Below are positions 1 through 64,000 of a DNA stretch of 64,000 nucleotides, in pieces. The stretch is from Micrococcaceae bacterium RIT 802. Its GTDB lineage: Bacteria > Actinomycetota > Actinomycetes > Actinomycetales > Micrococcaceae. The notes beneath the pieces were generated by a model. The model worked only from the letters and a program-made list of their open reading frames with translations. It had not been told where the DNA came from and did not search any database. The stretch lies in the NCBI GenBank assembly GCA_016892645.1, contig JAFEMX010000010.1, positions 1 through 64,000 of the forward strand. Direction: 5' to 3'. Both the position numbers and the translations under genes were made by a program. Within the stretch, counting starts at the first letter, position 1; the number at the start of each line of letters is the position of its first letter.

Positions 1-578
1 TGCTGTCCCACCTCGACGAGGTCGGACCGGCGCTGGAATCGCTGCGCGGCTCGGCGTCCACGCTCGCGCGCTGGGGCAGCGTCCTGGCCGCGAAGCTCAG
101 CGCCGGCCACCGGCTGCTGGTCGCCGGAAACGGCGGCTCGGCCGCCGAGGCGCAGCACCTCACGGCCGAGCTGGTCGGCCGGTTCGACGGCGAGCGCGGC
201 GCCTACTCGGCGATCTCCCTGCACGCCGAGACCTCGGCACTGACCGCGATCTCCAACGACTACGGCTACGAGAAGGCCTTCTCCCGGCAGGTCAGCGCCC
301 ACGGCCGCGACGGCGACGTGTTGCTGCTGCTGAGCACCAGCGGCACCAGCGCGAACCTGCTGCACGCCGCACGGACCGCCCGGTCCGCCGGGTTGGAGAC
401 CTGGGCCCTGCTGGGCACCGCCGACTGCGCGCTGGCGCGGCTCTGCGACGACGTCGTCTCCATCGAGGGGCCGTCGGCCAATGTGCAGGAGTGCCACCTG
501 ATGGCCGTGCACGCCATCTGCCGGGTCTTCGACGCCGAGGTCCAGTGCCTGGCCGGTGACGGGGGGTGGCTCGAATGA
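1..578 (+). CDS. gmhA: Phosphoheptose isomerase (SIS domain), 5' end outside window
   Basis: A SIS-domain isomerase expected to convert sedoheptulose 7-phosphate to D-glycero-D-manno-heptose 7-phosphate, the first step towards ADP-heptose, in the cytoplasm. The reading frame is open from the left edge, so the N-terminus is missing. Visible family signatures are AGNGGSAAEAQHLTAEL (sugar-phosphate loop), SNDYGYEKAFSRQV and the phosphate-binding LLLSTSGTSANLL. The stop overlaps the next gene's ATG (ATGA), so the pair is translationally coupled. The downstream HldE, which acts on the product of this step, supports the call over other SIS isomerases. Confidence 0.9.
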   Translation, partial: LSHLDEVGPALESLRGSASTLARWGSVLAAKLSAGHRLLVAGNGGSAAEAQHLTAELVGRFDGERGAYSAISLHAETSALTAISNDYGYEKAFSRQVSAHGRDGDVLLLLSTSGTSANLLHAARTARSAGLETWALLGTADCALARLCDDVVSIEGPSANVQECHLMAVHAICRVFDAEVQCLAGDGGWLE

Positions 579-1963
579 ACATCGCCGTCGTCGGGGACCT
601 GTTGCTCGACCATGACCTGGCCGGGGAGGCGACCCGGCTCAGCCCCGACGCCCCCGTCCCGGTGGTCGACGTCGAGAAGTCCAGCTACCGGGCCGGCGGG
701 GCGGGGCTGGTGGCGCGCATGCTCGCAGCCGAGGGCCACGAGGTCGTGCTGGTCGCCGCCACCTCCATCGACGCCGCCGCGGGCCGGCTGCGCCAGGCGC
801 TGGAGGGCATCCGGCTGGTCGACGGGCCCTCCGGCGCACCAACCCCGGTCAAGACCAGGGTCCGTGCCTCCGGGCAGGCAGTGGTCCGCTTCGACGAGGG
901 CTGCGCACGCCCCGGCATCCCCGCCGTGACGCCGGCGATGGTGCGCGAGATCGCCGCCGCCGGCGCGGTCATCGTCGCCGACTACGGGCGGCGCCTGCTC
1001 GAGAACGAGGACATCCGCCGGGCCCTGGAAGCCAAGGCGGCCGACGGCATCGTGGTCTGGGACCCCCACCCCTCCGGCGCCCGGCCGGTGCGTGGGCTGG
1101 CAGCGGCCACGCCCAACCTGTCCGAGGCGCTGTCCTTCGCGGGGAGCCAGGACGCCGCCGAGGCGGCGGGATGGCTGGCCGGCAGCTGGGACTGCCCGGT
1201 CGTGGTCACCCTGGGTCGCCACGGGGCATTGCTTCGCGACGCGCGCGGTGGCGGGCACCGCGTCCCCGCTCCGGCGATCCGCACCGTCGACCCGTGCGGC
1301 GCCGGCGACCGCTTCGTCGCCTCGCTCGCCATCGGTCTCGCCGGCGGATCTGCGCTGCACGAGGCGGTGGAGGGCGCCGTGCATGCCGCCGCCACCTTCC
1401 TGGCCGACGGCGGGGTTGCCGCCCTGCACCGGCACCTCCCCGAGGTCACCGATGCCCCCGGGACGCAGGGCACCGACTCCGTATCGTCCACCGGCGGGTC
1501 GTCGGGGGGCGGTGACGCCCTGGAGGTGGTTGAACGGGTCCGCGCCGCCGGCGGGACGGTGGTGGCCACCGGGGGCTGCTTCGACCTGCTCCATGCCGGG
1601 CATGCCCGCACCCTGCAGGCCGCCCGCGACCTCGGGGACTGCCTGGTCGTGCTGCTCAACTCGGACGAGTCGGTCCGCCGGCTCAAGGGCGTGGACCGGC
1701 CGATCATCTCCGCCCGGGACCGCACCGAGCTGCTGGCCGCCCTGGGCTGCGTCGATGCCGTCCTGCTCTTCGATGAGGACACCCCGCACCGGGCCCTGGA
1801 GCGGATCCGTCCCGACATCTGGGTCAAGGGCGGGGACTACGAGGCGCGGTCGCTGCCCGAGGCCGGGCTCATCGCCTCGTGGGGTGGCCGCTGCGTCACC
1901 GTCCCCTACCAGGTGGCCCGGTCCACGACCTCCCTCGCCGCGGCGTTGGCGAAGGTCGGCTGA
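575..1963 (+). CDS. hldE: Bifunctional heptose-7-phosphate kinase / heptose-1-phosphate nucleotidyltransferase, copy 1 (divergent)
   Basis: 462 aa. The N-terminal PfkB/ribokinase domain (about 1-290) has the catalytic GAGD at 242-245. A Gly/Ser-rich linker (about 300-314) leads to a C-terminal cytidylyltransferase-like domain with HAGH at 340-343 and WVKGGDY near the end. Family role: phosphorylate heptose 7-phosphate at C1, then transfer a nucleotide to heptose 1-phosphate. ATG 575 overlaps the gmhA stop; a GTG nine bases upstream is possible. Odd: the substrate loop reads GGAGLVARM (41-49) instead of the family GGAANxAxN seen in the second copy, so the sugar substrate may differ. Kinase specificity is therefore inference. 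Confidence 0.85.
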   Translation: MNIAVVGDLLLDHDLAGEATRLSPDAPVPVVDVEKSSYRAGGAGLVARMLAAEGHEVVLVAATSIDAAAGRLRQALEGIRLVDGPSGAPTPVKTRVRASGQAVVRFDEGCARPGIPAVTPAMVREIAAAGAVIVADYGRRLLENEDIRRALEAKAADGIVVWDPHPSGARPVRGLAAATPNLSEALSFAGSQDAAEAAGWLAGSWDCPVVVTLGRHGALLRDARGGGHRVPAPAIRTVDPCGAGDRFVASLAIGLAGGSALHEAVEGAVHAAATFLADGGVAALHRHLPEVTDAPGTQGTDSVSSTGGSSGGGDALEVVERVRAAGGTVVATGGCFDLLHAGHARTLQAARDLGDCLVVLLNSDESVRRLKGVDRPIISARDRTELLAALGCVDAVLLFDEDTPHRALERIRPDIWVKGGDYEARSLPEAGLIASWGGRCVTVPYQVARSTTSLAAALAKVG

Positions 1964-1999
1964 CCGGGAGCCACCGCTCCCCTTCCACCCACGTCTTCA

Positions 2000-2018
2000 G
2001 CTGCCCGGCCGGGGCAGC
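2000..2018 (+). terminator. Short GC hairpin between hldE-1 and SDR
   Basis: Inverted repeat gctgccc-ggccg-gggcagc in the 97-bp gap after hldE-1. There is no T-run. It could attenuate read-through into the SDR gene or be chance structure in GC-rich DNA. Confidence 0.25.
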
Positions 2019-2060
2019 GGCGGCGCTACTCCTTTTCCATCCACCCCCACAGGAGGAACC

Positions 2061-2768
2061 ATGACCACCACGCAACAGCAGCACAACCCGGGCCGCGTCC
2101 TGGTGACCGGCGGCAGCTCGGGGCTTGGCGCCGCCGTCGTGCAAGCAGTATCCGAGGCCGGCGGGACGCCGGTGGTGATCGACCTGCAGCCACCGGCCGA
2201 CCCGGCCGTGTCCTTCATCCGGGTCGACGTGACCGACCGCGAGGCGTTGGCGGCCGCGGTCGACCAGGCGGCCGGACAACAGGGCGGCCTGGACGCGGTG
2301 GTCACCGCGGCCGGCATCGACCGGTGCGGCAAGCTCGACGAGGTGCCCGCCGACGAGTGGGAGCTCGTGCTCGGGGTGAACCTGCTGGGCACCGTCTCCG
2401 CGGCCCGCGCGACGCTGCCGCACCTGAAGGACAGCCACGGGCGGCTGGTGGTGATCGCCTCCACGCTGGCCTTGCGCGGGGTCTCCGATGCCACCGCCTA
2501 TTGCGCCTCCAAGTTCGGCGTGCTCGGGTTCAGCCGCGCCCTCGCCGCCGAAACCGCGGGCTCGATGGGGGTGACCACGATCATCCCCGGGGGCATGGAC
2601 ACCCACTTCTTCGACGACCGGACCGAGCAGTACCGCCCCGCGGACAACTCACGCCTGAACGACCCCTCGCGGGTGGCGGCCTCGATCCTCTTCGCCCTCT
2701 CGCAGCCGGCGGGCTGCGAGGTGCGCGAACTGCTCATCTGCCACGAGGGCGAGGATTCCTGGCCGTGA
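2061..2768 (+). CDS. Short-chain dehydrogenase/reductase
   Basis: 235 aa classical SDR. Nucleotide-binding TGGSSGLG lies near residue 14, the NNAG position reads TAAG, and the catalytic Tyr-Lys lies in YCASK. The start is set by a good ribosome site (aggagg, 2051-2056) before ATG 2061. It is too short, and of the wrong subtype, to be the HldD epimerase (about 310 aa, extended SDR). Its place between the two hldE genes suggests oxidation or reduction of a sugar intermediate, but the substrate is unknown. Its 3' end overlaps the opposing GT9 gene by 35 bp. Confidence 0.85.
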   Translation: MTTTQQQHNPGRVLVTGGSSGLGAAVVQAVSEAGGTPVVIDLQPPADPAVSFIRVDVTDREALAAAVDQAAGQQGGLDAVVTAAGIDRCGKLDEVPADEWELVLGVNLLGTVSAARATLPHLKDSHGRLVVIASTLALRGVSDATAYCASKFGVLGFSRALAAETAGSMGVTTIIPGGMDTHFFDDRTEQYRPADNSRLNDPSRVAASILFALSQPAGCEVRELLICHEGEDSWP

Positions 2769-3879
2769 GGTCCAGGACGTCCGCGTAGACCGCCTCCGCC
2801 GTGACCTCGGCGGTGAGCGGGAATTCATGCCCGCAGCGCCGGGCGCTCCACCCGACCTGGGTGACATCGATGCCGCAGACCGGGCACCGCGTCACCCAGC
2901 CCACGTGGACGCGGTTCCGCGTGCGCCCGAGCGGGCCGGCCATGAGCAGGTTGCCGGCCCAGAAGATCCCCACCGTCGGCGTGCCGACGGCCTGGGCCAG
3001 GTGGCGGGGGCCGCTGTCGTTGCCGACCATCACGTCGCTGGCGGCCAGCAGGCCCACCAGCCCGTCCAGGCCCAGACGCCCGGCCAGCACATGGACCCGC
3101 CCGGCGTTCCCGGCCGACACCCGCGCGGCGATCGCCGCGGCGTCCGGCACCTCGGAGGCATCGCCGATGAGCAGGACCTGGTACCCGTCGGCGGCGGCCC
3201 GTTCGGCCACCTCCGCGAACGACGCTGCCGGCCACTTGCGCCGCTCGTCGGTGGAACCGGCATGCAGGACCAGCCACGGGGCCTGCCGGTCGATGCCCAG
3301 GTCCGTGGCCACGGCGCGGGCCTGGTCACGGTCCCGGTCCATGACCGCGAGCGTGGGCGAGAGTTCGGCGGTGGCCGCGCCGGCGGTTCCCACGACCTCC
3401 AGGGCACGCAGCACCTCGTGCTGGTAATAGAGGTACGGGACCATCCGCTCGAGCTGCGGGGCATCGGGGGTGGCGGTGCCGATGGTGTGGCGGGCCCCGA
3501 GTTCGAGCAGGAAGGCGTTGGAGTTCCTCCCGCCGCCGTGGACCTGGACCGCGAGGTCGAACGACCGGGCGCGCAGGCGTTCCTGGAACCGCGCGATGTC
3601 CGCCGCGTCGTCGGCGGACTGGGACGCCGGACGGGGCCTGACCCCCTCGGCGTGCGGGAGCACCACCACCTCGTGGACCGGGCCGGGCCGGCCGGCCAGC
3701 AGTTCACGGTGGATGGGCGTGCCCAGCAACGTGATGTGCGCCCGCGGATAAGTGCGTGAGAGGGCTGTGATCGCGGGCAGGGCGAAGAACAGGTCGCCCA
3801 TGCCCCCGCCGCGCAGGACGGCGATGCGTTCCACGTCGGCAAAGGGCCCGCAGACCGGTCCGACGGCGATGGGCGGCAT
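2734..3879 (-). CDS. Glycosyltransferase family 9 (ADP-heptosyltransferase-like)
   Basis: 381 aa, GT-B fold related to WaaF/WaaC. It starts with the family phosphate-loop-like segment VLRGGGMGDLFFALPAI. It also has the acceptor/donor motif LHAGSTDERRKWPAA and the donor-site segment VGNDSGPRHLAQAVG. Near the C-terminus a CPVC plus a later RRCGHE could bind a metal. ATG 3879 is preceded by ggggggag; ATG 3909 is an alternative start. The gene runs against the cluster but sits between the two heptose-activating enzymes, so it probably transfers an activated heptose onto a cell-envelope glycan. The exact donor and acceptor are not visible. Confidence 0.85.
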   Translation of the reverse strand: MPPIAVGPVCGPFADVERIAVLRGGGMGDLFFALPAITALSRTYPRAHITLLGTPIHRELLAGRPGPVHEVVVLPHAEGVRPRPASQSADDAADIARFQERLRARSFDLAVQVHGGGRNSNAFLLELGARHTIGTATPDAPQLERMVPYLYYQHEVLRALEVVGTAGAATAELSPTLAVMDRDRDQARAVATDLGIDRQAPWLVLHAGSTDERRKWPAASFAEVAERAAADGYQVLLIGDASEVPDAAAIAARVSAGNAGRVHVLAGRLGLDGLVGLLAASDVMVGNDSGPRHLAQAVGTPTVGIFWAGNLLMAGPLGRTRNRVHVGWVTRCPVCGIDVTQVGWSARRCGHEFPLTAEVTAEAVYADVLDLTARNPRPRGR

Positions 3880-4093
3880 GGGCGGGTCTCCCCCCTGATG
3901 GGCCGGCATGGGTTCCTGCCGGCGGTTCCGGCGTGGCACCACCCTATAAACATTCCACGGGCGGACGGAAGCAAAAGGGGGGCGGCGGAGATTTGTTCGC
4001 CCCTCGTGTCTGAAAGCACCGGCCCCGGGTACTAGGAACAGTAGGGCCGGGTCGATGTCCGGCCGGCCACGACGAACCACCAGGAGGTCGACG

Positions 4094-5497
4094 ATGCACA
4101 CCGCCCCGGCGCAGCCAGCAGGGACCACCCACGGCTCCATCACCATCCTCAACCCGGCCGACGGCACCAGCGTGGGAACCCTCGAATCGGCCAGCCCGGA
4201 ACAGGCGCGGCTCATCCTGGGCAGGGCGCTGGAGGCCGGCGCGTCCTGGGCGGGAACGGCGGCAGCCGACCGCGGGGCGCTGCTGCACGACGCGGCCACC
4301 GCACTGGAGGGATCCGCCGACGAGCTGGCCCGGCTGAACCAGCGCGAGACCGGCAAGCCGTACGAGGACGCACTCGGCGGCGTGCAGGCCGGTGCCGCCA
4401 CGCTGCGCCAATACGCCGAGCTGGGGCCGCTGCACCGCGGGCACAGCCTGCGCGGCGCCCCGCTGGCCATGGACTACACCGTCACCGTCCCGCGCGGAGT
4501 GGCCGTCCTCCTGACCCCCTGGAACGACCCGGTGGCCGTCGCGTGCGGTCTGATCGGGGCAGCCCTGGCGACCGGCAACGTCGTCGTGCACAAGCCCAGC
4601 GAACGCTGCCCGCACGTGGGCCGGTTGCTGGGCCGGCTGCTCGCCGACGTCTTTCCGCCGGATGTGGTCGCCACCGTCATCGGCGGCCCGGAGACCGGCC
4701 AGGCGCTGGTCGAGGCGCCGGAGACCGACGTCATCGCCCATGTCGGTTCGAGCGCCACCGGCGAGCGCCTGGCCCGGCTGGCGGCGTTGACCGGCGCCCA
4801 CCTCATCCGCGAAAACGGCGGAAACGACCCGCTGCTCATCGACGAGGGCGTGGACCCCGCATGGGCCGCCGGGCAGGCAGCCCTCGGCTCCTTCGCGAAC
4901 GCCGGGCAGATCTGCACGTCCGTGGAACGGATCTACGTCCACCGGGCCATCGCCGAGGACTTCTGCCGGGAGCTGGTCCATCGCGCCCGGGACCTCAACG
5001 CGTCCGGGGACCTGGCACCGCTGGTGGACGGGCGGATGCGCGAGGAGGTCCACGCCCAGGTCAGCGAAGCGCTCGAACAAGGTGCGACGGCCCCCGAGGG
5101 CGGGGCGATCCCGGACGGACCCGGGGCACGCTACCCGGCCACCGTGCTGCTGGATTGCGCGGCGTCTCTGCGCATCATGCAGGAGGAGACCTTCGGGCCC
5201 GTCGCGCCCGTGGCCGTCGTCGACGACTTCCGCTCCGGCCTGCAGGCAGCGGCCACCGGCCGCTATGGCCTGGCAGCCACCGTACTGACCGGGAACCTGG
5301 CCCACGCCCAGGAGGCGATCGCCGCCCTGCCGGTGGGCACGGTCAAGGTGAACAACGTCTTCGGCGGCGCCCCGGGCGGATCGGCGCAACCGCGGGCAGC
5401 CAGCGGCGACGGCTTCGGCTACGGTCCCGAACTGCTCGACGAGTTCACCTTCGTGAAGGTCGTCCACGTCGCCGAGCCGTGGACGGTGGGGTCATGA
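4094..5497 (+). CDS. Aldehyde dehydrogenase (NAD(P)+-dependent)
   Basis: 467 aa ALDH-superfamily enzyme that oxidises an aldehyde to an acid. Motifs: PWNDP in the cofactor region, the catalytic Glu in IRENGGNDPLLI, the nucleophile Cys in GQICTSVERIY, and the C-terminal EETFGPVAPV. aggagg at 4082-4087 fixes ATG 4094. It overlaps hldE-2 by ATGA, so it is co-translated with a heptose kinase. A sugar aldehyde or an aldehyde side product is a plausible but unproven substrate. Confidence 0.88.
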   Translation: MHTAPAQPAGTTHGSITILNPADGTSVGTLESASPEQARLILGRALEAGASWAGTAAADRGALLHDAATALEGSADELARLNQRETGKPYEDALGGVQAGAATLRQYAELGPLHRGHSLRGAPLAMDYTVTVPRGVAVLLTPWNDPVAVACGLIGAALATGNVVVHKPSERCPHVGRLLGRLLADVFPPDVVATVIGGPETGQALVEAPETDVIAHVGSSATGERLARLAALTGAHLIRENGGNDPLLIDEGVDPAWAAGQAALGSFANAGQICTSVERIYVHRAIAEDFCRELVHRARDLNASGDLAPLVDGRMREEVHAQVSEALEQGATAPEGGAIPDGPGARYPATVLLDCAASLRIMQEETFGPVAPVAVVDDFRSGLQAAATGRYGLAATVLTGNLAHAQEAIAALPVGTVKVNNVFGGAPGGSAQPRAASGDGFGYGPELLDEFTFVKVVHVAEPWTVGS

Positions 5498-7014
5498 GCG
5501 CCCAGCCGGGCTCCCGGCACGCCCTGACCCCGGATCTACCCGGGCTGCTGGCCCAGGCCGCACCCCGCGTGGTGGTCGTCGGCGACATCATGCTCGACGG
5601 CTGGTGGCACGGGGACATCGAACGCTTTTGCCGGGAGGCGCCGGCGCCGGTGGTCGAGGTCACCCGCCGTGACTATGCCCCCGGTGGCGCCGCTAACACC
5701 GCGGTCAACGCCGCCCGGCTGGGTGGCCGGGTCGGTGTGGTCGCGCTGGCTGGACAGGATGCTGCCGGTGAACGGCTGGAGGCCCTGCTGGAGGCCGAGG
5801 GCGTGGGAACCAAGGATCTGATCCGCCATCCGCAGGCCACGACGACGACGAAGGACCGCATCATCGGTGGCGACCAGATCCTCTTCCGCCTCGACGACCA
5901 GCGCTCTGCGGTTCCGGCTGCGGTGTTGGTGGACCTTGCGCTGAGGGTACCCGTCGCGATCTCCGGTGCCGACGTCGTCGTGGTCTGCGACTACGGCTCC
6001 GGCCTGCTCGCCGGTCCGGTGCGCGACGCGCTCATCGGTGCGCTGGCCAGCAGGCCCGTCGACCAACTGGTGGTCGTCGACGCCCACGATCCACGCCCCT
6101 GGGCTGCGCTCCGCCCCGATCTCGCCACCCCCAACGCCCAGGAGGCCTTCGGTCTGCTGGGGATGGACCCGGCCCGGGAGTCCGACCGTGTCACGCTGTT
6201 CCGGGACAACCGGGAACGCCTGCTGGAGGCCACGGGGGCGACGGCGGTGGTCGTCACCTTGGACCAGGATGGCACGATATCCCTGCCCTCCACCGGACCG
6301 GAGCACCGTACCTGGGCGAAGCCCGTGACGGAAAAACAGGCGTCCGGCGCTGGCGACACCTTCGTGGCCTGCCTGGCGGTGGCCAGCGCTGCCGGCCTGA
6401 AACCAACCGTCGCCCTCGAACTCGCGCAGGCGGCCGCCAACGTCGTCGTCCACCGGCCCGGGACCTCGGTCTGCAGCACGGTGGACCTGACGGACCATCT
6501 GGGCGGTTCGCGCCAGCTGCATCTTGATGCGCATTCGTTGGCCAGCGCCGTGCAACGCCATCGCGAATCCGGCGACACCGTGGTCCTGACCAATGGCTGC
6601 TTCGACGTGCTGCATCGAGGGCATACCAGGTACCTGGAACAGGCCAAGGAGTTGGGAGACGTCCTCATCGTGGCCTTGAACAGCGACGCGTCGGTTCGCC
6701 GCCTCAAGGGCGACGGCCGGCCGATCAACCCGGTGGCCGACCGGGCGGCGGTCATCGGCGCGCTGAGTTGCGTCGACTACGTGACGGTCTTCGACACGGA
6801 CACGCCGATACCGCTCATCGAGTCCCTGGAGCCCGACGTCTACGCCAAGGGCGGCGACTACACCGAGCAGATGCTCGAAGAGTCACAGGCGGTGCACGCC
6901 CACGGCGGGGCGGTGAGGATCGTGGACTACGTGGCGGACCATTCCACCACCGAGGTCTTGCGGCGCATGCGCACCCAGCCCACCTCCGCCGAACCAGCCG
7001 ACACCGGGAACTGA
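5494..7014 (+). CDS. hldE: Bifunctional heptose-7-phosphate kinase / heptose-1-phosphate nucleotidyltransferase, copy 2 (canonical)
   Basis: 506 aa. The N-terminal PfkB domain has the canonical substrate loop GGAANTAVNAARLGG (64-78) and a GAGD catalytic motif. The C-terminal nucleotidyltransferase has NGCFDVLHRGH and YAKGGDY, plus the C-terminal Thr-rich segment DHSTTEVLRRM. Full length relative to E. coli HldE (about 477 aa) with a roughly 25-residue N-terminal extension. ATG 5494 overlaps the ALDH stop. With GmhA this would make ADP-D,D-heptose if a GmhB phosphatase exists elsewhere; none is in the window. More likely than copy 1 to be the true heptose enzyme. Confidence 0.9.
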   Translation: MSAQPGSRHALTPDLPGLLAQAAPRVVVVGDIMLDGWWHGDIERFCREAPAPVVEVTRRDYAPGGAANTAVNAARLGGRVGVVALAGQDAAGERLEALLEAEGVGTKDLIRHPQATTTTKDRIIGGDQILFRLDDQRSAVPAAVLVDLALRVPVAISGADVVVVCDYGSGLLAGPVRDALIGALASRPVDQLVVVDAHDPRPWAALRPDLATPNAQEAFGLLGMDPARESDRVTLFRDNRERLLEATGATAVVVTLDQDGTISLPSTGPEHRTWAKPVTEKQASGAGDTFVACLAVASAAGLKPTVALELAQAAANVVVHRPGTSVCSTVDLTDHLGGSRQLHLDAHSLASAVQRHRESGDTVVLTNGCFDVLHRGHTRYLEQAKELGDVLIVALNSDASVRRLKGDGRPINPVADRAAVIGALSCVDYVTVFDTDTPIPLIESLEPDVYAKGGDYTEQMLEESQAVHAHGGAVRIVDYVADHSTTEVLRRMRTQPTSAEPADTGN

Positions 7015-7016
7015 CC

Positions 7017-7919
7017 ATGCCCCGCATACCCGAGGTGGCACCCGGCGTTGCACGCTCGGCCGACGCCGGGGACCGCGCCCTGCGGATCGACGTCCTGATC
7101 CCCACCTACGGGCGGGAGGCGGAACTGGCCGTGACGCTCTCGGGACTGGCGGCCCAGGAAGCGCCCGGATTTGCCGTCGTCGTCTCCGACCAGTCCGAGG
7201 ACCGCACCTGTCTGGAAGAACCGGCGGTCAGGGCCATGGTGCGCGTGCTGCGGATGCGCGGGCACCCCGTGCGGATCGAACGGAACCTCCCCCGGCGCGG
7301 CATGGCCCAGCAGCGCAGCTTCCTGTTGGGCTGCTCGTCAGCCGAACGTGTTCTGTTCCTGGACAACGACGTCTGGTTGGAGCCGGGGACCCTGCAACGC
7401 CTCGACGAGGCCCTGACATGGGGCCGGTGCGGCTTCGTCGGCGCGGCCGTGCAGGGCCTGTCGTTCCTTGACGACGTAAGGCCCCGGGAGCAGGAGCCCC
7501 TTGAGCTGTGGGATGGTCCGCCCCAGCCCGAACGGGTCAGGCCCGACAGCCCGGAGTTCAGGCGCTGGACCTTGCACAATGCCGCCAACCTGGTCCACGT
7601 GGCACGGAAGCTGGACCTGCCGCCGGGCGGTTGGAGGGCGTACAAGGTGGCCTGGATCGGCGGCTGCGTCCTGTTCGACCGTGCCAAACTCGTCTCCAGC
7701 GGCGGCTTCGACTTCTGGGACGACCTGCCGACGGGGCATGCCGGGGAGGACATGGTGGCCCAGATGCGGGTCATGGAGGAATTCGGCGGGGCGGGCATCG
7801 TCCCCTCGGGGGCCGTGCACCTCGAAGCCGGGACCACCGTGACCGACCGCAGCACCGAGGCCGCCGACGTCCTCCTGCCGCCTGATGACCGTCCGGCCAC
7901 CACCGTGGACGACTCCTAG
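7017..7919 (+). CDS. Glycosyltransferase family 2
   Basis: 300 aa GT-A enzyme. IDVLIPTYGREAEL opens the nucleotide-binding fold, LDNDVWLEPG holds the metal-binding acidic motif, and GHAGEDMVAQMRV holds the probable catalytic ED. There are no membrane segments, so it is cytoplasmic or peripheral. The start is two bases after the hldE-2 stop, so it is in the same operon. Transfer of a sugar in the heptose glycan pathway is the contextual inference. Its TAG stop shares a CTAG with the opposing membrane gene. Confidence 0.85.
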   Translation: MPRIPEVAPGVARSADAGDRALRIDVLIPTYGREAELAVTLSGLAAQEAPGFAVVVSDQSEDRTCLEEPAVRAMVRVLRMRGHPVRIERNLPRRGMAQQRSFLLGCSSAERVLFLDNDVWLEPGTLQRLDEALTWGRCGFVGAAVQGLSFLDDVRPREQEPLELWDGPPQPERVRPDSPEFRRWTLHNAANLVHVARKLDLPPGGWRAYKVAWIGGCVLFDRAKLVSSGGFDFWDDLPTGHAGEDMVAQMRVMEEFGGAGIVPSGAVHLEAGTTVTDRSTEAADVLLPPDDRPATTVDDS

Positions 7920-9040
7920 GAATCTGACCCTGCCCGCTCTTCCGATTTGTCCTCGTCTTTATCCATGAGGGAGATCTGCCGCCGCTCGAATTCGCGGCTG
8001 CTGAACGTTGCCCGACGGACGGCTTGCTCGTCGACGAAGCTCGACCCGACGGCACCGGCTAGGGTTCCCAGCGAGGCGGAGAGCCACGACAGGTTGATGT
8101 ACTCGCTGAAACCGGCGGCATGGCCCAGCTCGGCACTGATGAACTGCCCGTTGATGATGATCAGCGAGCCGGCCAGGATGATGCAGAAGAGGGCCACGTA
8201 CATCACGGCCACGGCGATCACGATCGTCGCCACGGTTGCCGTGTTGTAGGTGATCGCGCGCTCCTTGTGGTGGACGCCGCGAGGGCGCTCCAACAACCCG
8301 TTGGCCAGGATCAGCCAGGTGCTCATGACGGCGACCGAGAGCAAACTGATCACCAGCAGCCGTAGCGGGCTCAGGTAGTCGGCCATGCTCCAGATGCTCG
8401 TGTAGAAGACGCCGAATGCACCGGTCGCGATCGCTGCCGCCATCGACGTCGAGAGCTGCGGCACCAAACGCCAGGGCCGGTTATTCCGCACCATCCCGGC
8501 CTGCATCATCAGGCGACCGGACACGCCCTTCCCGGTTTCGAATTCGTCCATCGATTCCGCATCGTCCGACCCGTCCTTCCGGGAGAACAGCCGCGTGAAC
8601 CGGGACTCACCCGGGGCGTATTCGCGGTCTTCGGAGTTGGCGGCATGCAACGCGTCTACGGTCTGCAGGACGAGTTTCCGCAAGCCCTTCCGCCGGACCA
8701 GGCCCAGCGAAGGCAGGACCACCATTGCCGTTCCGTAGCCGGCGTTCACGGTGGCCAGCAGCGGCTCGTTCTCGACGTATTTCGGCAGGTCGGTCAGGTA
8801 AACCAGATAGTTCCAGTTCCGCTGGTCCCGGAGCATTTTCGAGTTGGCGTTCAGTTTCACCCCGCCGTCGTCATCGAGGGGAAGGGTCAAGCTCTCGACC
8901 TCGACATCCCAATCGGCATCGGTGACGATGGAGGCCAGCCGCTGTGGCAGCCACGACTTCAGCTCCTCCGCCAGCTCTAGTGGCAGTCCGGGATCGGCAA
9001 TGAGGCCAACCGTCAGTTCCGCATGCGCAGTATCACCCAT
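7916..9040 (-). CDS. Conserved-type membrane protein of unknown function
   Basis: 374 aa, not recognised. The N-terminal soluble part (about 1-200) starts TAHAELTVGLIADPGLP and has mixed alpha/beta character. The C-terminal half carries about four hydrophobic segments. A charged tail is rich in Asp, Glu and Ser. The start is ATG 9040 with only a weak ribosome site. It is convergent with the GT2 gene, sharing CTAG. No function is proposed. Confidence 0.75.
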   Translation of the reverse strand: MGDTAHAELTVGLIADPGLPLELAEELKSWLPQRLASIVTDADWDVEVESLTLPLDDDGGVKLNANSKMLRDQRNWNYLVYLTDLPKYVENEPLLATVNAGYGTAMVVLPSLGLVRRKGLRKLVLQTVDALHAANSEDREYAPGESRFTRLFSRKDGSDDAESMDEFETGKGVSGRLMMQAGMVRNNRPWRLVPQLSTSMAAAIATGAFGVFYTSIWSMADYLSPLRLLVISLLSVAVMSTWLILANGLLERPRGVHHKERAITYNTATVATIVIAVAVMYVALFCIILAGSLIIINGQFISAELGHAAGFSEYINLSWLSASLGTLAGAVGSSFVDEQAVRRATFSSREFERRQISLMDKDEDKSEERAGSDS

Positions 9041-9149
9041 TCGACCAGCGTAGGCGTGCCGTCGTGGCCGCCGCCATGGTTCGCGTCGATGCCGGACCCC
9101 CCTTAACGAAAGTCCCGGATCACCCGCCGGCCCACCCGCGCGCCAGCCC

Positions 9150-9178
9150 TCGACGAGCCTCGACGGCAGTGCTAGACA
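9150..9178 (+). promoter_or_regulatory. Candidate promoter of the LLM flavoenzyme gene
   Basis: tcgacg (9150-9155), 17-bp spacer, tagaca (9173-9178). The -10 ends six bases before ATG 9185, so the transcript would have almost no leader. Partial match only. Confidence 0.35.
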
Positions 9179-9184
9179 GGGGAA

Positions 9185-10165
9185 ATGGCGACTCTTGGAT
9201 TTCATGCCTCGCATGAGCAAATCGCCCCGGCCCAGTTGCTGCGCGATGTCCAGCTCGCCGATGCGGCCGGGTTCACCGCCGCGATGTGCTCGGACCACTT
9301 CACGCCGTGGTCCCACGCCCAGGGCCATTCGGGGTTCGCGTGGTCGTGGTTGGGTGCAGCGCTGGCCACGACGAACCTGACCTTCGGAACCGTGACGGCT
9401 CCCGGGCAGCGTTACCATCCGGCGGTCATCGCCCAGGCGGCGGCGACGCTCGCCAGCATGTTTCCGGATCGGTTCTGGCTCGCGCAGGGAAGCGGGGAAT
9501 TCCTCAACGAAAGCATCACCGGCGACCCGTGGCCGCCCAAGGAGGACCGGCAGCTCCGGCTGGAGGAATGCGTCGATGCCATTCGTGCCCTCCTGGCCGG
9601 TGACGAAGTCAACCACCGGGGCAAGGTCCAGATACGCGGAGCCCGGCTCTGGGACCTGCCCTCGCCGGCCCCGCCGCTGATGGCCCCGGCCATCTCTCCC
9701 GAAACCGCCGCGCAGTCTGCCGGCTGGGCCGACGGCATCATCACGGTCAACCAGCCTCACGAACGCCTGCGACAGCTGCCCGGGGCGTACCGCGACAATG
9801 GCGGGCGCGGGCCGGCACTCCTCCAGGTGCACTTGAGCTGGGCGGCGACGGAGGCCGAAGCCATGGAGTTGGCCATGGACCAGTGGCGCGACAACGTCTT
9901 CCAGCCGCCGATTCCTGCGGACCTTCCCACCATCGAGCATTTCGAGGCCGTCGGCCGGGCGACCACGCCGGAATTGATCCGCCAAGCGGTGCTGGTTTCC
10001 TCCGACACGTCGGAGCATGCGCAGTGGCTCCACGAATTCGCCGAACTGGGCTTCGACTTCCTCTACCTGCACCACGTCGGCCAAGAGCAAAGCGCCTTCA
10101 TCGATGCCTTCGCCGACTCGGTGTTGCCGCTCTTCCCGGGTGAGCCACCTGCGGTGCCTCGTTGA
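9185..10165 (+). CDS. LLM-class flavin-dependent oxidoreductase (luciferase-like TIM barrel)
   Basis: 326 aa bacterial-luciferase-like monooxygenase fold. Resembles the F420/FMN LLM subgroup with SDHFTPWSHAQGHSG near residue 36, WLAQGSGEFLNE near 98 and EDRQLRLEECVDAIR. The subgroup I recall is predicted to use FMN rather than F420, but the cofactor cannot be read from the sequence. No operon partner; the substrate is unknown. Confidence 0.82.
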   Translation: MATLGFHASHEQIAPAQLLRDVQLADAAGFTAAMCSDHFTPWSHAQGHSGFAWSWLGAALATTNLTFGTVTAPGQRYHPAVIAQAAATLASMFPDRFWLAQGSGEFLNESITGDPWPPKEDRQLRLEECVDAIRALLAGDEVNHRGKVQIRGARLWDLPSPAPPLMAPAISPETAAQSAGWADGIITVNQPHERLRQLPGAYRDNGGRGPALLQVHLSWAATEAEAMELAMDQWRDNVFQPPIPADLPTIEHFEAVGRATTPELIRQAVLVSSDTSEHAQWLHEFAELGFDFLYLHHVGQEQSAFIDAFADSVLPLFPGEPPAVPR

Positions 10166-10319
10166 ATCCACCCGAGTTGCCAAGGTCTCAACTCGTTTAT
10201 AGGCTGAAGTCGGTTCAGCAGCGGGCCACCGGATCCCTGTTTGGAGCGCCTCATGCAACTTCTGCTTCCGCACCCTGCCCGCACATCGCGAATCCCACAC
10301 GTTGATTCTTCGGTCGGTT

Positions 10320-10349
10320 CTGACCGTCGGCCCGGGGACGCGGTAGCTT
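10320..10349 (+). promoter_or_regulatory. Candidate promoter giving a leaderless GNAT transcript
   Basis: ctgacc (10320-10325), 18-bp spacer, tagctt (10344-10349), six bases before ATG 10356. No ribosome site precedes this ATG, which fits leaderless translation. Confidence 0.35.
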
Positions 10350-10355
10350 AGTCCC

Positions 10356-10856
10356 ATGCCGATCGTTGTCGAAAACAACCGCGACCAGTTCCAATACCAG
10401 ATCTTCAAGGCCGGGGACCTGGCCGGCTTCGTGCAGTACAGGATGTCCGGTACCGAGATGTGGGTCTTGTTCACCTCCATGAAGCGCCGGTTCAAGTCTG
10501 CCGTGCTTGCCGACATCCTCATGCACCATGTCCTCACGGATGCACATACCAGCCGCCTTGCCGTCTTGCCGTTCTGCCCGGCCGTGCGAACCTTCATCGC
10601 CGAGCATCCAGAATTCGCGAACCTGGTCTCCGCCGAATGGCACGGCCGCATCCCTTTCCCTCCCGACCACAAACTGGAGGAGGGGCAAAAGATCCCGCTC
10701 GATTTCGTCCGCCTCACCGGATCCCGCAGGTCCCGATTGCACGAAACGACCCTTGAATCCGACGACGTTGCCCACTACATCGGGGCCGAAGCAGTCGGTT
10801 CGCCCGATACCGGCGCACCGGTGCAAGGCGTGGCCGCCGAACCAGCGGAGGGATAG
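10356..10856 (+). CDS. GNAT-like N-acetyltransferase (YidJ/COG2388 type)
   Basis: 166 aa. Residues about 1-95 fit the minimal GNAT family: a short strand-rich start, then the segment leading to LAVLPFCPAVRTFIAEHPEF, which matches the family's 'CP-aaYi-rHPE' signature. The loop that normally carries RG-G for acetyl-CoA is degenerate (MKRRFKSAVLADILM), so activity is uncertain. The C-terminal 70 residues are polar and unassigned. Substrate unknown. Confidence 0.7.
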   Translation: MPIVVENNRDQFQYQIFKAGDLAGFVQYRMSGTEMWVLFTSMKRRFKSAVLADILMHHVLTDAHTSRLAVLPFCPAVRTFIAEHPEFANLVSAEWHGRIPFPPDHKLEEGQKIPLDFVRLTGSRRSRLHETTLESDDVAHYIGAEAVGSPDTGAPVQGVAAEPAEG

Positions 10857-10952
10857 CCTGACAACCCGTGGTGGTGCGCCATGGCGGGGAGGCGGACCCC
10901 ACATCCAACAGGATTTCGGCCGAACCACACGGAACGGCCCTTGGGAGGAATC

Positions 10953-11693
10953 GTGGAAAGCGAAGAGCAGGTCAACTCCGAGAACGTTGCCGAATACTTG
11001 CAGAAGCTCGTCCTCGACAGCGAACAGGCCCATGAGTTCCTGGGCCAGCTGGCAGTACATGCCGCGGAGTCCCTCTCCCGCCATGGCACCACCATCCACT
11101 GCGGGGTGACACTCCTGCGGCAGCGTCGGGCCGCAACGGCCGCCAGCAGCAGCCCGAAGGCCAAGCGCATGAATGAGGTGCAGTACAGATACGACGAGGG
11201 CCCGTGCCTCAGCGCGGCACGCATCGGTCAGGTGTTCCACGTACCAGATCTGGTACGCGAAACCCGCTGGCCCGAGTACCTCCACGAGATCCAGGACACT
11301 GGGGTGGGCTCGATCCTCGCCGTTCCCTTCGATCTGTCGGGTGAGGCCCTGGGCGCCCTGAACCTCTACGCCGAAGAAGCCCAGGCCTTCGACGAGGACA
11401 CCCGGACCCTAGCCGCAGCCTATGCCTCCCAGGCCAGCAACAGCCTGCGCCTGGCCGTGCGCATCACCCATTTGGCGGACACCATGGACGACCTCAAATC
11501 GGCGCTGGCTTCGCGGACCGGGATCGACGTCGCCGTCGGCATCGTCATGGCGCAGAACCGCTGCACCCAGGACGAAGCGTTCGCGATCCTCCAACGGGCA
11601 TCGAACACGCGCAACGTCAAGCTCCGGGATGTGGCGACACGGCTGGTGGATTCGGTCTCCCCCGGAGACGTGGAAACCCACTTCGACGGGTGA
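10953..11693 (+). CDS. GAF-ANTAR domain transcription antitermination regulator
   Basis: 246 aa. A GAF sensor domain (about 45-160) with EGPCLSAARIGQVFHVPD and a C-terminal ANTAR RNA-binding domain (about 175-240) with GIDVAVGIVMAQNRCTQDEAF. ANTAR proteins bind paired hairpins in nascent RNA and prevent termination. GTG 10953 is chosen because ggagg sits four bases upstream; an ATG at 10881 lacks a ribosome site. The gene lies directly before a nitrate-reductase-like gene, an arrangement reminiscent of NasR control of nas operons; regulation of the neighbour is inferred. Confidence 0.87.
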   Translation: MESEEQVNSENVAEYLQKLVLDSEQAHEFLGQLAVHAAESLSRHGTTIHCGVTLLRQRRAATAASSSPKAKRMNEVQYRYDEGPCLSAARIGQVFHVPDLVRETRWPEYLHEIQDTGVGSILAVPFDLSGEALGALNLYAEEAQAFDEDTRTLAAAYASQASNSLRLAVRITHLADTMDDLKSALASRTGIDVAVGIVMAQNRCTQDEAFAILQRASNTRNVKLRDVATRLVDSVSPGDVETHFDG

Positions 11694-11716
11694 TCAGCTC
11701 CCCGCCACATAGTCCC

Positions 11717-11764
11717 TTGACTTCGCCGCCATGGCGACGCACGTTGGCATAGTCGACGCCAACG
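11717..11764 (+). promoter_or_regulatory. Two consecutive hairpins in the leader of the molybdoenzyme gene
   Basis: In the 86-base gap after the GAF-ANTAR gene, hairpin 1 is tcgcc-gccat-ggcga (11723-11737). Hairpin 2 is cgttggc, nine-base loop atagtcgac, gccaacg (11742-11764), ending five bases before the ribosome site gggagg. A ttgact lies at 11717. Paired hairpins are what ANTAR proteins bind, but the loops here are five and nine bases, not clean hexaloops, so this is a candidate only. Confidence 0.35.
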
Positions 11765-11779
11765 CCCCGGGAGGCAACC

Positions 11780-14221
11780 ATGACTGATCGCATTGCCCAG
11801 ATCTGGGGCACGAGGACCCCCTACGCGCAGGGTGCGAGATGGCCCGCCCGGGTGGACCAGGCCCTCGCCGAAGGCGTCGGCGAGGACGACGTCGATGCCT
11901 GGGTCCAATCCGCCTGCTTGCTGTGTAGCAACGGCTGTGCCTGTGACATCGCCGTCAAGGACGGTGCCATGGTCGGCATCCGCGGCCGCGCGGACGACAC
12001 TGTCAACCACGGGCGGCTCGGTCCCAAGGGACTGTTCGCCAGTTGGCAGGGCATGTCCAACAAGGACCGGCTGACCACCCCGCTCATCCGCGAAAACGGC
12101 GTCCTGGTGGAAACGAGCTGGGACACCGCCATGGGGCGCATCGTCGAGCGGAGCCGGCAGTTGCTCGAGGAAACCGGCCCCCTGTCGCACGGTTTCCACA
12201 CCAGCGGCCAGCTCTTCCTGGAGGAGTACTACGCCCTGGGTGTGATCGGCAAGGCCGGTCTGGGCACCCCGCACATGGATGGGAACACCCGGTTGTGCAC
12301 TGCCACCGCGGCGGCAGCCTTGAAGGAGTCTTTCGGTTCCGACGGCCAACCGGGGACGTATGAGGACATCGACGACTGCGACGCGATGTTCCTCTTCGGG
12401 CACAACATGGCCGAAACCCAGACAGTGCTGTGGTCGCGCGTCCTGGACCGGATCGAGGGTCCGGACCGGCCGCTGCTGGTCTGCGTGGACCCGCGCGAGA
12501 CCGAGGTCGCCCGTCATGCCGACGTGCACCTGGCCATACGCCCGGGCACGAACCTGGCCCTCATGCACGGGCTCGTGCGCGAGGTGCTCGAGCACGGGTG
12601 GATCGATGACAGCTTCATTGCCGAGCACACGATCCGGCTCGAGGACGTGCGGGCCGCCGTCGAGCCGTGGACGCCCGAAGCCGTGGCCGAGACCTGCGGT
12701 GTCCCCGCGGCGGACGTCCGCCGAGCCGCGGAGATCTTCGGCACCGCCGATCGGGTGCTCTCCACGGTCCTCCAGGGCTTCTACCAGTCCTGGCAGGCAA
12801 CTGCCGCATCCTGCGCGGTGAACAACCTGCACCTGCTGCGTGGCCTGATCGGCAAACCGGGCTGTGGAGTCCTGCAGATGAACGGGCAGCCCACCGCGCA
12901 GAACACGCGGGAATGCGGAGCCGACGGCGACCTGCCCGGTTTCCGGAACTGGGAGAACCCCGAACACATCCGGCAACTGGCCGAACTATGGGGCGTCGAC
13001 GAGCTCAAGATCCCGCATTGGGCTCCCCCCACGCATGCCATGCAGGTCTTCAGGTACGCCGAACAGGGTTCCATCCGGCTCCTCTGGGTCTCCGGGACGA
13101 ACCCCGCCGTCTCCATGCCCGAGCTGCCCCGCATCCGCAAGATCCTCGCCGACACCTTCCTGGTCGTCCAGGACCTGTACCTCACCGAGACGGCAGCACT
13201 GGCCGACGTCGTCCTCCCCGCTGCGGGGTGGGGCGAGAAGACCGGTACCTTCACCAACATCAACCGCACCGTGCACCTCTCCCGCCAGGCCGTGGAGCCA
13301 CCGGGGCAGGCACGCAGCGACCTGGACATCTTCCTGGATTACGCCCGCCGCATGGACTTCCGCCGCAACGACGGATCACCGCTGCTGGACTGGTCGGGTC
13401 CCGAAGACGCCTACGCGGCCTGGCAGGAATGCACCCGGGGCCGGCTCTGCGACTACACGGGAATCAGCTGGACCAAGCTCGAGGGCAACGGCGTCCAATG
13501 GCCGTGCAACGACAAGGCACCGGAGGGGACCGAGCGCCTGTACACCGACGCCGTCTTCCCCACGGACCTGGACCGGTGCGAGACCTACGGACACGACCTG
13601 CTCACCGGGGCAACGGTCGGCCCCACGCCCTACAAGGCCATGGCTCCGCAGGGGCGGGCCATCTTCAAGACCGCTCCCTACTCACCGCCACCTGAAGAGC
13701 CCAGCGAGGACTTTCCGCTGCGCTTCACCACCGGGCGGACGGCATACCACTTCCATACCCGGACCAAGACCGGGCGCTCGCGTCCGCTCAACGACGCGGC
13801 TCCCGGGGCCTGGGTTGAAGTGTCCCCGGCAGACGCCCGGGCCCATGGGATCTCCGAGGGCGATCTGGTGGACGTGACCTCGGCACGAGGACGCATCCAG
13901 GTGCCGGTCCGGGTCTCCGACATCGCCGAGGGGACGGTTTTTGCGCCGTTCCACTATGGATACTGGGACCAGCCCGACGGCGCCGAGCCACGCGCGGCCA
14001 ACGAACTGACGCTGACCGAATGGGATCCGGTGTCCAAGCAGCCGATCTACAAGAATGCCGCCGTCCGCATCGGCCGGGTGGCCGCATCCACCGGGCCGTC
14101 CCCTGCCCCCACGACGACCGCATCCCGCCCGGCCCGCGGCACCGGCGCGGGAATCGAGCCAACCACCGGAGGCCCGGCCGGACAAGCGAGTGAAACCGTA
14201 CTGGAACCGGAGGAATCATGA
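11780..14221 (+). CDS. Molybdopterin oxidoreductase, assimilatory nitrate reductase-like
   Basis: 813 aa DMSO-reductase-family enzyme using Mo-bis-MGD. An N-terminal Fe-S motif has Cys46, Cys49, Cys53 (and Cys55). The probable Mo ligand is Cys173 in NTRLCTATAAAALKESFG, the pattern of Nap/NasC nitrate reductases. The C-terminal MGD-binding domain begins near FRFTTGRTAYHFHTR. Odd: the fourth cluster cysteine, expected at about residue 81, is Gly (GRLGPKGLF), so a normal [4Fe-4S] needs another ligand. A disordered 45-residue tail replaces any [2Fe-2S] BFD domain. No nitrite reductase or electron-donor gene is adjacent. Nitrate or formate-type chemistry are both conceivable; the first is favoured. 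Confidence 0.82.
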   Translation: MTDRIAQIWGTRTPYAQGARWPARVDQALAEGVGEDDVDAWVQSACLLCSNGCACDIAVKDGAMVGIRGRADDTVNHGRLGPKGLFASWQGMSNKDRLTTPLIRENGVLVETSWDTAMGRIVERSRQLLEETGPLSHGFHTSGQLFLEEYYALGVIGKAGLGTPHMDGNTRLCTATAAAALKESFGSDGQPGTYEDIDDCDAMFLFGHNMAETQTVLWSRVLDRIEGPDRPLLVCVDPRETEVARHADVHLAIRPGTNLALMHGLVREVLEHGWIDDSFIAEHTIRLEDVRAAVEPWTPEAVAETCGVPAADVRRAAEIFGTADRVLSTVLQGFYQSWQATAASCAVNNLHLLRGLIGKPGCGVLQMNGQPTAQNTRECGADGDLPGFRNWENPEHIRQLAELWGVDELKIPHWAPPTHAMQVFRYAEQGSIRLLWVSGTNPAVSMPELPRIRKILADTFLVVQDLYLTETAALADVVLPAAGWGEKTGTFTNINRTVHLSRQAVEPPGQARSDLDIFLDYARRMDFRRNDGSPLLDWSGPEDAYAAWQECTRGRLCDYTGISWTKLEGNGVQWPCNDKAPEGTERLYTDAVFPTDLDRCETYGHDLLTGATVGPTPYKAMAPQGRAIFKTAPYSPPPEEPSEDFPLRFTTGRTAYHFHTRTKTGRSRPLNDAAPGAWVEVSPADARAHGISEGDLVDVTSARGRIQVPVRVSDIAEGTVFAPFHYGYWDQPDGAEPRAANELTLTEWDPVSKQPIYKNAAVRIGRVAASTGPSPAPTTTASRPARGTGAGIEPTTGGPAGQASETVLEPEES

Positions 14222-14679
14222 AACTCCCCGTCTATCTGGCCCTGATCGAGCGCTCCGAGGAAACGCTGGCCGCGTCGTACCGGGTGGTCTCCGAGGGCCA
14301 CGCGGCCGAGCCCGATGTGCACTTCCTGCTCCAGACCCTGGCCAGCCAGTGCGACAAGCACCGCCGCATCCTGGCCCCCGTGCTCGAACGGCACCAGCTC
14401 AGCGACGAATCGGACGTTCCAGAATCCCTGCACCACGAGGGCCTCTCCAGCACCCGCTCCGGGCCGCTCGGACTCCTCCGGGACCTCCAGGACCTCTACC
14501 TGGCGGCGAGCCTGGTCGACATCACCTGGACCATGCTCTTGCAGGCGGGCCAGGGACTGGCAGACCGCGATCTCATCGAGGCAGTCCAGCAATGCGACGG
14601 CGAGACGTCGACCCAGTTGGGTTGGCTGCGGACCCGGATGAAGCAGGCTGCACCGCAGGCGCTGATCGCCGCGGGGTGA
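14218..14679 (+). CDS. Helical protein coupled to the molybdoenzyme, unknown function
   Basis: 153 aa, almost entirely helical by composition. His and Asp/Glu residues are spread along the chain (for example CDKHRRILAPVLERHQL). Start and stop overlap with the molybdoenzyme (ATGA), which implies stoichiometric co-translation. It could be a dedicated chaperone or a ferritin-like helical bundle; neither is demonstrated by a motif I can see. Confidence 0.7.
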   Translation: MKLPVYLALIERSEETLAASYRVVSEGHAAEPDVHFLLQTLASQCDKHRRILAPVLERHQLSDESDVPESLHHEGLSSTRSGPLGLLRDLQDLYLAASLVDITWTMLLQAGQGLADRDLIEAVQQCDGETSTQLGWLRTRMKQAAPQALIAAG

Positions 14680-14695
14680 ACCGCGCACCAAATCA

Positions 14696-14724
14696 TTGAC
14701 CTGTCCTATGGCGCGGTGTTGACT
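14696..14724 (+). promoter_or_regulatory. Candidate sigma-A-type promoter
   Basis: ttgacc (14696-14701), 17-bp spacer, ttgact (14719-14724) in the 74-bp gap before the Pro-rich gene at 14754. Good -35, weak -10. Confidence 0.35.
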
Positions 14725-14753
14725 GCAGCCAAGACGTCCACTGGAGGAGCACC

Positions 14754-15059
14754 ATGACCATCGACGAACCGCTATCCACCACCACGGCCTCGATCCCCGC
14801 AGATCCGGGGTTTGACCCACCCGGCCAGCCACGTCCGGACTCCCCCACGGATCCGACGCAGCCTCCCACGTCCCCGCCTACGGAACCGCAGCCCAGTCCG
14901 AGCACCGTTCCCACGACGGACCCGCCGGCGTCCCCGGAGCCGCCTGCCGAGCCGTGGCCGGAACCGGCCATCGACCCGATCGAGGTCCCCCCGGAGCCGG
15001 AAACGGATCCGCGCCGCGAGGAGTCGGGGCGGAGGGATCGGCCGGTGGACACGCGGTGA
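14754..15059 (+). CDS. Pro/Thr/Glu-rich low-complexity protein
   Basis: 101 aa, about one third Pro with many Thr, Ser, Asp and Glu; almost no hydrophobic residues, so predicted disordered. A ribosome site (ggagg) at 14742-14746 precedes ATG 14754. No signal peptide. Codon third positions are GC-rich as in neighbouring genes, which supports a real gene, but no family is recognised. Coupled to the next gene by GTGA. Confidence 0.55.
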   Translation: MTIDEPLSTTTASIPADPGFDPPGQPRPDSPTDPTQPPTSPPTEPQPSPSTVPTTDPPASPEPPAEPWPEPAIDPIEVPPEPETDPRREESGRRDRPVDTR

Positions 15060-15328
15060 CCGGACGACGCCGGACGCCGCTGCAGCGGGCGGAATCGCGC
15101 CATGCCGCCGAACCGGACCAGGACACCGACGAGTTCCGGAACATGATGCGCCGCCGGCAGGATGCCGAGGAGAAATTGAAACGGCACCTGGAGGGCGAAC
15201 GCGACGGCCGGCCGATCCCCGTGGAGGAGACGCCGGAGCATGACTCCGGTTCGGCTCCCCCGGCTGCCGGAGGTTCCGAGGCGTCCGGCGACACGAAGCC
15301 AGGGCAGTCGAAGGACGCCGACGAGTAG
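15056..15328 (+). CDS. Small charged protein, unknown function
   Basis: 90 aa beginning at GTG 15056 overlapping the previous stop. The middle segment (RNMMRRRQDAEEKLKRHLEG) is a strongly charged helix; the ends are Gly/Ser/Pro-rich and probably disordered. No family recognised. Located between the Pro-rich gene and cardiolipin synthase. Confidence 0.5.
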   Translation: MTGRRRTPLQRAESRHAAEPDQDTDEFRNMMRRRQDAEEKLKRHLEGERDGRPIPVEETPEHDSGSAPPAAGGSEASGDTKPGQSKDADE

Positions 15329-15472
15329 TACGCTGCATGAACGACGGGCTTCCAGCCGTGCCACGGCCCTTGCGCCCCCGGTAGAGGAGTCCCGTGTGCG
15401 GTTGCGGCAACACAAGAGGCGAGGCCAAGCCACGGTCCGCGGTGCAGCGGGCGCCCCCACCGGCATCGCCCC

Positions 15473-16936
15473 ATGACGGCCCTCGAGAGCGTCGATCACG
15501 TGGCCCTGCTGCTGGTCGCCGTGCACGCCATCGTGGGAACGGTCGCCATTGTGCTGATCTCGGCGAACCGGCGGCCTTCCGCTGCCATCGCCTGGCTGCT
15601 AGCCATCATCTTCGTCCCGTATCTCGGCGCGATCCTGTTCTTCCTCATCGGGCTTAGCCGGTTGCCCCGTGCGCGTCGGGACAAGCAACGCCAGGTCAAC
15701 GCGCTCGTCTTGGAGCGCACGCGCGGACTGCATTCGCTCAGCAACGCGACACAGTGGCCTCCGTGGCTGCGTTCGATCGTCGCCCTGAACGAGCGGCTCG
15801 GTGCCCTCCCCATGGTCGGTGGCAACCGCATCGAGATCATCGACGACTACAACGGTTGCTTCGACGCTATGATCCTGGACATCGACATGGCCCGGGACAG
15901 CGTGCACGTGGAGTTCTACATCCTGGTTCACGACGACGCCACCACGGGTTTCTTCTCGGCGCTCGAGCGCGCCGTCGCCCGCGGGGTGAAGGTCCGCGTC
16001 CTCGCGGACCACGTCACGGGCTTCATGAACGCCGGACGGAAGGAGACGCTGCGGACGCTGGAGCGGATGGGCGCCGAATTCCATGCCATGCTCCCGCTGC
16101 GGCCGCTGCGCGGCCAGTGGCAGCGCCCGGACCTGCGAAACCACCGCAAGATGGTCCTGGTGGACGGAAGGATCGGCTTCACCGGTTCGCAGAACCTGAT
16201 CGATGCCAGTTACAACAAGGCCAAGAACCTCCGGCTCGGGCTGCACTGGCACGAGTTGATGATCAGGATCGAGGGGCCGGCGGTGCGCGAACTCGCCGCC
16301 GTCTTCGCCGCGGACTGGTATAGCGAAACCGACGAACTGCTGCCGCTGGACACCACTCCGGTTGTTCTTCCGGAACACCCGGGATTGCTGGATGCCCAGG
16401 TGCTGCCCAGCGGGCCGAGCTTCGACAACGACAACAACCTCAAGCTCTACGTCGCGCTGATCCACAAGGCCGAGCACCGGATCAGCATCACCAGCCCCTA
16501 CTTCGTGCCCGAGGAATCCACGTTGCTGGCCATCATCACCGCGGCCGCCCGTGGCTTGGACGTGGAGCTGTTCGTCTCGGAGGTCGGAGACCAGAAGCTG
16601 GTGTACCACGCGCAGCGCTCCTACTACGAGGCACTCTTGCGTGCCGGCGTGCGGATCCATCTCTATTCGTCCCCGACGGTGCTCCACGCCAAGCATTTCA
16701 CCATCGATGACGACATCGCGGTCATCGGTTCCAGCAACATGGATATCCGGTCGTTCAGCCTCAACATGGAGGTTTCGGTGATGATCCAGGGACGGGATTT
16801 CGTCCGTTCCGTCAGGCGCATCGAAGACGGCTACCGGGCGATGAGCAGGGAACTGGTGTTGGATGACTGGACGGGGCGCCCGGTCTCCGAGAAGATCCGC
16901 GACAACCTGGCCCGGCTGACCTCATCGCTGCAATAA
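15473..16936 (+). CDS. cls: Cardiolipin synthase (phospholipase D superfamily)
   Basis: 487 aa, the normal length for Cls. Two N-terminal membrane helices (about 7-60) are followed by two PLD catalytic motifs: HRKMVLVDGRIGFTGSQN and LHAKHFTIDDDIAVIGSSN. Joins phosphatidylglycerol molecules to cardiolipin at the membrane. ATG 15473; no close operon partner. Confidence 0.93.
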   Translation: MTALESVDHVALLLVAVHAIVGTVAIVLISANRRPSAAIAWLLAIIFVPYLGAILFFLIGLSRLPRARRDKQRQVNALVLERTRGLHSLSNATQWPPWLRSIVALNERLGALPMVGGNRIEIIDDYNGCFDAMILDIDMARDSVHVEFYILVHDDATTGFFSALERAVARGVKVRVLADHVTGFMNAGRKETLRTLERMGAEFHAMLPLRPLRGQWQRPDLRNHRKMVLVDGRIGFTGSQNLIDASYNKAKNLRLGLHWHELMIRIEGPAVRELAAVFAADWYSETDELLPLDTTPVVLPEHPGLLDAQVLPSGPSFDNDNNLKLYVALIHKAEHRISITSPYFVPEESTLLAIITAAARGLDVELFVSEVGDQKLVYHAQRSYYEALLRAGVRIHLYSSPTVLHAKHFTIDDDIAVIGSSNMDIRSFSLNMEVSVMIQGRDFVRSVRRIEDGYRAMSRELVLDDWTGRPVSEKIRDNLARLTSSLQ

Positions 16937-16967
16937 CCCGGCAGCCGGCAGCGGTCGCCGGCGTCGA

Positions 16968-17327
16968 TTAGTCAGCGCAGAGGCAGAAGGGATGTCCGAC
17001 CGGGTCCAGGAAGACGCGGAAGGACGTTCCGGGCTGTTCGCCCGCAAGCTGCCCGCCGACGGCGAGTACCCGGGCCTGCCCCTCGTCGAGGTCCTGGACC
17101 ATCAGGTCAAGGTGCATCTGCTGGGGCACCGCCTGCCCCGGCCATTGGGGTTCGCGGTAGTCCTCGACCCGCTGGAACGAGATCACGGCCGACCTGTCAT
17201 CCGGACGGAGGTCCACCCAGTCGCCCTCCCCGTCGACGCTCCAGCCCAGGATCTGGCCATAGAAGCCGGCGAGGGCTGCGGGGTCGGGGCAGTCGATGAC
17301 GGTTCTCGGAGAGTGTGCACTAGCCAT
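16968..17327 (-). CDS. VOC/glyoxalase-like protein, tandem copy A
   Basis: 119 aa single vicinal-oxygen-chelate module, starting near PRTVIDCPDPAALAGFYG and ending FLDPVGHPFCLC. The VOC fold binds a metal and is used by glyoxalases, dioxygenases and resistance proteins; the activity here is unknown. Clearly paralogous to the gene at 17424-17783 (same ends, same length). Confidence 0.8.
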   Translation of the reverse strand: MASAHSPRTVIDCPDPAALAGFYGQILGWSVDGEGDWVDLRPDDRSAVISFQRVEDYREPQWPGQAVPQQMHLDLMVQDLDEGQARVLAVGGQLAGEQPGTSFRVFLDPVGHPFCLCAD

Positions 17328-17423
17328 GTCTGCACGGTACGCCGGGGCCCATCGCGGGCGGAAGGGTTGCCGTCCCCTCGCGGGAACCGGTGTGAAGCGC
17401 GCCGTACGCCGGTGGCCGCCGGG

Positions 17424-17783
17424 TCAGGGCAAGCAGAGGCAGAAGGGGTGCCCGGCGGGGTCCAGGAAGACGCGGAAGGTCGTACCCGGCTGCTCCGCGG
17501 AAACGGTTCCTCCCAGGCGCAGGACCTCGCGTTCGCCCTCGTCGAGGTCCTGGACGATCAGGTCCGCATGCATCTGCTGAGGGACCGTTTGCCCGGGCCA
17601 TTCAGGTCCACGGTAATCGGAAACCCGCTGGAAGGAGATGCAGTTCGAACCGTCCTCGGGGCGGATGTCGAACCAGTCCTCGTCGTCGGTGACCCGCCAG
17701 CCGAGCAGTTGGGCATAAAACGAGGCGAGCGCTTCCGGATCCGGGCAGTCGATGACGAAGCTGGGGTAGCGTGCGATGGCCAT
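17424..17783 (-). CDS. VOC/glyoxalase-like protein, tandem copy B
   Basis: 119 aa, the same architecture as copy A: SFVIDCPDPEALASFYA, VPQQMHADLIVQDLDEGE, FLDPAGHPFCLC. The pair arose by tandem duplication and has diverged. Transcribed in the same direction with a 96-bp gap. Substrate unknown. Confidence 0.8.
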   Translation of the reverse strand: MAIARYPSFVIDCPDPEALASFYAQLLGWRVTDDEDWFDIRPEDGSNCISFQRVSDYRGPEWPGQTVPQQMHADLIVQDLDEGEREVLRLGGTVSAEQPGTTFRVFLDPAGHPFCLCLP

Positions 17784-17880
17784 GGCTGCACGCTACACCG
17801 GCCTCCGCGGGAGGAAAAGGGTTCGGAGCCGAACCACGGCTGATCCGCGGAGTCCTGCCGTCCCGGTGCCACCCGCGCGG

Positions 17881-17961
17881 CCTTATCGGCCTTACCGGCC
17901 TTACCGGCCTTACCGGCCTTACCGGCCTTACCGGCCTTACCGGCCTTGCCGGCCTTGCCGA
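17881..17961. repeat. 9-bp tandem repeat (minisatellite), nine units
   Basis: ccttatcgg, then six units of ccttaccgg, then ccttgccgg and ccttgccga, without interruption. The array lies in the 221-bp gap between the stop of the MFS gene and the start of VOC copy B. The interior units are identical, as expected of slippage-prone DNA. Confidence 0.97.
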
Positions 17962-18004
17962 CCCCGCCGGTTCGGCGACCGGCAGGACTCCACCTCGGGG
18001 CCGG

Positions 18005-19204
18005 TCAGGCGGCCCGGGTGTATCCGGCTTCGACGAGCTCCTCCGCCGTGGTGGGGGCTCCGGGCTGGCCGCGCCGGACCACCATCGCGACCACGCACGT
18101 GAGCAGGGCGACCAGGGTGGCAGCGGCCATCGCGACCTGGGTACCGGGCCCGTCGATGATGACGCCCGCGACGGCCGAGCCCAAGGCAACACCGATGAGC
18201 TGCGCCGTCGTCGTCCAGCCGAAGGCCTCGGCCACGTCGGCCGCGGGGACGCCGGAGGAGGTCATCTGGGTCAGGGCCGCGATCACCGGGGCCACGCCGA
18301 GGCCGGCGAGGAAGACGGTCACCATGAGCCACCAGAAATCGGTGTCCAGGCTGGCCAGCGCGAGCCCGAGGGAGACGACGACCATGCGCCGCGCGGTGCT
18401 CCAGCGGCCGATGCGCTTGCGTCCCAGGTACAGGCCGGCCGCGAGCGAACCGACGCAGAAGACGCCCAGGATGATGCCGCCCTGGGCACCCCCGTGGCCG
18501 AAGGTGGCGACGATGGAGGCCTCGACCATGGCGATGCACGCACAGATGAGGAATCCGATCACCGCGGCCAGGCGCAGCGCCGGCGAGCGCAGCACCGTGC
18601 CGAAGCGTCCGGTCGGCGGTGCGGCGACGGCGCGCGCGATCTGCTCGGTCGTGATGAACCAGATGCCGCCGCCGATGAGGAACGCCGCGGCCATGACGAT
18701 GCCCAGCGAGGAGTTGATCGACAGCGAGACGAAGGTGGTGAGGACCGGACCGAGGATCCAGATGACCTCCTGCAGGGAGGCATCGAAGGAGAACAGCGCC
18801 CCGCGGGCACCGGGGTTGACCAGCGAGGGGTAGATCGACCGGGCAGCCTGCTGCACCGGCGGGGTGCTCAACCCGCAGACCAGGGCGATGGCCGCATAGG
18901 CCGACACCGACAGCCCGGGCAGGGCCAGGGCGAGGATCGAGATCCCGGAGAGCACGAGCGTGGCCAGCAGCACCCGGTGCATGCCGAAGCGCCCGAAGAT
19001 GCGGCTGCTCAACGGCCCGGCAATGGCCTGGCCCACCGCCAGGGCGGCCAGGACCAGCCCGGCGGCCGTATAGGAGTCGTGGACGCGTTCGACGTGGATC
19101 AACGCGGCCAGCGACAACATCCCCGCGGGGAAGCGCGCGACCAGTTGCGAGACCACGACGCGGAGCACGCCGGGGGCACGGAAAAGATCACGGTAGGAGG
19201 TCAT
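18005..19204 (-). CDS. Major facilitator superfamily transporter
   Basis: 399 aa with about twelve membrane helices in two halves; DUF-type drug/metabolite exporter of the MFS. ATG 19204 is used; an in-frame upstream extension crosses the promoter and is not coding. Divergent from an XRE-cupin regulator whose probable operator overlaps this gene's promoter, so the regulator is likely to control it. Substrate not predictable. Confidence 0.87.
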   Translation of the reverse strand: MTSYRDLFRAPGVLRVVVSQLVARFPAGMLSLAALIHVERVHDSYTAAGLVLAALAVGQAIAGPLSSRIFGRFGMHRVLLATLVLSGISILALALPGLSVSAYAAIALVCGLSTPPVQQAARSIYPSLVNPGARGALFSFDASLQEVIWILGPVLTTFVSLSINSSLGIVMAAAFLIGGGIWFITTEQIARAVAAPPTGRFGTVLRSPALRLAAVIGFLICACIAMVEASIVATFGHGGAQGGIILGVFCVGSLAAGLYLGRKRIGRWSTARRMVVVSLGLALASLDTDFWWLMVTVFLAGLGVAPVIAALTQMTSSGVPAADVAEAFGWTTTAQLIGVALGSAVAGVIIDGPGTQVAMAAATLVALLTCVVAMVVRRGQPGAPTTAEELVEAGYTRAA

Positions 19205-19210
19205 GCATCC

Positions 19211-19216
19211 ATCATA
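19211..19216 (-). promoter_or_regulatory. -10 element of the MFS gene
   Basis: tatgat on the minus strand, six bases before the ATG, giving a near-leaderless transcript. The -35 is poor, and the inverted repeat at 19221-19242 covers that position. Confidence 0.4.
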
Positions 19217-19220
19217 ACGA

Positions 19221-19242
19221 ATAGTGCACAATACTGCACTAT
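19221..19242. promoter_or_regulatory. Probable XRE-regulator operator
   Basis: Perfect inverted repeat atagtgca-caatac-tgcactat. A second overlapping one, tgcact-atgc-agtgca, extends to 19250. It lies in the 110-bp divergent promoter of the MFS and XRE-cupin genes and overlaps the MFS promoter, which fits autoregulated repression. Confidence 0.65.
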
Positions 19243-19314
19243 GCAGTGCATCACCATGCGACGACCGTGCCCGGCTGCCGTAGGATGGTCTTCGACCCAC
19301 GGAAGGAAGACCTC

Positions 19315-19908
19315 GTGACCGGACACCAGGACATCGCCGCGCTGATCGGCCAGCGCATCCGCGCCCGCCGCACCTCCCGCCAGTGGTCCCTCGACGAGGT
19401 GGCCACCCGCTCGGGCGTCAGCCGGCGCACGCTGGTGGCCATCGAACAGGGCCAGGCGAACCCCTCGATCGCGGTGCTTTCGAGCATTTCCGACGCGCTC
19501 GGCATCGCGTTCGCCGCACTCGTCGGCGCCGGTGCCACCGAGGCGCTGCAGGTCCGCCGCTCCGGTGAGGGCCCGCTGCTCTGGGAGGGGGACGACGGCG
19601 GCACGGCCCACCTTGCGGGGAGCCTGGGCGGCAGCAACGTGGCCGAGCTGTGGGAGTGGCGCATGTCCGCCGGGGAAGTCCACCACAGCGCACCCCACCC
19701 GCCGGGCACCCGCGAGCTGCTCTCGGTGCATTCGGGCAAGGTGACGCTCGGGGTCCAGGAGTCCAGCGTCGTGCTGGCCGCCGGGGACTCGGCCTCCCAC
19801 GCCGGGGATGTCGAGCACAGCTACGCCAACGAGGGCCGATCCGCCGCCGTCTTCTCCGTGGTGGTCCACTACCCCGCCGCCGCAGGCCTCGAACCGACGG
19901 GACACTAA
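19315..19908 (+). CDS. XRE-family regulator with C-terminal cupin
   Basis: 197 aa. Helix-turn-helix (about 8-65: WSLDEVATRSGVSRRTLVAIEQGQ) then a cupin ligand-binding barrel (about 110-185). Such proteins sense a small molecule and repress a neighbouring transporter. GTG 19315 is chosen with ggaagga seven bases upstream. Divergent partner of the MFS gene. Confidence 0.88.
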   Translation: MTGHQDIAALIGQRIRARRTSRQWSLDEVATRSGVSRRTLVAIEQGQANPSIAVLSSISDALGIAFAALVGAGATEALQVRRSGEGPLLWEGDDGGTAHLAGSLGGSNVAELWEWRMSAGEVHHSAPHPPGTRELLSVHSGKVTLGVQESSVVLAAGDSASHAGDVEHSYANEGRSAAVFSVVVHYPAAAGLEPTGH

Positions 19909-19959
19909 GCAGGGGCCTGGAACACCATGTCGGTCGGCACCTTGCCGGCTCCCACGGTC

Positions 19960-20967
19960 TCAGCGCGCCTCGAGTACGGCGACGATGGGGCGGTGGTCGG
20001 TTCCTCCGCGGGAGGACGTCACGACCCGCACGCTGCGCGCCGTCCATCCCGACCCGACCAACACGTGATCGATCGGCGACCCGATCCAGGGAGGGAGATC
20101 GGCCGGCCAGGTTCCCACGGACCCGGCGTGGGCCTGGAGCGCGGCATCCTGGCAATGGCCGATCAGCGACCCGCCATCGGCTCCAAGCCCCGAGAGGTGG
20201 TCAATTGTCGCATTGAGGTCACCGGCGACGATCACCTCCGGCGCATCGCACTGGTCGGCGATCCACCGCAGGCCGGCCTTCCACTCGCCGAAGGTCTCGA
20301 CGAGAGGCGGAGCCGGATGCGCGGCGACGATGGTCGGTCCGCTTCCGTCCGCCGGCCGCCACACCGCGCTGGGGAGCCCGGGCGTCGAGCCCACCGAGGT
20401 GTCCTGCCGGTACGCGCCCAGGTCATCGGCGATGAGCACCGAGGTCGGAATCCACGAATCGCCCGTTTCACCGTAGGTGGTGTCGGGTGTCATCGAGCGT
20501 CCGTCGCGGGCCGCGAGACGAGCCACCTCTGCTGCCGCGTCATCGTCCATTTCCGGCAGGCTGACGATGTCGGCCCCAGTGGCACGGATGAGGCGGGCAA
20601 CGTCTTCCGGCGGTGTGGCTCCTCCCTGGGTGTTCCACGCGAGGACTGTCAGGTCTCCGTCACCGCGGATCGCGGCGTCCGCTCCCCGGGACAACAGGAG
20701 GGCGCCGTTGGCCAGGGAGGCGGCGCCCAGAACGATTGCCAACCCCGCGGCAATGCCCCAGCGCCGCCGGAACACGGCAACTGCAGCGGCACCCAGCGCC
20801 ACGACGCCGAGCCCGATCGCCAGTGGTGCCCGGAACGCAACCAGCTGGGAGATGATGGGCGCCTGCTGAGCGCCGAACGCCTGTGGCCACACGAGTAGCA
20901 CGGCGACGGGCAGACCGACCAGCAGGGTCGCGAGCAGGCCGACATGGCGGAGCGGGCGTTCAGGCAT
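19960..20967 (-). CDS. Membrane-anchored endonuclease/exonuclease/phosphatase-family protein
   Basis: 335 aa. Three N-terminal membrane helices (about 10-95) and then an EEP domain with the expected catalytic landmarks: LAWNTQ, SLPE, the substrate His in AAHPAPP, AGDLNAT, SPIDHVL and GTDHRPI. The catalytic domain probably faces outside. Could be a nuclease or a phosphoesterase. Confidence 0.87.
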   Translation of the reverse strand: MPERPLRHVGLLATLLVGLPVAVLLVWPQAFGAQQAPIISQLVAFRAPLAIGLGVVALGAAAVAVFRRRWGIAAGLAIVLGAASLANGALLLSRGADAAIRGDGDLTVLAWNTQGGATPPEDVARLIRATGADIVSLPEMDDDAAAEVARLAARDGRSMTPDTTYGETGDSWIPTSVLIADDLGAYRQDTSVGSTPGLPSAVWRPADGSGPTIVAAHPAPPLVETFGEWKAGLRWIADQCDAPEVIVAGDLNATIDHLSGLGADGGSLIGHCQDAALQAHAGSVGTWPADLPPWIGSPIDHVLVGSGWTARSVRVVTSSRGGTDHRPIVAVLEAR

Positions 20968-21053
20968 CCACCGAATTCAACCCGGTCAGCATACAGAATG
21001 CCAATGCCGGCCGGGGACGGGCGTTTTGGCCGCCGGGTGGGCACAATGGGACC

Positions 21054-22136
21054 ATGATCTTCCGCTGGGGCGTCGAGGCCTGCAGGACCATGCTGTATCT
21101 GGTCCTCGGTGGCGCACTCCTCGTGCCGCTCGTTGCCGCCTGGCTGCTCTTGATCTGGCCGATCGATTCCTTCGATGGCATGGCCGCGCTGTGGCTGGTC
21201 AGCATCCCGTTCGCCTTCGCCCTGGCGCTCTTCCCGTTCGTGCGCAACATCGAGGCGCTCGCGGCCCGTGAACTGCTCGGGATCGCCGGGGCCGATACCG
21301 CCGAATCCACGGGGCTCTACATCCTCTCCGGCGTGCATCTGGTCATCGGCGCCACCTACAGTGCCACGCTGCTGTTCGCGACGATGCCGCTCATCTACTT
21401 CCTGGGGGCCGGGGAACGACTGGTCACCGGCCCGCTGCCCCTCCGCCTGGCCTATGCAGTCCTCGTCGCGGTGCTGTGGCTCGCCGGCACGTGGGCCCTC
21501 GGGCGCTGCATCGCCGCGGGAGCCAGGCGGCTGCTGCGACCGGATCGGCAACGGGCCCTGGAGGCGCTGCGTCGACGCGACGCCCTGGCCCGGGACCTTC
21601 ACGATTCGCTGGGCCACTCCCTCAGCGTCATCTCCGTCCAGGCCGTGGCCGCCCAGGCCCGCCTGCACTCCGGCGGCACGGACCACGCGGTGTCCGGTGC
21701 CCTCGATGAGCTGGCAGCGTCGGCCCGGGCGGCGCAGGACGAGCTCGACCAGGCCCTGGGCATCCTGCAAGACTTGGACGCCTCCGATGGCCGCGACCTG
21801 GCATCGTTGGGCCAGCTGGTGGACGGGCTGGATGTTCAGCTGGTCGCCGACGACGTCCGCGGCATCCCGGCACAGCAGTCGCGCGTGGCCTACCGGATCC
21901 TGCAGGAAGGCCTGACCAACGCCCTGAAGCACGGCTCCGGGGGCATCGCGATCCGGCTGGCCACCGGCCCGGAGCTGCTGCTGCGTCTGGTCAACGACTA
22001 CGATCCGGGATCCCGGCGCCCGGGCAGCGGCAGCGGGGTGGCCACCATGGCCCGGCGGGCGGGGATGCTCGGCGGAACCCTGGACTCCAGCGGAGCCGAA
22101 GGGGTCTGGACGCTGGAGGCGAGGTGGCCGCGATGA
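21054..22136 (+). CDS. Sensor histidine kinase (NarL/DesK-type)
   Basis: 360 aa. About four N-terminal membrane helices (1-155) form the sensor, followed by a HisKA_3 dimerisation domain with the phospho-acceptor His in ARDLHDSLGH and an HATPase domain (EGLTNALKHG, then GSGVATMARRAGMLGG). ATG 21054. Overlaps the response regulator gene by ATGA. The signal is unknown. Confidence 0.92.
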   Translation: MIFRWGVEACRTMLYLVLGGALLVPLVAAWLLLIWPIDSFDGMAALWLVSIPFAFALALFPFVRNIEALAARELLGIAGADTAESTGLYILSGVHLVIGATYSATLLFATMPLIYFLGAGERLVTGPLPLRLAYAVLVAVLWLAGTWALGRCIAAGARRLLRPDRQRALEALRRRDALARDLHDSLGHSLSVISVQAVAAQARLHSGGTDHAVSGALDELAASARAAQDELDQALGILQDLDASDGRDLASLGQLVDGLDVQLVADDVRGIPAQQSRVAYRILQEGLTNALKHGSGGIAIRLATGPELLLRLVNDYDPGSRRPGSGSGVATMARRAGMLGGTLDSSGAEGVWTLEARWPR

Positions 22137-22801
22137 GCAGCGGGCCCACGCCGGGCACCGGCATCCGGGTCCTGCTGGTCGACGACGACGCCGCCATCCG
22201 GGCCGGGTGGCGGACCGTCCTGGACGCCGCCGCGGGGATCACCGTCGTCGCCGAGGCAGCCCATGGCCAGGAGGCGATCGAGCGGGCCGCGGGCATCGAC
22301 GTCGTGCTCATGGACATCCGCATGCCCGTGCTCGACGGCCTCGAGGCCACCCGGGTGCTCACCCGGACCCGGCCGGCGGTGCGCACCATCGTGGTGACGA
22401 CGTTCGAATCCGATGCCGCCGTGTGGTCGGCGATGCGTGCCGGGGCCGCCGGGTTCGTGCTCAAACGCTCACCGGCAGCCGAACTGCTGGAGGCGATCCG
22501 GATCGCGCATGCCAGCGACAGCCTGCTCTTCCCGGCGGCGCTGGGCCGGATCGCGGCCCAGCACAGCAGGCCACCGGCGATCGCGCATGCTGCAGGGCTG
22601 ACCCCGCGCGAGGACGAGGTGTTGCGGCGGCTGGCCCGCGGACGTTCCAACGCCGAGATCGCCGGGGATCTCGGCGTGGGTGCGGAGACCGTGAAGACCC
22701 ACGTGGGGAACCTGCTCGACAAGCTCGGCGCCCGGGACCGCACCCACGCCGTGGTGCTGGCCTACGAACTCGGGTACGTGTTCCCCGGCGCCGGGGCCTG
22801 A
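22133..22801 (+). CDS. LuxR/NarL-type response regulator
   Basis: 222 aa. Receiver domain with acidic pair VDDD, phospho-acceptor Asp in VLMDIRMPVLDG and Lys in VLKRS; C-terminal LuxR helix-turn-helix (LTPREDEVLRRLARGRSNAEI). Partner of the kinase just upstream. Convergent with and overlapping the membrane protein gene by 40 bp. Confidence 0.93.
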   Translation: MSSGPTPGTGIRVLLVDDDAAIRAGWRTVLDAAAGITVVAEAAHGQEAIERAAGIDVVLMDIRMPVLDGLEATRVLTRTRPAVRTIVVTTFESDAAVWSAMRAGAAGFVLKRSPAAELLEAIRIAHASDSLLFPAALGRIAAQHSRPPAIAHAAGLTPREDEVLRRLARGRSNAEIAGDLGVGAETVKTHVGNLLDKLGARDRTHAVVLAYELGYVFPGAGA

Positions 22802-23961
22802 ACCGGGCGCCGGCCCCCGCCGGCGTCCAGCACCCCGGCGCGGTGTCCGGCGTAACCCCACACGGCCAGCCCCAGCATCGGGCCCCAGTACCAGAGCGGG
22901 AACACCACGACCATCAGGGCCGCCTCGACCGGTCCCTGCTCGACGCCCAGGCCCAGTCGGAGGAAGGGCACGGCCTCCAGGGTCAGCATGATGGCGACCA
23001 GCCCGCCGGGCAGGATGGCTGCCAACGGCGGAACCACCCGCCCGGCCAGGCCGGGGATCCAGCGCGGGAACACCTCGCCCCAACCGCTGACCAACCCCAG
23101 GGTGAGCACGATCCCGGCCCACGCGCCGAGCGAGAGCAGCAGTCCCCAGACGCGGATGGCCACATCGCCGCCCGGGTCGCCCAGCTGCGGCCACGGCGTC
23201 AGCCACGTCAGGCGGACCAGCGCGTAGGGAAGGGGTCCGAGCGCTGCCAGATACGTCAGCGTGCGGCGGTGTGCGGTGACCCAGCGGGTTGCCCCTGCCA
23301 CCGCCCGGTGCCCCGCAGCGGCGGAGACGAGGGCCAGGATCCAACCGGCCTGCAGCGCTGCCCCGGCGACGAGCAACAGCAGGAGCCCGTCGGACTGGCC
23401 CAGGAACGCAACGCCGACGGTGTTCACGACGCCGGAGGCGACGGCAACGCCGTCGGACATCCACAGTGCAGCGGCCCCGGCCACGACGGCGATGCCCAGC
23501 GGGATGCGGGCGCGCGGGTATTTCAAGAACACCAGCACGACGCCGGCCACCACGGCCAGTGGGGCGATGAACGCCAGCGTGTAGCCCAGCGCTGCCAGCA
23601 TGCTGGGGCTGAGCAGCACGACGACGGAGGCGGCCGCCAGCCCGAGCGCCACCATCGCGGGGACACCCCTGGCACCGGGATGCCGGCCGCCCGAGCGCGC
23701 CAGGGCCACCGCTGCCACGGCGGCGGAGACGACCGCCAGTCCGGCGACCAGCAGGTGGGCCGTGGGCCCGCCGATGAGCGGTTGGATGAGCAGGGGCGGG
23801 GTGTCCGGGCCGTTCGGCCCGAACGGCGAGCGGTCCGGGGCCACCGCCCACCACAGGGATGCGGCTGCCAGGAGCAGGGCCGCCGCCAGCGCGGCGATCA
23901 GTGCCGGACGGTGCAGCGGGGTGCGGGTGGTCGGTCTCGTGTTCTTCGTTGTCGTATCCAT
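22762..23961 (-). CDS. Polytopic membrane protein, unknown function
   Basis: 399 aa, about ten hydrophobic helices, Ala/Leu/Val-rich with a cytoplasmic Pro/Gly-rich tail. ATG 23961 (starts MDTTTKNTRP). No transporter motif recognised. Its position beside a two-component system suggests it may be a target, without direct evidence. Confidence 0.75.
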   Translation of the reverse strand: MDTTTKNTRPTTRTPLHRPALIAALAAALLLAAASLWWAVAPDRSPFGPNGPDTPPLLIQPLIGGPTAHLLVAGLAVVSAAVAAVALARSGGRHPGARGVPAMVALGLAAASVVVLLSPSMLAALGYTLAFIAPLAVVAGVVLVFLKYPRARIPLGIAVVAGAAALWMSDGVAVASGVVNTVGVAFLGQSDGLLLLLVAGAALQAGWILALVSAAAGHRAVAGATRWVTAHRRTLTYLAALGPLPYALVRLTWLTPWPQLGDPGGDVAIRVWGLLLSLGAWAGIVLTLGLVSGWGEVFPRWIPGLAGRVVPPLAAILPGGLVAIMLTLEAVPFLRLGLGVEQGPVEAALMVVVFPLWYWGPMLGLAVWGYAGHRAGVLDAGGGRRPVQAPAPGNTYPSS

Positions 23962-24167
23962 GGAACCAGCGTCCGCTGGCCGGAGTGCCCGCACCTCCCC
24001 CGCGCGGGGGAATGCTCCAATCTCACCCGTGATGCCCGGCTCGGCCGCTCCAGCGGGCACCAGGTGCGCATCGACCTGCTCTAGGCGCACCGCGCGTGCC
24101 CTTGTCCGCCCGCTGCAGGGATGTTTAGCTGGCCCTGTCGATCCAGGCAAGCGAGGGAAACGGAGCC

Positions 24168-24821
24168 ATGGTGGCCGCAACAGCACAACGCATCGTCGCC
24201 ACACTGCTGGAACGGCACGGCCGGACCTATGCCGAAGAAGCCGGCATCACGCTGAAGGACAAGCCCTCCCCGCTCTACGAACTGCTGGTCCTCAGCACGC
24301 TGCTCTCCGCCCGCATCAGTTCCAACGTGGCGGTGAACGCGGCCCGGGAACTGTTCGCCGCCGGCATGAGGACCCCGCAGCACCTGCGCGAGGCCACCTG
24401 GCAACAGCGGGTCGACGCACTGGGCCGCGGACACTACCGGCGCTATGACGAACGCACCGCCACCATGCTCGGCGACGGCGCCGACTTGCTGATCAACGAG
24501 CACCATGCCGACCTGCGCACCCTGCACACCGACGCGACGACCGAGAAGCAACTGCGCGAGGCGCTGCAGGAATTCCCCGGCATCGGCCCCACCGGGGCAA
24601 CCATCTTCCTGCGCGAGGTCCAGGACGTCTGGTCGCTGCCGCACCCCGTGGTGGACCAGAAGGTGCTCGACGGTGCGCAGCGGCTGGGCCTGCCCACCGA
24701 CGCCGGTACGCTCATCGCCCTGGCCCCCGACGGCCAGCGCGCCCGGCTCGCAGCGGCCTGCGTCCGGGCGGCCCTGGACCGGGACATCGTCGACGACGTC
24801 CTCGCCGCCGCCGCCGACTGA
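24168..24821 (+). CDS. HhH-GPD/endonuclease III-like protein lacking the lyase Lys
   Basis: 217 aa, Nth-like all-helical base-excision fold with a hairpin (EFPGIGPTGATIFLREV). Endonuclease III has a catalytic Lys right after the GxG of this hairpin; here the positions are Pro-Thr-Gly. A candidate catalytic Asp remains in HPVVDQKVL. The C-terminal Cys cluster for [4Fe-4S] is absent. It may be a monofunctional glycosylase, a DNA-binding relative or inactive. Confidence 0.78.
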   Translation: MVAATAQRIVATLLERHGRTYAEEAGITLKDKPSPLYELLVLSTLLSARISSNVAVNAARELFAAGMRTPQHLREATWQQRVDALGRGHYRRYDERTATMLGDGADLLINEHHADLRTLHTDATTEKQLREALQEFPGIGPTGATIFLREVQDVWSLPHPVVDQKVLDGAQRLGLPTDAGTLIALAPDGQRARLAAACVRAALDRDIVDDVLAAAAD

Positions 24822-24879
24822 ACCGCCACCGCCCGAACCGACGCCGGCCGAACCGACGCCGGCCGAACCGGCACCGCCC
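24820..24879. repeat. 15-bp tandem repeat, four units
   Basis: Four units of about gaaccgacgccggcc; the two central units are identical and the outer ones differ at a few positions. Starts at the stop codon of the HhH-GPD gene and lies in the 103-bp gap before the next gene. Confidence 0.85.
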
Positions 24880-24924
24880 ACGCCAACCCTGTTCCGCCGT
24901 CGTGCCCCGTGGCATCGTGGGGTC

Positions 24925-26322
24925 ATGGACTCGGAATTCGATGTGATCGTGCTGGGCATGGGTCCCGGCGGGGAAGTCGCGGCCAGCCGGCTGCTCGATG
25001 CCGGACGGAAGGTCGCCGTGGTCGAGCGCGAGCTGATCGGCGGCGAATGCGGCTACTGGGCCTGCATCCCCTCCAAGACGCTGCTGCACCCCCCGGCCCT
25101 GCTGGCCGCCACCCGCGGCGCCGCCGGCATCACCGGTGCCGCGCTGGACTGGGCGGATGCCAGCGCCTACCGCGACACCATGATCCGCCACCTCGACGAT
25201 GCGGCCCAGGTGGACGGCTATCGCGAACGCGGCGCCACCGTGTTCAAGGGCGCCGCACGAATCACCGGCCGCGCGGCGGGCAGGATCCGCGTCCAGGTCG
25301 GAGACGACGAGCTCACCGCCGACCACCTCATCATCGCCACGGGCACGACGCCGGTGCTCCCCCAGCTGCCCGGGCTCGAGGACATCACGGTGTGGACCAA
25401 TCGCGAGACCTACACGGTCCGGGAGCTGCCGCACCGGGCCGTCGTGGTCGGTGGCAGCGCGGTCGGCGTGGAGACGGCGACGTTCCTGGCCGGCTTCGGC
25501 GTGGAGACCACCCTCATCCAGCGGGGCGGCTCGCTGCTTTCCCGCGAGGAGCCACGGGTCGGCGAGCTCGCCCGCCAGCACCTCGAGGCGGCCGGGGTCC
25601 ACGTCCTGCTCGGCGCCTCCCCGGCCCGTGCGCGGCGCGAGGGCGACGACAGCATCCTCGTGCTGGAGAGCACCGAGAAGGACACCGACTCCCCCGACCC
25701 GGCAGCAGCGTCCGAGGTGCGGGCCGACGTCGTCGTCTTCGCCACCGGGCGGCGCCCCCGCACCGAGGAGCTGGGCCTGGACGCCGTCGGCATCGAACCG
25801 GACGACCACGGGGCCATCCCGGTGGACGCATCCTGCCGGGCGGGCGAAGGCGTGTGGGCGATCGGGGACGTCAACGCCGTCATGCCGTTCACCCATGTGG
25901 CCAAGTACCAGGGGCGGATCGCCGCCGACTCCATCCTCGGCACCGCACGGACCGCCCACTACGACGGCATCCCGCGCGTCGTCTTCGGCATCCCCGACAT
26001 CGCGTGCGTCGGGCTGACGCACGCCCAGGCCCGGAGCGAGGGACTTGCGGTGGAGTCCGTGGAACTGGACGTGGCCGCCGCACTGGCCCGCCCGTGGACC
26101 CAGGAGCGCGAACCCGAGGGTCATTTGGGCCTGCTCGCCGACACCAATCGGCGGGTGCTCCTCGGCGCCTGGGCCGTGGGTCCGGAGGCCGGGGAATGGA
26201 TCCACTACGCGGCACTGGCCATCCGCGCGGGCATCCGGCTAGAGGTCCTGCGCGACCAGGTCGCCCAGTTCCCCACCTTCCACGAGGCCTACCTGGCGGC
26301 GCTGGACCTGTTCGAGTCCTGA
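24925..26322 (+). CDS. FAD/NAD(P)-dependent disulfide oxidoreductase family protein
   Basis: 465 aa class I pyridine-nucleotide disulfide reductase. FAD motif GMGPGGEVAASRLL, redox Cys42 and Cys47 in ECGYWACIPSK, a second nucleotide fold (VVVGGSAVGVETATF), an FAD segment ending AIGDVNAVMPFTHVA, and a C-terminal dimerisation domain. The active-site base region, HPT-E in lipoamide dehydrogenase, reads FPTFHEAY, so the His is displaced. Substrate could be mycothione, a lipoyl group or a quinone; unresolved. Confidence 0.85.
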   Translation: MDSEFDVIVLGMGPGGEVAASRLLDAGRKVAVVERELIGGECGYWACIPSKTLLHPPALLAATRGAAGITGAALDWADASAYRDTMIRHLDDAAQVDGYRERGATVFKGAARITGRAAGRIRVQVGDDELTADHLIIATGTTPVLPQLPGLEDITVWTNRETYTVRELPHRAVVVGGSAVGVETATFLAGFGVETTLIQRGGSLLSREEPRVGELARQHLEAAGVHVLLGASPARARREGDDSILVLESTEKDTDSPDPAAASEVRADVVVFATGRRPRTEELGLDAVGIEPDDHGAIPVDASCRAGEGVWAIGDVNAVMPFTHVAKYQGRIAADSILGTARTAHYDGIPRVVFGIPDIACVGLTHAQARSEGLAVESVELDVAAALARPWTQEREPEGHLGLLADTNRRVLLGAWAVGPEAGEWIHYAALAIRAGIRLEVLRDQVAQFPTFHEAYLAALDLFES

Positions 26323-26379
26323 GGCGGGCGTGGACCGCGGGCGGAGACCAGCCGCCCGGCGGTCAGGAGTGCAGGTCGC

Positions 26380-26802
26380 TCAGGACTGCAGCGCCGCCCG
26401 GGCGAACTCGCGGCGCAGAACACGGTGCTCTTCCTGGCCCCACACGCGGTCCAGGCCCCGGGAACCCGTACCGTCGTCCCCCCAGGAAGCGCCCAGGGCT
26501 TCGCACGTGGCATAGAGCTGCTCGACGTAGCGGACGAACCGCAGGCCATCGAGCGGGGCGCCATCACGGTTGGCGTAGCCGAGCATTCCCATGCCACGGG
26601 CGATGTCCCCGAGCATGGCTTTCCGCCCTGCGTCGGGTTCCACGACGGTGACGAGTAGATCCAGCATGCCGGCAGCGTATTGGTCGGGCCCCAGCCGTTC
26701 CTTCACTACCCGGTGTGCCAGGCGTTGCCACAGGGCTTCGGGCCGCTCGGCGTCCTGGCGTCCGGCGACGGTGGCGACGAGCTTCTTGCCGGTCCGGCGC
26801 AC
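26380..26802 (-). CDS. Hypothetical protein at the end of the alkylation operon
   Basis: 140 aa, Arg-rich and mostly helical, GTG start 26802, 21 bp after the alkB stop. No known motif seen (landmarks AGRKAMLGDIARGMGMLGYA). Co-directional with sigma-ogt-alkB, so probably co-transcribed. A repair accessory role would be a guess. Confidence 0.6.
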   Translation of the reverse strand: MRRTGKKLVATVAGRQDAERPEALWQRLAHRVVKERLGPDQYAAGMLDLLVTVVEPDAGRKAMLGDIARGMGMLGYANRDGAPLDGLRFVRYVEQLYATCEALGASWGDDGTGSRGLDRVWGQEEHRVLRREFARAALQS

Positions 26803-26823
26803 CAGCCCGACCCCGGGCCCGGG

Positions 26824-27498
26824 CTACGCCAGCCCGGTCTCCCGCAGCGTGATGTTGATGCGCCCGGCCTCCAATCCGCAGCCAGCCGGTGCGGTGCCCG
26901 GGTGGACCTTCGTGACCCCGTGGTAGGCCAGCCGGGATGCACCGCCGAAGACGAACAGGTCGCCCGAGACCAGGTCGATGTCCTCATAGGGTTTGTTGCG
27001 GTTCTCGGTGTTGCCGAAGCGGAACCGGCAGGTGTCCCCGATGGACAGGGAGACGACCGGAGCCCGGGAGCGCTCGTCCCGGTCCTGGTGCATGCCCATG
27101 TGGGCGGCTTCGTCGTAGTAGTTCACCAGAGCGGTGTCCGGCGTGTAGGCCCGACCCGCCGCGGGGTCGCCGGTCGCCTCGGTGACGGCCTTGCGGCCGA
27201 GGCGGACCATCCAGTCCGGGACCTCGAGAACGCGGTTCCCGTTCACGTCGACGGCGGCGCGGGTGTATTCGTAGGGACGCCAGTGCCAGCCCAGGCAGAC
27301 GGTCCGCACGCTCATCTCGTGCCCGCCGATCTTGGCCGAACGCAGCGGCACCGGGCCATGCGCCCACTCGTGGAACCGGTCGACCAGCCAGCGCTGTTGG
27401 GCCAGACCCAGCCAGCCGGGAACCCAGAGCGCCCCGGGCGTCAGCTCGCGGCGCGGCCGGGCCAGCAGGTCATCGCCGAACAGAGCGTCGCCGCTCAT
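26824..27498 (-). CDS. alkB: AlkB-type 2-oxoglutarate/Fe(II) DNA dealkylase
   Basis: 224 aa. Removes methyl groups oxidatively from 1-methyladenine and 3-methylcytosine. Iron ligands His137, Asp139 (MHQDRDE) and His193 (AYHGV); the 2-oxoglutarate-binding Arg pair is Arg213 and Arg219 in GRINITLRET, matching E. coli AlkB. Overlaps ogt by four bases, so the two are co-translated. Confidence 0.95.
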   Translation of the reverse strand: MSGDALFGDDLLARPRRELTPGALWVPGWLGLAQQRWLVDRFHEWAHGPVPLRSAKIGGHEMSVRTVCLGWHWRPYEYTRAAVDVNGNRVLEVPDWMVRLGRKAVTEATGDPAAGRAYTPDTALVNYYDEAAHMGMHQDRDERSRAPVVSLSIGDTCRFRFGNTENRNKPYEDIDLVSGDLFVFGGASRLAYHGVTKVHPGTAPAGCGLEAGRINITLRETGLA

Positions 27499-28106
27499 GC
27501 CGCCTCCTCGAGGTGCAGCAGCGCAGTCTTGGCCTCGAGCCCGCCGATGTAGCCGCCCAGGCCGCCGTCGGAGCGCAGCACCCGGTGACAGGGAATGACG
27601 ACGGGTAGCGGGTTGGTGGCGCAGGCGGTGCCGACCGCGCGGACGGCGTTCGGGTTGCCGACGGAGCCGGCGACCTCCTTGTAGGTGGCGGTGTGGCCGT
27701 AGCCGATCTCCGGCAGGTAGGCCTGTACCGCCCTGCGGAAGCCGGAGGACAGGCTGTGGTCCAGTGGCAGGTCAAAGGCGGTGCGGCGGTGTGCGAAGTA
27801 CTCCCCGAGTTGGCGGACCGCCGCCTCGAGCCGGGCGTCGGCGCGTAAGACCCGAGGGCCGATGCGTGCGGCGAGGGTTTCCAGGACCTGATCGAAGTCT
27901 TCGCGTGCGTAGGCCACCCGGACTAGGCCGCGCTCCGTGGCCGCCAACAGCAGCGGTCCGACGGGGCTGTCGACAGTGCGGTAGGCGACCTCGAGCAATC
28001 CGGCGTCGGCGGCGCGGACTGCCAACGTGGAGCGCAGGGCATCCAGATGGACGGACTCGGCGGCGGTGGTCGGGGCTGCGGTGGTGTTCGGGGTCTCGGT
28101 GTTCAT
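27495..28106 (-). CDS. ogt: Methylated-DNA-[protein]-cysteine S-methyltransferase
   Basis: 203 aa suicide enzyme for O6-methylguanine. The acceptor Cys173 lies in VIPCHRVLRSDGGLGGY; the DNA-binding helix is near GYGHTATYKEVAGSVGNP. A Thr/Ala-rich N-terminal extension of about 40 residues is unusual. Start ATG 28106 overlaps the sigma-factor stop. Confidence 0.95.
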   Translation of the reverse strand: MNTETPNTTAAPTTAAESVHLDALRSTLAVRAADAGLLEVAYRTVDSPVGPLLLAATERGLVRVAYAREDFDQVLETLAARIGPRVLRADARLEAAVRQLGEYFAHRRTAFDLPLDHSLSSGFRRAVQAYLPEIGYGHTATYKEVAGSVGNPNAVRAVGTACATNPLPVVIPCHRVLRSDGGLGGYIGGLEAKTALLHLEEAA

Positions 28107-28606
28107 GGTGTGGGTCCTTCCCAGGGGCTGTCGGTCCCGTAGGTCCGACGCAGGGTCTTGATGCCATCGGCGGCGGCTCGGCGGACGGCGTCGGCGGTGC
28201 CGCCGATCAGCTCGGCCGTCCGGGTGTGCGGCAGGCCGCCGAGGTAGTGGTAGGCGATGGCCAGGCGTTGGCGTTCGGGCAATCCGGCCACGATCATCCA
28301 GAGTTGGGGGTCACCCTCCCCCGGGTTGCCGACGGGTGAAACCTGTTCGGGTAGCTGCTCCGCAGGCACCGCCTGACGAGCGCGGGCGCGGGTGATGTCA
28401 ACGGCCTTGCGGTGGGCGACGGTGACCAGCCAGGCCTGAAGATTGGTGTCCGGGTCGAGCCCAGGCCAGGCCTGCAGGGCGGCCAAGAAGGTCTCGGACC
28501 AGGCGTCGTCGGCGTCGGGGCCGGCACCGAGCACCGCGCGGCAGACGCGCAGCACGGTGGCGCCGTGGCGTTCCACGACCGTTTCGAAGGCTGGGGTGTG
28601 TGTCAT
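28103..28606 (-). CDS. ECF-type RNA polymerase sigma factor of the alkylation operon
   Basis: 167 aa. Sigma region 2 (about 8-75, with DADDAWSETFLAALQAW) and region 4 (about 110-158, LPERQRLAIAYHYLGGLPHTRTAELIG). ATG 28606 is taken; an adjacent TTG is less likely. Four-base overlap with ogt. No anti-sigma gene adjoins it, so control by an alkylation signal or by transcription alone is open. Expected to drive its own operon. Confidence 0.88.
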   Translation of the reverse strand: MTHTPAFETVVERHGATVLRVCRAVLGAGPDADDAWSETFLAALQAWPGLDPDTNLQAWLVTVAHRKAVDITRARARQAVPAEQLPEQVSPVGNPGEGDPQLWMIVAGLPERQRLAIAYHYLGGLPHTRTAELIGGTADAVRRAAADGIKTLRRTYGTDSPWEGPTP

Positions 28607-28706
28607 CAACCTGTAGACGCAGGAGGGAGGGGAAACGTGAGGTCGCCTCCAGCATAATCACCGCTCACCACGCACCGCGCCCCCGGAGCCGGGCGGGGCA
28701 GTCCGT

Positions 28707-30182
28707 TCAGTCGGCCGCGGCGGTCACGATCGGTCGGGTGGCCTGACCGGATCCCGGTGCAAGCTCGGGTCGCCGGTCGGCATGACGGGTGCGGTCCTCG
28801 AAGGCGCGGCCGTGGCGCAGCAGGTCGGCATCGCGATAGTGGTTGGCGGCGAGCTGGAAGCCGACCGGCAGGCCCGAGGTGGTGAACCCTGCGGGCATCG
28901 CGAGCACCGGCAGGCCGGTGGCCGAAAGCAGGCAGGCCGAACGCATCCAGTCCAGGTACGACGTGGATTCGATGCCGTTGATGGCGCCCGGGTAGCGCCG
29001 GGTGGCGTCGAAGGGCAGAACCTGGGCACCGGGGGCCAGGAACAGGTCGTAGCGGGAGAAGTAGGAGCGCACCGTGGCGGCCAGCCGGGTGCGGGCAGCC
29101 GTCGCCTCGATCAGTTCGGCGGCGCCCAGCCCCAGGCCCAGCTCCACGTTCCAGATGACCTCCGGCTTGATGAGGTGCCGGTGTCCCGCGACCAGCGGGC
29201 CGAGGTTGGTGGCGAAGTCGGTGGCGCGGGTGCGTTCGAAGACCAGATCGGCATCGGTGAAATCGATGGTGGCCTCCTCGACGATCGCGCCGGCGTCCTC
29301 GAAGTGGTGCAGTTGCCCGCGCAGGACCTCCAGCACCTCGGCCTCGACCGGGACTCCCAGCCCGAAGTCGGGGCTCCATCCGATCCGCACCCCGCGTAGG
29401 TCACCGGGCTCGCGTCCGTCGAACAACCCGGCGAAGTCCGTGCCGGTCAGCGGTGCAGGGGGCAGGACGCGGTCCGAGGGCCCGGCCACCGCCTCCATGA
29501 ACAAGGCGATATCGGCCACCTCGCGGGCCATCGGGCCCGTCCGGCCGAGCCACGCCCAGTCGTTGGAGGCCGCCGGCATCGGGAGGACGCCGTACGAGGG
29601 GCGGAATCCGACGACGTTGCAGAACGAGGCCGGGATGCGCAGCGACCCACCCATGTCGGAGCCGTCGCCGAGCGGCTGGATGCCCGCCGCGATCGCGGCG
29701 GCGACGCCTCCGGAGGAACCGCCGGCGCTGCGGGTCGGATCGTACGGGTTGGTGGTGGTGCCGAAGACGGGGTTGAACGTGTGGGAGCCGGCGGCGAACT
29801 CGGGCACGTTCGTCTTCCCGGTGCTCACCACGCCGGCGGCCTGGAGCCGGGAGACGATCGGCGCGCTGGCCGCCGGGACATGGTCGGCGAAGACCGGCGA
29901 GCCCTGGGTGCTGCGCATGCCGGCGACGTCGTGCGTATCCTTGTGGGTCATCGGCAGCCCGTGCAGCAGTGGCAGGTCCGCGCCGGAGACGGTGAGCCGA
30001 TCGGCAGCGGCCGCGGCGGCCAGGGCCGCCTCCGCATCGAGAGTCACCACGGCGTTGATCGCGGGGTTCACCGCGGCGATGCGCTTCAGGTGGGACTCGG
30101 TCGCCTCCCGTGAGGAGATCTCACGACGGCGGATCGCTCCCGTCAATGCGGTGGCCGAGCACTGCTGGATGTCGTCGTTCAT
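28707..30182 (-). CDS. Amidase (amidase-signature family)
   Basis: 491 aa amidase-signature hydrolase. Catalytic Lys81 (MTHKD), the GGSSGG loop at 154-159 with cis-Ser, and nucleophile Ser180 in SDMGGSLRIPA. ATG 30182 follows gagggaga. Cytoplasmic; no signal peptide. Substrate amide unknown. Not GatA: no gatB/C nearby. Confidence 0.9.
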   Translation of the reverse strand: MNDDIQQCSATALTGAIRRREISSREATESHLKRIAAVNPAINAVVTLDAEAALAAAAAADRLTVSGADLPLLHGLPMTHKDTHDVAGMRSTQGSPVFADHVPAASAPIVSRLQAAGVVSTGKTNVPEFAAGSHTFNPVFGTTTNPYDPTRSAGGSSGGVAAAIAAGIQPLGDGSDMGGSLRIPASFCNVVGFRPSYGVLPMPAASNDWAWLGRTGPMAREVADIALFMEAVAGPSDRVLPPAPLTGTDFAGLFDGREPGDLRGVRIGWSPDFGLGVPVEAEVLEVLRGQLHHFEDAGAIVEEATIDFTDADLVFERTRATDFATNLGPLVAGHRHLIKPEVIWNVELGLGLGAAELIEATAARTRLAATVRSYFSRYDLFLAPGAQVLPFDATRRYPGAINGIESTSYLDWMRSACLLSATGLPVLAMPAGFTTSGLPVGFQLAANHYRDADLLRHGRAFEDRTRHADRRPELAPGSGQATRPIVTAAAD

Positions 30183-30292
30183 GCAGGTCTCCCTCGTCAT
30201 CGCACCACCGCCAAGTGCTGGTGGCCGTGCGCCCCAGTCTGCCGGTGTCGGGCGCGATGCGGAACTGCGTGACATCGGCACCCCGGCAGATG

Positions 30293-31051
30293 TCAGCGGC
30301 TCATGGTGGTTGCCTCGTCACTGGGAAGGTCCCCGGTCGTGGCCAGTCGCTCGGCCACGCGGACGAGCTTCGTGTTCGTGCGGGAACTGGCCTGTGCCAG
30401 CAGCAGGAAGGCGTGCGCCGCCGTGATCTTATAGCGCTCCATGAGGATGCCCTTGGCCTGCCCGATCACGTCCCGTGTCGCGGCGGCGTCACGAAGCTGA
30501 TCGGCATGTTGCGTACCGGCGAGGACGACGGCGGCGTGCGCGGCCACGAGCGAGGCGATCTCCTCGGACTCCTCGTCGAAGGCGTCGATGTCCCGGCTGA
30601 AGAGATTCAGCGCGCCCAGTTTCTCACCTTCAACGAAGAGGCGGATCGACAACATGCTGGCAGCCCCCAAGGCTTTCGCTTCGGCCGCGAATCGGGGCCA
30701 GCGGCGCTCCGCCTCCATGTCCGGGACGCGGACCACCGTGTGTTCATGCACGGCATCCAGACACGGCCCCTCCCCAAACCGCTCCTGGAGCGCATCCAGG
30801 TCCCGAGACAGGGTCCCCGAGGGGGCACGGGCGACGACCTTCTTGCGTGCGAGCACGAGGCTGATCGACGCTTCCTGGACGCCGGGGATCATCTCGACGG
30901 CCGCACGGACCATGCGCAACAGGATCGCTGCTTCGTCGCGTTCCTGTTGGAGCTCACGGGCGAGTTCGCCCAGGCGTTCGGCGAGGTCAACGTGCTCCAT
31001 GCCACCATCGTCATCTGCGCCGGGGTCCCTGCCCGTGCGAATTTCAGCCAT
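30293..31051 (-). CDS. GAF-ANTAR regulator, second copy
   Basis: 252 aa. GAF domain (about 35-170: GEGPCLDAVHEHTVVRVPD) and C-terminal ANTAR (about 185-245: RDVIGQAKGILMERYKITAAHAF). ATG 31051; a TTG 15 bases upstream is possible. A putative RNA antiterminator sensing a small signal. It lies 110 bp upstream of the amidase in the same direction, so the amidase might be its target, though no paired hairpins were found there by eye. Confidence 0.85.
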   Translation of the reverse strand: MAEIRTGRDPGADDDGGMEHVDLAERLGELARELQQERDEAAILLRMVRAAVEMIPGVQEASISLVLARKKVVARAPSGTLSRDLDALQERFGEGPCLDAVHEHTVVRVPDMEAERRWPRFAAEAKALGAASMLSIRLFVEGEKLGALNLFSRDIDAFDEESEEIASLVAAHAAVVLAGTQHADQLRDAAATRDVIGQAKGILMERYKITAAHAFLLLAQASSRTNTKLVRVAERLATTGDLPSDEATTMSR

Positions 31052-31252
31052 GCCACATTCTGACAATCAAACGATGATTCCGCCAAGCAGATCCCCGGGG
31101 CCACATCAAGAGCTGATCCTCGGGGCCATGCTGCCCCATTCCCTTGACGTAGGGAGCCGATACCGGAGGTAATAGAAGGACGATCCGAACCAGATTCGGT
31201 ACGAAGTGAACAGCTTCGCCCGCAGCATCGACAACGCCCTAGGCGCCGCCCC

Positions 31253-31474
31253 ATGTCTCCCCAGCACCCCTACAGAAATGACCTCGCCGACCGCTTAAGA
31301 GCCGGTCTACAGTCGGGCCATGTCAGTCTCCAAGATGTATGGATCGCCTGCCTCGGACGCGGTGGTGATGCCGACGCGATCACCCTCGACGCCTATATCC
31401 ACGGTCTCGGCACCCTGTCCGTGCTCGACAACCTGGTCCTCGAATGCGCCTGCCGGGAGACCCTGGACGTCTGA
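31253..31474 (+). CDS. Small conserved-looking protein
   Basis: 73 aa, no ribosome site before ATG 31253. The composition is normal for a folded protein (LDAYIHGLGTLSVLDNLVLE) and I recall similar short ANTAR-neighbour proteins in Arthrobacter, but the family is unnamed. Opposite in direction to its flanking genes. Function unknown. Confidence 0.45.
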   Translation: MSPQHPYRNDLADRLRAGLQSGHVSLQDVWIACLGRGGDADAITLDAYIHGLGTLSVLDNLVLECACRETLDV

Positions 31475-31570
31475 GGCCGGAGACCGGTGCTCCGGCGTCG
31501 TCCCTCCGGCCCTTCGCGCGTCCGGGGCCCGCGCGTTTCGCCACCGCGCGGACCCCGGAGGAGCTCGTGG

Positions 31571-32089
31571 CTAGACCGAACCGGCCGAACTGGCCGAGGC
31601 GGCCGGGGCGCCCAGGATCGCGTCGATCTGGCCCATGGCCAGCGCCATGCCTTCCTCCATGCCCATCTTGACCATTTCCTCGAGCTGTTCCAGGCTCTCG
31701 AACGTGGTCACGGTCGTCATGCGGGTCCGTCCGCCGAGGTCCTCGAGTGTGACGGTGCACGTGGCCGTGCCGAGCCAGCCGCTGGGCTCGCCGTCGTCCC
31801 CGGAGAAGCCGTCCTCGAAGACGATGCGGCTCGGTGCATCGACTTCCACGATTTTCCACCATCCCCGGGACTTGTCGCCGTCCGGGCCGGTCATGTAGTA
31901 GCGGGAGTCGCCCCCGGGGACGAAGTCGTGTTTCACGAACGTCGCCGGGTAGGTGGGCGGGCCCCACCAGCGCTCGAGCAGGCGCGGATCCTCCCAGATC
32001 TGCCAGACCCGCTCGACGACGGCGTCGAACTCGGCGACGAAGGCCAGGGTCAGGTTCTCGCGGTCCGCCTGATGGCTGATGACGGTCAT
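31571..32089 (-). CDS. SRPBCC/AHSA1-type protein paired with ArsR-1
   Basis: 172 aa START-like hydrophobic-pocket fold: FDAVVERVWQIWEDPRLLERWW, then GMEEGMALAMGQIDAIL at the end. ATG 32089 lies four bases after the arsR-1 stop, with its aaggag inside arsR-1, so they are one operon. Family members are linked to stress or aromatic-ligand binding; the ligand here is unknown. Confidence 0.88.
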   Translation of the reverse strand: MTVISHQADRENLTLAFVAEFDAVVERVWQIWEDPRLLERWWGPPTYPATFVKHDFVPGGDSRYYMTGPDGDKSRGWWKIVEVDAPSRIVFEDGFSGDDGEPSGWLGTATCTVTLEDLGGRTRMTTVTTFESLEQLEEMVKMGMEEGMALAMGQIDAILGAPAASASSAGSV

Positions 32090-32093
32090 GGTG

Positions 32094-32420
32094 CTACTCC
32101 TTCGGTGATTCGGAGAGGATGTCCCCGATGCGGTCGGCGCGTTGGCGCCAGATGTCCCCGTAGGCATCGAGCAGGCGGGCGGCCCGTCGCAACGCCTCGG
32201 GATTGCCGTGCACGATCTGCTCCCTTCCGCGTCGCTCCTTGCCCACGAGCGACGCCCGCTCAAGCACCGCGATGTGCTTTTGCACCGCCGCGAAGCTCAT
32301 CTGGTAGTTCCCCGCCAGGGTGCTCACTGACTGCTCGGTCCGCATCACCTGCCGGATGATGTCGCGCCGGGTCGCATCCGCCAGGGCCTGGAAGATGCGG
32401 TCGATCTCGGCATCGCTCAT
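32094..32420 (-). CDS. ArsR-family repressor 1
   Basis: 108 aa winged helix (IFQALADATRRDIIRQVM; recognition helix MSFAAVQKHIAVLE). No metal-binding ELCVCDL motif, so it belongs to the non-metal ArsR class that accompanies SRPBCC proteins. ATG 32420 is preferred; ATG 32435 lies inside the operator. Confidence 0.88.
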   Translation of the reverse strand: MSDAEIDRIFQALADATRRDIIRQVMRTEQSVSTLAGNYQMSFAAVQKHIAVLERASLVGKERRGREQIVHGNPEALRRAARLLDAYGDIWRQRADRIGDILSESPKE

Positions 32421-32426
32421 CTCATG

Positions 32427-32444
32427 TACAACCATTTGGTTGTA
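32427..32444. promoter_or_regulatory. Operator of ArsR-1
   Basis: Perfect inverted repeat tacaacca-tt-tggttgta, seven bases upstream of ATG 32420. Its half site resembles that of the ArsR-2 operator at 32536 (caacc/ggttg shared), suggesting that the two paralogous repressors may cross-bind. Confidence 0.7.
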
Positions 32445-32502
32445 GGTTAGCTGGCACGACGGCGGCGCGCAAGACGTGCGCCGGACTTCTTTTCGACACC
32501 CC

Positions 32503-32531
32503 TTGACGAACCGGGAACCGAGTCCTATTTT
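32503..32531 (+). promoter_or_regulatory. Promoter of arsR-2/SRPBCC-2
   Basis: ttgacg (32503-32508), 17-bp spacer, tatttt (32526-32531). Good sigma-A-like match; transcription would start at about 32537, within the operator. Confidence 0.65.
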
Positions 32532-32535
32532 TGTA

Positions 32536-32553
32536 ATCAACCTATCGGTTGAT
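32536..32553. promoter_or_regulatory. Operator of ArsR-2
   Basis: Perfect inverted repeat atcaacc-tatc-ggttgat overlapping the predicted transcription start, so bound repressor would block initiation. Confidence 0.7.
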
Positions 32554-32570
32554 AAAGAAAGACGTTGATC

Positions 32571-32939
32571 ATGGCCCTGGACGAGAACACCGACGCATCG
32601 CTCGACCGGGCTTTCCTGGCCCTGGCCGACCCGGTGCGCCGCGCGATCGTCGCCCGGCTGAGCCGGGGTCCGGCCACGGTCAACGATTTGGCGGAACCCT
32701 TCGCGATCTCCAAACAGGCGGTCTCGAAGCACATCCAGGTCCTCGAACAGGCGCAGCTCGTCACGCGATCACGCGATGCCCAGCGCCGGCCCGTCCACCT
32801 GAACCCCGCACGCCTGGAGGCACTCACCGCATGGATCGACCGCTACCGGCTGGTCCGCGAAGAGCAGTTCCGCGCCCTCGACGACGTGCTGAGCGAACAG
32901 ACCGCCGCCGGCGGCCGCAACCCCCAGGAAGCATCATGA
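32571..32939 (+). CDS. ArsR-family repressor 2
   Basis: 122 aa winged helix (FLALADPVRRAIVARLSRG; recognition helix ISKQAVSKHIQVLE). No metal-site cysteines. ATG 32571; an upstream TTG is less likely. Divergent from arsR-1 and overlapping SRPBCC-2 (ATGA). Confidence 0.88.
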   Translation: MALDENTDASLDRAFLALADPVRRAIVARLSRGPATVNDLAEPFAISKQAVSKHIQVLEQAQLVTRSRDAQRRPVHLNPARLEALTAWIDRYRLVREEQFRALDDVLSEQTAAGGRNPQEAS

Positions 32940-33421
32940 GCAACGACCTGCACCTGTCCATCCCCGACAACGCCCCCTACATCGACTCCACCCGCGAGTT
33001 CGACTTCCCCGTCGCCGACGTCTTCCGCGCCCACACCGACCCGGCCCTGGTCGCCCGGTGGCTCGGCCCACGCCGGCTGAAAATGGACATCGACCACTAC
33101 GACGCCCGTACCGGGGGCACCTACCGGTACCTGCACACCGGACCCGACGGCGATGCGTACGGCTTCAGCGGGGCCTTCCACACCGTGCGCGAGAACGAAC
33201 TGATCATCCAGACCTTCGAGTACGACGGCTTCCCCGACGTCGTGAGCCTGGAGTTCGCGCGCTTCGAGGACCTCGGCGACGGTCGCACCCGCCTGGTCGG
33301 CCATTCGGTCTACCCCAGCCAGGAGGCCCGCGACGGCATGGCCTCCTCCGGCATGGAGGAGGGCATGCAGCAGGGCTACGAGCGGCTCGAGGAACTGCTC
33401 GCCGGCCGGACCGAGGACTGA
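32936..33421 (+). CDS. SRPBCC/AHSA1-type protein paired with ArsR-2
   Basis: 161 aa, same fold as the gene at 31571-32089: FDFPVADVFRAHTDPALVARW at the start, GMEEGMQQGYERLEELL at the end. The two ArsR-SRPBCC pairs are divergent paralogous modules. Ligand unknown. Confidence 0.88.
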   Translation: MSNDLHLSIPDNAPYIDSTREFDFPVADVFRAHTDPALVARWLGPRRLKMDIDHYDARTGGTYRYLHTGPDGDAYGFSGAFHTVRENELIIQTFEYDGFPDVVSLEFARFEDLGDGRTRLVGHSVYPSQEARDGMASSGMEEGMQQGYERLEELLAGRTED

Positions 33422-33456
33422 GCACGACGACGGTGCCCGGCTTCCGGACACGAAGG

Positions 33457-33496
33457 AGCCCCTGGCCCCCTCCCGCATCCGGGAGGGACCAAGGGC
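33457..33496. terminator. Bidirectional hairpin between convergent genes
   Basis: Long near-perfect stem: agcccctggccccctcccg (33457-33475) against cgggagggaccaagggct (33479-33496), with a short cat/catc loop. Lies between the stops of SRPBCC-2 and the exported hydrolase. No T-run. Confidence 0.65.
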
Positions 33497-33512
33497 TCGT
33501 CGATGGGTGGTG

Positions 33513-35354
33513 TCAGGACCGCGGGACGGCGCCCGGAATCGGTGGAACCACCGGAGGCAGGTGGCTCTCCGGCGCCTGGCGGAGCTTGTTCTGACCCTGC
33601 TGGTCCAGCGGTTCCGTGAACGGCTGCACGTCGCCCTCGCAGACCGTTCCCTTCGCGGGCAGCTTCCCTGTCAATAGGTACGCGTCCACGGCCCCGGTCG
33701 CGCACTTCGAGGTGCCGTAGGCGGTGTGGCCCCAGTTGGTGCTCGAGAGCAGCCGGCTGTTGGGCAGCAGCGATGCGGCCTTGACGGCGCCGTCGTAGTT
33801 GGTCGCCGGGTCCCAATAATTGCCCACGACCAGGATCGGGTTGGCCGTGGCATGGTCGAAGGTGCCGCGGTAGGAGTCTTCATCCTGGGAGGTCCACGTC
33901 GAGCTGGCGCACGGCGCGGACGACCAGGTCCACATCGGACCGAAGTCCGGCGCCAGGATCTGCGCGTAGTCGGCGTAGGTCGACCAGTTCTTGGCGCGGG
34001 ACGGGTTGGTCCCGTCGGTGCACAGCACCGATTGGAAGGCCTCGGCCGCGTTGTTGTACGGGAAGCCCCAGCCGGCGCTTGCCCCCATGCGCTGCTTCTC
34101 GTCGGCGTTCGACTTCGCCGCCTGCTTCTCCGAGCTGATGCGTGCTGCCAGGTCGGAGCGGGCCTCGGCCTGGCGCTGGGCCAGCTTGCTGCCCTTCGCC
34201 CCGGGCTGGGCCATGAGCGCGGAGACCTCCGCAAGGATGGAGTCCACTGCGGTACCGGCGTCCGGGGAGTACAGGCTGCTGAGCAGGATCGAGGTCAACA
34301 TGGCGTAGCTGATCTCGACGGGTTCGCCGCCGGTCTCCTCGCCGCTGATGACCAACGGCTTCTTCTTCAGCGAGGCGACGATGTCCGCATAGATCTTCAC
34401 GGGGTCACCGTCGGCGGCCAGCTGGCAGTACTCCTTGCCGGCTGACTTGCAGCGCTTGAGGATTTCGTTCAGCGCCTTGGCGGCTCCCTGTCCGGATTTG
34501 ATCCGCTGGGTCTGGGGCAGGGACTTGTTGTACTTCGTGCCGGCCCAGCCCTGAGGATCCAGCACCCCGTCGATGACGACGGCGCGCACCCGGTCCGGGA
34601 ACATGTTCGCGTAGACGTTGCCCAGGTACGTGCCGTAGGAGAAGCCCAGATACGTCAGTTGCTTGTCGCCGACCATGCGGCGCAACACGTCCATGTCGCG
34701 GGCGACTTCGGCGGTGGACATGGAGCCCGACATCGGATTGCCCGTCGTCGCACACGCTTTGCCGAAGGCCTCCGAGGACTTCACGTAGGCCTTCGTTTCG
34801 GTCTTGGTGAAGGGGAAGGGGACGGCGAAGCCGGCCAGGTCCTTGGCCTGGTCCCCCATGTTCTTCCAGCAGGCGACCCCATCGCTGAAGTTGGTGCCGC
34901 GGGGGTCCATGCCGACGACGTCGAACCGCTCGCGCACCTGGGGGCTGACGAACTGGTCGGCGGCTGCGGCCATCTGGACGCCGGAGCCCCCGGGGCCGCC
35001 GGGGTTGACGAAGAGGGTGCCGAGCTTCTTCTTCGACGTATCGGTCGCCTTCAGGCGCAGGACCGCAACGTTCGTCTTCTTGCCCTCCGGCTGGTCGTAG
35101 TCCAGCGGGAGGGGGACGCTGGCGCAATCGGCGCCGGGCGCGAGGTCGGCGCAATCGAACCAGTCGGCCTTCGGGGTGGCGACGCGATCGACCTTCGTGG
35201 TCTCCGACGTCGTTGACGGAGCCTGCGGAAGCGTGACCGCTGAAGAGGCCGTAGTCGGTGCCGTGGGCGTTGCGGCGCCCGCGGCGGCCGGGGCGATGAG
35301 CAGGCTGGCGGCTCCGAGGAAGGCGGCGGGGCCGGTCCAGCGACGGGCCGTCAC
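33513..35354 (-). CDS. Exported alpha/beta hydrolase, TAP/SlpD-like peptidase
   Basis: 613 aa. An N-terminal signal sequence (about 1-28, hydrophobic FLGAASLLIAPAAAGA, then a Thr/Ser-rich linker) targets it outside. Nucleophile Ser in LGFSYGTYLGN; oxyanion region VNPGGPGGSG; C-terminal TAP-like domain with the His in STNWGHTAYG. Related to tripeptidyl aminopeptidases. The GTG start 35354 has a poor ribosome site, so the exact start is uncertain. Confidence 0.85.
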   Translation of the reverse strand: MTARRWTGPAAFLGAASLLIAPAAAGAATPTAPTTASSAVTLPQAPSTTSETTKVDRVATPKADWFDCADLAPGADCASVPLPLDYDQPEGKKTNVAVLRLKATDTSKKKLGTLFVNPGGPGGSGVQMAAAADQFVSPQVRERFDVVGMDPRGTNFSDGVACWKNMGDQAKDLAGFAVPFPFTKTETKAYVKSSEAFGKACATTGNPMSGSMSTAEVARDMDVLRRMVGDKQLTYLGFSYGTYLGNVYANMFPDRVRAVVIDGVLDPQGWAGTKYNKSLPQTQRIKSGQGAAKALNEILKRCKSAGKEYCQLAADGDPVKIYADIVASLKKKPLVISGEETGGEPVEISYAMLTSILLSSLYSPDAGTAVDSILAEVSALMAQPGAKGSKLAQRQAEARSDLAARISSEKQAAKSNADEKQRMGASAGWGFPYNNAAEAFQSVLCTDGTNPSRAKNWSTYADYAQILAPDFGPMWTWSSAPCASSTWTSQDEDSYRGTFDHATANPILVVGNYWDPATNYDGAVKAASLLPNSRLLSSTNWGHTAYGTSKCATGAVDAYLLTGKLPAKGTVCEGDVQPFTEPLDQQGQNKLRQAPESHLPPVVPPIPGAVPRS

Positions 35355-35605
35355 CGGGCACGTCCAGGGATCTGGTGGTGGGTGGTCATGAAAGGTGGAT
35401 GAGCGTATGAAATATCCATGACTTCACGCTATTGATGGGCGCCGCACCTTGGCATCCCCCGAAAGGCGTATTTTGACAAGAAATGTAGTGCCATATCCAT
35501 ACTTGAGGAATCAAGGAAGATTCCGAAAGCTGAATATTGAGGAAAGCCAACGGCGGGCCCAGGCGACATTTCGCCTCCCGGCCCGGCCGACGGCCTCCAT
35601 GCGTG
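35355..35605. other. AT-richer spacer with a repeated octamer
   Basis: 251 bp without a gene, less GC-rich than its surroundings, containing the octamer atatccat twice in near-identical context (about 35413 and 35496). It is the upstream region of the exported hydrolase. No clear promoter was identified. Confidence 0.5.
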
Positions 35606-36871
35606 TTAGCGCTTGGACGCGCGGTACCCGTGGGATCGGGCCGCCGCCGTGCTGGAGAAGCACTCTTCAGGGTTGGTGCGGGTGTAGAACGCGCCTCGAG
35701 GCGCGTGGTAGATCATCGAGCTGGCGTTGCCCTTGATCGGGTACCCGGCGGGGCAGTTGTAGCTGCCCGTCCCGTAGACATGGTTCGGCTTCTTGCCCGC
35801 CTTGATCTTCACTGTCTGTGTCTTCGTGGCGGTGTACGTCGGCGACCAGGACTTCTTGGTCACCCTCTTACTGGTCGTCACCGTCTGGCGCAAGGGGCGG
35901 TCGGGATAAAGATAAGGAGTTGCTGTGGCACCAACGACCGGCTTGACCGCCACTGGCGAATCCTCGTTGTCCCACCAATTCAACTGGCCGACGATACCCA
36001 GATCGCGGGCTTCGGCAGAGTCGACGGCGTAGTCCGCATACGTGGTGTAGCTCCCCGAAAAAGCACCAGTGCATTTCAAGGCCAGCTCACGGGTGGGAAA
36101 GTAGTAGTAGTCCTCCTGCGCCCCGACCTTCGCCACCTTGCAGGTCATCTTCAGGCCCTTGCTGGGCACGGAGACCGGCTTGGCCACTGACGACTTCACC
36201 GTCGTTGTCTTGTAGACCGGGATACGGTATTTCGCGGTGGTGGTGGCCCGGTAGGTGCCGGCCTTGAGCGCCACGGATGTCCTGTTCGTGGCGATCTTCT
36301 TCGCCCCTTGCTTCACCGTCAAGCGGCTGGACGAAAGCTGCACGCCACTCGCCCGCGAAACGTTGGGCTTAATGGTGGCCTTCCCGCGGTATGGGGCCGT
36401 TTTGCCGGAGATGGCCTTGATGTACACGGCAGACCGCACCACCAGCTTCTGCTTTTTGCTGACCGTCTTGACCGCGGAGTACTTCTTCGACGCTCCCGCG
36501 CTCGAGATGGTCCGGTATTTGACGACCGAGCTGACCGTGTAGGTTCCGGCCTTGAGCTTGGCAGTCCCCTTCGCACGGACCAGGGTCTTCTTGCCCTGGA
36601 ATACGGTGATCGTCTTCGACCGGAGGTCGACCGATCCGCTGGTGGTGACCTTGGGTGCGACGGTTGCGCTGCCGCCGACCCTGACGATCGGGGACGCGAT
36701 GGTTCCCAGGGCGACCTTGAAAATCGTTGCGGCCGGGACGGCGGCCCGGACGTTGGATGTTGTGGCGATGGACGGTGCACCTGGTGCGGCAACGGCGGCA
36801 AGGGCGCTTCCGAGGACCAGCGACGAAGCCGCAGCCATGACTGCCATGGCACGGCAAACTGAAGTTTTCAT
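35606..36871 (-). CDS. Exported Ig-like-repeat protein with C-terminal sunset-type domain
   Basis: 421 aa. Signal peptide (about 1-30). The middle is Lys/Thr/Val-rich with two or three beta-sandwich-like repeats marked by LKAGTYTVSS / LKAGTYRATT. The C-terminal domain (from GSYNCPAGYPIKGN to GYRASKR) matches the short Cys-containing 'sunset' domain of actinobacterial surface proteins. Likely cell-surface adhesion or wall-binding. ATG 36871 fits the signal peptide. Confidence 0.82.
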   Translation of the reverse strand: MKTSVCRAMAVMAAASSLVLGSALAAVAAPGAPSIATTSNVRAAVPAATIFKVALGTIASPIVRVGGSATVAPKVTTSGSVDLRSKTITVFQGKKTLVRAKGTAKLKAGTYTVSSVVKYRTISSAGASKKYSAVKTVSKKQKLVVRSAVYIKAISGKTAPYRGKATIKPNVSRASGVQLSSSRLTVKQGAKKIATNRTSVALKAGTYRATTTAKYRIPVYKTTTVKSSVAKPVSVPSKGLKMTCKVAKVGAQEDYYYFPTRELALKCTGAFSGSYTTYADYAVDSAEARDLGIVGQLNWWDNEDSPVAVKPVVGATATPYLYPDRPLRQTVTTSKRVTKKSWSPTYTATKTQTVKIKAGKKPNHVYGTGSYNCPAGYPIKGNASSMIYHAPRGAFYTRTNPEECFSSTAAARSHGYRASKR

Positions 36872-37046
36872 TCCCCCAACTTTCTTCCCGGACCTCACCG
36901 GGCACGAGTGATGAACACATCGTAAACGAAAACTTGAAGGAACAATATGTATCATCACGCCGTCGTGGCGTGTCCAGAAAAGCCTTGCCCCGCCGTCGTG
37001 CACCGGGGTTAGGATCAGCCGGTACAGCACAGCGACGCACCGGGAG

Positions 37047-37682
37047 ATGACCAGCATGCCCACCAGCCGCCTCGAGGCGTTCAGCGACGGGGTCATGGCC
37101 GTGATCCTGACGATCATGGTCCTGGAGATCCAGGTGCCCGAGGGCCACGACCTGGCGGCGCTGGCCTCGTCCGGGCTCGGGTTGAGCCTGCTGACCTACC
37201 TGTTGAGCTTCATCTACGTGGGCATCTACTGGAACAACCACCACCACATGTTCCAGATCACCGAGCGCATCACCGGCGGGGCACTGTGGGCGAACCTGCA
37301 CCTTTTGTTCTGGCTCTCCTTGCTGCCGTTCACCACCGCATGGATGGACGAGAGCACGTTTGCCCGGCTCCCGGTGATCATCTACGGTGCAAACCTCCTG
37401 GCACTGGCGGTGGCCTACTTCATCCTGCAGTCGGTCATCATCCGCTCCCAGGGCGCGGAGTCGGCGTTGCGCACGGCCGTGGGGCGGGACCTGAAGGGCA
37501 GGCTCTCCCCCGTGCTCTACATCGCCGGCATCGTGTGCGCGGTGCTGGGCAGCGACGAGGCGAGGGCGCTGGTGTGGGTTGGCGTCGCGTTCCCGGTGGC
37601 CGTGGCCATCCTCTGGCTCATCCCCGACCGTCGGATCGAACGGCGGCTGGCGGCGCGCGGCACCGACGGGGATCCTGGCTAG
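37047..37682 (+). CDS. TMEM175-family potassium channel-like membrane protein
   Basis: 211 aa, six hydrophobic helices. The N-terminal RLEAFSDGVMAVILTI is the FSDG signature of TMEM175 (DUF1211) channels, which conduct K+ without a P-loop. ATG 37047 or 37056. Stop shares CTAG with the convergent peptidase gene. Confidence 0.9.
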   Translation: MTSMPTSRLEAFSDGVMAVILTIMVLEIQVPEGHDLAALASSGLGLSLLTYLLSFIYVGIYWNNHHHMFQITERITGGALWANLHLLFWLSLLPFTTAWMDESTFARLPVIIYGANLLALAVAYFILQSVIIRSQGAESALRTAVGRDLKGRLSPVLYIAGIVCAVLGSDEARALVWVGVAFPVAVAILWLIPDRRIERRLAARGTDGDPG

Positions 37683-38950
37683 CCCCCCTCCACTCCGCAC
37701 CAGTCTGCCAGGAACAGGGCGATGGCACCGGTGATCCTGCGGACGGAGTCCAGATGCACCCGTTCGTCGAAGCCGTGGATCGCCTCGGACCGGGGCCCGT
37801 ACACGAAGGTCGGCATGTCCCCGTACTGCGTGAAGACCCGGGCGTCGAGGTAGCCGGGGGTTGTAAAGGATTCGAGCGGGGTCCCGAACGCGCTCCGGTG
37901 CGCCACTGCCAGAACCCCTTCGGCGTCGGTCCCGGCCGGTTGGACATAGCCTTCGGCGAAGAACCCCGTCCGTTCGGCGGTGGGGGTGATGCCGTCCAGC
38001 CTTGCAGCCATGCTGGTCAGGCACTCCTGGATTTCCGACCAGGCCTCCTCCGCCGTGGTCCCCGGGTAGAAGGCGGCGCGGACATCGATTTCACACCACG
38101 CCGGGACGCTGGACGGCCAGTCCCCGCCCCGGATCCTGCCGATGTTGAAGTTGATGGGATGCTCCAGGTCCTCAAAGTGTGGATGGTTCCCCCGCCGGCC
38201 GTTCCACCTCTCCTCCAGTCCCCGCAATTCCTGGATGGCCAGGTAGGCGGCATCAATGGCGTTGAACCCACTGGCCATTTCCCGGGGGTGCGTCGGCTTG
38301 CCCTCCACCCTGACCGTGAACCAGATGACCCCGACGTTGGCCCGGACCAGCATGTTCTCCTCGGGCTCGGGAATGATGACGGCATCAGCGCGGTAGCCGC
38401 GCAGATGTGCCGCCAAGGCACCGTTGCCGGTGGATTCCTCTTCGACCACGGATTGGAAGATGATCGGGGCCGTTGGTTCCAATCCGGCGGCGCGCACGGC
38501 ATCGTAGGCGAACAGATTGGCGGCAACGCCGGCCTTCATGTCACCAGCGCCGCGGCCGTGCATCCAGCCGTCGATGATGGCCGGGTCCCACGGCGAGCGC
38601 GCCCACGTCGCTTCCGGTCCCGTGGGAACCACATCGACGTGGCTGTTCAGGATCAGCGAGCGGCCACGCGTGGTGCGCGGCGTGAAGGTGCCGACCACCG
38701 TGGACGCCTGGTCCGTGTCAACGGTCATCGGACCATATCCGGGGTGCCGTGCCAGTTCATCGACGTCGAGCTTCCATCGGTCCATTTCGAGGCGGCGCGA
38801 CTGCAGGGCGGAGTACATGAGGTCCTGCACCGATTCCTCCGACCCGCGCACCGATGGATGCCGGATCAGCTCAGCGGTGAATTCCAGTTGACGGTCGAAG
38901 TCTGCGTCCACTGCGGCGAGGATCCGTTGGGTTCGTTCTGGCGTGGGCAC
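37679..38950 (-). CDS. M20-family metallopeptidase / ArgE-DapE-like deacylase
   Basis: 423 aa. Zn-binding NSHVDVVP and GRGAGDMKAG, catalytic Glu in VVEEESTGNGAL, dimerisation lid in the middle. GTG 38950 is chosen because aggaagaag lies just upstream. Hydrolyses an N-acyl amino acid or small peptide; substrate not readable. Confidence 0.9.
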   Translation of the reverse strand: MPTPERTQRILAAVDADFDRQLEFTAELIRHPSVRGSEESVQDLMYSALQSRRLEMDRWKLDVDELARHPGYGPMTVDTDQASTVVGTFTPRTTRGRSLILNSHVDVVPTGPEATWARSPWDPAIIDGWMHGRGAGDMKAGVAANLFAYDAVRAAGLEPTAPIIFQSVVEEESTGNGALAAHLRGYRADAVIIPEPEENMLVRANVGVIWFTVRVEGKPTHPREMASGFNAIDAAYLAIQELRGLEERWNGRRGNHPHFEDLEHPINFNIGRIRGGDWPSSVPAWCEIDVRAAFYPGTTAEEAWSEIQECLTSMAARLDGITPTAERTGFFAEGYVQPAGTDAEGVLAVAHRSAFGTPLESFTTPGYLDARVFTQYGDMPTFVYGPRSEAIHGFDERVHLDSVRRITGAIALFLADWCGVEGG

Positions 38951-39089
38951 GATGCTCTTCTTCCTGTGGTGTGGTGTTCCAGGGTCTTCCGAGCGTCGCA
39001 CCCTTTGGTCCACATCAAAAGAGGTCAGGTGTCCCTGTCGTTGGGTGGGAGCCGCGTGGCGGGAGACTGCGGTGTGAGATCCTGAGCGC

Positions 39090-39569
39090 ATGGACCGGCT
39101 GACCCCTGCTGAGCGTTCGGCGCAGATGGCGCGCATCCGGGGGACGAACACGAAGCCGGAACTGCTGGTACGCCAGCTAGCCCACCGGGCCGGCTATCGC
39201 TTCCGCCTGCACGGCCAGGTCTCCGCGGCCGCGCTGGCCGCCGCACGGCGCCGGGCCCCCGACCTGGCCTTCCGCGGTGGCAAGTTGCCGGGACGGCCTG
39301 ATCTGGTCTTCGCGTCGCGGAAGAAGGTCGTTTTCGTCAACGGCTGCTTCTGGCACCAGCACGACTGTCCCGTCGGCCGGCATGGGCCGGGAACCAATGT
39401 GGAGTTCTGGGAGGAGAAGCGCCGGCGGAACGTGGAACGCGACATCCGCAGCCACGAGGCACTTGAATCCATCGGCTGGGAGGCACTGGACCTGTGGGAA
39501 TGCCAGCTGAAGGACCCCGCCGTCGTGCTGGGGCAGCTCGATGCCTTCCTCTCGCGGAGGACACCATGA
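39090..39569 (+). CDS. vsr: Very short patch repair endonuclease (Vsr)
   Basis: 159 aa. Family motifs ARIRGTNTKPELLVR, LPGRPDLVFASRKK (catalytic Asp) and VFVNGCFWHQHDCP (catalytic His/Zn ligand). Nicks T:G mismatches left by deamination of 5-methylcytosine. No cytosine methyltransferase is in the window, so it is an orphan. An about 15-residue Arg/Ala-rich insert before the PGRPD motif is unusual. Overlaps the ASCH gene by ATGA. Confidence 0.9.
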   Translation: MDRLTPAERSAQMARIRGTNTKPELLVRQLAHRAGYRFRLHGQVSAAALAAARRRAPDLAFRGGKLPGRPDLVFASRKKVVFVNGCFWHQHDCPVGRHGPGTNVEFWEEKRRRNVERDIRSHEALESIGWEALDLWECQLKDPAVVLGQLDAFLSRRTP

Positions 39570-40075
39570 CCCTGCCCGCACCCGATGTCGCCGCCGCGCA
39601 CCGTTTGTGGGGCCAGTACCGTTCCGCCCGGCCCAGTGTCGCCCGAGATGTGGGGCTGCCACCCGTGGAGTACTTTGGCGACAGCCCGGCCCTCGCCGAC
39701 GAGCTACTCCGGTTGGTGGCCTCGGGGCGCAAGCGGGCCACCGCCACCTTGGCCATCGAATTCGCGCTGGATGACCAGCTCCTCCCGCGCATCGGGGACC
39801 ACTGGGTAGCCTGCGACGGGAGCGGGAGCCCGCGGCTCGTGCTGCGATCGACGGCCCTGCGGGTGGGCACCATCGGCAGCGCAGACGAGTCCTTCGCCCG
39901 CGACGAAGCGGAGGATGACGGCTCATTGGCGGCCTGGCTCGACTCGCACGGCGCCTACTGGCAGCGCATTGCCGCAGCCGGAGGGTTCGAGTTCACCGAG
40001 GATTCGGAGATCGTGTTCGAGCACTTCGAGGTGGTCTGGGGGCTCGACGGCTATCCGTCGGAAGACCGGACGTGA
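39566..40075 (+). CDS. ASCH-domain protein
   Basis: 169 aa. ASCH RNA/nucleotide-binding beta-barrel with the family GxKrATA (ASGRKRATATL) near residue 53 and a downstream DHWVACDGSG. Similar YqfB-type proteins hydrolyse N4-acetylcytidine; whether this one does is unknown. Co-translated with vsr. Confidence 0.85.
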   Translation: MTLPAPDVAAAHRLWGQYRSARPSVARDVGLPPVEYFGDSPALADELLRLVASGRKRATATLAIEFALDDQLLPRIGDHWVACDGSGSPRLVLRSTALRVGTIGSADESFARDEAEDDGSLAAWLDSHGAYWQRIAAAGGFEFTEDSEIVFEHFEVVWGLDGYPSEDRT

Positions 40076-40092
40076 CGAGTGCCGGGTTGCGC

Positions 40093-41025
40093 TCAGCGGC
40101 CGGGGACGAGCAGGACCTTGCCGGCGGTGGTCACGTCGATCGCGAATCCTTCGGCGGCCCGGGCCAGCGGCAGCGTGGCGGCGATGCGCAGGGTGACGCG
40201 TCCGGCGTCGACCGCCGCCACGAGACGGTCGAGGGTCTCGGTGACGGGCATGGTCATCTGCGTGGAGGCCATGACCCGGGCCGCCGAGGAGGCACCGGCG
40301 TCGTGCTGGGTCAGCAGCGAGACCATGGCGCCACCCTCGCGCAGCAGCGGGTAGTAGGCGGTCGGTTCCACTCCCGGGGTGGCATCGAGGATGGAGTCGA
40401 TGCCGGTCAGCGCGGTCAGCCACGAGCCGTCGGCGTAGTCGTGGACCTCGTCGGCGCCGAGGGAGGCGACGAAGTCGCGGTCGGGGCCCGCGGCGCTGGC
40501 GATGACGCGGGCGCCGGCTGCCTTCGCGAGCTGGACGGCAATGCTGCCGATGGAGCCTCCGCCGCCGAGCACCAGCACCGTCTGCCCGGCCGCGGGCGCG
40601 ATGGAGGCCAAGGCCTGCACGGCGCTGGCGCCGACCAGGGGCAGCGAGGCCGCCTCGATCAGCGGAATGGCGTGCGGGGCGTGGGCGGAGAACATCGCCG
40701 GGGCGACGACCCGGTCGGCGAAGCTGCCGGTTCCGCCCATCACCACGCTGGCCTGGCCGATGACCGCGTCGCCGACGGCGAAGCCCTCCACGCCGGGGCC
40801 GACCTGTTCGACGATGCCGGAGTAGTCGCCGCCGAGCGTGAACGGCAACTCCAGCGGCACCGCATCGGCCATGGCGCCCTCGGCGATGCCGGCGTCGACC
40901 GGATTGATGCTGGCGGCGGCCACCCTCACGAGCAGCTGGCCTTCGCCCACCTCGGTGGGACCGCCTTCCTCGGCGACGACAAGACGGTCGAGCGGGCCGT
41001 AGGCGGTGACGCGGATCGCGGTCAT
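40093..41025 (-). CDS. NADP-dependent zinc-independent quinone oxidoreductase (MDR superfamily)
   Basis: 310 aa. GroES-like N-terminus (VRVAAASINPVDAGIAEG) and a nucleotide fold with GGGGSIGSIAVQLAKA. No structural or catalytic zinc cysteines. ATG 41025 has agga seven bases upstream. Reduces quinones or enones; specificity unknown. Confidence 0.9.
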   Translation of the reverse strand: MTAIRVTAYGPLDRLVVAEEGGPTEVGEGQLLVRVAAASINPVDAGIAEGAMADAVPLELPFTLGGDYSGIVEQVGPGVEGFAVGDAVIGQASVVMGGTGSFADRVVAPAMFSAHAPHAIPLIEAASLPLVGASAVQALASIAPAAGQTVLVLGGGGSIGSIAVQLAKAAGARVIASAAGPDRDFVASLGADEVHDYADGSWLTALTGIDSILDATPGVEPTAYYPLLREGGAMVSLLTQHDAGASSAARVMASTQMTMPVTETLDRLVAAVDAGRVTLRIAATLPLARAAEGFAIDVTTAGKVLLVPGR

Positions 41026-41120
41026 GGTTTCTCCTGGGGTCGTGCGGCGGCAACTGGGTTCCACCCTGCCACGCCCGGGCACCGACGACCAGCAGTCCTT
41101 CGCCGGGTGGCGGTGGCCGG

Positions 41121-41870
41121 TCAGCCGGTTGTCCGTTCCTGCGGGCTGCCTGATGCCGCCGCGGAGCGTACCTCGTCCAGCAGGTTCCCGAGGGCGCTGC
41201 CGTCCAGCTGGTGCAGGAGGTCGGCGACGTGGGCATAGGTCTCCACGGCTCCGGCGTCGCGCAGCTCGGCGGCGCTCGTGCCGCCGCTGCGCACGCCGAC
41301 GACCGGCATCGACAACCGCCCGCATGCCTGCACGTCCCAGACGGCATCCCCGACAAAGAGGGCGTGGGCCGCGTCGACCCCCGCGGCCTCGAGCGCCGCC
41401 TCGACAATGTCCGGGGCGGGCTTGCTTTCCGCGGCGTCCGAGGAGCTGGTGGCCGCGGTGATCCAGGCGTCGGCATCCAGCGCCTTCCGCAGCACATCCA
41501 GTTCGGCCTCCTTGGCCGAGGACGCCAGCACGACGGCGGCTCCCGCGGCATGGCAGCGGGCCAGGAGTTCACGGGCGCCCTCGAACCGCACCAGGTGGGG
41601 CCAGCAGGTCGAGAAGATGGCGTCATGGGCGTCCTTCAGCCCCTGTTCCTCCTCCTGGTCGACCTCCCGGCCGAAGGCGTGGGCGACGAGCTTGTCCCCA
41701 CCCATGCCGATGGAACGGTGGAGCCGGGCCATCGGCACCGTGTGGCCGGCCTGGCGGAACGAGAGCCACCAGGCCAGCGTGTGTAAGTAGGTGGAATCCA
41801 CCAGGGTACCGTCGACATCGAACAGCACGGCGTGCGTGGGGTTGCCGCCCAAGGGTTCCCTCTTCCTCAC
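41121..41870 (-). CDS. HAD-superfamily phosphatase, beta-phosphoglucomutase/Gph-like
   Basis: 249 aa. Nucleophile in LFDVDGTLVDST, Ser/Thr motif LASSAKEAEL, Lys in ESKPAPDI, and acidic pair in VGDAVWDVQACG. All four HAD motifs are present. GTG 41870 is used; a TTG at about 41855 after an aggaagaggg is possible. Small sugar-phosphate substrate likely. Confidence 0.88.
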   Translation of the reverse strand: MRKREPLGGNPTHAVLFDVDGTLVDSTYLHTLAWWLSFRQAGHTVPMARLHRSIGMGGDKLVAHAFGREVDQEEEQGLKDAHDAIFSTCWPHLVRFEGARELLARCHAAGAAVVLASSAKEAELDVLRKALDADAWITAATSSSDAAESKPAPDIVEAALEAAGVDAAHALFVGDAVWDVQACGRLSMPVVGVRSGGTSAAELRDAGAVETYAHVADLLHQLDGSALGNLLDEVRSAAASGSPQERTTG

Positions 41871-41939
41871 AGATCGGACAGTTCGTTTGCAGGCGCCGCC
41901 CGCTACCGGCTCGGCGGGCCGCCGGTCGCGGCGACCCGG

Positions 41940-42476
41940 CTACTTCGCCAGGCCCTTGATGACGTTCTTCGGGCGTTGCATTTCGCCTTCCTTGGCGCCC
42001 AGGACGATGACCCAGCCGGCGAAAACGGGGATGGCCCATTGCAGCATCTTCAATTGCTTCTGCGCAGTCTGCAGCTCGGACGAGGTCCCGGATGCTGGCT
42101 CGGTGGCCCCCCGGGCGCCTTCGTGCGAGAGCCGATCGACCTTCTTCCCCGCCACGCCGGCATAGAAGGTCACCGCTGCCCCGGTCAACGTGACGATGGC
42201 CTTATAGACGGACAACCGCATGACGCCATGCTGGCGGCCGAGCCGGTCCTTGTTGTCCTGGACGACCGCCAGCCCGGCCACGATATGCGTGCCAAAGGCG
42301 GCCGTCTGCACGGGGGCCCACTTCTTCCACCCCAGACTGGACAGCCGGGTCCGCTCGGCGGGGTCCTTCGCCTTGCCCGTGGCCCCGTTCAGGCCGACGG
42401 CCCCCATGAGCGAGCCGCCGAACCAGGCAGCCGCCGAGAGGTCGTGGATGGAGCGGGCAATGAGGTTTCCTGACAT
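41940..42476 (-). CDS. Small membrane protein, unknown function
   Basis: 178 aa with three or four hydrophobic segments and a central charged, soluble stretch. ggagg with suitable spacing precedes ATG 42476. Landmarks: SIHDLSAAAWFGGSLMGAVG and AVTFYAGVAGKKVD. No named family recognised. Confidence 0.7.
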   Translation of the reverse strand: MSGNLIARSIHDLSAAAWFGGSLMGAVGLNGATGKAKDPAERTRLSSLGWKKWAPVQTAAFGTHIVAGLAVVQDNKDRLGRQHGVMRLSVYKAIVTLTGAAVTFYAGVAGKKVDRLSHEGARGATEPASGTSSELQTAQKQLKMLQWAIPVFAGWVIVLGAKEGEMQRPKNVIKGLAK

Positions 42477-42660
42477 GATCTGTTTCCTCCAGTTCGATGG
42501 GGCCCGGCCGGATCCACGGGGATCCCGGCCGCCGGCTGTCTGCGGTGCCGTCACGTCGGTGCCGCCTAGGCCCAGCGTAGGAGAGTGATCAGACGGCGGC
42601 TAGGGATCGGGTCGCCGGTGGCTGCGGGCGCCGACCATGGTGAGTCGTCCGCCGGCTGCC

Positions 42661-43143
42661 TCAGGAAGCGGATGCGGAGGGCAGCCGCCGGGCCGCCGGG
42701 CCGGGGCTCGCCCGCCCGGCGGCCGGACCCTCCAGCACGTGGCCGGAAGCACAACGGACCACGGCCTCGACCGGTGCCCCGCAATCGCGATGGGTCACGA
42801 GCACCGACGGCCCGGTTGGCGACGCCAGGTGGCGGTCCCCCCACTGCAGGAGGCCGACCAAGACTGGGTAGAGCCCGCGCCCCTTCTCGGTCAACCGATA
42901 TTCACGGCGCGTCCGCCGCCCCGCCTCCCGGTAGGGCTCGACGGAGAGCAGCCCGGCGGCCACCAGGGTGCGTAGCCGGTCGGAGAGTATCGAGTCGGAC
43001 ATTCCCACATGGTCGCGGATCTGGTCGAACCGCCGGACCCCGTTGAAGGCCTCCCGCAGGACCAGAAACGTCCACTTCTCCCCGATCACCTCGAGCGTGC
43101 GTTGGATGGAGCACTGGGCGGTGTCGTAGTCGAGCCACTGCAT
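42661..43143 (-). CDS. HxlR-family transcriptional regulator
   Basis: 160 aa. HxlR winged helix: CSIQRTLEVIGEKWTFLVLR (Cys11), FDQIRDHVGMSDSILSDRLR. An extended Pro/Ala-rich tail follows. Divergent from a thioesterase gene, with an imperfect palindrome between. Confidence 0.92.
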   Translation of the reverse strand: MQWLDYDTAQCSIQRTLEVIGEKWTFLVLREAFNGVRRFDQIRDHVGMSDSILSDRLRTLVAAGLLSVEPYREAGRRTRREYRLTEKGRGLYPVLVGLLQWGDRHLASPTGPSVLVTHRDCGAPVEAVVRCASGHVLEGPAAGRASPGPAARRLPSASAS

Positions 43144-43200
43144 GGGATCCTCCTGACGGGATGGGGCCGGCGATTGACTGCCAGTAGTCGAGCGGCCTAG

Positions 43201-43225
43201 GCTGACTTTAATTATAGAAGCCAGC
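43201..43225. promoter_or_regulatory. Candidate HxlR operator
   Basis: gctgactt-nine bases-aagccagc, a 7/8 match between arms, with an AT-rich centre (taattatag). The only such element in the 98-bp divergent promoter. Confidence 0.5.
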
Positions 43226-43241
43226 TACCGGGAGCTCAACC

Positions 43242-43679
43242 ATGTCCGACGCCACAGCCATCCCCGACGTCTCGCTGGCCGCCGCCAGCCGGTTCGTCGA
43301 AGCCTCCGGGCTCGTCGTCGACAAGGTCACTGAGACCTCCGTGAGCGGACATGTCGAGCTGAACGAGGACCACCACACCCCGTGGGGCGTCGTCCACGGC
43401 GGCGTCTACGCGACCATCGTCGAGAGCGCCGCCAGCATCGGGGCCAGCCAGGCGGTCCTCGAGCGTGGCCAGTTCGCCGTCGGGGTGCACAACGCCACCG
43501 ATTTTCTCCGCCCGGCCACCGTCGCCCATGCCACCATCGAGGCCCGCGCCCTGCACCAGGGACGGACCCAGCAGCTGTGGGAGGTCGTCATCAGCGACAC
43601 CACCACCACCAAGGTCTTCGCCCGCGGCCAACTTCGCGTCCAGAACGTGCCGATGCCCGCGCCGGGCCCGGCGAAGTAG
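43242..43679 (+). CDS. PaaI-type hotdog thioesterase
   Basis: 145 aa hotdog acyl-CoA thioesterase. The family HGG active-site loop reads TPWGVVHGGVYATIVESAAS. Ends LRVQNVPMP. Divergent from hxlR, probably its target. Acyl substrate unknown. Confidence 0.9.
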   Translation: MSDATAIPDVSLAAASRFVEASGLVVDKVTETSVSGHVELNEDHHTPWGVVHGGVYATIVESAASIGASQAVLERGQFAVGVHNATDFLRPATVAHATIEARALHQGRTQQLWEVVISDTTTTKVFARGQLRVQNVPMPAPGPAK

Positions 43680-43740
43680 GGAACTTCCGTGACGGCGCGA
43701 AAGCGCCATCAGCCTTTTCCTCCACCCTGGCGCCCCGCCC

Positions 43741-43925
43741 CACAACCCCATCGGCACCGTGCACGATGGCCGGTCTGCACGGGCCGGGCGGCCAAGCCGG
43801 GGCGCCGCGCGGCCTTTGCCGAGGGACAGATCACGGATCGGCACGGCAATACAGTGGCGACCGCCTCGGGCTCGCTGCCCGCCTTCCCCCACGAGCAGGG
43901 CATCGCCTCCACCTCTCGCCAGTGA
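43741..43925 (+). pseudogene. Degraded thioesterase (hotdog) remnant
   Basis: Frame 1 encodes HNPIGTVHD, like the substrate loop of PaaI thioesterases (P-GTVHGG). A different frame then gives AFAEGQITDRHGNTVATASG, like the family C-terminus. The middle of the domain is gone. This looks like a second thioesterase lost by deletion and frameshift beside the intact one. Confidence 0.6.
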
Positions 43926-43975
43926 CCGGCATCACACCGTAGGCTTCCCGGACATACAGTCCATGAGGAGGCCCC

Positions 43976-45436
43976 ATGTCAGAGACCGACGTCGACCGTC
44001 ACGAAAATCCGGGTGCGAGCACCTCGCTGATCAAGGCGTTGGGCAGCTGGGACACCCTGGCCATCGGGTTCGGGGCCATGATCGGCTTCGGCTGGGTCGT
44101 GCTGACCGGAGGCTGGCTCGAATCGGCCGGGACGCTGGGCGCGGTGCTCGCCTTCGCGGCGGGCGGCGTGATCATGGCGCTGGTGGGCCTGACCTACTCG
44201 GAACTGGTCGCGGCGATGCCGCTGGCCGGCGGCGAGCACAACTACGTCATCCGCGGCATGGGCGCGCGGTGGGCATTCATCTGCTCGTGGGCGATCACTG
44301 GCGGCTACATCACCATCGTCGCCTTCGAGGCGGTGGCGCTACCGCGCACCGCCCTCTACCTCTTCCCCGGGTTGAAGTCGGTCAGACTGTGGGAGATCGC
44401 CGGATCCGAGGTCTTCCTCAGTTGGGCGCTCGTAGGCGCCGGCGCGGCCGTGATCCTGACCGTCCTGAACATCGTGGGAATCAAGCTGGCCAGCGCTGCC
44501 CAAACCTTCGCCGTCGTCTTCCTGCTCATCGTGGGCCTGATGCTGGTGACCGGCTCCTTCGTCGGCGGAGAGACCGGGAACCTGCAGCCGCTGTTCACCG
44601 GTGGTGCCGCGGGCTTCCTGACGGTCCTCGTCGTCGTGCCCTTCCTGTTCGTGGGGTTCGACGTGATCCCGCAGTCGGCCGAGGAGGTCAAGATCCCACC
44701 CCGGCAGGTCGGCAAGCTCGTCGTCGTCTCCGTCATCATGGCCGCCGTCTGGTACATCATGGTGGTGTTGACGACGGCCTCGTCGATGGGCGTGAAGGAT
44801 CTGGCCGGTTCCGAGCTGGCGACGGCGGACGGCATGGCGGCCTTGTGGGGCACCGACGTCATGGGCAAGGTGCTGGTCGCCGGTGGCATCGCCGGCATCA
44901 TCACTTCCTGGAACTCCTTCCTGATCGGTGCCTCGCGGCTGATCTTCGCGATGGGCCGCTCGAAGATGCTCCCGGCATGGTTCGGGCGGTTGAACCCCCG
45001 GTTCCGCACGCCGGCCAACGCACTGTTGTTCATCGGCGCGTTGTCGGTGGCCGCGCCCTTCTTCGGCGAGGCCATGCTCGGGTGGCTGGTCGACTCTGGC
45101 TCGCCGAGCATCGTGATCGCCTACTTCCTGGTCGCCGTGTCGTTCCTGCTGCTGCGCCGCCGGGAACCGGCCATGGACCGGCCGCTGCGCGTGGGCGGGA
45201 AGGGCAAGGGTGGCCTGGTCATCGGCGTCCTGGCCGCCGTGTTGTGCCTGGGGCTGACCAGCCTGTACCTGCCCGGCATGCCGGCTTCGCTGGACGCGGC
45301 ACCGTGGATCCTGTTCGGACTGTGGTGGGTGGTTGGCGCGGCGTTCTTCTTCCGCATTCCGGGCGGCATCAAACCCGGGCCGGAGGCCGAGGAGGATCTG
45401 GCGCGGGCGTTGGCCGCCCGGGCCTCCCGGCGGTAG
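43976..45436 (+). CDS. APC-superfamily amino acid permease
   Basis: 486 aa with about twelve membrane helices. N-terminal GAMIGFGWVVLTGGWLE is the first-helix substrate loop of the family. A good ribosome site (gaggagg, from 43963) precedes ATG 43976. Imports an amino acid or amine; no gene next to it reveals which. Confidence 0.9.
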   Translation: MSETDVDRHENPGASTSLIKALGSWDTLAIGFGAMIGFGWVVLTGGWLESAGTLGAVLAFAAGGVIMALVGLTYSELVAAMPLAGGEHNYVIRGMGARWAFICSWAITGGYITIVAFEAVALPRTALYLFPGLKSVRLWEIAGSEVFLSWALVGAGAAVILTVLNIVGIKLASAAQTFAVVFLLIVGLMLVTGSFVGGETGNLQPLFTGGAAGFLTVLVVVPFLFVGFDVIPQSAEEVKIPPRQVGKLVVVSVIMAAVWYIMVVLTTASSMGVKDLAGSELATADGMAALWGTDVMGKVLVAGGIAGIITSWNSFLIGASRLIFAMGRSKMLPAWFGRLNPRFRTPANALLFIGALSVAAPFFGEAMLGWLVDSGSPSIVIAYFLVAVSFLLLRRREPAMDRPLRVGGKGKGGLVIGVLAAVLCLGLTSLYLPGMPASLDAAPWILFGLWWVVGAAFFFRIPGGIKPGPEAEEDLARALAARASRR

Positions 45437-45489
45437 CTGATGGCGAACCGCCAAGCCGGACGGTCCTGCCGACCGCCCCCGCCGCGGCC

Positions 45490-45855
45490 TCAGATCCGGT
45501 CGTGCAGGGTGACGTGGTACCCGTCGGGGTCGACGAAGGTGAAGGTCACGCCAAACGGGCCCTCGGCGGGCGCCGAGGCGACGTGAATGCCGTCGGCGAC
45601 CAGCGCATCGTGGATCTGTTGTGCGTCGGGGGCGTGCATCCACACTCCGATACCCGCCCCCGGCTGGGGCACCGAATCGAGGTCGACTCCCGGGAGCGGC
45701 TCGCGGACGGCAAAGGCGACGGGTTCGGTCGCGAAGACGACAGCATGCGGTGGTCCGGGCTGGCGGCCCAGGCCCAGGTACCTTTCGTAGAACGCCGCAG
45801 CGCGATCGAGGTCTCGTACCTGCAGGGAAATGAAACTGGGACCGGTGGCGGCCAT
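45490..45855 (-). CDS. VOC-family protein controlled by MarR
   Basis: 121 aa, one VOC module (VRDLDRAAAFYERYLGLG, FTFVDPDGYHVTLHD). gagagg precedes ATG 45855. The divergent marR and its two operators suggest an inducible detoxification or resistance function; substrate unknown. Confidence 0.88.
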   Translation of the reverse strand: MAATGPSFISLQVRDLDRAAAFYERYLGLGRQPGPPHAVVFATEPVAFAVREPLPGVDLDSVPQPGAGIGVWMHAPDAQQIHDALVADGIHVASAPAEGPFGVTFTFVDPDGYHVTLHDRI

Positions 45856-45872
45856 GGTGATTCCTCTCGTTG

Positions 45873-45890
45873 ATGTCAGTTAGCTGACAT
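45873..45890. promoter_or_regulatory. MarR operator 1
   Basis: Perfect inverted repeat atgtca-gttagc-tgacat, extended to 7-bp arms if the inner g/c pair is counted. Same arms as operator 2. Confidence 0.85.
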
Positions 45891-45899
45891 GCAAAGCGT

Positions 45900-45917
45900 A
45901 TGTCAGAATGTTGACAT
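45900..45917. promoter_or_regulatory. MarR operator 2
   Basis: Inverted repeat atgtca-gaatgt-tgacat, 27 bp from operator 1 centre to centre, and running into the marR start codon at 45916. Fits autorepression. Confidence 0.85.
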
Positions 45918-46368
45918 GGATCAAGTGCGCACGGGAATCAACCTGGAAACGTCACCGGGCTATCTGCTCAAGGAGGCGGCCAGCGCCTTGCGGACGTCCA
46001 TGGAGGCGGTGCTTCGCCCCCTGGGCATGAACATCACCCATTACTCCTGCCTCGAGCTGTTGGCCCAGCGGCCGGGACTGTCCAATGCCGAACTCGCCCG
46101 GGGTGCCTTCGTGTCGCGGCAGTCGATGAACGTGCTCCTACAGTCGCTCGAACGCGATGGCCTGGTCAGCCGGGCCGAGCAGGCGCCGTCCGGGAGGGCC
46201 CTCCCGACGCGGCTCACGTCGCGCGGCGAACTCCAGCTCCGGGAGGCGAGCGCCGCAGTCAAGGCGGTGGAAACGCGCATGCACGCCGATCTCACTGCCG
46301 CTGAACTGGGTCAGCTGCAAGATCTCCTCGGCCGCTGCATTACGGGCTTGTCCGGCCCGGTCGCCTGA
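45916..46368 (+). CDS. MarR-family regulator
   Basis: 150 aa winged helix. HTH: LSNAELARGAFVSRQSMNVLLQ; wing with Arg-rich tip. ATG 45916 chosen because the upstream in-frame ATG lies inside operator 1. Ligand unknown. Divergent from the VOC gene. Confidence 0.9.
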   Translation: MDQVRTGINLETSPGYLLKEAASALRTSMEAVLRPLGMNITHYSCLELLAQRPGLSNAELARGAFVSRQSMNVLLQSLERDGLVSRAEQAPSGRALPTRLTSRGELQLREASAAVKAVETRMHADLTAAELGQLQDLLGRCITGLSGPVA

Positions 46369-46406
46369 TTCCCCAGACGCCGTCAGGCCGTCGGCGCCGG
46401 ACGCCG

Positions 46407-46703
46407 CTAGGCAACGCCGTCGACGGTCCGGAGCTTTCCAGTGGCCGGGTCGCCGTCATCGAAGAGTAGCCGGCGCGCTTCCTTCAGCGCCCGGCCGGAG
46501 TCCTTCTTGTCGAGCTGGGCGAGCAACAGCAGGTTGGCTATGCGTTGTTCGCGGCGGGTACGGGCTGCCTCGCGGGCCATCTCGACCATTGCCAAGACCC
46601 GGGCGTGGGCGCGCAGCCCGCGGGCCTCGACGCTCGCATCCTCCGGCTGCGTGCAGCTGAGCAGCTCGAGGGCGTCGTTCAAGATGTCACTGGTCGTGGG
46701 CAC
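46407..46703 (-). CDS. Small helical protein, unknown function
   Basis: 98 aa, nearly all helix, Ala/Arg/Leu/Glu-rich (RIANLLLLAQLDKKDSGRAL). ATG 46703. No family recognised. An inverted repeat lies 17 bp upstream. Confidence 0.65.
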   Translation of the reverse strand: MPTTSDILNDALELLSCTQPEDASVEARGLRAHARVLAMVEMAREAARTRREQRIANLLLLAQLDKKDSGRALKEARRLLFDDGDPATGKLRTVDGVA

Positions 46704-46719
46704 GTCACTCGATCCTTGG

Positions 46720-46739
46720 GGATCACCTCAACGTGATCC
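46720..46739. promoter_or_regulatory. Inverted repeat upstream of the small helical gene
   Basis: ggatcac-ctcaac-gtgatcc, perfect 7-bp arms, 17 bp before ATG 46703. Operator or chance; no matching regulator known. Confidence 0.4.
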
Positions 46740-46824
46740 GCATCATGTTCGGTCGTTGGTCTGCCACCCTACCCACCGACCGCGCCCGGGCGAAATCCCC
46801 GACGACCAGGTGAAGCGGACGATG

Positions 46825-46867
46825 CACCAGGCGGTCCCGAAGGTTCAGCCTTCGGGACCGCCTGGTG
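46825..46867 (-). terminator. Strong hairpin downstream of the Nramp-like gene
   Basis: Perfect 19-bp stem with a five-base loop (ttcag on the plus strand), beginning nine bases after the Nramp-like stop. No T-run, common in actinobacterial terminators. Confidence 0.8.
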
Positions 46868-46875
46868 GGTAGCGA

Positions 46876-48204
46876 TCAGCCGAGCAACGTCGTCAACAGG
46901 CGAACCGATGTGGCCAGGATGGCGATTATCCCGACGGCAGCGGCCAGGTTATGCCACCACCTGTTGCGGAGGTCTCCCATGAGCGAACGGCGGTTGCTCA
47001 TGATGACCAGCAAGACGCCCAACAACGGGGAGACCAGGACGGTCAGGGACTGGGCGATGACAATCAGGCCAACCGGGGATCCTTGGAAGGTGAGTGTGGT
47101 GGCCAGTCCAAACGCCAAGATGACTCCCGTGACAACTCGGGCGGTGACGGATCCACCCGCCCCTCCCCTGCCGAGCGCATCCGACAGCATGGTGCCGCCA
47201 GCCGTGGCATTGGCGATCATCGAGGAAAACGCCGCCCCTGAAAGACCCAGGGCGAAGATCGTCGAGCCGACCGCGCCCGCCAACGGTGCGAAAACCGAGG
47301 CCAGGGCATTGATCGTCGCTGCCTCTTGTCCGGTCTTGCCCAGCACCGAGGCCGCGACGACGATGACCAGGACGGTCATGATGCCGGGGGCGACGATTCC
47401 CGGGATCGTGTCCATCAGCGTGATGTCCCGATAGTCGGCGCGGGTCCTGTGGTGTTCACGGATTCCATAGGAGTTGTAGAACGCCGCGTTGATGGAAAAG
47501 TTGGTGCCGACCAGTGCGACCACGAGAATCTCACTGCCCGCCGGCAGCGTCGGCGCCATGCCCTCAAGCGCCTGGTACCAGTCGGGCTGGGCCAGCACCG
47601 CGCTGGCTATGAACGCGACGCCCATGAGGGCGACTACGCCCAGCAGGATCCGCTCGATGATGCCGTAGACGTTCTTGAACGCCAACACGAAACCGACGGC
47701 GATCGTACACACCACAGTCCAGACCACCGGGGAGCCGCCAACGATCATCGACAAGCCGAGCCCGGAACCAACGGCGTTGCCGACCGAGAACATGAGGGTG
47801 ATGAAGAAGACCCCGACGCCGGCAGCGTAGCCAACTGGACGGCCCAGATGCTTCTTGATCGCGCTGATGAGCGAGAGTGGCGAGGCGATGCCGAGCCGAA
47901 CGCTCATGTCGGTGAAGAAGATCATCAACAGCGTCGAGACGGCAATTACCCAGATCAAGGTGTAGCGGTATCCACTGCCCGCCTGGACGGCAGTGGCCAA
48001 ATTGCCGGGACCGAATTGCCACGCACCGACCACGAAGGCCGGCCCCATTAGTGCCAGGTATCCCAGGAGGGTCCGTTTCTCCGGTGAAGCCGATGGGTCT
48101 GCCGCCTTTGGTGCCGATGGATCCGGGACGGCCGCGGCCCTCTCGGCCCGCAGGGTATCAATGCGGCTCTCGGGGTGAGCCGCTGAATCTTTGAGCTCGC
48201 TCAT
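46876..48204 (-). CDS. Nramp-superfamily transporter lacking canonical metal ligands
   Basis: 442 aa, about eleven membrane helices after a 45-residue polar N-terminus. aaggagg sets ATG 48204. Helix 1 reads GPGN (65-68) where metal Nramps have DPGN, and helix 6 reads GTNFSINAA (233-241) where they have MPH. Both key ligands, Asp and Met, are gone, so Mn/Fe transport is unlikely by the standard site. The neighbouring DapA-like aldolase and LacI regulator suggest a different, perhaps organic, substrate; this is inference. Confidence 0.82.
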   Translation of the reverse strand: MSELKDSAAHPESRIDTLRAERAAAVPDPSAPKAADPSASPEKRTLLGYLALMGPAFVVGAWQFGPGNLATAVQAGSGYRYTLIWVIAVSTLLMIFFTDMSVRLGIASPLSLISAIKKHLGRPVGYAAGVGVFFITLMFSVGNAVGSGLGLSMIVGGSPVVWTVVCTIAVGFVLAFKNVYGIIERILLGVVALMGVAFIASAVLAQPDWYQALEGMAPTLPAGSEILVVALVGTNFSINAAFYNSYGIREHHRTRADYRDITLMDTIPGIVAPGIMTVLVIVVAASVLGKTGQEAATINALASVFAPLAGAVGSTIFALGLSGAAFSSMIANATAGGTMLSDALGRGGAGGSVTARVVTGVILAFGLATTLTFQGSPVGLIVIAQSLTVLVSPLLGVLLVIMSNRRSLMGDLRNRWWHNLAAAVGIIAILATSVRLLTTLLG

Positions 48205-48312
48205 GGCGAGACCTCCTTCTACAGCTTCAGCGCTGCTGGCCATCACGGCCTGCGGGGAGTATGGGAAAAGTCTAGGTCTATGGAGAGTGCGCGTCGGGAT
48301 CGGGTTCGTTCA

Positions 48313-48346
48313 CGGGTTGGCCGTAGCGGCAGCCACGGCCAACCCG
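48313..48346 (-). terminator. Hairpin downstream of the DapA-like gene
   Basis: Perfect 12-bp stem cgggttggccgt / acggccaacccg with a ten-base loop, 12 bp after the aldolase stop and before the Nramp-like gene. Would partly separate the two transcripts. No T-run. Confidence 0.65.
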
Positions 48347-48358
48347 GGGATAGATGGA

Positions 48359-49294
48359 TCAGGCCGGGACGGTCACCGAGTTCAGCTGGGCAGATTCCAG
48401 TGCCAGCGCGATCTCGGCGCCGGCCCCTTCGGGCAGGGGCAGCAGCGGTTCCCGGACCGTGGCATGTTCCAGGATGCCGCGGTGCACGAGTCCTTCCTTC
48501 AGCGCAACGGTGCCCTCCATGTGGGAGCCGCGGTGGTAGACCTTCTGAGTGACGGGGAAGAGCCGGTCGTGAATGCGCCGTGCAGCGGCATAGTCACGCG
48601 CTTTGCCGGCAGCAATGAGCTCCACGAGCGGCTCGGGTGCCAATCCGCCGTACCCGACGAGGGCGCCGTCGACATCGAACATGGTGTGCAAGAGATATTC
48701 GTCGTGGCAGGTCAGGATCTGCAACTCCGGGTAGGTGGCGCGCAGGATGGGGATTTCGGTGTCCCAGCGGCGCATGTTCCGGACGCCGTTTTTGGTCGCG
48801 AACACGCCTTCCTGGCCGGCGATGTCGAGTTGAGTTTCCAGGTCGTAGGTGGCCTTGGTGGCGTCCGGGTACTGGAACAGGATGAGCGGCAGCCCGCTGG
48901 TCTCGTAGATTTCCTTGTACCGGGTCTGCGGAGCACCCTTCTGGTAGCCAAAGCGCAGCCAGCCGTGTGACGGGTAGACCAAGCCTGCCGAGGCGCCGGC
49001 CTCGACGGCCCGCTGGGCTTCCTGCGCGGCGACGGTGTTTCCTTCGGCGGTGATGCCGGCAATGATCGGCAGTTGGCCGTCCACGGATTCGCGGAAGGCG
49101 GCGATGACCGACGCCTGCTCTTCTTGTGTGAGGAACGTGCCCTCACCAGCGTGGCCCAGGACGACAAGGCCCTTGACACCGTCGACACTGCCCAACCATG
49201 AACCCAGCCGATGAATGGCCTCAACGTCGACGGCCCCATCGCGGGTGAAGGGGGTGACAGGGGCGGGAACCAGCCCGCGGAGATCGATGCTCAT
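48359..49294 (-). CDS. Dihydrodipicolinate synthase/N-acetylneuraminate lyase-family aldolase
   Basis: 311 aa class I aldolase TIM barrel. Schiff-base Lys168 (VFATKNG) and Tyr142 (FQYPDAT) are present; the GTTGE-type substrate loop reads GHAGEG. It is therefore not housekeeping DapA. ATG 49294 follows agagg; an ATG at 49315 lacks one. Probably cleaves or forms a 2-keto acid of a sugar acid or similar. Same direction as the Nramp-like gene; divergent from lacI. Confidence 0.88.
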   Translation of the reverse strand: MSIDLRGLVPAPVTPFTRDGAVDVEAIHRLGSWLGSVDGVKGLVVLGHAGEGTFLTQEEQASVIAAFRESVDGQLPIIAGITAEGNTVAAQEAQRAVEAGASAGLVYPSHGWLRFGYQKGAPQTRYKEIYETSGLPLILFQYPDATKATYDLETQLDIAGQEGVFATKNGVRNMRRWDTEIPILRATYPELQILTCHDEYLLHTMFDVDGALVGYGGLAPEPLVELIAAGKARDYAAARRIHDRLFPVTQKVYHRGSHMEGTVALKEGLVHRGILEHATVREPLLPLPEGAGAEIALALESAQLNSVTVPA

Positions 49295-49326
49295 TTTCGC
49301 TACCTCTGCATTCATTTGATGTGATG

Positions 49327-49355
49327 TTCCGAAAACTTTGGGAACGTTTGCGGAA
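49327..49355. promoter_or_regulatory. Candidate LacI-family operator
   Basis: ttccgaaaac-nine bases-gtttgcggaa, arms matching at nine of ten positions, between the divergent aldolase and lacI genes. A shorter repeat cacgt-cgca-acgtg lies at 49374-49387. Confidence 0.5.
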
Positions 49356-49480
49356 TCCTTTTCAATAGTGATCCACGTCGCAACGTGATGTCAATAGGCG
49401 CTTGCAGATCCGACGACATAGAGTGATGGCAGGGCCGCGAAGATCGCGTTGCCGCTTGCCAATTGAAGGGAGCCTCGTTC

Positions 49481-50500
49481 ATGGAATCGCCAGAGCACGG
49501 CGTCACGCTCAAGGACGTGGCTGCCGCCGCCGGCGTCAGCATCTCCACAGCGAGTCGCGCTTTGGACGACCGGGGCGCGGCCGTAAAGTCCGACACCGCC
49601 GACCGCGTTCGCCAACTTGCAGAGAAGCTCGGCTATCGACGCAACGCGTTTGCTTCCAGTTTGCGACGAGGGGAAACCCGCACGTTGGGTGTGCTCGTCC
49701 CCCGGCTGAGTGACACGGTCATGGCGATGACCTTCGAGGCTCTTGATCGCGCCGCTGCCGACCGGGGATACTTTGCCATTGTTGCGACCAGCGGAGACGA
49801 CCCGGTCGATGAGCGCCGGGCCGCAGAGACGCTGCTGGACCGCAATGTCGATGGCCTGATTCTGGCCACTGCCCGATTGGACGATCAACTGCCCCGCAGC
49901 CTGCGCGAACGCGGGATTGCGCATTCCCTCGTCTTGCGCACCGATGGCATCAGCCCTTCTGCGCTCGGCGACGACGAGCTCGGTGGCTATCTGGCAGTCC
50001 GCCACCTCCTCGATCTGGGCCACAGCGCCATCGCAGTCGTGACCGGGCCCAATTTCACCTCCAGCGCCAATTCCCGCCTCGAAGGGGCGCGACGTGCGCT
50101 GGATGAAGCCGGAGTGGATTTGCCCGCTTCATGGTCGATTGCTGCTGGGTATGGACTGCGCCAGGGATTCGAAGCCGGCGAGCAATTGTTCGATCCGAGC
50201 TCAGACCGGTTGCCAACTGCTGTCTTTGCCGCGAATGACAATATCGCCTTGGGGTTGATGGCCGTCGCGGCTCGTCGTGGACTGCAGATAGGTTCGGACT
50301 TGGCGCTAGTGGGCTACAACGACATTCCACTGGCTTCGATGCTGCCGACTCCGCTGTCCTCGGTGCATGTCCCCTTTGATGACATCGCACGTACTGCTGT
50401 GGACCTGGTCCTCAAACCACCCTCAGGTGGCCCGCGGCACGCAGCCCTGCCGACCCTGATCCCCCGGGCATCGAGCGGACAGGCACTCCACCCGGCCTAG
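49481..50500 (+). CDS. LacI-family transcriptional regulator
   Basis: 339 aa. N-terminal HTH (VTLKDVAAAAGVSISTASRAL) with hinge helix, then a periplasmic-binding-protein-like sensor domain (LGVLVPRLSDTV, VFAANDNIALGL, LVGYNDIPLA). aaggg sets ATG 49481. Probably represses the aldolase and Nramp-like genes until their substrate appears. Confidence 0.92.
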   Translation: MESPEHGVTLKDVAAAAGVSISTASRALDDRGAAVKSDTADRVRQLAEKLGYRRNAFASSLRRGETRTLGVLVPRLSDTVMAMTFEALDRAAADRGYFAIVATSGDDPVDERRAAETLLDRNVDGLILATARLDDQLPRSLRERGIAHSLVLRTDGISPSALGDDELGGYLAVRHLLDLGHSAIAVVTGPNFTSSANSRLEGARRALDEAGVDLPASWSIAAGYGLRQGFEAGEQLFDPSSDRLPTAVFAANDNIALGLMAVAARRGLQIGSDLALVGYNDIPLASMLPTPLSSVHVPFDDIARTAVDLVLKPPSGGPRHAALPTLIPRASSGQALHPA

Positions 50501-50782
50501 CCTTGGCCCGAAAGGGCCCCCCGGAGCACAACAGAACTTGCGCATCCGTTCCGTGGATTTTCCCCGTGCCACCGATGAATTTGCCGCTCCGCTGCCGGCT
50601 TGCTCTTCCAGCAACTGGGCAATGCGGATTGCTCCGCCGAGTGCTCGATGCGTGGAACGAATGCCATTTAGCCAAGGGTGGGCTGCCTTCAAGCCAGTCC
50701 CGAGCGGACTTCGGCTCGCCTTCACACGGACCCGGCCCGCGGTGTATCGACATGTCACGCCGCCTCCTGCAACGATGTCACC
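50501..50782. other. Spacer with a short hairpin, no gene recognised
   Basis: 282 bp between lacI and the AraC gene. A ggccc-gaaa-gggcc hairpin at 50505-50518 may end the lacI transcript. No recognisable gene, although both strands have open frames. Confidence 0.5.
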
Positions 50783-51646
50783 ATGCCCACCAGCCGCGGC
50801 CCGCTCCGCCCCATCGGCCCAGGAGAAGTGCATCTCAAGCGCTTCGACCCCGCCCCGGCTTTGGCCGGACTGGTCAGGCACTACTGGATCTCGCAGTGGG
50901 ACATCCCGGAGGGTGCAGACCACGAGCAGAGAATCCTCGCCTACCCCGCCTGCAATCTCGTGGTGGAGACCGGTGGGACGACTCCGGATCCGCACGGCCG
51001 GCTCTACGGACCAGTGACGGGCCTGAGCCGCAAGCGCCTGGCGGGCCAGGGCAGCGGGTTCGGGGTGCTGTTCCAACCGGCCGCCGGTGCGTTGCTGTCG
51101 GATGTGCCGATGCTCGAGCTCGCCGATTCCAGCCGTCCGGCCGCGGCCATCGGCTTCACGGCCGGACCGGCGATCGCCGGGGCCCTGGAAACGAGCCCAG
51201 CAGCACCGCCCATCACGGAGGAAGACAGCGACAGTGAAGCACCGCCGTCGTACCTCGGGGTCTTCGAGCACTGGCTGGCGTCCCGACTGCCGGACGGGGT
51301 GGATGACGATGGGCTGCTCATCAACCGCATCGCGGACGAGGTGGAGAACGACGGCGGCCTGCTCCAGGTCCGCGTCCTCGCCTCCCGGTTCGGCCTCGGC
51401 GAGCGCGCACTGCAGCGGCTGGTGCATGAGCGGTTGGGGCTCACGCCCAAATGGCTGATCCAGCGACGGCGGCTCCAGGAGGCCGCCCACCTGCTCTCGC
51501 AGGGGGCTGGGCCGGACCTGGCCCGATTGGCATATGCGCTGGGGTACGCAGACCAGGCGCATTTTTCGCGGGATTTCTCCGCGGTGACGGGGATGAACCC
51601 TACGCAGTATCTCCGCCAGCCAGGAACTGCTCCAACCACGCGTTAA
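50783..51646 (+). CDS. AraC-family regulator
   Basis: 287 aa. N-terminal cupin-like ligand region (DPAPALAGLVRHYWISQWDI, as in the DUF6597 group) and C-terminal double HTH (VLASRFGLGERALQRLVHE; AYALGYADQAHFSRDF). ATG 50783. Overlaps the opposing VOC gene by 47 bp at its 3' end. Confidence 0.88.
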   Translation: MPTSRGPLRPIGPGEVHLKRFDPAPALAGLVRHYWISQWDIPEGADHEQRILAYPACNLVVETGGTTPDPHGRLYGPVTGLSRKRLAGQGSGFGVLFQPAAGALLSDVPMLELADSSRPAAAIGFTAGPAIAGALETSPAAPPITEEDSDSEAPPSYLGVFEHWLASRLPDGVDDDGLLINRIADEVENDGGLLQVRVLASRFGLGERALQRLVHERLGLTPKWLIQRRRLQEAAHLLSQGAGPDLARLAYALGYADQAHFSRDFSAVTGMNPTQYLRQPGTAPTTR

Positions 51647-52151
51647 CGCGGGCTTCGGACTCCTCGCGGGAAAGATCCTCCACCCGGGTCATGATGCTCC
51701 AGCGCCGGGCGAACGGATCCATGATGCTGGCAAAGCGATCCCCCGACACGAAGTTCGACGGCTGTTCGGCGATCGTAGCCCCACGCTCCGCGGCCTTCGC
51801 GACGACGGCATCCACGTCTTGGACGTACACGCAGATCGAGCCGTTCACGGCCGATGGATCCTGTGGCTTGAGCCCGTTGCCCTCCATCGGATCACCCAGC
51901 TGCAGGACGCCGTTCCCGAAATCGAGTTCTGCGTGGGAGACGGTCGGCGTGCCATCCGGCAACGGGGCACCAGGCATCTGGGACAGGACGGTGGCGCCGA
52001 AGACCTCACGGTAGAAGGAGATGGCTTCCGTGGCCGGCTGCACCACCAAATAGGGGGTCAGCGAGGTGTACCCGTGGGGCACGCCGTCGGTGGTGTGTTC
52101 GCCGGTGGCCGGAGCGGTCGGTTCGCCGGCGGCTGTGGATGCGGTGGTCAT
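51600..52151 (-). CDS. VOC-family protein (PhnB-like)
   Basis: 183 aa. A Thr/Ala-rich N-terminus of about 28 residues, then one VOC module: LTPYLVVQPATEAISFYREVFGA, SHAELDFGNGVLQLGD, MDPFARRWSIMTRVEDL. aaagga sets ATG 52151. Substrate unknown. Confidence 0.85.
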   Translation of the reverse strand: MTTASTAAGEPTAPATGEHTTDGVPHGYTSLTPYLVVQPATEAISFYREVFGATVLSQMPGAPLPDGTPTVSHAELDFGNGVLQLGDPMEGNGLKPQDPSAVNGSICVYVQDVDAVVAKAAERGATIAEQPSNFVSGDRFASIMDPFARRWSIMTRVEDLSREESEARVNAWLEQFLAGGDTA

Positions 52152-52317
52152 GGCTGGTCCTTTCACGAATGGGCTACTCCCCCAGTGAACCTCCCCTGGC
52201 ACGCCCGCGTCTTGAAAAAATCCGACGACGGGCTGGCGCCTGCCCGTCATGCCTCGCCAGAGTGCTGGTCCCCTGCGCACAATGGGCCCAGGGACTTCTT
52301 GGAAAGGAGGATCCATC

Positions 52318-52731
52318 GTGCTGCTCGATGGAATCAACCACGTAGCCGTGCTGTCGCACGATGTCGCGCGTCTCGGACGGTTCTACGAGTCGGTCTTTGA
52401 TGCCGTCGTCGGTGAGACGCGGGACCACGGGCCCGGCGAGACCATGACGAACATCAGCATCGGGCCGGCCACCGTCCTCAACGTCTTCGTCATCGATGGC
52501 AACTCAGAGGCCGACCGGCAAACGCCGATGTGGGGTCGCGGACGCATCGACCATCTTGGCCTGTCGGCCGCATCCGAGGAGGCCTTCGAGGACATCCGCA
52601 CCCGCCTCATCGCCTCCGGTGCCAGCGACGGAAAGATCAACGACTTCGGCTCTGAATTCAGCATCTTCTTCCGTGACCCCGATGGGCTGGAAGGCGAGGT
52701 ACTGGTGAAGAAGTCGGGGCAACGGCCCTAG
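52318..52731 (+). CDS. VOC-family protein
   Basis: 137 aa, one VOC module (DGINHVAVLSHDVARLGRFY; FFRDPDGLEGEVLVK). GTG 52318 is set by aaaggagg (52303-52310). Divergent from the PhnB-like gene. Shares CTAG stop with the HNH gene. Confidence 0.85.
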   Translation: MLLDGINHVAVLSHDVARLGRFYESVFDAVVGETRDHGPGETMTNISIGPATVLNVFVIDGNSEADRQTPMWGRGRIDHLGLSAASEEAFEDIRTRLIASGASDGKINDFGSEFSIFFRDPDGLEGEVLVKKSGQRP

Positions 52732-54623
52732 AAGGGAATGTCGTCGGTGCCTTCGTCTGTTTTTCCCGAGCGGCTTTCCCACCGGTCCACCGGGTCCTCG
52801 AAGTTCACCTTTCGCGGGCCATAGCCGCCGGCATTGCGCTTCAGCCGCCGTTTCCGGGCGCCCTTTGCGTGGCTGGTCTTGGCATACCGTCCAAACTCCG
52901 GGTTCTCGCATGACGGGTCGGGTACGTCATCGACCTTGCCCCAGTCCCCGGAGGCGGGCTGCTGGCCGTCGCTTCCGGCGGTGGCTTCAGCCTCCGCACC
53001 GTCGTTCTTCTCGCCGTCTGCCGAGTGATCTTTCGGTGTGGAAGGCCCGCTGGCCCACGGCGCGGACGGAGTCGTCCCCTGGCGCGTGCCGAACAGGCTG
53101 GTCACCACCATGCTGCCATCAGCGGCCTCCTCGAAGTGGAGCAAGCCCAGCGATTTCAGCCGGTGGCAGCGACGACACCTTAACCGCATGTTGCCCAGAT
53201 CGGTACCGCCACCTTCGTGCCATTCCTGCACATGGTCCGCATCGCAGTACTCCACCCGGCCGGGGCATCCCGGTGTGCAGCAACCTCCGTCCCTGAATTG
53301 CAGTGCTGCTCGTTGGGCAGCGGTGGGCCGGTACCGGTTCTGTCCGAACTTCACGATGGCCCCGGTCATCGGATCGGTGATCACCCGCCACCAGGTTTTC
53401 GCGGAGGACATGAACCGTGCCGCCGAGTCCTGGTCCACGGGGCCACCGCCCAGGAGCGTCGGCACCAGGGCTCCCGGTGGCAGCTCTGCAGTTCCCACCT
53501 GGACAGGTTCGAGATCGCCGTTGTCCACGTGAACGGTGCCAGATGATTCCCCGCAGGGCGCCGAACCGTCGGTGGCTGTGTTGTCGACGCTCATGGGCCC
53601 GTCAGGAAGGCCCGGGAGCATGGTGGCCGGAATCGTGATGAAGACTTCCGGCTGGATCGCGGCCAGTCCCTTCCCGGAGTCGCCGTCGAGCACCATCTCC
53701 ACGAATACATCGGCCCGCAACTGCTCCAGGGTCCGTAGCTCGGAGGGGTCGTCCATGAGGACCCCCGAGGGCAAGGCGGGCTGCTCCCCTGTGCCGGGAG
53801 CCGGCACGGCCGTGGCTGTATCTGGATCGGCTTTGAGCGCCCGGGCCACGGCGTCCACCTTGGAGTACATGGCCTGGCACCGGGCGGTGGGCAATAAACC
53901 AGTGAACCAGGACATCCCGTCCGCTGCATCATCGATCATGATCCGCCGGTCCCGTAGTGCGGTACGGCACCGCTTCGTGTACGAGATCTCGTAGTACTTC
54001 TCCAGCAGTTGCCGACCCCGGGTACGCAGCTGTGCCGGGGACTTGCCGGGCGCAGCGGCCAGCATGTCGGCACCGAAATCACGTCGGGCGGCTTGGGCCG
54101 CGGTGGCCAAGCGTGCGCGCTCTCTTTCCCATTCCTCCCGGGTGGCCTCGTCTGACTGCCGGCTGGGCAGTGGGGGCACCTCGGGCACGATGTTCTTGAC
54201 CTGGTCCAGGATCCGCTGCACGTGACTCGCTCCGATACGACCCGCTGCCAAGGATTCGATGACCTCGGGGGTATCCCCCACCAAGGTTTCGGCTTGGTCC
54301 AGGATCCGATGCCCCTGGCCAGGCGAGATACTGAGCACCAGTGCAATTTCCATGGCGGTGCTCTCGGTCGCGGCGAACGAGGACATCCGCCCACTGCGCA
54401 CCGAGACTCCCATGCCGGGGTCATCCTCGAGTTCATCCAGCAGGGATGGGACGGCGCGTTGGGCTTCTGCGAGGAGCATGACTGCGGCATGGAATTTCTC
54501 GGCTTCGGCAAACCGGGCCAGGGCCTCGGCTGCCTTCAGTCGGCTTGAACCATCCACGGCGGCACCGGCGGCACGGGCGATTTCCCACCCGTTGACCTCG
54601 ACCTCGCCCGTGTTTCGTTCCAT
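52728..54623 (-). CDS. DUF222-HNH endonuclease-type protein
   Basis: 631 aa. N-terminal DUF222 (about 10-300), low-complexity linkers, then an HNH domain with CDADHVQEWHEGGGT, NMRLRCRRCHRLK and a Cys-containing zinc site (CCTPGCPG). An Asp/Glu/Ser-rich tail ends in a basic stretch. Abundant family in actinobacteria, often in many copies per genome; biological role unsettled. Confidence 0.9.
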   Translation of the reverse strand: MERNTGEVEVNGWEIARAAGAAVDGSSRLKAAEALARFAEAEKFHAAVMLLAEAQRAVPSLLDELEDDPGMGVSVRSGRMSSFAATESTAMEIALVLSISPGQGHRILDQAETLVGDTPEVIESLAAGRIGASHVQRILDQVKNIVPEVPPLPSRQSDEATREEWERERARLATAAQAARRDFGADMLAAAPGKSPAQLRTRGRQLLEKYYEISYTKRCRTALRDRRIMIDDAADGMSWFTGLLPTARCQAMYSKVDAVARALKADPDTATAVPAPGTGEQPALPSGVLMDDPSELRTLEQLRADVFVEMVLDGDSGKGLAAIQPEVFITIPATMLPGLPDGPMSVDNTATDGSAPCGESSGTVHVDNGDLEPVQVGTAELPPGALVPTLLGGGPVDQDSAARFMSSAKTWWRVITDPMTGAIVKFGQNRYRPTAAQRAALQFRDGGCCTPGCPGRVEYCDADHVQEWHEGGGTDLGNMRLRCRRCHRLKSLGLLHFEEAADGSMVVTSLFGTRQGTTPSAPWASGPSTPKDHSADGEKNDGAEAEATAGSDGQQPASGDWGKVDDVPDPSCENPEFGRYAKTSHAKGARKRRLKRNAGGYGPRKVNFEDPVDRWESRSGKTDEGTDDIPF

Positions 54624-54713
54624 GTATCAACTCTGCCAGCGAGGCATCCCGGCCAACAGGCGGGGTCCGCGCACTGGGGACAAGGCCCCGGTCCGGAGGC
54701 CTGTGAGGGGATC

Positions 54714-54830
54714 GTGACGCCGACCCCCTCCACCACCGTCGATCTCGGCGCCATCGCCGAACGGCTCACCTACGACGAAGCCGGCGTCGGCTGGTGGGGA
54801 GATCCCGTGGCGGGCAGCATCCTGGCGCAA
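54714..54830 (+). pseudogene. Possible 5' fragment of a DUF1990-like gene
   Basis: GTG 54714 after gagggg; the frame reads AIAERLTYDEAGVG, like the DUF1990 N-terminus, then loses resemblance after about residue 40 and runs antisense into the ABC permease. Looks like a gene cut off by rearrangement. Weak evidence. Confidence 0.3.
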
Positions 54831-54878
54831 CACGGAGGGGAGCAAACCGGTACAGCCGGGTTGGCAATTGACCTCGGC

Positions 54879-55694
54879 TCAGGACAACACGTCCTTGGTG
54901 CTCAGGCGCCCATAGGCCAGGGCACCGAACACCAGCACGTAGCCGGCCTGCAGCAGCGCATTCTCCCCGAACGAGGCCCACAGGATCGGTTCGCGGAGCA
55001 GGTCCGCGAACCCGAACCAGTGCTGCGTGAACAGCCACGGGTGCAGCCAGTCCAGCTGCGGCAGCTGGCCGAGGATCTGCGACGCCACGGAGAGCACGGC
55101 CGTCGCCGCCATGGCCCCGACGGGCACATCGGTCAGCGTGGAGATGAACAGCCCGATCGCCGCGAGCCCCCACAGCGAGATGGCGACATAGGCCGCCATC
55201 AGCCCGATCCGCCCCAATGACTCCCCCAAAGGAATCGTGTCCCCGGACAACAGCGTCACCGGTCCCACCCCGAACAGGGCCAGCCCGATAAGGACCCCGA
55301 CCAGCGCCACCACCAGCGCTGCGGCCAGGCAGAAAACGGCCGCGCCGAAGTACTTCACCAGCAGCAGCCGCCCCCGGGAGGCAGGGGCAATGAGCAGGTA
55401 TCGCAGCGTCCCGTGCCCTGCTTCCCCGGCAATCGTGTCGCCGGCGACCACGGAAACCGTCAGCGGCAGAAACAGCGGGATGCACATGAACATGCCCACG
55501 ATCGCCACGAACAACCCGTTGCCGGCCACCCGGTCCAGGAACGCCGGCCCGCGCCCGGTCGGCGGCCCGGAGGTCAGCCGTACGGCCACGGCCACCAGCA
55601 CCGGAACCGCGCCGAGAGCGGCCAGCATCGCCCAGGTGCGGCGCCGCCGGAACACCAGGGCCAGCTCGGAAACCAGCAGCGCGCTACCGGGCAA
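54879..55694 (-). CDS. ABC-2-type transporter permease
   Basis: 271 aa, six membrane helices. TTG 55694 with ggggagggg nine bases upstream overlaps the ATPase stop. Transports an unknown substrate with the upstream ATPase. Confidence 0.82.
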   Translation of the reverse strand: MPGSALLVSELALVFRRRRTWAMLAALGAVPVLVAVAVRLTSGPPTGRGPAFLDRVAGNGLFVAIVGMFMCIPLFLPLTVSVVAGDTIAGEAGHGTLRYLLIAPASRGRLLLVKYFGAAVFCLAAALVVALVGVLIGLALFGVGPVTLLSGDTIPLGESLGRIGLMAAYVAISLWGLAAIGLFISTLTDVPVGAMAATAVLSVASQILGQLPQLDWLHPWLFTQHWFGFADLLREPILWASFGENALLQAGYVLVFGALAYGRLSTKDVLS

Positions 55695-56691
55695 CGTCGA
55701 ACCCCTCCCCCGTCAGTTCCACGAACCGGTCCTCCAGGCTCGGCCGCTCGAGCGCGAACCCGCGCACCCGCACCCCGGCGGCCACCAGTGCCGCCACGAT
55801 CGACTCGGGCGCCGGTTCGTCGTCGGGCCACGGCACCTGCACGACGCCGGTGCCTCCTTCCTCCCCCGTCTCACCGTGGGGCACGACGGCGGTGTCCCCG
55901 CCCTGCGCTGCTTCCCCACCGGGCAGCAGGCCGAGCCCGCCGAGGACCGTCCGGGCGGCGTCGGCATCGGGTGTATGGATGACCACCGTTCCGTTGCCGC
56001 CGGACCGCAGCTCGGCGAGCGTTCCCTGGGCGACCCGGTTGCCATTGCTCATCACGGCCGCGTGCGTGCACATCTGCTCGATTTCACTGAGCAAGTGGCT
56101 GGAAATGAAGACGGTCGTGCCCGCCCCGGCAAGCGAGGCAATGAGGTGGCGGACCTCGCGGGTCCCCTGCGGATCCAGCCCGTTGGTGGGTTCGTCCAGG
56201 ACCAGCAGTTCGTGGTCGGTGGCCAGGGCGTTGGCGATGCCCAGACGCTGCTTCATGCCCAGCGAGTAGGCGTGGACGGCGAGCCGGGCGGCCTGGCCTA
56301 GGCCGACGGTGTCCAGCGCCCGGTCCACCCGGCGCCTGCGGTCGGCGGCGGCGGAGCGCGGGTTGGCCGCGTCCAGGCGCAGCAGGTTGGATCGGCCGGA
56401 GAGGAACGGGTAGAAGGCCGGCCCCTCGACGAGGGCGCCGACGTGGGGCAGCACGTCCTGCCCGGCGGCGGGCATGGGCCGTCCGAGCACGCTGATGGAT
56501 CCGCTGGTCGGCGTGGCCAGGCCCAGCAGCATGCGGATGGTGGTGGTCTTGCCCGACCCGTTGGGGCCCAGGAACCCGAAGACGGATCCATGCGGGACGG
56601 CGAGGTCCAGGTTGTTCACGGCATGGCGGGTCCCGAACGACTTGCTGAGCTGGCTGGTCTCGATCGCGAGACCCGTGTCGCCGGGCGCCAC
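55684..56691 (-). CDS. ABC transporter ATP-binding protein
   Basis: 335 aa. Walker A GPNGSGKT (42-49), signature YSLGMKQRLGIANAL, Walker B LLVLDEPTNGLDP. A 95-residue C-terminal extension is atypical and might be regulatory. Overlaps the permease; its GTG 56691 is two bases after the LolA-like stop. Confidence 0.93.
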   Translation of the reverse strand: MAPGDTGLAIETSQLSKSFGTRHAVNNLDLAVPHGSVFGFLGPNGSGKTTTIRMLLGLATPTSGSISVLGRPMPAAGQDVLPHVGALVEGPAFYPFLSGRSNLLRLDAANPRSAAADRRRRVDRALDTVGLGQAARLAVHAYSLGMKQRLGIANALATDHELLVLDEPTNGLDPQGTREVRHLIASLAGAGTTVFISSHLLSEIEQMCTHAAVMSNGNRVAQGTLAELRSGGNGTVVIHTPDADAARTVLGGLGLLPGGEAAQGGDTAVVPHGETGEEGGTGVVQVPWPDDEPAPESIVAALVAAGVRVRGFALERPSLEDRFVELTGEGFDVAR

Positions 56692-56693
56692 GC

Positions 56694-57929
56694 TCAGCTT
56701 CCGTCGGCCACGGCCTGCAGCCGCTGCAGGGGCACCGCGCCGACGAGGACCCGGCCGTCGTCGGAGATCAGCACGTTGACCAGCGAGGTGTGCAGCAGCT
56801 TGCCGCCGTCGACGTCGGTGGCGAGTTGGCCCACCAGGGCGGATGTCTTCAGCTCGGCGGGTACCTGCTCTGCGGGGATCGTGGCCACGGTGTCCCAGCC
56901 CGTTCCGGTGAACCAGTCATCCGGTGGCCCGGCCGGGCGCTGATGCGCGGCGTCGTCCTTCGAGGGCATGGGGCGCTGCAGCTTCTGGCCGTAGGTGTGT
57001 TTCGGCCAGTTGGAGTCCTGCTGGAGGTTCTTCTCGTGCACGGTGGCGTCGGCCGGCGGGGTGAAGTCGAAGAGCTTCGCGTCGGGGGCCTTCGGGGTGA
57101 AGGAGGTGAACGCGAGGTCCACCGCCGCCGCGTCCTGTCCCACCGCGTCGACGCTGACGGCCAGCGGAACACCGGATGCGGCATCGACGCCGATGGTGAC
57201 GTCCTCGATGAGCGTCGTCTGGGACTTCTTCGGGGTCAGGACCAGGTTGTAGACGTCGCGGCCGGCCACGGTGGAGCCGTCCTCGACGGTGGTGGTCGTG
57301 GTGGGTTCGGCGGCGGCGAGGAACGTGTCGGCGAGCTGGCCGGGTGTGGGTGCCTCTCCGGTCGCGTGCCCGCCCCGGTGTTCCCTGAACTTCGACGCAG
57401 ACGCGGATCCGGGCTCCGGCAGCGTGGTGTGGACTGCCTCGTTGGCCTCCGAATCATAGGTCCACAGGCTGGTGCCGTTGCGGATGACGTCCTTTTCGCC
57501 CATGCCCTCCAAGAGCTGCACGCGGGCCTTGTCCGGGCCGTCGACGTACACGCGTGCGTCGTGGCTGCCCGAAACCAGGTTCAACAGCCCGGCGATGCCC
57601 GCATCGGCAGCGCTGGTTCGCGCACCGGCACCGGGTCCCCCGGTGGATGGGCCGTCCCCGGGGCCCGCCGATTGCACGTCCTGTGGGGGCCCGAAGGATG
57701 CGGGGGCGCCGGCGTCGGGCAGGGCGGGAATGCCGAGGTCGGTGGACAGGTGGATGCGGCCGGAGAAGGCCGTGACCTCGGATCCGGCCATCAGCTCGAT
57801 GACCTGTTCGGCGGTCTTGGGCTCGAGCTGGGGCGTGGCCGACGCGGAGATGCCCAGCCCGACGCCCGTCGCGGCGATGACCGCGGGGATGGCCGCTGCG
57901 GGCATCCATTTCTTCAGTGCAGGTTTCAT
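56694..57929 (-). CDS. LolA-like exported lipoprotein-carrier-fold protein
   Basis: 411 aa. One N-terminal membrane anchor or signal (about 8-32), then a LolA/DUF2092-type half-barrel (EQVIELMAGSEVTAFSG; LWTYDSEANEAVHT). First gene of the ABC operon. In actinobacteria such a set may move a lipid or lipoprotein, but the cargo is unknown. Confidence 0.8.
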   Translation of the reverse strand: MKPALKKWMPAAAIPAVIAATGVGLGISASATPQLEPKTAEQVIELMAGSEVTAFSGRIHLSTDLGIPALPDAGAPASFGPPQDVQSAGPGDGPSTGGPGAGARTSAADAGIAGLLNLVSGSHDARVYVDGPDKARVQLLEGMGEKDVIRNGTSLWTYDSEANEAVHTTLPEPGSASASKFREHRGGHATGEAPTPGQLADTFLAAAEPTTTTTVEDGSTVAGRDVYNLVLTPKKSQTTLIEDVTIGVDAASGVPLAVSVDAVGQDAAAVDLAFTSFTPKAPDAKLFDFTPPADATVHEKNLQQDSNWPKHTYGQKLQRPMPSKDDAAHQRPAGPPDDWFTGTGWDTVATIPAEQVPAELKTSALVGQLATDVDGGKLLHTSLVNVLISDDGRVLVGAVPLQRLQAVADGS

Positions 57930-57995
57930 GGCACTTTCCCGGTAGGAATGTTCCGTGCCTCCTACGGTACGCCGACCGGACGCCGGCGGCGAGGC

Positions 57996-60185
57996 CTACA
58001 CCCGGCTCGTGGATGCGGTCGCCGCGTTCAGGCTGCCATACCGTTCCATCCGGTGCCATTTCAGCCGGACCCCGGCCAGCGCGGTGACCACCGATTGGAT
58101 CACCACCAGGTACATCAGCTGCCGGTAGACGAACTGCTGCAGCGGCAGCGTCCACAACGGACGCAGCGACTCGCGGTCCAGGCGGAAGGCGTAGGCGGCC
58201 ATGGTGAACTGGATCGCCAGGAAGCCGACCCAGATCACCGCGATGCGCACCGGGTCCAGGAAGAAGAGCCCGTAGATGGCGAAGACGTCGACGATGGGGG
58301 CGAACAGCGGCAGCATCACCTGCAGGATCAGCAGGTAGCTCAGTCCGCGGCGCCCGAGCTTGCCGGCCGCGCCCTCCTGGCGGATGGCCCGGCGGTGCTT
58401 CCACATCGCCTGCAGGGTGCCGTAGCACCAGCGGTAGCGCTGCTTCCACAGGGCGCCCAGGGTGGCGGGCGCCTCGGTCCAGGCCCGGGCACCGTCCTCG
58501 TAGACGACCCGCCACCCGTCGCGGCACAACGCCATGGTCAGGTCGGTGTCCTCGGCCAGGGTGTCGTCGCTGACCCCGCCGATCCGCTCCAGCGCCGAGC
58601 GCCGGAACGCGCCGATGGCACCGGGCACGGTGGGCATGCATTCGGCGACGTCGAACAGCCGGCGGTCCAGGTTGAACCCGACGACGTATTCGATGTGCTG
58701 CCAGGCCCCGAGGATGCCGCCACGATTGGCGACCTTGGTGTTCCCGGAGATGGCACCGACGCGGGGATCGGTGAACGGCTGGATGAGGAGGTTCACCGTG
58801 TCGGGTTCGAAGACCGTGTCGCCGTCGACCATGACCACCAGTTCGTGGGACGCGGCGGCCAGCCCGGCGTTCAGCGCGGAGGGCTTGCCGCCGTTGGCCT
58901 TGCGGATGACGCGCACGCCCGGCAGGTCCAGGGCCTCCACGAGGTCGGCGGTGCCGTCGGTGGAGCCGTCGTCGACGACGAGGACCTCCACCTGGTGGTG
59001 CGAGGCGGCGATGGATTCCACGGCGGCCTCGATGCCCGCCGATTCGTTGTAGGCCGGGACGATGACGGTGACCGGCTCCCGGATGGTCCTGCGGGGCTCG
59101 TGCAACCAGCTGACGTCGAGTTCGGCGGCCCGGCTGCGCCGCTCGGAGCGGGTGTGCCGGGCGGCGACGATCATCACGAGCACCACGCGCAGCAGGGTGA
59201 TCGCCCCGGCGGCGACCAGGGCGATGGAGATGGCGCCCACGACGACGTCGGTGACCCGGATCCCCCACAGGAAGGCCTGCCCGGTCACCTCGTCGGTGAG
59301 GACGGCCCGCTGCATGGTGTCCACCCCGACGGAGTCCCCGATGGTGGTGAAGTGCCGGCCCGCCGCCGAGTCCAGCGCGGTGGCCAGCGCCTGGACACTC
59401 TGGGACCTGTTGCCACCGCCGTCGTGCATCAACACCGTCTGGCCGCGCAGGCCCGGTTGGGTCAACTTCTCGGCGATGGCCTCGGCGCCGGGGCGTTCGT
59501 CGTCCCCGCTGTCGACGGTGGTGAGCACGCTGAGGTAGCCCTCGTCCGCGGCGGTCCGCATGGCGGAGTACTGGTCGTTGGTGACGTCCTCGTTCCGCGA
59601 GGTGTAGGGAAGGCGCAGCAGGGCGGGGGCCTGGCCGGTGATCCCGGCGATCGTCTTCTCGGCCGCCCGGATCTCGAGCCGGCGCTGCCAGGTCGGCGCG
59701 GCGGCGAGGTCGGCGTGGGTCAGCGTGTGGATGCCGATCTCGTGGCCCTCGTCCACGATGCGGCGGACCAGGTCGGGGTTCTCGATGGCCGCGTCGCCGG
59801 TGACGAAGAACGTGGCGTGGGCGCCGTGGTCGCGCAATACGTCGAGGATGCGCGGCGTCCACCGCGGGTCCGGCCCGTCGTCGAAGGCCAGCGCCACGCT
59901 GTCCTTCGCGGGGGTCGCGGTGTGGACGCCGCCCCCCACGGGGTCCACGACCGGGCCGCCGTCCTTCACGGCCCGCGGGACGTTGCCGGCGTCGCGGCTG
60001 GTGGCTGCTGGGGGCTGGTCGATGCCCGACATGTGGTTCATGTACCCCTCGGCGGCCATGGCCAACCCGAGGGTCAGCACGACGGCGGCCATCAGGATCC
60101 AGTGCGTCCCGATGCCGCCGGGGCGGCGGGTCCTGCCGGGGCGTCGGGTCCTGCCCGGGCGGCGGGCACGGTGGGCGGCCCTCAC
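57996..60185 (-). CDS. Fused polysaccharide deacetylase and membrane glycosyltransferase family 2
   Basis: 729 aa. A membrane helix (about 30-50) precedes a NodB deacetylase domain (ALAFDDGPDPRWTP; GHEIGIHTLTHADL; LRLPYTSRN). Then come a further helix pair and a processive GT2 domain (VIVPAYNES, VMVDGDTVFEPD, EDTDLTM, QRYRWCYG), and four C-terminal helices. GTG 60185 overlaps the upstream stop. Likely makes and trims a beta-linked aminosugar polymer at the membrane. An Arg/Pro/Gly-rich repeat lies at the N-terminus. Confidence 0.92.
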   Translation of the reverse strand: MRAAHRARRPGRTRRPGRTRRPGGIGTHWILMAAVVLTLGLAMAAEGYMNHMSGIDQPPAATSRDAGNVPRAVKDGGPVVDPVGGGVHTATPAKDSVALAFDDGPDPRWTPRILDVLRDHGAHATFFVTGDAAIENPDLVRRIVDEGHEIGIHTLTHADLAAAPTWQRRLEIRAAEKTIAGITGQAPALLRLPYTSRNEDVTNDQYSAMRTAADEGYLSVLTTVDSGDDERPGAEAIAEKLTQPGLRGQTVLMHDGGGNRSQSVQALATALDSAAGRHFTTIGDSVGVDTMQRAVLTDEVTGQAFLWGIRVTDVVVGAISIALVAAGAITLLRVVLVMIVAARHTRSERRSRAAELDVSWLHEPRRTIREPVTVIVPAYNESAGIEAAVESIAASHHQVEVLVVDDGSTDGTADLVEALDLPGVRVIRKANGGKPSALNAGLAAASHELVVMVDGDTVFEPDTVNLLIQPFTDPRVGAISGNTKVANRGGILGAWQHIEYVVGFNLDRRLFDVAECMPTVPGAIGAFRRSALERIGGVSDDTLAEDTDLTMALCRDGWRVVYEDGARAWTEAPATLGALWKQRYRWCYGTLQAMWKHRRAIRQEGAAGKLGRRGLSYLLILQVMLPLFAPIVDVFAIYGLFFLDPVRIAVIWVGFLAIQFTMAAYAFRLDRESLRPLWTLPLQQFVYRQLMYLVVIQSVVTALAGVRLKWHRMERYGSLNAATASTSRV

Positions 60186-60481
60186 CGGTGGGTCTGCTGC
60201 GCGGGGGCGCCGTGCGCGGGGACGCCGTGCCCGGGGGCGCCGTGTGCGGCGGCGGCCCGCGCGGGGTCCTGCGGCGGCAGGTTCGGGGTCTTCACGTTCG
60301 ATCCGCCGAGGAAGGCCAGGAGCATGACGGCAACATAGGTGGCCATCAGGCCGATGACCACGGCGCCGATCAGCTGGCCGCGCCTGAGGCGTCGGCCGGT
60401 GGGATCGACGAAGATCGGGTCCGTCGGGTCCGTCGGGGTGGTGGGCGTGCTGCGGTCGGGACGTTCGGTTGAAGCTGGCAT
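60182..60481 (-). CDS. Small single-span membrane partner of the deacetylase-glycosyltransferase
   Basis: 99 aa. Pro/Thr/Asp-rich start, one membrane helix (about 37-60) and a tail with repeated HG-A/G-P units. Overlaps the fusion gene by GTGA. May be a scaffold or accessory subunit of the synthase. Confidence 0.7.
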   Translation of the reverse strand: MPASTERPDRSTPTTPTDPTDPIFVDPTGRRLRRGQLIGAVVIGLMATYVAVMLLAFLGGSNVKTPNLPPQDPARAAAAHGAPGHGVPAHGAPAQQTHR

Positions 60482-60543
60482 CGCCCATCAACGCTAGGGC
60501 AAACACCCAATGGTCACAAAATGATCACGACGGCGGCGGGAGA

Positions 60544-60750
60544 CTACTCGCCGGTAGGCGCAGCTGACGCTTTCGCCAGCCCGTCGATGACCTCCACGGC
60601 GGGCAGCTTCGTCAGCTCGGCGGGGTCCAGCACGATCTTGCTGGTCCTGTTGCCCCCGCCCATGACGACGCGGGTGGCCTCGACCACGGCCCGGTCGACA
60701 TACACCGGCAGGCCCTCGATGCCCGGGGCGGTGACACCGCCGATCTCCAT
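60544..60750 (-). pseudogene. N-terminally truncated YbaK/prolyl-tRNA-editing-type gene
   Basis: ATG 60750 gives 68 aa; a TTG at 60807 gives 87. The sequence from MEIGGVTAPG to IDGLAKAS matches the C-terminal half of YbaK deacylases (GGVTP, GGGxR-SK). The N-terminal half with the catalytic Lys is missing, cut off at the ArsR-3 promoter. Almost certainly not a working editing domain. Confidence 0.75.
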
Positions 60751-60796
60751 GCCGGTCAACGACGCCGTCGCGATGCAGGCCGTCCACCCCGCCCCC

Positions 60797-60826
60797 TTGA
60801 CAGGCAAGCCAACGCTTGCCTATGGT
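60797..60826 (+). promoter_or_regulatory. Promoter of arsR-3 with internal operator
   Basis: ttgaca (60797-60802), 18-bp spacer, tatggt (60821-60826), six bases before ATG 60833, hence leaderless. The spacer holds an inverted repeat, aggcaag-ccaacg-cttgcct (60802-60821), which is the likely repressor site. Confidence 0.75.
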
Positions 60827-60832
60827 CGTGCC

Positions 60833-61135
60833 ATGGCTGACGTCTTCAAGGCCCTGGCCGACCCGAACCGCCGCACGATCCTCGATGAGTTGGCGGCCCG
60901 GGACGGCCAGACGCTCTTCGAACTCTGCAGCCGGTTGCTCACCATCCATGAGCTGGGCCTGACCCGCCAGGCGGTCTCCCAGCATCTCGGCGTCCTCGAA
61001 TCCGCGGGGCTCGTCGCCACCCGGCGCGAGGGCCGCTACAAGTTCCACTACATCGACACCTCGCCCCTGCAACCGCTCGCGGACCGGTGGCCGGCCCGGC
61101 CGCCGCACACCACCGCACCCACCGAAGGAGACTGA
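60833..61135 (+). CDS. ArsR-family repressor 3
   Basis: 100 aa winged helix (VFKALADPNRRTILDELAARD; recognition helix LTRQAVSQHLGVLE). No metal-site cysteine pair. Followed after one base by its VOC partner. Confidence 0.9.
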   Translation: MADVFKALADPNRRTILDELAARDGQTLFELCSRLLTIHELGLTRQAVSQHLGVLESAGLVATRREGRYKFHYIDTSPLQPLADRWPARPPHTTAPTEGD

Positions 61136-61136
61136 C

Positions 61137-61526
61137 ATGAAAATGCACCTGATGAGCGTGCTCGTCGACGACCAGGCCGCGGCCGAGGCGTTCTACACGG
61201 GCAAGCTCGGCTTCGTGAAGAAGCACGACATCGCCATGGGCGCCGACCGGTGGCTGACCGTCGTCTCCCCCGAGGACCCCGACGGGATGGAGTTGCTGCT
61301 CGAACCCAGCTCCCACCCGGCGGTGAAGCCGTTCAAGGACGCCCTGGTGGCCGATGGCATCCCGTTCACCTCGTTCGCGGTCGAGGACGTCCAGGCCGAA
61401 TACGAACGCCTCACCGCCCTGGGCGTGCGCTTCACCCAGGAACCCACCGAGATGGGCCCGGTGACCACGGCCGTCTTCGACGACACCTGCGGCAACCTCA
61501 TCCAGATCGCCACGATGGCTGGCTGA
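61137..61526 (+). CDS. VOC-family protein paired with ArsR-3
   Basis: 129 aa, one VOC module (HLMSVLVDDQAAAEAFYTGKLGF; FDDTCGNLIQIA). Starts one base after the arsR-3 stop. The metal ligands His and Glu of glyoxalase I are at plausible positions, but the activity is unknown. Confidence 0.9.
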   Translation: MKMHLMSVLVDDQAAAEAFYTGKLGFVKKHDIAMGADRWLTVVSPEDPDGMELLLEPSSHPAVKPFKDALVADGIPFTSFAVEDVQAEYERLTALGVRFTQEPTEMGPVTTAVFDDTCGNLIQIATMAG

Positions 61527-61551
61527 TCCACGACGACAAGGCACGACGGCG

Positions 61552-62178
61552 GTGCCTCCTGCCGCTTCCCGGCGGACCACACGGTCCCCAGCCTCCGGGA
61601 ATTGCCGGCCGAGCCCGGTCGGCGCAGCAGCCCTTGACAAGAATTCGTCACCGGCGCCTACTGGGTCCCATGGAGACGCCAGGATCGATCCCGCGGGGGC
61701 CGACCTCGACCCCCGCCTGCGGCCGCTGGACCAGCAGGACTTCGACCTCGCCGGCGTCGACCTCATCGTCAACACCCACCTGCACTTCGACCACTGCGGC
61801 GGCAACCACCTCTTTGCCGGGCGGCCAATATACGTCCAACGCCAGGAACTCGAGGACGCCCGCACCCTCGAGGACTACACCATCCGCGCATGGGTCGATG
61901 CGCCCGGCGTGGACTACGTGCCCGTCGACGGCGACCTCGAACTGCTTGCCGGGATCCGCCTGGTGCCGGCGCCCGGCCATACCCGCGGCTCGCAGATCGT
62001 CGTCATCGATACCGGGCAACACCCGATCGTCATCGCCGGTGACACGGCCGTCTGGTTTGGCGAGCTCGACGACCCCCGGACCGAGGGCCAGCACCTGATC
62101 CGTTCCCTCGACCCCGCGCAAGTGTGGCTCGCGCATGCGCACGAGCCGTGGAGACCCGGCACGCGCGACGCCGGCTAG
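61552..62178 (+). CDS. Metallo-beta-lactamase-fold hydrolase, probably missing its N-terminus
   Basis: 208 aa from GTG 61552. The metal site is complete: NTHLHFDHCGGN, APGHTRGSQ, AGDTAVWFG and AHAHEP. Most relatives (AiiA-like lactonases, about 250-280 aa) begin with two beta strands and a DTG motif that are absent here. The first 40 residues show no resemblance. It could be a damaged gene or could start at a non-standard codon. Confidence 0.7.
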   Translation: MPPAASRRTTRSPASGNCRPSPVGAAALDKNSSPAPTGSHGDARIDPAGADLDPRLRPLDQQDFDLAGVDLIVNTHLHFDHCGGNHLFAGRPIYVQRQELEDARTLEDYTIRAWVDAPGVDYVPVDGDLELLAGIRLVPAPGHTRGSQIVVIDTGQHPIVIAGDTAVWFGELDDPRTEGQHLIRSLDPAQVWLAHAHEPWRPGTRDAG

Positions 62179-62200
62179 GACCGCAGGACCGATGGGAACG

Positions 62201-62232
62201 ACGGCGGCACCCGGCTTCGCGCCGCCGCCGTG
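62201..62232. terminator. GC hairpin after the metallo-beta-lactamase gene
   Basis: acggcggc ... gccgccgt stem around a 12-base loop, about 25 bp after the stop. No T-run. Weak terminator candidate. Confidence 0.4.
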
Positions 62233-62260
62233 ATCTCCGCAGGGCGCCCCCGACCCGCTC

Positions 62261-62289
62261 TTGACCTTCCCGTGAGGCTCGCCTAGATT
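62261..62289 (+). promoter_or_regulatory. Promoter of the amide-utilisation cluster
   Basis: ttgacc (62261-62266), 17-bp spacer, tagatt (62284-62289). The leader from about 62296 to 62381 is about 86 bases and includes a cagatc ... gatctg repeat (62296-62331); control in the leader is possible. Confidence 0.65.
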
Positions 62290-62381
62290 GAGGTCCAGAT
62301 CACGTTTTTACAAAGATTTTCAGACGATCTGTGTCAATGCTCGCCCACCTCGCCTAGGTCTTCCTACGGAGCGTGATAGTC

Positions 62382-63014
62382 GTGACAAACGTCGGCCTGC
62401 TATATGTCGGGGCGGTGCTGTTCATCAACGGGTTGATGCTCATCGGCCTCGTGCCGGGCAAGTCAGCCGCCATCCTGAACTTCTTCGTGGGGGCCATGCA
62501 GGTCGTCTTCCCGACCATCGTCATCCTCCAGGCGGCCGGGGACATCCCCACCATCCTCGGCGCCTCCGGCCTTTACCTCTTCGGGTTCACCTACCTCTAC
62601 GTCGGCTTCAACCAGGTCTTCGGCCTACCCGGGGAAGGCCTGGGCTGGTTCTCGCTCTTCGTCGCCATCTGCGCCGTCGTTTTCGCCGTCCTGCAATTCA
62701 CCACCGTCGGCGACCCGGTGTTCGGCGTGCTATGGCTGTTGTGGGCCATCCTCTGGTTCTTCTTCTTCCTCCTCCTGGGCCTGAACATGGAGCACCTGAC
62801 GATCTTCACCGGCTGGTTCACAGCCATCGTCGCCCACGTGACGGGCACCATTCCCGCACTTTTCCTGCTGACCGGAAAGTTCGAGCCCACGGCGGGGGCC
62901 GCCTGGGCGGCAGCCGCGGGAGGCGTGGTCTCGGTGCTGGTCGCCGTCGTCATGGCCCGGCGCGCACGCCGGACCACCGGTGCCACGGCCACCCCGGCGG
63001 AGGTGGTCGCCTGA
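62382..63014 (+). CDS. amiS: AmiS/UreI-type amide or urea channel
   Basis: 210 aa, six or seven membrane helices. N-terminus VTNVGLLYVGAVLFINGLML matches the family start, so GTG 62382 is used (ggag ten bases upstream). Passive import of formamide, short amides or urea. Precedes a formamidase gene, which supports formamide as substrate. Confidence 0.92.
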   Translation: MTNVGLLYVGAVLFINGLMLIGLVPGKSAAILNFFVGAMQVVFPTIVILQAAGDIPTILGASGLYLFGFTYLYVGFNQVFGLPGEGLGWFSLFVAICAVVFAVLQFTTVGDPVFGVLWLLWAILWFFFFLLLGLNMEHLTIFTGWFTAIVAHVTGTIPALFLLTGKFEPTAGAAWAAAAGGVVSVLVAVVMARRARRTTGATATPAEVVA

Positions 63015-63113
63015 GGAGCGCAGCAGCCACCGGGCCGCCCGCCACCCAGGCTCCCTGACCCGCGGCCCGCTCTCGTCCCGTGGGAGCCGTACCGTGAGGA
63101 ACCAGGAGCAATC

Positions 63114-63401
63114 GTGCCCCTCTATGAATTCCGCTGCCCCGAAGGCGACGTCTTCGAGCAGTCCCACCCCATGGACCAGCGGCCCGATGAGGCCTCCTGC
63201 CCCGTCTGCGGGAAGTCCTCCCGCCGACGCATGCCCAGCCCCCGTCTCTCGATCGCCGGCGGTTCGGCCTACGGGCTGGTCGACGCCACGCGCCGCAGCG
63301 CGCACGAACCCGAAGTGGTTTCCGCCCTGCCGACCGGCCCACGCCGTCCCGGCTCCGGTTACACCACCAATCCGCTGCACCAGAAACTTCCGCGCTCCTG
63401 A
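63114..63401 (+). CDS. fmdB: FmdB-type zinc-ribbon regulator
   Basis: 95 aa. FmdB family proteins are zinc ribbons next to amidase genes. Here the second pair is complete (CPVCGK) but the first reads FRCPEG, with a Cys missing from the usual CxxC. aggagc precedes GTG 63114. Probable regulator of formamidase expression. Confidence 0.83.
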   Translation: MPLYEFRCPEGDVFEQSHPMDQRPDEASCPVCGKSSRRRMPSPRLSIAGGSAYGLVDATRRSAHEPEVVSALPTGPRRPGSGYTTNPLHQKLPRS

Positions 63402-63454
63402 ATCGGCGCGGACCGCCCGGTCCACGGACCGGAATCACAGTTAGGGAAGATGAC

Positions 63455-64000
63455 ATGCCTGAAGTGCTCTTTTCGCTCGATTCGAACAAGAAGTTCAAGG
63501 ACCAGGAGAAACTGGGGCACAACCGGTGGCACCCCGAGATCCCACCGGTGGCCACCGTCAAGCCCGGCGACGTGTTCCGTGTCGACTGCCGGGAATGGTT
63601 CGACGGAGCCATCGTCAACGACGACTCGGCCCAGGACATCCTCGATGCACCGCTCCTGACCGTGCACACGCTCAGTGGCCCGTTCGCGGTCGAGGGCGCC
63701 AAGCCAGGCGACCTGCTGATCGTGGACATCCTCGATGTCGGCCCGATCCCGCAGGAGGACTCCGGTCCCCTGGCCGGGCAGGGCTGGGGCTACACGGGGA
63801 TCTTCTCCAAGAACAATGGCGGCAGCTTCCTGGTGGATCAGTTCCCCGACGCCTACAAGGCCGTCTGGGACTTCCAGGGCCAGGTCGCGACCTCGCGGCA
63901 CGTCCCGGAGGTCTCCTTCGAGGGGCTCATCCACCCGGGCCTGATGGGCACGGCACCGTCGGCGGACCTGCTCGCCAAGTGGAACAAGCGCGAGGGCGAC
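63455..64000 (+). CDS. fmdA: Formamidase, 3' end outside window
   Basis: First 182 residues of an acetamidase/formamidase. MPEVLFSLDSNKKF start, GHNRWHPEIP, EWFDGAIVNDDSA, GWGYTGIF and HPGLMGTAPS all match FmdA. Hydrolyses formamide to formate and ammonia in the cytoplasm. Last gene of the amiS-fmdB-fmdA set; agggaag precedes ATG 63455. Confidence 0.94.
   Translation, partial: MPEVLFSLDSNKKFKDQEKLGHNRWHPEIPPVATVKPGDVFRVDCREWFDGAIVNDDSAQDILDAPLLTVHTLSGPFAVEGAKPGDLLIVDILDVGPIPQEDSGPLAGQGWGYTGIFSKNNGGSFLVDQFPDAYKAVWDFQGQVATSRHVPEVSFEGLIHPGLMGTAPSADLLAKWNKREGD

Follow-up and report, generated by a model that had tools for sequence, protein, structure and literature searches.

The question raised by this locus is what is carried by a member of the Nramp family that has lost its metal-coordinating motifs and whose gene lies next to those of a DapA-like lyase and a LacI-type regulator. 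The three genes form a divergon in the window, that is, the whole 64,000-nucleotide stretch of DNA that was analyzed. The first-pass annotation proposed that a transporter from a metal-ion superfamily takes up a small organic compound, which is broken down, and this reading is supported by the transporter phylogeny and by the exchange of carriers beside the same lyase. The features of the locus are:

46876 to 48204, minus strand: Nramp-related transporter, 442 aa from ATG 48204 (the ORF reaches GTG 48246)
48220 to 48211, minus strand: ribosome-binding site of the transporter, AGAAGGAGGT, upstream of ATG 48204, as read from the sequence
48314 to 48345, minus strand: inverted repeat between lyase and transporter, 14-bp stem, no T run
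48359 to 49294, minus strand: DapA-like (DHDPS/NAL family) lyase, 311 aa from ATG 49294 (the ORF reaches ATG 49315)
49340 to 49351, no strand assigned: putative operator palindrome GGGAACGTTTGC, presumed site of LacI (putative operator DNA also given as GGGAACGTTCCC)
49365 to 49394, minus strand: candidate promoter of the lyase-transporter pair, picked by eye (TTGACA 49394-49389, 18 bases, CACTAT 49370-49365)
49481 to 50500, plus strand: divergent LacI-family regulator with PF00356 and PF13377 matches

The gene positions of the first-pass annotation hold, but the likely true starts, ATG 48204 and ATG 49294 (the latter with GAGGTAG upstream, as read from the sequence), lie slightly inside its ORFs. 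The inverted repeat is a possible intercistronic RNA element, and the 186-base region between lyase and transporter has a folding z of -2.8 against shuffles.

The transporter is indeed Nramp-like. It matches PF01566 with 236.4 bits (cut-off 29.8) over profile positions 1-356 of 357, and its AlphaFold model (pLDDT 83.7) is predicted to have the Nramp (LeuT-type) fold, the 29 best PDB matches all being Nramp-family proteins (TMt 0.86-0.89 for ranks 1-15). The claim that the metal-coordinating motifs are replaced also stands: TM1 reads GPGN for DPGN and MPH is gone from TM6. Only the proposed "INAA" was shifted by about one residue, as TNFSINA aligns to ATVMPHV of DraNramp and MPH is replaced by S-I-N. 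In TM3, the DLAE of DraNramp and of the genome's own MntH is replaced by SVGN, the proton-pathway residues now being neutral. Across the 18 rows of the clade, the TM1 motif is GPGN in 15 and GPGA in three, and MPH is present in none. The polar Asn82, TM6 Ser/Asn, Asn157 and Gln399 could still bind a cation. The protein clears the cut-off of NF037982, a general model named "Nramp family divalent metal transporter" (99.6, cut-off 50), and scores 145.5 bits with the NCBIfam MntH model NF001923, below its 430-bit cut-off. Whether it belongs among the metal transporters had been left to phylogeny. In a tree with three canonical metal rows, two PxpT-type rows and one long-branch EleNRMT row, the 18 rows of the lyase-linked clade share a single starred branch apart from the canonical Nramps; EleNRMT falls on the canonical side, apart from this clade, and the two PxpT-type rows, of which one comes from a PxpA-containing locus, group in a starred clade of their own. 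Four characteristics of a canonical metal Nramp or MntH (DPGN/MPH, the TM3 acidic residues, the place in the tree, a score above the MntH cut-off) are absent from the transporter.

The neighboring enzyme, described beforehand as DapA-like, is a member of the DHDPS family. It has a PF00701 match (113.5 bits), a DHDPS fold (TIM barrel) with Z 30-32 across the 50 listed matches of the structure search and, by alignment, the Schiff-base lysine of the DHDPS/NAL family at K175, so that all three marks of this superfamily are present. Residues K175, H55, E58, Y149, R121, R132, R179 and R262 are invariant in 34 rows. Fold and Schiff-base lysine are shared with DapA, N-acetylneuraminate lyase, KDG aldolase and HOGA, between which the structure searches give no separation of DHDPS from aldolases for the families in the match lists. 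DapA proper (4-hydroxy-tetrahydrodipicolinate synthase) was rejected: the lyase reaches only 103 bits with the DapA equivalog (cut-off 206) and has Phe147, Ala152 and GHAGE instead of Tyr133, Arg138 and GTTGE (the last three in E. coli numbering where numbered). Within the subfamily, GHAGE is found in 31 of 32 rows (GHPGE in the other) and FQYP in all 32. The lyase stays under the cut-off of all seven NCBIfam models that it matched, and a characterized member of its subfamily was not found.

The LacI assignment of the divergent gene is confirmed by its two Pfam domains, and the palindrome noted between the neighbors is real: GGGAACGTTTGC is the sole GSRAACGTTYSC site in 64 kb, with the candidate promoter immediately upstream of it. 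Of 76 lacI/dapA intergenic regions, the window's among them, 46 contain the strict GSRAACGTTYSC pattern, and in the remaining 75 loci (1.23 Mb) every one of the 63 palindrome sites falls within this region. The same palindrome is present in all eight alphaproteobacterial plasmid loci with LacI (carrying MFS, TRAP or Nramp genes) and in locus G758; the strict form is absent from Brevundimonas L107, Klebsiella, Rahnella, E. coli (L148) and G890, and from the five LysR loci. The window LacI is 55.1-55.4% identical to those of Klebsiella, E. coli and G890, although these loci lack the strict palindrome. It is 49-55% identical to the LacI proteins of eight compared loci with another transporter beside the lyase, and 53% and 60% identical to those of Neorhizobium and G758, both of which have an Nramp. 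Genome-wide, the operator pattern occurs five times, compared to once for a reversed control. By a rough ORF list, none of the remaining four matches lies in a LacI divergon, and the regulon is therefore probably the lyase-transporter unit alone; one of the four is near a DapA paralog adjoining apparent lysine-biosynthesis genes.

The gene unit is strongly conserved. Among 80 loci, recovered from 80 of 137 relatives with the peptide patterns F[VI][AV]GAWQF and NFS[IMV]NAAF (motif conservation in this set being partly by construction), the lyase adjoins the transporter in 79, the 80th ending at a contig edge. The full LacI-lyase-transporter divergon is found in 75 of these loci, which carry 19 genus names, and this arrangement is far beyond chance. 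No other neighbor family occurs in more than seven of the 80 loci, as counted in 8-kb flanks by a rough gene caller that missed some genes, with clusters at >=40% identity. Furthermore, lyase and transporter adjoin in 31 of 31 loci of a further genome set, which includes the window's own locus and may overlap with the first. With mechanically assigned starts, the two ORFs overlap by 4 bases in two of three further genomes (L177 and L179, not L178). A published description of the pair was not found in the open-licence PMC literature.

The strongest evidence for an organic substrate is that the transporter is swapped beside the same lyase. In Proteobacteria, lyases 59-84% identical to that of the window are paired with an MFS protein, a TAXI-TRAP system or a Dcu-type carrier. 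In 15 plasmid loci (lyase identity at least 59%), the neighbor of the lyase is an MFS protein in 12, an Nramp in one, TAXI-TRAP in one and none of these in one, and one chromosomal locus combines a Dcu-family carrier with the same lyase. All four MFS proteins tested had an aromatic acid/H+ symport model as best match, each below its cut-off. The exchange is clearest between Neorhizobium and Rhizobium, in which the lyases are 91% and the LacI proteins 79% identical and the operator is the same, while the transporter slot holds an Nramp in the former and an MFS protein in the latter. A single clade of Nramp-linked lyases was rejected by the AU test (p 6e-53). Taken by themselves, the starred branches of the lyase tree require no more than a single origin of the Nramp label, and the bootstrap trees need 3-5 changes of label, in a tree with many weak inner branches, an unsettled bootstrap, and MFS and Dcu operons given a single label by choice. 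Since MFS, TAXI-TRAP or Dcu carriers fill the same slot, often with the same LacI and operator, an organic substrate fits and a metal does not.

We therefore consider it probable, at roughly 85%, that the Nramp-related protein is an importer of a small organic (2-oxo) acid that the lyase cleaves, the two genes forming a substrate-inducible catabolic unit. The imported acid would be bound by the class I lyase as a Schiff base via Lys175 and cleaved, most likely in a retro-aldol reaction yielding pyruvate and another small acid or aldehyde. Both genes would be repressed by LacI at the 49340-49351 palindrome until it is released by the substrate or a product.

As to the identity of this acid, the neighbors beyond the three core genes name no substrate in the 80 actinobacterial loci. 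The extra genes of Gram-negative loci give a hint, to carboxylates only: in Klebsiella, in Rahnella and in the three E. coli loci examined the Dcu carrier is accompanied by an FAH-family protein, a PEP-mutase-family protein (presumably oxaloacetate-decarboxylase-like) follows LacI in G758, and the Microvirga locus has hydantoinase, FAH and TTT genes. The Dcu carrier, the FAH- and PEP-mutase-family proteins and the many invariant Arg and His residues of the lyase suggest a di- or tricarboxylic 2-oxo acid, a tentative guess that is rather more likely wrong than right. 4-Carboxy-4-hydroxy-2-oxoadipate, 4-hydroxy-2-oxoglutarate, 4-hydroxy-4-methyl-2-oxoglutarate and 2-keto-3-deoxy sugar acids were weighed, and the locus evidence singles out none of them.

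Alternatively, an importer of divalent metals (Mn, Fe or Mg) whose binding site is altered might merely travel with the catabolic gene, for example for cofactor supply, as its PF01566 membership and predicted Nramp fold would allow. Class I (Schiff-base) lyases need no metal, however, and the genome already has a canonical MntH (DPGN, MPH) beside a regulator of the iron-dependent-repressor family. Positions 45800-51000 gave no Rfam match at gathering thresholds, for instance to an M-box or Mn riboswitch, and the exchange for MFS, TAXI-TRAP or Dcu carriers also argues against a metal. Altered motifs have precedents among metal transporters: EleNRMT, which lacks the canonical motifs, transports Mg (PMC12873925), and Mg-deficient cells are rescued by NrmT genes (PMC4072509). 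For YcsG/MntG, from another Nramp-related clade, published work supports the claimed Mn import in B. subtilis (PMC10448178), so that a protein without DPGN/MPH may still carry metal. On balance, a metal importer at this locus is very unlikely.

Slightly less likely still is that the organic acid is moved as a metal chelate, such as Mg or Mn with a di- or tricarboxylate. Carboxylates chelate metals, the Nramp fold is kept and the polar Asn82 and Gln399 lie near the ancestral site, but no metal-handling gene recurs among the 80 loci, and free acids are the usual cargo of MFS and Dcu carriers. The least probable reading is export of the lyase product: transport direction is not readable from sequence and Dcu-type carriers can exchange dicarboxylates, yet the 80 loci show no other recurrent importer alongside the lyase, and the porins that accompany the MFS versions in several Gram-negatives suit uptake.

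Import of an organic acid by the lyase-linked clade would bear on the wider family. Four of the five non-canonical Nramps of this genome adjoin organic catabolism genes. The contexts of its C35 paralog, of a Roseomonas GSGE protein beside siderophore-type genes and of a Pseudoalteromonas Nramp-related protein do not suit an organic role. At nearly, though not quite, even odds, a large arm of the prokaryotic Nramp superfamily is devoted to organic acids, with DPGN/MPH metal transport as a derived specialty of organic-solute carriers. Its branches would be (i) the GPG[NA] proteins linked to the lyase, (ii) GPGF proteins of the PxpT type, adjoining 5-oxoprolinase or D-glutamate cyclase, (iii) GSGE proteins whose neighbors are acid-sugar kinase-PdxA, 2-hydroxyacid dehydrogenase, UxaA-family or GH43 genes and (iv) a GPGS protein of haloarchaea next to a heparinase-like one. 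Nramp-related proteins routinely carry a divalent metal transporter annotation, as do those in the annotated plasmid matches. One recent study calls the Nramp-related groups other than NRMT and MntG entirely uncharacterized (PMC12873925), and in another a broad alignment of such groups is treated as likely metal transporters (PMC13060092). If the proposed role is true, many of these annotations would be incorrect, and it would become possible to test how metal transport arose in SLC11. Conservation of the partner enzyme, regulator and operator while the carrier changes would make the substrate class directly testable by complementation.

Compared to known systems, the transporter shares fold and length with canonical Nramp/MntH proteins (DraNramp and BfraNramp, among its top structural matches), but has lost DPGN, MPH and the TM3 acidic residues and neighbors a LacI gene instead of a metal regulator. 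Like NrmT/EleNRMT, it is Nramp-related without the canonical metal motifs and proton-pathway residues; membership there was rejected, as it forms a separate branch, differs from their TM1 DAGG and TM6 TTIAPWM, and has no Rfam match or recurring MgtE-type neighbor family, whereas NrmT has M-box or MgtE-domain partners (PMC4072509). PxpT/YcsG membership was likewise rejected, the window protein lying in another clade, with GPGN and TNFSINA instead of GPGF and GTVGGYI, and beside lyase and LacI genes instead of pxpABC and GntR. PxpT/YcsG nevertheless resembles it in lacking DPGN/MPH and lying beside catabolic enzymes, and PxpT (5-oxoproline) is the single precedent for an organic substrate: this Nramp-family protein of 5-oxoproline utilization in C. 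glutamicum and B. subtilis is genetically required for growth on the organic acid, with a dedicated repressor alongside in C. glutamicum, as the window unit has its LacI (PMC13274462).

The unit comprises the Nramp-related transporter P0001, a DapA-like lyase (DHDPS/NAL) and a LacI regulator, which are arranged in the window as follows:

46876-48204 (ORF to 48246), minus strand: Nramp-family gene, 3' of the lyase gene; Pfam Nramp, 236 bits
48359-49294 (ORF to 49315), minus strand: lyase gene; Pfam DHDPS, 113.5 bits
49481-50500, divergent from the lyase and Nramp genes: LacI gene; Pfam LacI with Peripla_BP_3

In a structure search, the AlphaFold model of the transporter resembles Nramp structures and that of the lyase DHDPS/NAL structures. 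A near-perfect 14-bp inverted repeat without a T run lies between the two genes at 48314-48345. The window also holds an AA_permease_2 (amino-acid permease family) protein upstream (43976-45436), with a MarR regulator nearby (45889-46368), and a DUF222/HNH endonuclease protein of 631 aa (52728-54623). As far as seen, the permease gene has no connection with the unit.

The unit is real and conserved. Using an 11-row alignment and two peptide patterns, 137 transporter relatives were found in a species-genome collection (one genome per species, 84,980 species), and the best 80 were examined. Among these 80, tblastn places the lyase directly upstream of the transporter in 78 and finds the complete LacI-lyase-transporter divergon in 75. 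Since the lyase of L116 lies downstream, it adjoins the transporter in 79 loci; the remaining one, L115, ends at a contig edge, as does L114, while LacI is reversed in L074 and more distant in L087. The lyase of L107 gave only a partial match by a second method. The same 80 loci carry 19 genus names (64 loci from Micrococcaceae or Microbacteriaceae, two from Brevundimonas), and their flanking genes vary, the next commonest neighbour family occurring in 7 according to a rough gene caller. In a second set, possibly overlapping the first, the lyase is present in all 31 loci, window included, with transporter identities of 48-76% in the other 30. With mechanically assigned starts, the lyase and transporter ORFs share 4 bases in L177 and L179 and do not overlap in L178. 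The unit is nevertheless an accessory trait, as within the window's family it is present in 32 of 395 genomes (9 of 32 genera; E 1e-70), absent at that threshold from both same-genus genomes, and matched only in the window's own genome among 296 sampled from its phylum.

The first-pass annotation had proposed that the transporter lacks the metal motifs, which alignment to the canonical DraNramp bears out, except that the TM6 motif had been placed one residue off. GPGN replaces DPGN in TM1, T-N-F-S-I-N replaces A-T-V-M-P-H in TM6 and S-V-G-N replaces D-L-A-E in TM3, while the TM10 glutamine is retained. Because the TM3 proton-pathway residues are lost, the canonical proton route is unlikely. 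The phylogenetic check suggested earlier, run as a tree of 35 rows, puts the 18 rows of the lyase-linked clade (TM1 GPGN in 15, GPGA in 3) on a starred branch (support 97/96) apart from the three canonical Nramps (100/98). EleNRMT and a Pseudoalteromonas protein group with the canonical Nramps (97/96), and the closest outsider to the lyase-linked clade is a haloarchaeal protein on a long branch (98/91); such long branches limit deeper phylogenetic claims. At the locus of this outsider (L160, 4944-9986), the Nramp-like protein has GPGS, and next to it come a heparinase II/III-like protein and then an oxidoreductase of the Gfo/Idh/MocA type.

The carrier beside the lyase is exchangeable. The same lyase subfamily is found on proteobacterial plasmids: 63 plasmid records match it (E 1e-40), some being more distant enzymes from other phyla. 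Of the 17 loci read, 15 have a lyase identity of at least 59%, and the regulator in these is LacI (10) or LysR (5). The lyase is adjoined by an MFS carrier in 12 (Burkholderia, Klebsiella, Acinetobacter, Rhizobium, Cupriavidus, Rahnella, four Agrobacterium, Azospirillum and Azoarcus), by an Nramp 59% identical to P0001 in Neorhizobium petrolearium, by a TAXI-TRAP system in Marivivens, and by none of these in Microvirga, where it is accompanied by hydantoinase, FAH and TTT genes. The two distant enzymes are those of Priestia (36% identity, with LacI and MFS) and Novosphingobium (38%, with a sodium:solute symporter). TIGR00895 (aromatic acid/H+ symport) is the best model for all four MFS proteins tested, although their scores of 213-241 bits, where the cut-off is 419, make this assignment approximate. 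Among 299 sampled proteobacterial genomes, four matched the lyase (G708 among them), and larger samples of two proteobacterial orders gave no further matches. The carrier is Dcu-family in proteobacterial genome G890, Nramp in G758 and, judged by eye, MFS in G965. Among 5426 complete E. coli genomes, 14 carry a gene related to the G890 lyase; the three E. coli loci read (L147-L149) hold LacI, lyase, an FAH-family protein and a Dcu-type carrier, with MFS and porin divergent.

Neorhizobium represents a clean carrier replacement: its carrier is an Nramp, although its lyase and LacI share 91% and 79% identity with their R. leguminosarum counterparts (68% for the lyase against that of the window). 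In the lyase tree, the transporter label takes seven changes for four groups, and an alphaproteobacterial group (91/64) contains Nramp, MFS and TRAP labels together. A single clade of Nramp-linked lyases is rejected (AU test, lnL 177 lower, p 6e-53), though many branches are weak, the bootstrap is unsettled, and the starred branches by themselves force one Nramp origin only.

The palindrome between lacI and dapA is presumably the LacI operator. GSRAACGTTYSC is present in 46 of 76 lacI/dapA intergenic regions, window included, and in none of 200 letter shuffles of these regions. The other 75 loci (1.23 Mb) contain 63 sites, every one of them within this intergenic region, and the sole site of the 64-kb window, at 49340-49351, lies by eye just downstream of a promoter-like TTGACA-N18-CACTAT. 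Where the strict site is missing, ACGTTCCCGCAAACGT is the top palindrome in 19 of 30 regions. On alphaproteobacterial plasmids, every LacI locus (8 of 8: 6 with MFS, 1 with TRAP and 1 with Nramp) has the strict GSRAACGTTYSC, as does G758; it is absent from the five LysR loci and from those of Brevundimonas L107, Klebsiella, Rahnella, E. coli (L148) and G890. Since MFS, TRAP and Nramp loci with LacI share this site, one putative regulator-operator pair accompanies different carriers in many lineages.

By alignment, K175 of the lyase occupies the position of the DHDPS Schiff-base lysine, while GTTGE is replaced by GHAGE, Tyr133 by Phe147 and Arg138 by Ala152 (E. coli numbering for Tyr133 and Arg138). 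H55, E58, H117, R121, R132, Y149, R179, H204, R262 and H265 are invariant across 34 lyase rows. The sugar-acid-type aldolase named at first is plausible, but the large number of basic residues among the invariants, together with the Dcu, TAXI-TRAP, FAH and PEP-mutase-family proteins that accompany the lyase, tentatively favours a di- or tricarboxylic 2-oxo acid as substrate.

The window's genome encodes six PF01566 proteins, one being canonical MntH next to an iron-dependent-repressor-family regulator. Organic catabolism genes adjoin four of the five non-canonical ones, P0001 included. A PxpT-type Nramp gene lies directly 5' of a D-glutamate cyclase family gene (L151, G000:C12, 4788-6994), with pxpABC not recognised in a rough ORF list of the surrounding 11 kb; on the one Klebsiella plasmid checked, a PxpT-type Nramp adjoins PxpA. 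An Nramp with GSGE in TM1 is flanked by an acid-sugar kinase (SBD_N/NBD_C)-PdxA fusion with DeoR and by a 2-hydroxyacid dehydrogenase (L152, G000:C38, 1278-7007), in an apparent operon. A relative on a Streptomyces plasmid (L155) likewise has an acid-sugar kinase, PdxA and a 2-hydroxyacid dehydrogenase beside it, and this company points to import of a sugar acid. The second GSGE Nramp lies 5' of a zinc alcohol dehydrogenase gene. Five of eight plasmid records with GSGE relatives were read, the other four showing UxaA (Rubrobacter), GH43 (Microscilla), an SLC13 permease (Skermanella) and siderophore-type genes (Roseomonas). On the Rubrobacter plasmid (L156, 4935-11356), the UxaA-family hydrolase lies between two Nramp-family genes; in the tree, the second of these has a very long branch.

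The best reading is that P0001 is an Nramp-related organic-acid importer and the lyase a single-step catabolic enzyme, in line with the uptake and breakdown of an organic compound envisaged by the first-pass annotation; import is inferred from the exchangeable partner carriers. The lyase-Nramp pair was not found reported in the open-licence PMC literature searched. In published work, YcsG of B. subtilis has received the name MntG as an importer of Mn (PMC10448178), one paper considers all the proteins that it aligned to be likely metal transporters (PMC13060092), and Nramp-related groups besides NRMT and MntG are termed entirely uncharacterised (PMC12873925). Growth of C. glutamicum on 5-oxoproline needs PxpT, whose relatives are of the Nramp family, with metal transport left possible by that source (PMC13274462). 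An earlier paper suggested that the Nramp outgroup may connect metal carriers with those for non-metal substrates (PMC4072509).
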